A stretch of 22,357 bases of DNA, from the IMG/VR virus record IMGVR_UViG_3300034418_001961, positions 1 to 22,357 of that record; one strand, written 5' to 3'. Within the stretch, counting starts at the first letter, position 1, and each line of letters opens with the position of its first letter. The DNA comes from a virus. Shown here in pieces: positions 1-22,357 of the stretch. A program made the translations under genes and the position numbers. The notes beneath the pieces are model-generated. The model was not told the origin of the DNA, ran no database searches, and worked only from the letters and a program-made list of their open reading frames with translations.

Positions 1-378
1 CTGCGTGCTGTCAAGCGGGATATGGGTTTAGTCGTGATGCTATTTCGTACACAAAATGCCGAGCCTGCACCTTTTACCGCACCACTCTATAGGCGGGTGG
101 CGGGTTCGATTATTGCACTGGCGCGAAGATAGCCTAATTTTATTACGCAGACGACCTGGCACACGCAAGATTATTACCCAGCAGCGCAACTTTGTTTCAA
201 CTAGGAAAAAACCCAATGAAATCAATGGCTTAATGAAGTGAGCCTGACGGGGACGCATGGGCCAGGGGGGCGGTACCAGTTACCTGTATACGGCTCCGAC
301 ACGAGATTTGGGAAAATCGGCCTTAAACCAGTGGGCGCCCATGTACCTAAGCAGCCCCCTATGTCAAATTTTAGGCAC
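1..378. other. Left edge without a confident gene
   Basis: No convincing complete gene is visible here. Two open frames run in from the left edge on the plus strand: one ends with TAG at 130-132, the other with TAG at 90-92 and reads C-x2-C near its end (TKCRACTFYRTTL). Either could be the 3' end of a gene lying mostly outside the window; I cannot choose between them. Base composition is more balanced than in the AT-rich stretch that follows. Positions 264-360 can form a long-range paired RNA domain. A tRNA-like GGTTCGATT string near 106-114 lacks a pairing T-stem and is not a tRNA. Confidence 0.3.
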
Positions 379-402
379 AAAAAAAGCCAGCTTAAACTGG
401 CT
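379..402 (-). terminator. Intrinsic terminator, leftward
   Basis: Read on the minus strand this is AGCCAG-TTTAAG-CTGGCT followed directly by seven T, a classical Rho-independent terminator with a perfect 6-bp stem. The hairpin begins at the stop codon of the leftward ORF at 401-544, which supports both calls. Confidence 0.75.
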
Positions 403-544
403 ATGCAAATATATCTATGCTATTTTTGTATTTTTGTTTTCTCGGTATTTTTTTCTTTTTATTGATTATTATTTTGTACTTTTTGTCCCATAATGAGCGT
501 ATGGTTGGATTTATTGGTTTTATTATTTGTGTTTTTATCTTCAT
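401..544 (-). CDS. Small lysine-rich protein, leftward, moron-like unit
   Basis: A 47-residue ORF (MKIKTQIIKPINPTIRS..., ending SIDIFA), unrecognised. The ATG is preceded by GGGAG with a 7-nt gap, and the TAG stop runs directly into the leftward terminator. A near-consensus leftward promoter lies 143 bases upstream of the ATG. The product is very basic, with the run NKKKKIPRKQKYK in the second half, and has no predicted membrane segment. It is the only leftward gene I can support here and uses many ATA codons, unlike its neighbours. An independent promoter, terminator and AT-richness fit a moron, a gene added to the phage as a self-contained unit. A regulatory or nucleic-acid-binding role is only inference. 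The composition makes a chance ORF possible, but SD, promoter and terminator together argue against that. Confidence 0.45.
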   Translation of the reverse strand: MKIKTQIIKPINPTIRSLWDKKYKIIINKKKKIPRKQKYKNSIDIFA

Positions 545-686
545 TATTTATCTCCCAATGACTATTCCAACATAATACAGGAGATTTATAGACTTTTCTT
601 CTTTTCTTTCTATTTTTTTGTATCTCGACCATAAACTTAAGGGGTGTTCCGAAAAAGAAAAAAAGGGAAAAAAGAAAAACAAGTAA

Positions 687-715
687 TTTATAGACTATTT
701 TCACCACCCTGTCAA
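687..715 (-). promoter_or_regulatory. Leftward sigma70-type promoter
   Basis: On the minus strand the sequence is TTGACA, 17 bases, TATAAA: a perfect -35 hexamer, optimal spacing and a 5/6 -10. The expected start near 680 gives a leader of about 135 nt before the ATG at 544 and a transcript of about 300 nt ending at the terminator at 379-402. Confidence 0.65.
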
Positions 716-727
716 GAGGAAAAATAC

Positions 728-854
728 ATCTGGTACCAATAATAATTATCTGGTACTATAATATCTATTCCATTACCAGAAGATTTTCGTATCTGGTACC
801 AAAAAAGTAGCTACTTTAGCTACTCTTGGGAACGGGGAAACGGGTACTGGTAAC
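728..854. repeat. Array of TCTGGTA-type elements (possible operators)
   Basis: Copies seen: ATCTGGTACCA at 728-738, ATCTGGTACTA at 748-758, an inverted copy ATTACCAGAA at 772-781, ATCTGGTACCA at 791-801 and ACTGGTAAC at 846-854. The first two are 20 bp apart and the first and fourth 63 bp apart, near whole helical turns. They lie between the leftward (687-715) and rightward (880-908) promoters, as binding sites for a regulator would. A further GGTACCAG occurs at 272-279. The TGGTAC core also occurs at the -10 of the rightward promoters, so degenerate promoter copies are an alternative reading. Confidence 0.5.
801..823 (-). terminator. Hairpin with leftward T-run
   Basis: GTAGCTA and TAGCTAC (807-813 and 817-823) form a perfect 7-bp stem with a 3-nt loop. 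On the minus strand it is followed by six T, so it could stop leftward antisense transcripts arriving from the first gene. There is no T-run on the plus side. It may instead be an operator palindrome. Confidence 0.4.
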
Positions 855-879
855 GTTAAGGATGTCAAGCATAAATCTC

Positions 880-908
880 TTCACAAATAGATGAAAATGT
901 GGTACAAT
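880..908 (+). promoter_or_regulatory. Rightward promoter with TGG-extended -10
   Basis: TTCACA, 17 bases, TACAAT, with TGG immediately before the -10 (extended -10, TGn). The same arrangement recurs at 14866, 15851 and 21946. The expected start, about 915, is only a few bases before the ATG at 918, so the first mRNA would be nearly leaderless. Confidence 0.65.
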
Positions 909-917
909 ATATAGATA

Positions 918-1118
918 ATGGCTAAAAAGAATCGTTATAGTTCATTGTTAGAGCAGCTGTGTGCTGAATATGAAGCCTATGGTCACTATAAAGTGCATAT
1001 CCCTAGTCATCACGTGTATTATGCTAGGGCTGCACTTAAAGAACGTACCGGTATTACCTTTAGCGTTGAGGATGTTGAAAAAGCGTTGGTTGCTGAGGAT
1101 TTACTACCGTACGATTGA
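918..1118 (+). CDS. Hypothetical protein, first rightward gene
   Basis: A 66-residue soluble, slightly acidic protein (MAKKNRYSSLLEQLCAEYEA..., ending VAEDLLPYD) that I do not recognise. Its predicted helix-rich make-up and position directly behind the control region would suit a small regulator, but no DNA-binding motif is evident. There is no Shine-Dalgarno sequence and the promoter at 880-908 would start transcription about 3 bases before the ATG, so translation is probably leaderless. The TGA stop overlaps a small GAGGC/GCCTC hairpin (1117-1131), and a stronger terminator follows at 1202-1242. Confidence 0.7.
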   Translation: MAKKNRYSSLLEQLCAEYEAYGHYKVHIPSHHVYYARAALKERTGITFSVEDVEKALVAEDLLPYD

Positions 1119-1151
1119 GGCTAGATGCCTCTTCCTGCCAACACAACTTGA

Positions 1152-1160
1152 TGCTATACT
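1152..1160 (+). promoter_or_regulatory. Possible extended -10 promoter
   Basis: TGCTATACT fits an extended -10 (TGn-TATACT), with only a weak -35 candidate (TTCCTG at 1132-1137, 17-bp spacing). If active it would start near 1167, just ahead of the terminator at 1202-1242. Confidence 0.3.
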
Positions 1161-1166
1161 TATTCC

Positions 1167-1242
1167 TGCGGGGTTCGCTATAGCCGCTCAAGGGCAATAT
1201 GGGACGGAATTTTGCCAACGTTAAGTTCCGTCCTCTTTTTTT
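1167..1242 (+). ncRNA. Candidate small RNA or attenuator leader
   Basis: A transcript of about 75 nt would run from the extended -10 at 1152-1160 to the terminator at 1202-1242. It could fold as GCGG/CCGC (1168-1171 with 1184-1187) followed by the terminator hairpin. No ORF with a ribosome site lies inside. I know no RNA family that matches. It could equally be only the 3' untranslated end of the gene at 918-1118. Confidence 0.25.
1202..1242 (+). terminator. Intrinsic terminator, rightward
   Basis: GGACGGAA (1202-1209) pairs perfectly with TTCCGTCC (1226-1233), followed by TC and seven T. The loop is long (16 nt). It lies between the first rightward gene and the late operon that begins at 1255, with no promoter visible between them. 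Confidence 0.7.
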
Positions 1243-1254
1243 AGGTGTGACCAG

Positions 1255-1452
1255 ATGTTTAAGGCTCTTATTTTAGTGTGTGCAGTTTCTATGCCAGACT
1301 GCGTAACAATAGAAGATACACGAGGGCCGTATGGGACCAGAGATGCATGCGTGCAGCGTGTAGATGAAATGATAACGGATTTGGCACCTGTTCTGCCTCC
1401 TAATCCAGATATTAAATTTAAATGCGCCAAAGTAGGGGGCGAAGCAACATGA
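1255..1452 (+). CDS. Small exported-type protein with paired cysteines
   Basis: A 65-residue hypothetical protein. A hydrophobic N-terminus (MFKALILVCAVSMPDCV) resembles a short signal or membrane-targeting sequence. After it come the motif IEDTRGPYGT, a Cys in DACVQR and a Cys in KFKCAKV. The spacing of the last two resembles that in the 75-residue protein at 5724-5951, suggesting a small disulfide-bonded family. An AGGTG ribosome site lies 8 bases before the ATG. Its TGA overlaps the next ATG (ATGA). Function unknown; position just ahead of the lysis genes allows an envelope role, which is inference. Confidence 0.7.
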   Translation: MFKALILVCAVSMPDCVTIEDTRGPYGTRDACVQRVDEMITDLAPVLPPNPDIKFKCAKVGGEAT

Positions 1453-1724
1453 GTATTACATATCGTGGGGAAACCTTTGCAGGGTACAATAGACCAAAGC
1501 GCACCAGCGGGCATCCTAAGAAGTCACATGCTGTTCTAGCAAAAGAAGGACAGAAAATCAAGTTAATTCGTTTTGGACAGCAAGGCGTTAGCGGCTCCCC
1601 TAAAAAGAAAGGCGAGTCGGAGTCATATAGAAATCGGCGTAAATCATTTAAAGCGCGGCATGCTAAGAATATCAGCAAAGGTAAAATGTCCGCAGCTTAT
1701 TGGGCCGATAAGGTGAAGTGGTAA
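1449..1724 (+). CDS. Conserved basic phage protein of unknown function
   Basis: A 91-residue, strongly basic protein (MSITYRGETFAGYNRPKRT..., ending SAAYWADKVKW). The start at 1449 is preferred over an in-frame upstream codon because its ATG overlaps the previous stop as ATGA. Visible pieces are a short N-terminal part, a KLIRFGQQGVSG segment around residues 38-49, and a basic C-terminal part with KARHAKN. From memory, proteins of this pattern are common in marine phage genomes without assigned function. No membrane segment is seen. Its stop overlaps the next start as TAATG. Confidence 0.8.
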   Translation: MSITYRGETFAGYNRPKRTSGHPKKSHAVLAKEGQKIKLIRFGQQGVSGSPKKKGESESYRNRRKSFKARHAKNISKGKMSAAYWADKVKW

Positions 1725-2107
1725 TGTTAAATTTACTTGTTGGTCCTGTTGCTGAGTTAGCAGGAACATGGCTAAGCGGCAAGGTTGAAGAAAAAAAGGC
1801 ACAGTCAGCCACCAAGGTAGCTAAAGCACAAGCTGAAGCTATCGTAATGCAAAAGAAAGCTACTGGTGAGATTGACTGGGACTTGGAGATGGCTAAAGGT
1901 AGCCATACTTCATGGAAAGATGAGTGGCTTACCATTTTGTTTAGCATCCCACTAATCTTGGCATTTATTCCTGGGATGGAAGATATTGTATCACACGGCT
2001 TTGAACAATTGGGCAAAATGCCTGAATGGTATCAATATAGCTTGGGCGTCATTGTTGCTGCAAGCTTCGGTGTCCGCAGTGCTACTCGACTCTTTGGTAA
2101 AAAATAA
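1724..2107 (+). CDS. Holin-like membrane protein (3TM type)
   Basis: A 127-residue protein starting MLNLLVGPVAEL, with AGGTGA 7 bases before the ATG. It has a hydrophobic N-terminus, a charged Ala/Lys-rich amphipathic middle (about residues 20-62), then WKDEWLTILFSIPLILAF and a second hydrophobic stretch LGVIVAASFGV near the C-terminus, ending FGKK. This layout resembles the three-TM holin family known from gene transfer agents. Being three genes ahead of the endolysin supports a role in opening the inner membrane. An in-frame GTG at 1718 is an alternative start. Holin function is inferred from family resemblance and context. Confidence 0.7.
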   Translation: MLNLLVGPVAELAGTWLSGKVEEKKAQSATKVAKAQAEAIVMQKKATGEIDWDLEMAKGSHTSWKDEWLTILFSIPLILAFIPGMEDIVSHGFEQLGKMPEWYQYSLGVIVAASFGVRSATRLFGKK

Positions 2108-2223
2108 TGGCCAAAATAGCACTGGGCTCGGTTCACCGGGAATTCAAGAAACGAATTCGTAGAAAAGGGCGACATAAAAAGAACGCTAATAAGCGTAACA
2201 AGCCAAAGGCGTATTTTGGATGA
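2107..2223 (+). CDS. 38-residue basic protein, copy 1
   Basis: A very short ORF (MAKIALGSVHREFKKRIRRK..., ending KAYFG). Its ATG overlaps the preceding stop (TAATG) and its TGA overlaps the next ATG (ATGA), so it fills the space between two genes exactly. A second member of the same family, also 38 residues, lies at 4852-4968 and is identical at about 20 positions, including KKRI, GRH and the C-terminal YFG. That conservation is strong evidence that both are real genes. Function unknown; the charge suggests nucleic-acid or envelope binding. Confidence 0.75.
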   Translation: MAKIALGSVHREFKKRIRRKGRHKKNANKRNKPKAYFG

Positions 2224-2465
2224 GTGCTGAGAAGATACTAGAATGGAAATTATTGCCACGTTTTATGATGCTCGTTATGACGGCAATGAGCTGGCGCGTA
2301 GTCGAATGGTTCATGACCTTGCAAGAGCCCAGTGCAGCACAGGCTGGTTTAGTATCTGTGGTAACTGGCGCTATGACCGGCGCTTTCGCCGTATGGATGA
2401 ATCACGAAGGTAAGCACCCTGGCATATCCAATCACCGGATAACAGAGTCACGTAGCAGCAAATGA
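2220..2465 (+). CDS. Small two-helix membrane protein, holin candidate
   Basis: An 81-residue protein with two hydrophobic segments, about residues 13-33 (LPRFMMLVMTAMSW...) and 43-60 (GLVSVVTGAMTGAFAVW), and a charged tail. It lies immediately before the endolysin and its TGA overlaps the endolysin ATG. Size, topology and position suit a second holin or antiholin working with the protein at 1724-2107. From memory such proteins recur beside lysozymes in marine phages. No signal peptide cleavage site is evident. Which of the two forms the lethal hole cannot be decided from sequence. Confidence 0.7.
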   Translation: MSAEKILEWKLLPRFMMLVMTAMSWRVVEWFMTLQEPSAAQAGLVSVVTGAMTGAFAVWMNHEGKHPGISNHRITESRSSK

Positions 2466-2947
2466 AATACAACGCTTCACATTTTTTAGATAAATTGATT
2501 GAGCACGAGGGTATCGTGCTAAATGTATATAAAGACAGCCTCGGCATTGATACTGTTGGTATTGGGCGTAATCTGAAAGACCGCGGCATCAGTAAAGAAG
2601 AACTTGATTACATGGATATACCTAATATTAATGTGGTATATCAACAGGGCATCTCAGAAGCAGATGCGCGTTATTTAGCCATGAACGACATTAAGATTGT
2701 CGAAAATGAATTGGTCAAGGTGCACCGGTGCGTTGAAGACCTAGACAGTGTTCGCCAATTAGTTCTAATGGATATGGCCTTTAATATGGGCGTGCCACGC
2801 CTTTGTAAATTTAAAAACATGTGGAATGCTATCCACGAACAAAACTATGAAGCTGCATCATGGGAGATGCTAGATTCTAAATGGGCACGGCAGGTAGGCC
2901 GTCGTGCTACTATTTTATCAGATGCTATGAAAGCTGGAGAATTTTAA
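2462..2947 (+). CDS. Endolysin, T4-type lysozyme (GH24)
   Basis: A 161-residue muramidase that cuts the N-acetylmuramic acid to N-acetylglucosamine bond of peptidoglycan, releasing progeny at the end of infection. The catalytic triad has T4-lysozyme spacing: Glu16 (EHEG), Asp25 (YKDSLG) and Thr31 (DTVGIGRN), i.e. E-x8-D-x5-T. The length is close to T4 lysozyme (164). A later segment with MAFNMGVPRLCKFKN and the C-terminal WARQVGRRA match the conserved lysozyme lobe. There is no signal peptide, so the enzyme should wait in the cytoplasm for the holin. The ATG overlaps the preceding stop; the next gene starts directly after its TAA. Confidence 0.93.
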   Translation: MKYNASHFLDKLIEHEGIVLNVYKDSLGIDTVGIGRNLKDRGISKEELDYMDIPNINVVYQQGISEADARYLAMNDIKIVENELVKVHRCVEDLDSVRQLVLMDMAFNMGVPRLCKFKNMWNAIHEQNYEAASWEMLDSKWARQVGRRATILSDAMKAGEF

Positions 2948-3334
2948 ATGGCGCAGAGTAAAGGAAGCGGATTTAGCAATGTAGATATGTCCGTAATTTC
3001 TACAAAACGGGAAGAAGAAAAAGTTCCTGTTTTTAAAGATTTGCCTAAACCTTACCCACCTTCAGCTCCTGTAGCTATGCATAGAGACTATTTTGAAAAA
3101 TACATAGAACCTAAAATTACTGGGAATAAAACTATTGATAGGAACGTTTACCAAGCAGCGCAATATCTTCAAGATAAAGGAGTACCTATTCCAAAAGTAT
3201 TGCAGGGCAAAACTTTTGCTGAATACCTTGAAGAAAAAGGCATGAAAATTAGTAATAAACGAGCAGGCGGCACTAAAATGCCTAAAAAGCATATTATGGA
3301 ATTGCCAACCAATAGCGCACAGCGGAGAAAATAA
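2948..3334 (+). CDS. Hypothetical protein with C-terminal KMPKKHIMELPTN tag
   Basis: A 128-residue protein, unrecognised. The N-terminal half is polar with a proline-rich stretch (PKPYPPSAP, residues 33-41). The middle is probably helical (YQAAQYLQDKGVP). Residues 107-122 carry GGTKMPKKHIMELPTN, followed by only six residues. The same tag occurs in the next two genes. No signal peptide or membrane helix is seen. It starts immediately after the endolysin stop and its own stop overlaps the next ATG (TAATG), so the three tagged genes are in one transcription unit. Function unknown. Confidence 0.8.
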   Translation: MAQSKGSGFSNVDMSVISTKREEEKVPVFKDLPKPYPPSAPVAMHRDYFEKYIEPKITGNKTIDRNVYQAAQYLQDKGVPIPKVLQGKTFAEYLEEKGMKISNKRAGGTKMPKKHIMELPTNSAQRRK

Positions 3335-3837
3335 TGGGAATACTTAAAGGGTCATTTAAAAAACGTACCACAGGAACTGCTGATAATCCGCTTACAAAAT
3401 ATGAAAAGCAGCTTAAGCAGACTTCTGAAGATGCAACATTTAAAGTAAAAGCAGGTAACTTTGGAAAAGGTAGCAACACTTTAAGCGGTATTGCAGATAA
3501 ACTTGGCGTAACTCTTAAATCTTTAGAAAAAGAAAATCCTAATATTGCAGATTTAAATAAAATCTCTTCTGGCCAGAACATTAACGTGCCCCTACGAAAA
3601 CAAACTTTTGTAGAAAAATACATTTTAGGCGAGAAAACTAAGCCGGCTACACGCAAAGTTCAAACTTCTTCGGGTGAAGAAGAAACAATGGCAGTTAAAA
3701 AAGGCTCGGAAGGGCCAGTATATAAAGGTATGTCTAAGTCTGACATGGCAAAAATTACTTTAGAGCGCAATGGCGGTGCTAAAATGCCTAAAAAGCATAT
3801 TATGGAATTGCCCACCAATAGTTCTAAACGGAGCTAA
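3334..3837 (+). CDS. LysM-domain protein with C-terminal tag
   Basis: A 167-residue protein. Residues about 35-87 form a LysM-type module (FKVKAG..., NTLSGIADKLGV, LKSLEKENPNI, ISSGQNINVPL), a fold that binds N-acetylglucosamine-containing glycans such as peptidoglycan. A polar linker follows, and residues 147-162 are the tag GGAKMPKKHIMELPTN. There is no catalytic domain, signal peptide or membrane segment, so the protein probably acts from the virion or inside the cell; a virion protein that contacts the wall at infection is an inference. The stop of the preceding gene overlaps this ATG. Confidence 0.82.
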   Translation: MGILKGSFKKRTTGTADNPLTKYEKQLKQTSEDATFKVKAGNFGKGSNTLSGIADKLGVTLKSLEKENPNIADLNKISSGQNINVPLRKQTFVEKYILGEKTKPATRKVQTSSGEEETMAVKKGSEGPVYKGMSKSDMAKITLERNGGAKMPKKHIMELPTNSSKRS

Positions 3838-3839
3838 CA

Positions 3840-3893
3840 ATGTGGCCCTATAATGATGAGGAAAACCAATGGCTGGACAAAGTAAAGAAGTAA
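3840..3893 (+). CDS. Possible 17-residue peptide
   Basis: Begins two bases after the preceding stop and reads MWPYNDEENQWLDKVKK before TAA, overlapping the start of the next gene. The aromatic, acidic sequence looks protein-like, but no ribosome site is visible and the frame is too short to judge. It may only serve translational coupling to the gene at 3869. Confidence 0.2.
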   Translation: MWPYNDEENQWLDKVKK

Positions 3894-4192
3894 AAGTCAA
3901 AGAAATTGATACAGAGGAACAGATGCGTATCAATTTTTACGATAAAGGCCGTGATGATACTATGTCTTTTGCTCAATATGTAAAATCTGGCATGGCTAAG
4001 CGTGATATGAGTAACAGTAAAGGTGGAGCCAAAATGCCTAAAAAACATATTATGGAACTGCCTACTAATCGTCCCCGTCTAAAGGGCGGCGCTATGATTG
4101 CTGACATCAATAACAATGGCAAGATTGAGGGATGGGAGCAAGCTCGTAGTGATGCCATTCAGCGAAACCAAAAGAAAAGTGCATCCAGTTGA
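3869..4192 (+). CDS. Tagged protein with EF-hand-like loop
   Basis: A 107-residue protein preceded by GAGG about 10 bases before the ATG. Residues 52-67 are the tag GGAKMPKKHIMELPTN. After it comes KGGAMIADINNNGKIEGWE, in which residues 79-90 (D-x-N-x-N-G-x-I-x-x-x-E) fit the 12-residue calcium-binding loop of an EF-hand or dockerin repeat. Short phage proteins with a similar D-x-N-x-D-G loop near a terminase are familiar from marine phages, without known function. The next gene overlaps its 3' end in another frame. Confidence 0.78.
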   Translation: MAGQSKEVKVKEIDTEEQMRINFYDKGRDDTMSFAQYVKSGMAKRDMSNSKGGAKMPKKHIMELPTNRPRLKGGAMIADINNNGKIEGWEQARSDAIQRNQKKSASS

Positions 4193-4769
4193 GGCCAGTA
4201 TTCGGAAATGGTCTAACGACTTTCTTGAAGTTCCGAATGTAAAATTAAATGGATTACCCCCTTGCCCCTATGCTCAAAAAGCGTGGGCGGATAACAAAGT
4301 TACATTCAGCATTAACACTGGTCTTGAAGGATTAGCTGATGCTGTTAAAAAATTTAACCAGCACAACTATGATATAGTTGTATGGGCAAGCGAAGAACTA
4401 CCGGACATAGACTACCTTGATGGATGGTGCGATGGTATGAACGAAGCTTTGTCTATTGCTGGTATAGATATGCATCTTATGGTGTTTCATCCAGAGTATG
4501 ACGCTGTAGATGCCGGATTGGAATTCCTGATTCATGAGGAACAAGAAGATTTAGAATACTGTATGGTATTCGTACAACGGCTGGCATTACTAGATGATGC
4601 GGCGCTAAGTTTGGAAAAGTCAGGGTATTACAAACATTTTCCAGACGATGTTTTTGAAAGCCTAGTGTTGGCAAGAAGGAAACTAAGAAATGGTAGCAAA
4701 GAAAACAAAAGCCCGCGGCGGCAAAATGAAGATGGCAGCTCGCAAGATGCGTGGCGGAACGCAAGTTAA
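4152..4769 (+). CDS. Conserved hypothetical protein (PPCPYAQKAW motif)
   Basis: A 205-residue soluble protein. I chose the ATG at 4152 because the conserved-looking sequence starts at MPFSETKRKVHPVEASIRKW and upstream codons lie deep inside the tagged gene. It contains LNGLPPCPYAQKAW near residue 35, a hydrophobic beta strand (DIVVWASEELPD), and FLIHEEQEDLEYCMVFVQRL, suggesting an alpha/beta fold. I recall the PPCPYAxKAW pattern from marine phages, function unknown. The last ~25 codons overlap the basic KMRGG gene in another frame and read as low-complexity sequence, so the C-terminal extension may be recent. It overlaps its upstream neighbour by 41 bases. Confidence 0.75.
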   Translation: MPFSETKRKVHPVEASIRKWSNDFLEVPNVKLNGLPPCPYAQKAWADNKVTFSINTGLEGLADAVKKFNQHNYDIVVWASEELPDIDYLDGWCDGMNEALSIAGIDMHLMVFHPEYDAVDAGLEFLIHEEQEDLEYCMVFVQRLALLDDAALSLEKSGYYKHFPDDVFESLVLARRKLRNGSKENKSPRRQNEDGSSQDAWRNAS

Positions 4770-4845
4770 GAAGATGCGTGGCGGTGGCATGGCTAAAATG
4801 GCATCAAAAAAAATGATGCGTGGTGGGATGACAAAGAAGAATTAA
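4690..4845 (+). CDS. 51-residue basic Met/Gly-rich repeat protein
   Basis: The product starts MVAKKTKARGGKMKMAARKM and contains four MRGG or RGGK-type repeats separated by Lys-rich spacers, ending GGMTKKN. It has no acidic residue except the C-terminus, so it is highly positively charged. The DNA AAGATGCGTGGCGG occurs twice 26 bp apart, showing internal duplication. Such peptides would bind nucleic acid or acidic surfaces; packaging with the genome or DNA condensation are possible roles. It overlaps the end of the preceding gene in another frame. Confidence 0.65.
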   Translation: MVAKKTKARGGKMKMAARKMRGGTQVKKMRGGGMAKMASKKMMRGGMTKKN

Positions 4846-4851
4846 TATGCA

Positions 4852-4968
4852 ATGGCTAAACAAAATATTGGAGCAATTGCTCCGGTTTATAAAAAACGTA
4901 TTACTCGTCCCGGTAGACATAGCAAGAAACCTAATAAGCAATACAAAGTTAAAACCTACTTTGGTTAA
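4852..4968 (+). CDS. 38-residue basic protein, copy 2
   Basis: Reads MAKQNIGAIAPVYKKRITRP..., ending KTYFG. It aligns end to end and without gaps with the 38-residue protein at 2107-2223, with about 20 identical residues (MAK, G7, KKRI, R19, GRH, N28K, YFG). Because the match is in protein and not simply in DNA, both are likely functional. It sits between the KMRGG gene and a short membrane protein. Function unknown. Confidence 0.7.
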   Translation: MAKQNIGAIAPVYKKRITRPGRHSKKPNKQYKVKTYFG

Positions 4969-5068
4969 GTACTTGGCATGGGCGTTGCTCTATATGGGCA
5001 AGCCCTTTACTTGTGTTGGTAATTGGTTTTGGAAGAAACATTGTAAAGTGTTAGATTGGAATAAGTAA
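4961..5068 (+). CDS. Short aromatic membrane protein
   Basis: The frame ends VKYLAWALLYMGKPFTCVGN..., KVLDWNK, TAA at 5066-5068. It is hydrophobic and tryptophan-rich, suggesting one membrane-associated helix. I favour the TTG at 4961, overlapping the preceding stop, giving 35 residues. The alternative ATG at 4847 gives 73 residues, but the added part lies out of frame over the better supported 38-residue gene. The stop overlaps the next ATG as TAATG. Function unknown; a lysis accessory role is conceivable. Confidence 0.5.
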   Translation: MVKYLAWALLYMGKPFTCVGNWFWKKHCKVLDWNK

Positions 5069-5433
5069 TGGTAGCAATACAGTATAAAACAGTAACTGAA
5101 AGCATAGCTGTAACAGCCACATCTGGCGGTGCTAGTGCTAATGTTTTGTACACGGTTCCCCCCTTTCACGATTCTACTATAGAATTTTTGCACGTTAGTA
5201 ATGGTGCTGCTTCTACAGATAATGTATCAATACAATGGTATCATAAAGAAGACAATGCATATTACACCATAGTAAATAACAAATCTATATCGGGTAATGA
5301 TGTATATAATGTGATTACAGCCGACCGTCTTCATCTTCACGCTGGTGACAAGATTGTTGTTTTTAACGGCGGTGGAAGTCTAGGTGTAACATTATCAGCG
5401 ACTGAATACTATAACCCAACACGTGGTAACTAG
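5068..5433 (+). CDS. Small beta-rich, probably virion-associated protein
   Basis: A 121-residue protein with alternating hydrophobic/polar strands, no membrane helix and no cysteines. Recognisable pieces are VLYTVPPFHDSTIEFLHVSN, VSIQWYHKEDNAYYTI and LHLHAGDKIVVFNGGGSLGV. The pattern (short strand, PP turn, aromatic strand, AGDKI, final ATEYY) resembles the 114-residue protein after the tail fibre (21997-22341), which ends with a PGDTIKV strand. Both may be small beta-sandwich accessories of the virion; this is inference from pattern only. Its ATG overlaps the previous stop. Confidence 0.75.
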   Translation: MVAIQYKTVTESIAVTATSGGASANVLYTVPPFHDSTIEFLHVSNGAASTDNVSIQWYHKEDNAYYTIVNNKSISGNDVYNVITADRLHLHAGDKIVVFNGGGSLGVTLSATEYYNPTRGN

Positions 5434-5446
5434 GAGAACAGGAGAT

Positions 5447-5563
5447 ATGCCCCTTACAACAAAAGGTTCTAAGATTAAATCTGCCATGACAAAAGAATAT
5501 GGGGAGAAGAAGGGTGAACAAATCTTCTACGCAAGTGCCAACAAAGGAATAATTACACACTAA
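5447..5563 (+). CDS. 38-residue conserved small basic protein
   Basis: Reads MPLTTKGSKIKSAMTKEYGE..., with KKGEQIFYASANKG near the C-terminus. AGGAG lies just before the ATG. The pattern G-x-K-I-x-x-x-M-x-x-x-Y-G-x-K-K-G-E-x-x-F-Y-A-S-x-N-K-G is one I recall from many aquatic phages, always as a peptide of about 40 residues with unknown function. The stop overlaps the next ATG (TAATG). Confidence 0.75.
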   Translation: MPLTTKGSKIKSAMTKEYGEKKGEQIFYASANKGIITH

Positions 5564-5724
5564 TGGCTACTAAGAAAAAAACTAAAAAACCAGTACCAAC
5601 CAAGCCCGCTTTGTGGACAAAAGCAAAAGCAGAAGCAAAGCGCAAATTTAAAGTATATCCATCAGCGTATGCTAATGGGTATGCCGCTAAACGTTATAAA
5701 GCAATGGGTGGCGGCTGGAAGTAA
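5563..5724 (+). CDS. 53-residue basic protein, WxxAKxxA family
   Basis: Reads MATKKKTKKPVPTKPALWTK..., followed by a segment with AYANGYAAKRYKAMGGGW. A lysine-rich N-terminus precedes a compact segment in which Trp, Ser-Ala-Tyr-Ala and Tyr-Lys-x-Met-Gly-Gly-Gly recur in small phage proteins of unknown function that I have seen in aquatic phages. The ATG overlaps the preceding stop and its own stop overlaps the next ATG. Confidence 0.72.
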   Translation: MATKKKTKKPVPTKPALWTKAKAEAKRKFKVYPSAYANGYAAKRYKAMGGGWK

Positions 5725-5951
5725 TGCAACATGTTTTTTTGTTGCTGGTCTATCTTGGGACGGGAGACACAAGACAGCTTACCAGCAATGATATGTATTT
5801 TGCAAGTATTGATGACTGTAATTATTTTGCTAGTCAAGTTTCAAAAAGGTACGGAAATTACAAATATTATACATATCTAGACCCTAAAGATAGAGTTACG
5901 GCGTACTGTGTCCCGAAATACGTTGATAAAAGTAAAACAAGGATATACTGA
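5724..5951 (+). CDS. Small exported-type protein with paired cysteines, second member
   Basis: A 75-residue protein with a hydrophobic start (MQHVFLLLVYLGTG). One Cys lies in DDCNYF and another in AYCVPKYV near the end. The order (hydrophobic strand, D-x-C helix, aromatic strand, final C-x-x-K) matches the 65-residue protein at 1255-1452, so the two may be distant relatives joined by a disulfide in the periplasm. It overlaps both neighbours by one to three bases. Function unknown. Confidence 0.7.
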   Translation: MQHVFLLLVYLGTGDTRQLTSNDMYFASIDDCNYFASQVSKRYGNYKYYTYLDPKDRVTAYCVPKYVDKSKTRIY

Positions 5952-6391
5952 TGTTAGCCGAACTTGCCGCAGCCAATGCCGCTTTTGCAGTTATTAAAAC
6001 AGCTATTGCTAATGGGCGCGAAATATCAGCAGTAGGTTCACAAATTGCTTCATTTGTAAGTTCTAAAGAAGATTTACAGAAAAAAGTCCAAAAGAAAAAA
6101 GCTAGCGCCTTCCACGAAGGCAATGATTTTGAAGAATTTATGGCACTAGAAGCCATTAAAGAAAAAGAAGAAGAACTAAAGCAATATATGATTTATTGCG
6201 GCAGGCCAGGACTTTGGAATGACTGGATAAAATTTCAAGCAGAAGCAAGAGTTGCTAGACAAGAAGCACTTCGCAAGCAAAAAGAACATATGCAGGATAT
6301 GCTTGAATATGGTTTGATAGGATTGCTAGTTATCGGCGTTGGTTCTGCGGCAGTATTTTTACTATATTTAGTGTTCCAGCATAGAGGATAA
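5951..6391 (+). CDS. Coiled-coil protein with C-terminal membrane anchor
   Basis: A 146-residue protein. The first 50 residues are Ala-rich and helical (MLAELAAANAAFAVIKTAIA). A charged region follows, then EEFMALEAIKEKEEELKQYM and CGRPGLWNDWIKFQAEARVA, and a single membrane helix at about residues 119-140 (GLIGLLVIGVGSAAVFLL), ending at HRG. The pattern is familiar from several marine phages as an uncharacterised protein. A tail-anchored coiled coil could be a spanin-like or envelope-associated factor, but the anchor is at the wrong end for a classical inner-membrane spanin. The ATG overlaps the preceding stop (TGATG). Confidence 0.75.
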   Translation: MLAELAAANAAFAVIKTAIANGREISAVGSQIASFVSSKEDLQKKVQKKKASAFHEGNDFEEFMALEAIKEKEEELKQYMIYCGRPGLWNDWIKFQAEARVARQEALRKQKEHMQDMLEYGLIGLLVIGVGSAAVFLLYLVFQHRG

Positions 6392-6401
6392 GTATATTGC
6401 A

Positions 6402-6683
6402 ATGGCTTACAAAGGAGGCTTAAAAAAGTGGTTTGGCGAAAAATGGGTAGACGTATCAACAGGAAAACCTTGTGGCCGCAAATCAGCAACTAAGTCTAAG
6501 AGAAAGTATCCAGCGTGCCGCCCGGCGGCGACAGCTGCCAAGATGTCGAGAGGACAGAAAGCCGCCATTACGCGTAAAAAGCGAAAAGCCGGCAACCCAG
6601 GTGGAAAGCCCACATCGGTTAGATGGCCCGTTTCACCCTCTGGACGGAAACAGTCGACCAAACGGAAAGCTTCAAAAGCATGA
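6402..6683 (+). CDS. Basic protein with WFGEKWVDV and AGNPGGKPT motifs
   Basis: A 93-residue, very basic protein. It starts MAYKGGLKKWFGEKWVDV, has a conserved CGRKSA, a KRKYPACRP segment, MSRGQKAAITRKKRKAG and NPGGKPT. Two cysteines flank the middle. Phage proteins with this order of motifs form a domain family of unknown function (I believe DUF5872, unverified). The C-terminal ~25 residues are a Ser/Lys tail. The TGA overlaps the next ATG. Location ahead of the terminase genes is the usual neighbourhood for such proteins. Confidence 0.8.
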   Translation: MAYKGGLKKWFGEKWVDVSTGKPCGRKSATKSKRKYPACRPAATAAKMSRGQKAAITRKKRKAGNPGGKPTSVRWPVSPSGRKQSTKRKASKA

Positions 6684-6937
6684 CCAATAAACGTAATTAT
6701 AGAAAAGAATACGATAATTACCACGCCCAGCCAAAGCAAAAAAAGCGCCGCGCTTCTCGTAATGCAGCACGCGCTATTATGGCTAAACGCGGTAAAGTCA
6801 CTAAAGGTGACGGTAAAGACGTGCATCATACGTCAGGCAACCCTATGAATAATACAAGGTTGTCTGTAAAAGCTAAGAGCAATAATCGCTCATTTGCGCG
6901 TACTAAAACAGGAAGAAAGAAGAATCCTCGTGCCTAG
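6680..6937 (+). CDS. Small basic protein with HNH-like core
   Basis: An 85-residue protein. The ATG at 6680 overlaps the previous TGA and is preferred over an in-frame upstream codon inside the preceding gene. The core DVHHTSGNPMNNTRLSVKAK resembles the HH...N(P)xxN region of HNH nucleases, and the C-terminus is basic (RTKTGRKKNPRA). It is shorter than typical HNH enzymes and lacks a clear second His/Asn metal site, so catalysis is uncertain. HNH proteins beside terminases often help packaging in other phages; by analogy it may assist TerL. Confidence 0.72.
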   Translation: MTNKRNYRKEYDNYHAQPKQKKRRASRNAARAIMAKRGKVTKGDGKDVHHTSGNPMNNTRLSVKAKSNNRSFARTKTGRKKNPRA

Positions 6938-7328
6938 TCAAAGACAATTAACCGAGTTACAATCTAAGTTTTTGGATGCTTTGTTTGGCGAAGCTGGCGG
7001 CAACTATTCTAAAGCTATGCGCCTTGCTGGGTATTCGGAAACTACAAACCCTTACGCAATTATTCAATCACTGCGTTCTGAAATTATTGAACGCGCAGAA
7101 CTAGAAATGGCCGCTAATGCGCCTAAAGCTGTTCTGTCTATGGTTGGTGTTATTGATGACCCTACCGCTATTGGTAACAGGGAACGGCTAGCTGCATCAC
7201 AACAAATACTTGACAGAGTAGGGCTTTCTAAGGTAGAAAAGCTTAACGTGTCGGCAGAAAAGCCGATGGGATTGTTTATACTACCGGCAAAGAATGATGA
7301 CAGCATCGAAGAGACTGAATCCAACTGA
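6930..7328 (+). CDS. terS: Terminase small subunit
   Basis: A 132-residue protein starting at GTG 6930, which overlaps the preceding stop. Upstream in-frame codons lie inside the HNH-like gene. The N-terminal part is helical with a helix-turn-helix-like SKFLDALFGE...NYSKAMRLAGYS, typical of DNA-binding small terminases. A second helical region (APKAVLSMVGVIDDPTAIGN) and a C-terminal strand (MGLFILPAK) would oligomerise and contact the large subunit. It recognises the packaging site on the concatemer. Identification rests on pattern and on position two genes ahead of TerL. Confidence 0.75.
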   Translation: MPSQRQLTELQSKFLDALFGEAGGNYSKAMRLAGYSETTNPYAIIQSLRSEIIERAELEMAANAPKAVLSMVGVIDDPTAIGNRERLAASQQILDRVGLSKVEKLNVSAEKPMGLFILPAKNDDSIEETESN

Positions 7329-7632
7329 TAGGTATGATAAAGTAAACTGCCCAACAGTTCCGTGGGGCTACAAAAGGTCAGACTTTGACCCACAACTTTT
7401 AGAACCTATTGAAGAACATTTAGAAGCCTTGGAAGAAGGCATTGCGTATTTAAAAACCTCGTCCTACCCAGAAGTAGCTCGGTGGCTTACGGATTACACA
7501 GGTGTACGGATTACTCCAATGGGCTTGTGGAAACGTGTAAAACGTGACGCATCGGATAGACGAAAGCATGTTGAACAAAAACGCCGTGCGGCCAAGACCG
7601 CGGCCCAAGGCAACATCCAAACCCAAAACTAA
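7294..7632 (+). CDS. HTH-type protein, probable detached N-terminal part of TerL
   Basis: A 112-residue protein with two adjacent ATGs at 7294 and 7297, overlapping the small terminase by 35 bases. Visible parts are VPWGYKRSDFDPQLLEPIEE, a helical SYPEVARWLTDYTG segment and ITPMGLWKRVKRDASDRRKH that resembles a helix-turn-helix followed by a basic coiled coil. In some marine phages, as I recall, the same order of segments precedes the ATPase domain in one protein. Here the frame ends at 7632 while the TerL frame, shifted by +1, continues the coiled coil from 7568. A split gene, reinitiation or frameshifting would all explain this. Confidence 0.7.
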   Translation: MMTASKRLNPTDRYDKVNCPTVPWGYKRSDFDPQLLEPIEEHLEALEEGIAYLKTSSYPEVARWLTDYTGVRITPMGLWKRVKRDASDRRKHVEQKRRAAKTAAQGNIQTQN

Positions 7633-9196
7633 AGAGCAGCGGGAACAGGACAAGCTAAAACGTGCTAAGCGTTCTGCGCGAACTCAGCTTAATATGGCCC
7701 AGAAAAAATTGGTCAAGCTGACGCAGCAAGAAGAGGCTCTTAAAGAACCCGAAGCTCAATTGATTGGTACTAGCGCGTACCAGCCAGTTGAGGAGCAAGA
7801 AGATGAAATTTTGTTCGAGCCAAATGCCGGCCCTCAAACAGACTTTCTTGCTTCATCGGAACGAGAAGTTTTATACGGTGGCGCAGCTGGTGGCGGCAAG
7901 TCTTACGCTCTAATTATTGACCCGTTGCGTTATTGTAATAACCAGAATTTTAACGCGCTGATTCTTCGTCGTACAAATGATGAATTGCGCGAATTGATAC
8001 ATAAAAGTCAGGAGATGTACCCTAAAGCATACCCTGGCGCAAAATGGATGGAAAAGAAAAGCCAATGGACATTTCCATCCGGTGCTAGAATCTGGATGAC
8101 ATATCTAGAGCAGGACAAAGATGTTCTGCGTTACCAAGGTCAGGCGTTTACTTACATTGGCATAGACGAACTGACGCAGTATTCGACACCTTATGCTTGG
8201 GATTATTTACGCTCGCGTCTCAGAACTGCAGACCCCTCGTTACCCGTCTTCATGCGGGCGACAACCAACCCTGGTGGTCCGGGGCATGCGTGGGTTAAAA
8301 AGATGTTTATCGACCCTGCTCCGCATAACACATCGTTCTGGGCGACTGACATTACTACTGGTGAAACGTTGGCTTATCCAGAACGCCATAGCAAAGCGGG
8401 ACAACCGCTCTTCAGGCGGCGTTTTATCCCAGCTAAATTGTTGGATAATCCGTACCTTTATGAGCAAGGCGACTATGAAGCCATGCTGCTCTCACTGCCT
8501 GAAGTACAGCGACGACAGTTACTAGAAGGGTCTTGGGATATTGCGGAAGGCGCCGCCTTTTCAGAATTTAGTAGGCTACATCATGTTGTTGAACCTTATG
8601 ACATACCGAATTCATGGCGTAAATTTAGGGCTTGCGATTACGGCTACTCCTCTGCTACCGGCGTTCTTTGGTTTGCTGTAGACCCAGCTGATGAAACGCT
8701 TCTTGTTTATCGGGAGCTTTATGTAAGTAAAGTACCAGCTAAAGAGCTAGCACATATGGTACTAGCGGCAGAAGAAGGCGAAGCTATACATTACGGCGTA
8801 CTTGACTCGTCACTATGGCACAAGCGCGGTGATACAGGACCAAGCCTAGCTGAACAGATGATTGTTGAAGGATGCCGTTGGCGTCCATCTGACAGAAGTC
8901 GCGGTAGCCGTGTAGCAGGCAAAAACGAACTGCACCGCAGACTACAAATTGATGAAAATACTGGGCGCGCCGGCATTGAGATATTTAATAACTGTACTAA
9001 CCTCATTGCTCAGCTTCCTTCCCTTCCTCTAGATAAAACTAATCCAGAGGACGTAAATACTAAAGTAGAAGACCACCTCTACGATGCACTGCGATATGGT
9101 ATCATGTCGCGACCACAGTCTCGGTCTATCTTTGATTACCCAAATCAAATACCAACACAAAGATGGGCACCTGCAGACACAACTTTTGGATATTGA
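7568..9196 (+). CDS. terL: Terminase large subunit (packaging ATPase and nuclease)
   Basis: A 542-residue motor that drives DNA into the procapsid and cuts concatemers. A basic coiled-coil N-terminus (about 1-80) is followed by Walker A GGAAGGGKS (residues 104-112), Walker B YIGIDE (196-201) and the TTNPGGPGHAWVKKMF coupling segment. The RNase H-like nuclease follows, with candidate metal-binding Asp357 (RACDYGY), Asp413 (YGVLDSS) and Asp506 (DHLYDALRYG). I chose ATG 7568; an in-frame codon at 7544 is possible. It overlaps the HTH-type gene by 65 bases and is followed after 3 bases by the portal gene. All expected motifs are intact. Confidence 0.95.
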   Translation: MLNKNAVRPRPRPKATSKPKTKEQREQDKLKRAKRSARTQLNMAQKKLVKLTQQEEALKEPEAQLIGTSAYQPVEEQEDEILFEPNAGPQTDFLASSEREVLYGGAAGGGKSYALIIDPLRYCNNQNFNALILRRTNDELRELIHKSQEMYPKAYPGAKWMEKKSQWTFPSGARIWMTYLEQDKDVLRYQGQAFTYIGIDELTQYSTPYAWDYLRSRLRTADPSLPVFMRATTNPGGPGHAWVKKMFIDPAPHNTSFWATDITTGETLAYPERHSKAGQPLFRRRFIPAKLLDNPYLYEQGDYEAMLLSLPEVQRRQLLEGSWDIAEGAAFSEFSRLHHVVEPYDIPNSWRKFRACDYGYSSATGVLWFAVDPADETLLVYRELYVSKVPAKELAHMVLAAEEGEAIHYGVLDSSLWHKRGDTGPSLAEQMIVEGCRWRPSDRSRGSRVAGKNELHRRLQIDENTGRAGIEIFNNCTNLIAQLPSLPLDKTNPEDVNTKVEDHLYDALRYGIMSRPQSRSIFDYPNQIPTQRWAPADTTFGY

Positions 9197-9199
9197 TAA

Positions 9200-11299
9200 A
9201 TGGCTGAAGATGAAAACATTGAAGCGCTAGTATTTGAACCAAAATCAGGTTCTGAAGAACTTGCTGAATATATACGTTCAAAATTTGAAATTGTAGAATC
9301 TAGTCGCCAAGATGAAGAAGAACGGTGGCTGGATGCTTACCGGCAATACCGCGGTCTGTACGGCCCTGATATGCAATTTACATCTACCGAAAAATCTCAA
9401 GTCTTTATCAAAGTTACAAAAACCAAAGTGCTGGCAGCATACGGACAGATTATTGATGTCTTGTTTGCTGGCCAGCGTTTTCCTTTAGGTGTTGACCCTA
9501 CTCGCATCCCAGAAGGCGTAGAAGAAGCGGTACATTTTGACCCTAAAGATGCCGAAAATTCTATGGAAGAGCTCGGCAAAATGTACGGATTTTCTGGAGA
9601 TGGACGGCAACTCCCGCCTGGGGCTACCCGTAAAAGCCTAGAAGAAATGAACCTTGGTACATTTTCTGATGAACTTTCTGAAATTGAGGGCGACGTACGC
9701 CTCGGCGTTGGTAAAACTCCTACCGCACAAACTTACAATCCAGCACAAGAAGCTGCAAAGCGGATGGAGAAGAAAATACTAGACCAACTTGAGGAGTCTA
9801 GTGCATCTAAACATTTGCGCCTCACTGCATTTGAAATGGCTTTATTTGGCACAGGCATCATTAAAGGCCCATTTGCGGTAGATAAAGAGTATGCTAATTG
9901 GGACGATGAAGGTAACTATGACCCGTTAATTAAAACGGTACCAAAAGTAGAAAACGTTTCTATTTGGAACTTTTACCCTGATTCTGACGCTAAAAATATG
10001 GATGAATGCGAATTTATTATTCAGCGGCATCGCCTAAGTCATTCAGATTTACGCGCACTTAAGAAGCGCCCATACTTCCGTGCTGACGCCATTGATAATG
10101 CCGTTTCTATGGGCACTAACTACACTCGTAAGTGGTGGGAAACAGACATTGAAGACTACCGAAATTCGTATGATATCGACCGGTTTGAAATCCTTGAGTT
10201 CTGGGGCAACATCGACAAAGATGTAGCAGAAGAAGCAGGGCTTGATGTTCCCGCCGATTTGAAGAATGTAGACACGCTACAAGTTAATTGCTGGATTTGC
10301 CACGATAAAATCCTACGGCTTGTAATCAATCCGTTTACGCCTAAGCGTATTCCGTATTTTGCCGCACCATACGAAATGAATCCTTATTCATTCTTTGGCG
10401 TAGGCTTAGCAGAAAACATGACTGATACCCAGCAGCTTATGAATGGCTTTATGCGCATGGCTGTTGATAATGCCGTACTTTCTGGAAATCTTATATTTGA
10501 AATTGACGAAACCAACCTAGTCCCAGGGCAAGACCTTGAGCTCTACCCCGGTAAAGTATTTCGTAGACAAGGTGGCGCACCAGGTCAAGCGCTATTTGGC
10601 ACTAAGTATCCTAACGTCAGCGCCGAAAACATGATGATGTTTGATAAAGCGCGGCAGATGGCCGATGATGCTACGGGTATTCCATCGTACTCCCACGGCC
10701 AAACAGGCGTACAAGGCACCGGCCGTACAGCCGCCGGCATCTCTATGCTTATGGGAGCTGCCCAGCTGAGCATTAAAGGCGTAGTTAAAAACATTGACGA
10801 TTACTTGCTACAGCCTTTAGGGGAAGCATTCTATGCATTCAATATGCAATTTGATTTTGACCCTGATATTAAAGGCGACTTAGAGGTTAAAGCGCGTGGT
10901 ACCGAAAGCTTGATGAAAAATGAAGTTCGGTCACAACGGCTACTTCAACTTCTTAATATTGCAGGGAATCCAAACCTTGCATCATTTGTTAAGTTTTCTG
11001 TCGTACTTAAAGAATTGGCACAGTCTATGGACTTGGATGCCGAGAAGTTTATTAACGATGAGCGGGAAGCATTCCGGCAAGCACAGATTATTCGTGAAGC
11101 TGGCGGGATGCAGCAACAGCAACAACCTGACCAAGGGCTTAGCCCAATGGATATGTCTGGCGGCGGCGCCGGTAACATAGGGGTAGGAGGCGCAGCTGTG
11201 CCAGGCGAGCAAGGCTTTAGTGCCGCCGGTGAGCAAGCACCACAACAAGAACAAAACCCACAGGCACAACTTGCTAGTATACTAGGAGGTCTTCGGTGA
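9200..11299 (+). CDS. Portal protein
   Basis: A 699-residue protein forming the dodecameric ring at the capsid vertex through which DNA enters and leaves. The identification rests on position directly after TerL, length typical of podovirus portals, and segments such as RWLDAYRQYRG, ENVSIWNFYPD, AAPYEMNPYSFFGVGLAENM and DDATGIPSYSHGQTGVQGTG, which I associate with marine podovirus portals. The acidic N-terminal domain, central alpha/beta wing and helical stem fit the fold. The last ~65 residues are Gln- and Gly-rich (MQQQQQPDQG...), low complexity, perhaps lying inside the head. Its TGA overlaps the GTG of the next gene. Confidence 0.9.
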   Translation: MAEDENIEALVFEPKSGSEELAEYIRSKFEIVESSRQDEEERWLDAYRQYRGLYGPDMQFTSTEKSQVFIKVTKTKVLAAYGQIIDVLFAGQRFPLGVDPTRIPEGVEEAVHFDPKDAENSMEELGKMYGFSGDGRQLPPGATRKSLEEMNLGTFSDELSEIEGDVRLGVGKTPTAQTYNPAQEAAKRMEKKILDQLEESSASKHLRLTAFEMALFGTGIIKGPFAVDKEYANWDDEGNYDPLIKTVPKVENVSIWNFYPDSDAKNMDECEFIIQRHRLSHSDLRALKKRPYFRADAIDNAVSMGTNYTRKWWETDIEDYRNSYDIDRFEILEFWGNIDKDVAEEAGLDVPADLKNVDTLQVNCWICHDKILRLVINPFTPKRIPYFAAPYEMNPYSFFGVGLAENMTDTQQLMNGFMRMAVDNAVLSGNLIFEIDETNLVPGQDLELYPGKVFRRQGGAPGQALFGTKYPNVSAENMMMFDKARQMADDATGIPSYSHGQTGVQGTGRTAAGISMLMGAAQLSIKGVVKNIDDYLLQPLGEAFYAFNMQFDFDPDIKGDLEVKARGTESLMKNEVRSQRLLQLLNIAGNPNLASFVKFSVVLKELAQSMDLDAEKFINDEREAFRQAQIIREAGGMQQQQQPDQGLSPMDMSGGGAGNIGVGGAAVPGEQGFSAAGEQAPQQEQNPQAQLASILGGLR

Positions 11300-11520
11300 C
11301 ACCAGAAGTAGCTAAAAAACTACTCCCACTTGTTAATACTAAAAAGAATACTGACGCTCTAGAACTCTATATGGAAGAACGGATTAAAGATGCGTTTAAG
11401 GTACTAGAACAGTCTACTGATGTGGTAGTTATCCACATGGCACAAGGAGCAATCCGCGAGTTACGCAGGTTAAAAAGTTTGCGTAGCGAGGTAGTAGCAA
11501 AGGCAGGACAGAATGGCTAA
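11296..11520 (+). CDS. Small helical protein between portal and virion protein
   Basis: A 74-residue protein starting at GTG 11296 with a strong AGGAGGT at 11284-11290, the best ribosome site among these genes. The sequence is highly charged and helical (LLPLVNTKKNTDALELYMEE, AQGAIRELRRLKSLRSEV). The GTG overlaps the portal stop and its TAA lies inside the next gene. A helical chaperone or portal-associated factor is possible; no family is recognised. Confidence 0.8.
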   Translation: MTPEVAKKLLPLVNTKKNTDALELYMEERIKDAFKVLEQSTDVVVIHMAQGAIRELRRLKSLRSEVVAKAGQNG

Positions 11521-14500
11521 TGAATCAACCCCTATGATTGGACAACGCATGACACGGCGGCAAGCTGTAAATCGGGGTAAGCAGGATATTCAAGACTATA
11601 ATGATGCTGGCATTTCTTCTTTAGAGATGTTGCCTATGTATCTTACAGGCACAGCAGACGCTGTAAATGACGCCCTTCGTATTTCTCGTTCTACCGCTAA
11701 TAAATTTGATTATCAAGATGATGACCGCACTGAAGACACGCTGAGGCACATTCTACTTGGTGGACTTGCTGAAGTAGGCGAAGAGGACAGCGTCCTAGGC
11801 ATGAAAAATTTCTTAGGAACGGGGCTAGGTTCAAAAGTTGCTTCGGAACTAATTGATTTCCGTGAAGCTAGCGGCAGTCCTGAAAGTAAGATTGATGTTA
11901 TCAATAATGAGTTTGGGCGGCAACTAAGAAAAGCATATCCAAATAGAGAAGAGTTTATTCAACAAGCTATTGACGTAGCTCAAAAAATGTACGCTGGAGA
12001 AGAAGTTGAACCTATCAATGATATGTCTCCAGCGCTTAGCTACGGGGCATTGCCAATCCCTGAGCAAGCTGAAGGAGGAATTATGATGGCACAAACCGGA
12101 AAAACAGCATTGCCAATGACAGAGGCAACATCAGCGCCACAAGGCGGCGGACCTAAAGCAGCAAATCCTGCCGCTAAGCCGTCCCTTGTTCCTGCTCCTA
12201 CTGCGGCTCCACGCCCCGGCGCGGCTGACCCCCGCGATGCTGCAATTCAAGAAGTATCTCAAAAAATGAAAGAAAATCAAACTGCACAAATGCCTCCTTC
12301 TATTGTGCCTGCTGAACAACCTGCTTCAGATGCCCTCCCCCAGCAACCAGTTGGGGGTCTGGCAGCACCTACAAATATGCCCGTACCTATGATGGCAAAA
12401 GGCGGAATGAAAGATGATTCGTCCGAAGGTCTTGCTGTTATGATTGGGCTTGGTGCGCCGACCTCCTCATATGATGATTATGAAGATGCTGCCGAAGGTA
12501 ATCCTCCACCTGGAGCAACTAAAGAAGAAGTAGCTGACGACCAACTTGTACTCTTGAGCGAGGGGGAACTTGTAGTTCCTGCTAACGTGGTACGTTATCA
12601 TGGCCTTGGCACATATGAATCAATGCGGCGCGAGGCGCTTATGGGACTACAAGACATGGAGCAAAATGGCCAAATTGAATATGTTAGTGGTGGCGCAGAA
12701 AAAGCAGATAAAATTGATGATAATGGCGGAATCGTAAAAGCGCAAGCTGGTACATATTTAATGAATACGCCTTTTCCTTCTACAATGATGTCGCCCCAAT
12801 ACAAAACGACTGCTTTAGCAGCGCCAGTTGCAGCATCGTCACAGTACATACAAACTCCAGGCACTCCAGCACCGGGTACTCCAGCGTTGGGAACTACGGG
12901 TACAACAAGCACAACATCGTTAACTCCACTTAGTCTTGGGCAACCAACTCCTAATGTTCCTACGGATATTACAGGCGTATACGCCCCTAACGTTGGCGAA
13001 TATTTGACACGTCAAACCACAGGCACGGACGCTGAAGACGACACTGGAGACACTGGTGATGGCACTGACGATACTGCGCAGCAGCCTAGTTCACAACAAC
13101 GAGATGATGGTGGAAATGATGGGCGTGAACCAACCAGCTATGCTACAACTGTTTTTGGTGGTACCTCAGAAAATGGCTTAATTCGTGGAGGCACAAAGTA
13201 TGAAGTATCCTATGAGTCAAGCACCCCTTCTAAAGTTCCAGGCATTGCTGGTGCATTATTAAGTTTAGGAAATTTAGACCAGGTGCGTCTGACTGACCCT
13301 AGAACAGGGCAATCTGCGCTTATGTCTAAAGAAACTTATAATAAAATGAAAGAAAATAGAACTGACCCTGCTAATCTTTCGTTAATTAACGATATTATGT
13401 CTGGTCAGCAAGCGGTCGATTATAACCTAACACGTGCACGTGAAATAGCACCATTTAAAACCGGTGTTCAAGAAATGGGAGCTGCTTTTGGTTTAGGCAG
13501 AGCACCGGGCTCTACCAAAGCAGAACAACAAGCTGCGGCAAAAGCTATCGCAGATGATATGGGTATTGGTTACACAGGTCAATCCCTAGCTGAAATGATT
13601 GCTATGGACAAAAACTACAGCGGTCAAAAATCTCCTGTGTATACTTCTGATGCACAAGGTAATCTTGTTCTTGATACGCGCTATAGCACCGGCCCAACTG
13701 GTACGACTGCCGCAGAAACTATTGCTGGCGCTGGCCAATTCAGTGGCACCCCTGCTGCCCCTGTAGCAGTTGATAGGTACACTGGACCGTACACTGAACC
13801 TACATTAGGTTTAGGAATGCCTACTTCTGGCGGTTACCGGTTTGACCCAACTACTGGCACAATGACGCCTACTACTGATTATACTTATGGTAAATCAAGT
13901 GTACCCGGCATAGCTAATAGAGCAGGAACAATAATGACAGCTATTGACCCTGCAACTGGTGCGGTTAGTTCTCAACCAATGCCACAAATGAGCACAATTA
14001 ACCAATCTGCTTTGTCTTCTTCGCAAAGAAGTACGGCTAGTGCTATTGTTGACGCCCAGATGAAAGCAGCTGGTATCAGTCCTACCACAGAAATATCCAG
14101 AAGTCCTGCTCGTACAATTACTCCTACTGGTGGAGCTATTGAAGAAGTTAAATACTCAGATGGTAGCACGGCTCTAGTACATGCAGGCACAGACGTTGGT
14201 ATTAACACTGGCGGAGGACGGGGCGTTGGAATGACAGCAAACCAAATAGCCGAACAACGGGCATCGTATGCAGGCCTAGACAGAAGCGCCGGCGCTATTG
14301 ATGACGAAATGGGCGATGTTGAAACAATATCAGGACAAGGTTTTGGTTCTGACTTTGCTAAAGAAGATGCAAATGTTGGCGGATACTCGCGTGGGCCTTC
14401 TGTTTCATCTGGCGGAAGTTACGCGGATAACAAAGCTGCAGCTGATTCCGCTGCACAAGACCAAACAGGAAGTTCTACCGCGTCTGCAGTTACCGATAAA

Positions 14501-14881
14501 GACGGTAATGCAGTTACATCTGGTGACGGAAGTATTGTTACTAACGACCCACAGAAAGACAATTCTGGTGGCGGTAGCACCGGCGGTGGATGTGTTATTG
14601 CTACGCATGCTGTTGCTAATGGAGGGTTTTCTCCAGATGTTAAACGTGAAGCAGTTCGCTGGTGCGTTAAAAACTTGCATCGTAAATGGTATGGTGAGGC
14701 AATTCGCCGCGGATATCGGTATCATGGCAACAAAGCCATTGCTTACGGCCGTGCCCATAATCACTACGAAGAATTTAAAGATTATGTAGATTTTGCTACT
14801 GGCAAAAAGCGTAACTTTAAAAACCTTGGTACTTTTGTTTATAGAACAATACAGTTTTTTATCACTGGACTTTTTGTTTAA
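11513..14881 (+). CDS. Large virion-associated protein with C-terminal CVIATHAV domain
   Basis: An 1122-residue protein. The N-terminal ~150 residues are helical and conserved-looking (YLTGTADAVNDALRISRS, LRHILLGGLAEVGEEDSVLG). A Pro/Ala-rich linker is followed at about 342-390 by DDQLVLLSEGELVVPANVVR and YHGLGTYESMRREALMGLQD, a pattern I recall from marine podoviruses. A long Gly/Ser/Thr-rich central stretch follows. From about 1027 there is a compact C-terminal domain beginning GGGCVIATHAVANGG and containing EAVRWCVKNLHRKWYGEAIR. The cysteine motif resembles the CFIATAAYG box of bacterial proteins. Position between portal and scaffold suggests an internal or ejection protein; that is inference. 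There is no signal peptide. Confidence 0.8.
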   Translation: MANESTPMIGQRMTRRQAVNRGKQDIQDYNDAGISSLEMLPMYLTGTADAVNDALRISRSTANKFDYQDDDRTEDTLRHILLGGLAEVGEEDSVLGMKNFLGTGLGSKVASELIDFREASGSPESKIDVINNEFGRQLRKAYPNREEFIQQAIDVAQKMYAGEEVEPINDMSPALSYGALPIPEQAEGGIMMAQTGKTALPMTEATSAPQGGGPKAANPAAKPSLVPAPTAAPRPGAADPRDAAIQEVSQKMKENQTAQMPPSIVPAEQPASDALPQQPVGGLAAPTNMPVPMMAKGGMKDDSSEGLAVMIGLGAPTSSYDDYEDAAEGNPPPGATKEEVADDQLVLLSEGELVVPANVVRYHGLGTYESMRREALMGLQDMEQNGQIEYVSGGAEKADKIDDNGGIVKAQAGTYLMNTPFPSTMMSPQYKTTALAAPVAASSQYIQTPGTPAPGTPALGTTGTTSTTSLTPLSLGQPTPNVPTDITGVYAPNVGEYLTRQTTGTDAEDDTGDTGDGTDDTAQQPSSQQRDDGGNDGREPTSYATTVFGGTSENGLIRGGTKYEVSYESSTPSKVPGIAGALLSLGNLDQVRLTDPRTGQSALMSKETYNKMKENRTDPANLSLINDIMSGQQAVDYNLTRAREIAPFKTGVQEMGAAFGLGRAPGSTKAEQQAAAKAIADDMGIGYTGQSLAEMIAMDKNYSGQKSPVYTSDAQGNLVLDTRYSTGPTGTTAAETIAGAGQFSGTPAAPVAVDRYTGPYTEPTLGLGMPTSGGYRFDPTTGTMTPTTDYTYGKSSVPGIANRAGTIMTAIDPATGAVSSQPMPQMSTINQSALSSSQRSTASAIVDAQMKAAGISPTTEISRSPARTITPTGGAIEEVKYSDGSTALVHAGTDVGINTGGGRGVGMTANQIAEQRASYAGLDRSAGAIDDEMGDVETISGQGFGSDFAKEDANVGGYSRGPSVSSGGSYADNKAAADSAAQDQTGSSTASAVTDKDGNAVTSGDGSIVTNDPQKDNSGGGSTGGGCVIATHAVANGGFSPDVKREAVRWCVKNLHRKWYGEAIRRGYRYHGNKAIAYGRAHNHYEEFKDYVDFATGKKRNFKNLGTFVYRTIQFFITGLFV

Positions 14882-14894
14882 AACATGGTATCAT
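14866..14894 (+). promoter_or_regulatory. Promoter before scaffold gene
   Basis: TGGACT, 17 bases, TATCAT, with TGG directly before the -10. Expected start near 14901, about 70 bases ahead of the scaffold ATG. An ACAGTT/AACTGT hairpin (14901-14918) would open the mRNA. Confidence 0.5.
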
Positions 14895-14973
14895 TATCCC
14901 ACAGTTTTAAATAACTGTAGCTGGCTACCCATCACCCCATTTGGCTACTGGTGGCCCCGTCAAGGAGAATGTT

Positions 14974-15843
14974 ATGGCTGAAGTAGCTGTAAAACAAGAA
15001 ATTAAAACTACCCCGATTAAATACAAAAAAGACCGTTCCAATGAAGATGCAGAACTGCAGCGACTAGAAGAAGAACGTGCAAGTTTGCTACAGGAACAAC
15101 TAGATGACACCGTAGATAAAGAAGAAACTGCAAGTCTTCAGCCTGAAGAAAAAACATTTAAAAAACGTTACGGCGATTTACGCCGGCATGCTCAGCAAAA
15201 AGAAGAGCAACTAAAAGAACAAGTTAGAAAATTAGAAGAACAGCTTTCTACTGCTACCAAAGAGGCAATTAAACTTCCTAAATCTGATGAAGAAATTGCC
15301 GACTGGTCAGAGAAATACCCAGATGTAGCAAAGATTGTTGAAACAATTGCTACTAAAAAAGCACAAGAACTGGATTCTTCACTTGAAAAACGCTTACAGC
15401 TTATTGCAGAGCGCGAAGCTGACGCTAATAGAAAGCGCGCTGAAGCTGAACTCCTTCAGCTACATCCTGATTTTGATGATATCAGAAATAGCGAAGATTT
15501 CCATTCATGGGTACAAGAACAGCCTACATGGGTACAAAATGCGCTATATGAGAATGAATCAGATGCACGCGCCGCCGCACGCGCAATTGATTTGTACAAA
15601 ATTGATAGCAATATTGCCGAAAAGAAAAGCAAGTCAACTAGACCTGATAAAGAAGCGGCTAAAGCTATTTCTTCCCGTAGTTCTAGCACGGTAGCTAGCA
15701 CTAAAGAATCGCAGTCAAATCAATGGCGAGAGTCTGACGTAGCTAAAATGCGTCCACAAGAGTATTCTAAGTATGAAGAAGCTATTATGGATGCTATTCG
15801 TACCGGTAACTTTATTTACGATGTTTCTGGTGGCGCACGGTAA
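14974..15843 (+). CDS. Capsid scaffolding protein
   Basis: A 289-residue, highly charged, almost entirely helical protein expected to guide capsid assembly and then leave the procapsid. Coiled-coil stretches include DAELQRLEEERASLLQEQLD and LKEQVRKLEEQLSTATKEAI. A mid-region has SEKYPDVAKIVETIATKKAQ. The basic C-terminus (RPQEYSKYEEAIMDAIRTGN) could be the coat-binding helix known in other scaffolds. The ATG at 14974, with AAGGAG 8 bases upstream, is preferred over the in-frame TTG at 14941. It lies directly before the major capsid gene, the usual order, with its own promoter. Confidence 0.88.
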   Translation: MAEVAVKQEIKTTPIKYKKDRSNEDAELQRLEEERASLLQEQLDDTVDKEETASLQPEEKTFKKRYGDLRRHAQQKEEQLKEQVRKLEEQLSTATKEAIKLPKSDEEIADWSEKYPDVAKIVETIATKKAQELDSSLEKRLQLIAEREADANRKRAEAELLQLHPDFDDIRNSEDFHSWVQEQPTWVQNALYENESDARAAARAIDLYKIDSNIAEKKSKSTRPDKEAAKAISSRSSSTVASTKESQSNQWRESDVAKMRPQEYSKYEEAIMDAIRTGNFIYDVSGGAR

Positions 15844-16115
15844 ATTTTACTTTACAAACCGCCAAAAATATGGTACAAAATATATAAGAATATAAATAGC
15901 GGCCCCTTTTGGCAACCCGCACACATGCCCTACATAGCATATTTGGCATATTTTTGTTTTAGATTGTAACCCTGAGTGTAGCAGGGTATACGATTTTCTC
16001 TCCTTATAAACTACCCATGAGACGCTTAGCCCTGCTTGACGCAGTTACCTAAGTAGACTGGCCTTTAGAGTGTTCAGAAAATCGGTGTTTTTAGCCCTCA
16101 TTTAGGAGAAATACG
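15844..16115 (+). promoter_or_regulatory. Long structured leader of the capsid gene
   Basis: Non-coding, about 270 bases. It contains the promoter at 15851-15879, a tandem GCATATTT duplication (15937-15955), a hairpin ACCCTG/CAGGGT (15969-15974 with 15982-15987) and a small CTGC/GCAG hairpin (16032-16044), ending in the strong ribosome site AGGAG at 16104-16108. A leader of more than 200 nt is long for a phage and may stabilise the abundant capsid mRNA. Confidence 0.55.
15851..15879 (+). promoter_or_regulatory. Promoter before major capsid gene
   Basis: TTTACA, 17 bases, TACAAA, preceded by TGG. It shares ATATGGTACAAAATATATA-like sequence with the promoter at 880-908, the best match among the four rightward promoters. 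Confidence 0.6.
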
Positions 16116-17186
16116 ATGGCTTTTAAAACTGCCGCTGGATACGGTAATCTACCAAATGGCAACTTTAGCCCGGTAATTTACTCGCAAAAAGTCCAGCAAG
16201 CTTTCCGTAAATCTTCTGTCGCAGAGCAAATCACGAATTCCGATTATTTCGGTGAAATCGCAAACTTTGGCGATACTGTTCGTATCATTAAAGAGCCAGA
16301 AATCACCGTTAAGGAATACGCTCGTGGGACTCAAATTACCCCACAAGACCTCGACGACGAAGATTTTAGCCTTGTTGTAGACAAGGCCAACTACTTTGCA
16401 TTTAAAGTAGATGACATTGAAGACGCGCACAGCCACGTTAACTTTGAATCATTGGCATCTGACCGTGCAGGCTACCGCCTTCGCGACCAGCATGACCAAG
16501 AAGTTCTCGGTTATCTGTCAGGTTATGCTCAGACTGCCCTCAGCACTGCTGCCGGTGCCGTAAACACAACTGTTTCCGGTTCTAAGGCTGTTGCAACGGC
16601 TGGTTCTGACGAATTGCTGACAAGCATGAAGCTTCGTAAAGACAGCTTTGGTAACATCACCACTGCTGGTGCTGCCGACCACTCAATTCCTCTAGCAGCA
16701 CGTCTGCCTGGTGCAACTGCGCTCCCAACTCTGACTGCCTCACCATTGATGGTAATCGCACGTATGGGACGTAAGCTGGACCAGCAGTTTGTTGACTCAG
16801 ATGGTCGTTGGTTGGTCGTTGACCCTGTTTTCGTTGAATTGCTGAAAGATGAAGACTCACGTCTTCTGAATGGCGACTTTGGCGGTTCTGGCCTTCAGGC
16901 TGGGCTTGCTATCGGTCGTATTCACGGCTTTGACGTTTACGTGTCAAACAACCTGCCAGTCGTAGGTGGAGGCCCAGACACAACTGGTACTGCTAACCAG
17001 AACACCGACTACGGTGTCATTGTTGCTGGCCACTCTTCAGCTGTAGCTTCGGCTTCACAAATTACGAAAACTGAGTCATATCGTGACCCAGATTCGTTTG
17101 CGGACATCGTTCGCGGTATGCACCTGTACGGCCGCAAAATCCTTCGTCCTGAAGGCATTGTAACGGCTAAGTACAACGCTGCTTAA
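16116..17186 (+). CDS. Major capsid protein
   Basis: A 356-residue protein that forms the icosahedral shell. Evidence is its position after the scaffold, typical length, a strong ribosome site (AGGAG) and its own promoter. The N-terminal region reads VIYSQKVQQAFRKSSVAEQI, followed by an extended E-loop-like part (GDTVRIIKEPEITVKEYARG) and a FKVDDIEDAHSHVNFESLAS helix. The C-terminal part has RIHGFDVYVSNNLPVVGGG and MHLYGRKILRPEGIVTAKYN. This pattern fits an HK97-fold coat of the P22-like or marine podovirus type. No protease gene is nearby, so maturation by cleavage is not indicated. Codon choice is more GC-rich than in neighbouring small genes, as for highly expressed genes. Confidence 0.9.
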   Translation: MAFKTAAGYGNLPNGNFSPVIYSQKVQQAFRKSSVAEQITNSDYFGEIANFGDTVRIIKEPEITVKEYARGTQITPQDLDDEDFSLVVDKANYFAFKVDDIEDAHSHVNFESLASDRAGYRLRDQHDQEVLGYLSGYAQTALSTAAGAVNTTVSGSKAVATAGSDELLTSMKLRKDSFGNITTAGAADHSIPLAARLPGATALPTLTASPLMVIARMGRKLDQQFVDSDGRWLVVDPVFVELLKDEDSRLLNGDFGGSGLQAGLAIGRIHGFDVYVSNNLPVVGGGPDTTGTANQNTDYGVIVAGHSSAVASASQITKTESYRDPDSFADIVRGMHLYGRKILRPEGIVTAKYNAA

Positions 17187-17199
17187 GGGGGGGTAAACA

Positions 17200-17718
17200 A
17201 TGGCTATTTTTGACATGACCTCATCAGCTACCGCTGGTGTAAATGCTAACTCCATTGCTGCTCTTCCAGCAAGCCGTCACGGCATGAACGTGCGCATGGT
17301 AGAAGCTATTCTCGACATTGAGAAAATTACTGGCTATTCGTGTACGAATGGTGATATCTTCGAGCTTCTGGAAATCCCTGCCAATACTATGGTTCTGTTC
17401 GCTGGTGCAGAAGTCCTGAAGGCCTTCAATGGTACTTCGCCAACCGTCGACATTGACTTCGGCGCAGGTGATGACATCATTGATGGTGGTGACGTAACTA
17501 GCACAGGTTTTCTGGCTCAGGGTACAAACGGTACAGCAATGACCACTTCTGGTACACTTGCTTTTGTTCAGCACGTAACTACCACTGATACGATTGACGT
17601 GAAACTGATTGCCGCTTCGGCGGACGTCACTGAAGGTCGTCTCCGTGTGATTGCTTGTGTAGCTGACACCAATGGTGCTCAGGAACTGGCAACTGAAGTA
17701 GCACGCGACAACGCGTAA
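17200..17718 (+). CDS. Probable capsid decoration protein
   Basis: A 172-residue beta-rich protein (MAIFDMTSSATAGVNANSIA...). It has repeated strand-turn patterns such as NTMVLFAGAEVLKAF, TVDIDFGAGDDIIDGG and RLRVIACVADTNG, no cysteine pair and no membrane segment. It follows the major capsid gene by 13 bases with a G-rich ribosome site and should share its transcript. Its codon use resembles that of the capsid gene, suggesting high expression. Position and fold suit a head-decoration or stabilising protein; no specific family is recognised. Confidence 0.75.
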   Translation: MAIFDMTSSATAGVNANSIAALPASRHGMNVRMVEAILDIEKITGYSCTNGDIFELLEIPANTMVLFAGAEVLKAFNGTSPTVDIDFGAGDDIIDGGDVTSTGFLAQGTNGTAMTTSGTLAFVQHVTTTDTIDVKLIAASADVTEGRLRVIACVADTNGAQELATEVARDNA

Positions 17719-17727
17719 ATAAAATAA

Positions 17728-17753
17728 GGGGGTAAGGGGAAACTCTTACTCCC
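17728..17753 (+). promoter_or_regulatory. Intergenic hairpin after the decoration gene
   Basis: A 9-bp stem (17728-17736 with 17745-17753, one G-T pair) with an 8-nt loop lies 10 bases after the preceding stop. No T-run follows, so it is more likely an mRNA-stabilising or processing structure than a terminator. Confidence 0.5.
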
Positions 17754-17776
17754 TATAACTGTATGTAAGTTCCAGC

Positions 17777-18490
17777 ATGGCCACATATCTTGATTTAACT
17801 AATGGTGTTCTTAATCGAATGAATGAGGTTGAACTTACAGCTTCTTCGTTTGCTAACGCTCGCGGTTTTCAAATTCAATGTAAAAACGCAGTTAATGATG
17901 CAGTAAATTATATAAATCAAAGAGAATTTGGCTGGCCATTTAATCATGCTAGCAATACACAAACACTTGTAGCTGGTACAACTCGTTACACAATTCCTGT
18001 TACAGCTAAGCATATTGATTACCAAACATTTAGAATATCAAAAGATTCTGCGTTAGCTAGTCCAGGCGTAGCATTAAAAACGTTAGAATATAACGAATAT
18101 GTTGATAAATTTATTGACCAAGAAGACGATACAACGGTAATTGGCGGATTACCAGAATTTGTTTTTAGAACTCCAGATAATAACTTTGGATTGTACCCGT
18201 ATCCTAACAAAGCATACGAATTAAAATTTGAATACTTTGAAATACCCACGCTTCTTAGTTTGTACACAGATACCCCTACAATCCCAGACCAATTTAGACA
18301 AATAATTATTGATGGCGCAACCGCATTCGCTTATCAGTACCGCGGAGAATCTCAACAGTACCAGTTGAATTTTGTACGATTTGAAGAAGGCATTAAGCAT
18401 ATGCAATCTATCTTATTGAATAGATTTGATTATATGCGTTCTACATTTATTGAGAGGCCAAAGCTGTACGGCGCAGGTAATGTAATATAG
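17777..18490 (+). CDS. Head-tail adaptor protein (T7 gp11 / P22 gp4 type)
   Basis: A 237-residue protein (MATYLDLTNGVLNRMNEVEL...). The helical N-terminus followed by a beta domain containing REFGWPFN, QTLVAGTTRYTIP, LYPYPNKAYELKFEY and a helical DQFRQIIIDGATAFAYQYRG is the arrangement of the adaptor that joins portal to tail nozzle in short-tailed phages. The length is close to T7 gp11 (196) and larger than P22 gp4 (166). It lies between the capsid genes and the nozzle, as expected. No clear ribosome site; coupling to the upstream transcript is probable. Confidence 0.8.
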   Translation: MATYLDLTNGVLNRMNEVELTASSFANARGFQIQCKNAVNDAVNYINQREFGWPFNHASNTQTLVAGTTRYTIPVTAKHIDYQTFRISKDSALASPGVALKTLEYNEYVDKFIDQEDDTTVIGGLPEFVFRTPDNNFGLYPYPNKAYELKFEYFEIPTLLSLYTDTPTIPDQFRQIIIDGATAFAYQYRGESQQYQLNFVRFEEGIKHMQSILLNRFDYMRSTFIERPKLYGAGNVI

Positions 18491-18499
18491 GTATAAAAA

Positions 18500-20209
18500 A
18501 TGGCAGACGAATCCGGCCTTAGTCCTTTTGTATTTGCCTGTCAGGGTGGTTTGGTTCTTGACCAGTCTACTTTTGTTATGCAACCGGGCATGGCGCTTGA
18601 ACTAGAAAACTTTGAGCCTGACGTACAAGGTGGCTATAGACGTATTTCTGGATACGCTAAATGGATTAGCGGTGAGGTGCCATATACTGCTAGTACTACT
18701 GAGCCTGTTTTAATGTCGGCTTACTTTGGCGATAATTTATTAGCTGCTCGTGGTGAAAAAGTATTTAAATCAACAAATGCTACTACACTTTTAAATGGTG
18801 CTGTTCTTGTAGGTGATACGACTTTAACTGTAGACTCTACTGTAGGTTTTCCAACAACAGGTACTTTACTTATAGGCACAGAGCAAATTACCTACACAGG
18901 TAAGACAGCCACAACATTTACTGGTTGTACTCGTGGAGCAAACGGCACAGTTGCCGCAGGTTATGTTGATAACACTCCTGTATCTGCTTTTTGGACAGAG
19001 ATAGATACTGGTAGAACTAACGCACTAAAGTATACTTTTTTTAGATACAACCTAGCAGGTACAAGTTATATTGTTTGGGCAGACGGTTCTAACAATGCCT
19101 CTAAATATGATGGCACTACAGTAACCGACTTAAATGCTACTGGCGCACCTGCAGACCCTAAGTTTGTAACTGGCTTTAAAAATACTTTATTCTTTGCTGG
19201 TATGTCTAATAATCCAGAAGAAGTAATTTTTACAGCACCGTATACGGATAATGATTTTGCGGTTGCTAATGGCGCAGGTTCTATTGCAGTAGACAGTCCC
19301 ATAACAGCAATTGTTCCTTTCCGTGAACAGCTATATATATTTTGTGAAGAACGTATTTTTAGACTATCCGGTAACTCTGCCGGAGACTTTGCGTTACAAC
19401 CTGTATCTCGTGAGATTGGATGTTTAAACGGATTTACTATTCAAGAATTTGCAGGTGACTTGGTTTACCTTGGTCCAGATGGACTGCGCACTGTTGCTGG
19501 TACAGACCGTATTGGTGACGTTGAGTTGGGTACAATCAGCCGCCAAATTCAAGAACGCTTTACCGGATTAACAGACGTAGATGAATTTGATAGTCTTGTC
19601 ATACCGGATAAAACACAATATCGTTTATTCTTTTCCGATTCTTCTAAAGCAAGAAATCTTACAAGAGGTATCATATGTGTTCGTAAGGGAGATACCTACG
19701 AGTTTGGCGATTTAAAAGGTATAGCACCTAGCTGTACAGATTACAGTACCACCCAAGGCGAAAGTTTTATTTTTCATGGTGGGTTTGATGGTTATGTATA
19801 TCGCCAAGAACAAGGTATTGATTTTGATGGTAACACAGTAACTGGTAAATATCGTTCACCTGACTTGACTATGGGTGATGCAGGTATACGTAAAACATTT
19901 CAGCGTGTTATCTTAAACTACGCACCTGAGTCAATAGTAAATGCAGACTTGCTAGTTAGGTATGACTACGAATCACCTAACGTGCCACGGCCAGCAGCAT
20001 ACCCATTTGACACAACTACTGCTGTTGCTATCTACGGTTCATCCGTATTTGGGGTTGCTACATACGGTGGTCAGTCAAACCCATTGGTAAGACAGCCAAT
20101 CGAAGGTTCAGGATTTGCAATAGCATTGCGGGTTAATGACAGGGGTGCGTCAGCCCCTTATTCCCTAAAGGGATTCCAGCTTGAATTTGAAGCTGCAGCT
20201 AGGAGATAA
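18500..20209 (+). CDS. Tail nozzle / packaged DNA stabilisation protein
   Basis: A 569-residue beta-rich protein of a type found below the adaptor in podoviruses (P22 gp10-like). The sequence has strand repeats like a beta-propeller: LKYTFFRYNLAGTSYIVWAD, FKNTLFFAGMSNNPEEVIF, REQLYIFCEERIFRLSG, FAGDLVYLGPDGLRTVAG and FIFHGGFDGYVYRQEQG. An inserted module at about residues 96-150 (GDTTLTVDSTVGFPTTGTLL, EQITYTGKTATTFTGCTRGA) interrupts it. Its ATG follows AGGT closely and the next gene starts 4 bases after its stop. It is expected to seal DNA and carry fibres. Confidence 0.85.
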   Translation: MADESGLSPFVFACQGGLVLDQSTFVMQPGMALELENFEPDVQGGYRRISGYAKWISGEVPYTASTTEPVLMSAYFGDNLLAARGEKVFKSTNATTLLNGAVLVGDTTLTVDSTVGFPTTGTLLIGTEQITYTGKTATTFTGCTRGANGTVAAGYVDNTPVSAFWTEIDTGRTNALKYTFFRYNLAGTSYIVWADGSNNASKYDGTTVTDLNATGAPADPKFVTGFKNTLFFAGMSNNPEEVIFTAPYTDNDFAVANGAGSIAVDSPITAIVPFREQLYIFCEERIFRLSGNSAGDFALQPVSREIGCLNGFTIQEFAGDLVYLGPDGLRTVAGTDRIGDVELGTISRQIQERFTGLTDVDEFDSLVIPDKTQYRLFFSDSSKARNLTRGIICVRKGDTYEFGDLKGIAPSCTDYSTTQGESFIFHGGFDGYVYRQEQGIDFDGNTVTGKYRSPDLTMGDAGIRKTFQRVILNYAPESIVNADLLVRYDYESPNVPRPAAYPFDTTTAVAIYGSSVFGVATYGGQSNPLVRQPIEGSGFAIALRVNDRGASAPYSLKGFQLEFEAAARR

Positions 20210-20212
20210 TAT

Positions 20213-21937
20213 ATGGCGGGCTATACTAGACAATCTACGTTTGCTGACGGTGATATTATCCAGGCATCGGACTTTAACGATGAATATAACCAACTTGTAA
20301 ACGTTTTTTCAAACACAACAGGCCACGCACATGATGGCACTGCCGCTGAAGGTCCAGTCATTGGTTTGATTGGAGACCCCGGTGTAGCTGCGCCTATTAA
20401 CAAAGTTGTAGTTGATGATACTAATAACCGTGTTGGACTATTTATTGATGCCGGTGGTCTTGGTTCTTCAGTTGAACAACTTCGTTTTCAAGACGGTGTT
20501 ATTGTTCCCGTTACTAATAATGACATTGACTTAGGTACATCTGGTGCTAAATTTAAAGACTTGTATTTAGCTGGTGATGCTAACATTGCTGGTACTATGA
20601 CGCTATCCGGCAATGTAATTGTATCAGGTACACTTGGTGCAGATTTAATTCCAGACGCTGATGATACTCGTGATATTGGTAGTTCAAGTGCGGAGTGGAA
20701 GGATTTATATATTGATGGTGTTGCATATATAGATAGCATTGCAATGCCAACTACGACTGTCACAGACATCCTTGATGAAGACACTATGTCCTCTGACAGT
20801 GACACTGCACTGGCTACTCAACAATCTATTAAGGCATATGTGGATGCACAGGTAACTGCACAGGACTTGGATTTCCAAGCAGATACAGGTGGCGCACTTA
20901 ATATTGACCTTGATAGTGAAACACTTACCTTTACAGGTGGCACAGGCATTGACACATCTGGTTCAGGTAATGCTGTTACCTTTGCTATTGACAGCACTGT
21001 AGCTACTCTTACTGGCACACAGACCCTTACCAATAAAACTCTCACCACACCTATTATCAGCACTATTAGCAATACAGGCACACTGACCTTGCCAACAAGC
21101 ACAGATACGCTTGTAGGCCGTGCTACCACAGATACGCTGACTAATAAAACTCTCACATCTCCTACAATTACTACTGCTACTTTGGATGGCGCAGTTAGCG
21201 GCACGTCTATTAAAGATGAAGATGACATGCTTTCTAATAGTGCATCTCATCTGGCTACCCAGCAGTCTATTAAAGCGTATGTTGATGCACAAGTAACTGC
21301 ACAAGACCTTGATTTTCAGGGTGACAGTGGCGGTGCATTAAGCATTGACCTTGACAGTGAAACCTTTACCATTGCTGGTGGTACAGGTATTGATACTTCA
21401 GGTTCAGGTAATACACTTACTGTGGCTATTGATAGCACTGTAGCAACCTTGACAGGTACACAGACACTTACAAATAAAACATTGACAAGTGCTGTGCTGA
21501 ACGGTTCAATAAGTGGAACTTCTATTAAAGATGAAGATGATATGGTATCTAATAGTGCCACTCATCTTGCAACTCAGCAATCTATTAAAGCGTATGTAGA
21601 TAGTCAAGTTACTGCTCAAGACTTAGATATTACGACAGATAGCGGCACTATTGCTATTGATTTAGATAGTGAAACACTTACTGTTGCTGGTACTGCAAAC
21701 GAAATTGAAACAAGTGCTACTGGCAATATTGTAACAATTGGACTTCCTAACGACATTACCGTATCAGGCACTGCCACTGCTACAACATTTAGTGGTGACT
21801 TAAATGGTACGATTAATACTGCTACGACAGCTACAACACAAGCAGCAGGAACAAACAATACAACAGTAGCGACTACAGCATTTGCTAATGTAGCTGCAGA
21901 CAATGCAGCAGTTGCACTGGCTATTGCATTAGGGTAA
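20213..21937 (+). CDS. Tail fibre protein with three repeat units
   Basis: A 574-residue protein for host recognition, with GGAG before the ATG. N-terminal residues 1-60 (GYTRQSTFADGDIIQASDFN..., TGHAHDGT) are of a type I associate with virion attachment. Residues ~100-180 carry strand motifs around FKDLYLAG and WKDLYIDG. Then three units each contain an ATQQSIKAYVDxQVTAQDLD coiled-coil segment (from about residues 201, 348 and 452) followed by SETLT/ASETFT strands and LTNKTLT. The C-terminus (TQAAGTNNTTVATTAFANVA) may form the distal tip, but there is no obvious chaperone or adhesin domain. The repeats point to growth by recombination. Confidence 0.88.
   Translation: MAGYTRQSTFADGDIIQASDFNDEYNQLVNVFSNTTGHAHDGTAAEGPVIGLIGDPGVAAPINKVVVDDTNNRVGLFIDAGGLGSSVEQLRFQDGVIVPVTNNDIDLGTSGAKFKDLYLAGDANIAGTMTLSGNVIVSGTLGADLIPDADDTRDIGSSSAEWKDLYIDGVAYIDSIAMPTTTVTDILDEDTMSSDSDTALATQQSIKAYVDAQVTAQDLDFQADTGGALNIDLDSETLTFTGGTGIDTSGSGNAVTFAIDSTVATLTGTQTLTNKTLTTPIISTISNTGTLTLPTSTDTLVGRATTDTLTNKTLTSPTITTATLDGAVSGTSIKDEDDMLSNSASHLATQQSIKAYVDAQVTAQDLDFQGDSGGALSIDLDSETFTIAGGTGIDTSGSGNTLTVAIDSTVATLTGTQTLTNKTLTSAVLNGSISGTSIKDEDDMVSNSATHLATQQSIKAYVDSQVTAQDLDITTDSGTIAIDLDSETLTVAGTANEIETSATGNIVTIGLPNDITVSGTATATTFSGDLNGTINTATTATTQAAGTNNTTVATTAFANVAADNAAVALAIALG
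20790..21630 (+). repeat. Tail fibre internal repeats (three units)
   Basis: The segment encoding ATQQSIKAYVDAQVTAQDLD occurs at about 20814, 21254 and 21568, spaced 440 and 314 bases. Copies differ mainly at third codon positions, so they are older than a recent tandem copy. The associated LTGTQTLTNKTLT motif occurs twice, with a shorter DTLTNKTLTSP form between. Confidence 0.85.
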
Positions 21938-21945
21938 CAAAACAC

Positions 21946-21974
21946 CTGACCAAATTTACCAAGTATGGTATAAG
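21946..21974 (+). promoter_or_regulatory. Promoter before the final beta protein
   Basis: CTGACC, 17 bases, TATAAG, preceded by TGG. It has the same architecture as the promoters at 880, 14866 and 15851. Expected start near 21981. Confidence 0.5.
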
Positions 21975-21996
21975 TAGTGTACATTTGGAGTAAATA

Positions 21997-22341
21997 ATGG
22001 CTAACTCATTTAAATCAGAAACAGATACAGCTATAGGCACATCACCTGCCACTATATATACCTGTCCTTCATCTACCCAAACAACAATTATTGGTCTTAC
22101 TTGTGCTAACATTGTAACAAGTCAGATTGAAATTGATGTACAGCTAGATGCAAGTACACGTACAAGTGGTGCAGAGGATAGTGTCTATATTATTAAGGAT
22201 GCCCCTATTCCTGTAGGTTCATCTTTAGTGGTTGTAGGCGGTGAACAGAAGATTGTTATGGAACCCGGTGATACTATTAAGGTAACATCTAATACAGCTT
22301 CATCTGCTGACGTTGCTATGTCAATTCTTGAAATCACGTAA
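21997..22341 (+). CDS. Small beta-rich protein after the tail fibre
   Basis: A 114-residue protein with a GGAG ribosome site and its own promoter. The sequence is a run of strands: SPATIYTCPSSTQTTIIGLT, SQIEIDVQLDAST, DSVYIIKDAPIPVGSSLVVV, QKIVMEPGDTIKVTSN and DVAMSILEIT. The make-up (short strands, GDTIKV, final alternating strand) resembles the protein at 5068-5433. Position after the fibre suggests a fibre-associated or tip protein. No membrane segment or cysteine pair. Function unknown. Confidence 0.78.
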   Translation: MANSFKSETDTAIGTSPATIYTCPSSTQTTIIGLTCANIVTSQIEIDVQLDASTRTSGAEDSVYIIKDAPIPVGSSLVVVGGEQKIVMEPGDTIKVTSNTASSADVAMSILEIT

Positions 22342-22351
22342 GGAATAATCT

Positions 22352-22357
22352 ATGGGC
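22352..22357 (+). CDS. Start of the next gene (partial)
   Basis: ATGGGC at the right edge, preceded by AGGA at 22341-22344 with an 7-nt gap, so it is likely the start of the next structural gene. Only two codons are visible; nothing can be said about the product. Confidence 0.4.

Follow-up and report, generated by a model that had tools for sequence, protein, structure and literature searches.

The internal proteins of phage T4 are highly diverse and have a capsid-targeting peptide alone in common (PMC3012670, PMC12373910), namely an N-terminal capsid-targeting sequence (CTS) of 10–20 residues that is removed by the protease gp21 (PMC5694885). Targeting propeptides have also been proposed to bring the ejection proteins of the giant phages SPN3US and phiKZ into the head (PMC5694885), and P22 injects gp7, gp16 and gp20 (PMC8402733). 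Herein we characterize short peptide tags in marine phages, using a 22,357-nucleotide stretch of viral DNA (hereafter the window) as reference. These tags resemble the T4 CTS, as found on IPI-III and Alt, in that one short peptide sits on unrelated, variable small proteins in an exchangeable slot. Unlike the CTS, they are C-terminal, internal or N-terminal, are mutually unrelated in sequence and differ between sister lineages; moreover, the marine phages have a P22-like coat with no protease seen, and incorporation into the particle is here a proposal made from sequence. The SPN3US and phiKZ propeptides are mostly long, N-terminal and cleaved by a protease, whereas each marine tag is one short motif on unrelated proteins. 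P22-like podoviruses belong to the same coat-fold class as the tagged phages, although the tagged payloads are instead small and hypervariable. To our knowledge, no common short tag has been described for the P22 ejection proteins, and we know of no prohead protease in P22-like heads. A search of the open-licence literature found no description of such tags for these phages.

The window derives from an uncultured HMO-2011-like marine podovirus, which megablast and the large terminase subunit (TerL) group with Puniceispirillum phage HMO-2011 and the Roseobacter CRP phages. Its TerL is 67.5% identical to that of HMO-2011 and up to 69% identical to those of CRP phages, while megablast aligned the window with HMO-2011 tail genes at 77.6%.

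One peptide on unrelated proteins

The initial annotation of the window had reported a 16-residue tag in three neighbouring, otherwise unrelated proteins, near the C-terminus in two and internal in the third, and this proved to be real. The peptide, GG(T/A)KMPKKHIMELPTN (tag A), is common to three consecutive window proteins (Table 1), which have no 7-mer in common once the tag is excluded. The 128-aa protein has relatives in just two places, one a near-identical contig and the other, at a greater distance, contig L015. The LysM domain named in the annotation was recovered in the second protein (PF01476, E 1.4e-5, 25.3 bits against a cut-off of 20.9), whereas the EF-hand-like loop of the third stands as a single 12-residue loop in a protein with no Pfam or PHROGs match.

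Table 1 Features of the window, with tag copies listed under the proteins that carry them.
Feature	Position	Strand	Remarks
Putative holin-like membrane protein, lysis cassette	1718..2107	+	phrog_2524 (function unknown)
Lysozyme	2462..2947	+	PF00959; immediately 5' of the tag-A slot
Tagged payload 1	2948..3334	+	128 aa, basic, without known domain (PHROGs, Pfam)
Tag A copy 1	3266..3313	+	GGTKMPKKHIMELPTN; C-terminal in the 128-aa protein, 6 residues follow
Tagged payload 2, LysM protein	3334..3837	+	167 aa
Tag A copy 2	3772..3819	+	GGAKMPKKHIMELPTN; C-terminal in the LysM protein, 5 residues follow
Tagged protein 3, EF-loop protein	3869..4192	+	107 aa; variable N-terminal part
Tag A copy 3	4022..4069	+	GGAKMPKKHIMELPTN; internal in the EF-loop protein, 40 residues follow
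Single EF-hand-like loop	4103..4138	+	DINNNGKIEGWE; shortly after tag A copy 3
Conserved gene 3' of the slot	4125..4769	+	phrog_28122; start uncertain
Terminase small subunit (TerS)	6894..7328	+	By relatedness and position; without PHROG match of its own
Terminase large subunit (TerL)	7544..9196	+	Basis of the lineage tree
Portal / head-tail adaptor protein	9200..11299	+	Candidate tag receptor
Scaffold-position protein, portal-coat interval	14941..15843	+	phrog_13678; candidate tag receptor, inferred
Major head protein	16116..17186	+	phrog_267; HMO-2011 counterpart annotated P22-coat-like, PF11651

Beyond the window, the exact string KHIMELPTN matched 44 IMG/VR stretches and was absent from all 84,980 prokaryote genomes searched, and the pattern IMELPTNVPR(L/F) matched 55 viral-contig stretches. 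With both patterns pooled, tag A occurs 123 times in 63 contigs, 53 of which hold two or three copies. The annotation had held that a tag confined to one phage would be a chance duplication; chance or duplication within a single phage is excluded by the 44 IMG/VR stretches set against none of 84,980 prokaryote genomes. GenBank phages gave no true match to the tag in whole-protein and 25-aa tblastn searches, in which short queries have little power. The carriers form about 10 unrelated protein families, with the tag C-terminal in the LysM, 128-aa, 90-aa, 89-aa, 134-aa and further proteins and internal in the EF-loop protein; families starting like MKKKHIMELPTNVPRL carry it right at the N-terminus. 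For the letters that were fixed in the search patterns, conservation is partly a product of how the matches were selected, although neither the number of carriers nor the synonymous freedom described below is affected. In two AlphaFold models (mean pLDDT 61 and 63), the tag regions are predicted as coil with low confidence.

What is conserved is the peptide and not the DNA. Across 87 tag-A proteins all degenerate codon positions vary (Leu, for example, is encoded by TTA, CTA, TTG, CTG and CTC), and tag B, introduced below, shows the same synonymous-site variation over 19 unrelated payloads. Pairing the tag-A copies that share a contig gave 378 codon comparisons, of which 152 showed a synonymous difference and 41 a non-synonymous one. 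The annotation had left open whether selection for a shared function or recent copying explained the identity of the copies. Since synonymous differences prevail in this way and the tag occurs in many phages and many proteins, the former is supported and the latter, as an account of the whole tag, is rejected. Only window copies 1 and 2 are close in DNA (45 of 48 bases), while copy 3 agrees at 40–41 of 48 with mostly synonymous changes. A recombination site or regulatory element was rejected for the tag core, where wobble positions are free. An overlapping ribosome-binding site may lie behind the KR-rich last residues alone.

The third window protein belongs to a wider module. A DxNxNGxxxxxE loop lies 19, 20 or 24 residues from the start of the tag core in 44 tag-A proteins, with at most one such module per contig. 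The constant part of the family comprises the tag plus PRL..G..DLNKDGK.SGYE..R..AIEK, and the N-terminal part is variable. The loop compares with single EF-hand or dockerin-like loops, to which it is similar while standing at fixed distances from tag A; it has no Pfam match and calcium binding is putative. A low-confidence AlphaFold model of the window protein gives the loop as coil, predicts the following helix and has no entering helix.

Lineage-specific labels and switching

Three further labels, all C-terminal, were found in related phages. Tag B (DYRKGGMVLSTVDNRKK-end) is carried by about 19 payload families, and a pattern search returned 52 contigs in which many unrelated proteins terminate with the motif. 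In prokaryote genomes the same pattern gave three matches, none of them in an ORF bearing the tag. About a dozen small proteins are labelled with tag C (NKGGYAKCGAS(YKG or NPPSKKR)-end). Among them are CRP-1 gp65 and CRP-345 gp75, and each of these two cultured phages has only one tag-C protein in the stretches read. Tag D (GGAVMxxRGGxFKG-end) emerged from a body-based search for LysM homologues. Tags A and B together cover 29 payload clusters that stay separate once the tag is masked, and further payloads carry C or D.

Several related observations were made alongside. The C-terminus of HMO-2011 gp68 (L055:21605-22642), GGLDFNRGGMVKKRKK, resembles a degenerate tag B. One tag-C protein has an EF-hand/dockerin-like loop, FPDLNKDGKVTKADIL (L156:5180-5425, L173:782-1018), and so parallels the window EF-loop protein. 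In Pelagibacter phage HTVC033P, gp79 and gp78, small neighbours encoded in the TerL–portal interval (L130:4341-4859), have the C-termini LFTMADEKDY and IFRMAEERDY; a fifth tag in this pelagiphage was considered and set aside, since gp78 and gp79 look like paralogues.

The LysM protein gives the clearest view of how labels are exchanged. In the alignment, the LysM bodies match up to residue ~148, after which the ends diverge, with tag A in the window, L005 and L006 and tag B in L007, L009, L010, L085, L089 and L106; the masked bodies are 64–83% identical across this switch. The LysM homologues of L007–L010 lack tag A, and those of L008–L010 end in YR(K/E)GGMVLSSxDNRKKK (L007 in a close variant); in L009, the unrelated gene after the LysM gene has an end of this type too. 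Further relatives were retrieved by a profile with its search patterns placed within the body, which avoids selecting on the tag. Among them, tag A was found in the window, L178 and L179, tag B in, for example, L180–L182, L184, L185, L192, L194, L195 and L199–L202, and tag D in L183, L186 and L189. In L190, L191, L193 and L196 the LysM domain is fused ahead of the tag-A/EF-loop module, so that two window proteins are one there. The ends of L187 and L188 are unmatched, and L197 and L198 have no recognisable tag. The LysM protein has tag A in the lineage of the window, B in that of HMO-2011 and D in a third. The annotation had taken tag-free homologues as a sign of chance duplication; most LysM homologues elsewhere do lack tag A, but they have a different tag in the same place. 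Two more families switch labels, one between A and B (L032 vs L096/L100) and one between B and C (L057/L070/L087 vs L145).

Labels agree within genomes. In eight LysM contigs (not counting the near-identical twin contig of the window), an unrelated neighbour bears the LysM protein's own tag, whichever that is. Of 50 sets that include two or more tagged proteins, 47 were concordant, compared with a mean of 32 and a maximum of 38 after shuffling, and no contig holds tags A and B together. The three discordant sets (L008, L009 and L079, each B with C) are overlapping or near-identical records and probably represent one phage type; in L009, tag B is on two proteins and tag C on one. A quickly built TerL tree of 89 contigs, in which some branches are long, places the tags in lineage blocks: tag A requires 2 changes (mean after shuffling 22), tag B 5 (29) and tag C 5 (19). 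Near-copies add to this clustering.

Payload traits and gene neighbourhood

Representatives of the 29 tag-A and tag-B payload clusters all have a pI of 9.3–10.6 and contain no cysteine in 3,922 aa; among the 131 tag-A/B proteins, a single one has Cys, at one residue. Basic and cysteine-free composition was found in 29 of 29 payload clusters but in only 12 of 40 neighbouring small-protein families (Fisher P = 3.5e-10), a comparison that is conservative because one control family resembles a divergent tag-A relative. Ten tagged proteins from lineages A, B and C had no PHROGs match, and Pfam matches among tagged payloads amounted to LysM and one Tat signal. The latter lies at the start (MTDKKVTRRSFLKG) of a tag-B payload in L071:1238-1987, L072, L074 and L102 (PF10518 in L071), and its sequence suggests that an exported or formerly exported protein bears tag B, with a periplasmic step.

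Tag-A and tag-B payloads occupy a variable slot between lysis and packaging genes. The tag-A slot is directly 3' of the lysozyme gene, the tag-B slot lies in most contigs between TerS and the gene preceding TerL (g53), and each has many unrelated occupants. The window order is holin-like, lysozyme, 128-aa, LysM, EF-loop, phrog_28122, small basic genes, TerS and TerL, followed 3' of TerL in the late-gene region by portal, a large protein, the scaffold-position protein and the coat protein. Near the slot, positions 4690-4845 encode a 51-aa protein of KMRGG/MRGGM repeats, and similar small basic GG-repeat proteins are found near the slot in several relatives. Two small basic proteins (5563-5724 and 6402-6683) match DUF5872 (PF19197) weakly, the second barely above the curated cut-off.

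Proposed readers of the tags and competing explanations

A reader specific to the lineage is needed for a label that is common to unrelated proteins, concordant within a genome, different between sister lineages and rewritten on homologous cargo. We consider it an even call that the tags are lineage-specific virion-loading labels on exchangeable cargo, working like the T4 CTS. Under this proposal, each tag would be a short linear address label, private to its lineage and read by a lineage-specific phage component; most likely it would serve to bring varying sets of accessory proteins, all small, basic and without cysteine, into the head as it assembles. The tags, their confinement to lineages and their switching are observations, from which we infer a common receptor, virion incorporation and injection; candidates for the reader are the protein in scaffold position, the portal and the large post-portal protein. 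The last of these (1122 aa, window 11513-14881) has no significant family match, GG motifs and a SEGELVVPANVVRYHG stretch, and is a candidate for an ejection-type protein and tag reader. Such cargo would share the particle with the DNA and probably be delivered along with it into the next host, the route that T4 internal proteins take by way of their CTS. Small, basic, cysteine-poor and variable cargo beside packaging genes is consistent with loading into the head along with DNA. Lineage specificity is, however, expected from any lineage-specific partner, capsid or otherwise, and every core protein co-diverges with lineage. Further observations weigh against the loading model: one tag-B payload starts with a Tat signal, four LysM homologues have an unmatched end (L187, L188) or no recognisable tag (L197, L198), and the cultured relatives show just one tag-C protein each in the stretches read (CRP-1, CRP-345) or a degenerate tag B alone (HMO-2011).

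The comparison with T4 is worded as "works like" rather than "is" because most tags are not at the N-terminus and no protease came to light. In the T4-type system, the prohead protease cuts at an (L/I)xE site. Tag A has I-M-E in 77 of 87 proteins and D or Q in place of E in the other 10, and tags B–D have no such site. Protease recognition, one of the functions suggested in the annotation, was not borne out: the other tags lack a common site, and PHROGs and Pfam gave no prohead protease among the window proteins scanned, the window being part of a ~55-kb genome.

An alternative that we consider unlikely is that the tag docks small proteins on a lineage-specific holin, spanin, lysozyme or envelope component, and that LysM and other modules thereby work on the cell wall in lysis or entry. 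The tag-A genes are directly behind holin and lysozyme genes, one payload has LysM and one tag-B payload a Tat signal; LysM and the adjoining lysozyme also fit an envelope role. LysM, however, accounts for a single payload family among about 29, and envelope-type domains are missing from most of them; moreover, tag B is located in the terminase block rather than the lysis block, no export signal was noticed outside the Tat family, and such strong basic charge is unusual for an envelope role.

It is quite unlikely, in our estimate, that the tag binds other accessory proteins, with the EF-loop protein as a hub or tag to tag, in an intracellular complex for which packaging would be unnecessary. 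The 44 proteins that combine tag and EF-loop, with variable N-terminal parts and no more than one per contig, would suit a hub, and most tag-A contigs have several tagged proteins; in most tag-B contigs, on the other hand, only one tagged protein was detected and no EF-loop protein with a tag, which means that a tagged partner is not general.

Binding to a host protease, chaperone, nucleoid or polymerase, with motifs differing as hosts differ, appears highly unlikely. The tags do differ by lineage, cultured relatives infect different hosts (SAR116, Roseobacter and SAR11), and basic payloads suit contact with nucleic acid. Yet tag A is almost invariant across a TerL-diverse clade, and the tags were not found in prokaryote genomes, the three tag-B pattern matches lying outside tag-bearing ORFs.

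That the peptide is a by-product of a recombination site, a regulatory signal or a homogenised duplicate is barely tenable, despite the close DNA of window copies 1 and 2 and C-terminal copies near the next gene start (with a ribosome-binding-like GGAG overlapping the KR-rich last residues), since residues are kept and bases are not, wobble varies freely between payloads and between copies, Arg, Leu and Ser come from different codon families, and copies placed internally or at the N-terminus lack a next-gene context, such that this explanation is already refuted for the core.

Returning to virion loading, a broader view, held tentatively and with somewhat less than even confidence, is that the lineages of one of the most abundant groups of ocean phages have their own "postal code" peptides, rewritten on moving cargo, and that these mark a class of particle-loaded, host-delivered cargo that can be recognised by sequence. 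Packaging aside, it is unusual for sister lineages to switch the peptide label on a conserved protein body, and this gives the search for a receptor a concrete footing. Should the tag prove to act in loading, its short, lineage-specific forms could be used to send proteins into phage particles, it would give a first handle on the particle cargo of uncultured marine phages, and it would mark probably injected effector or anti-defence proteins, which could then be listed by pattern search.
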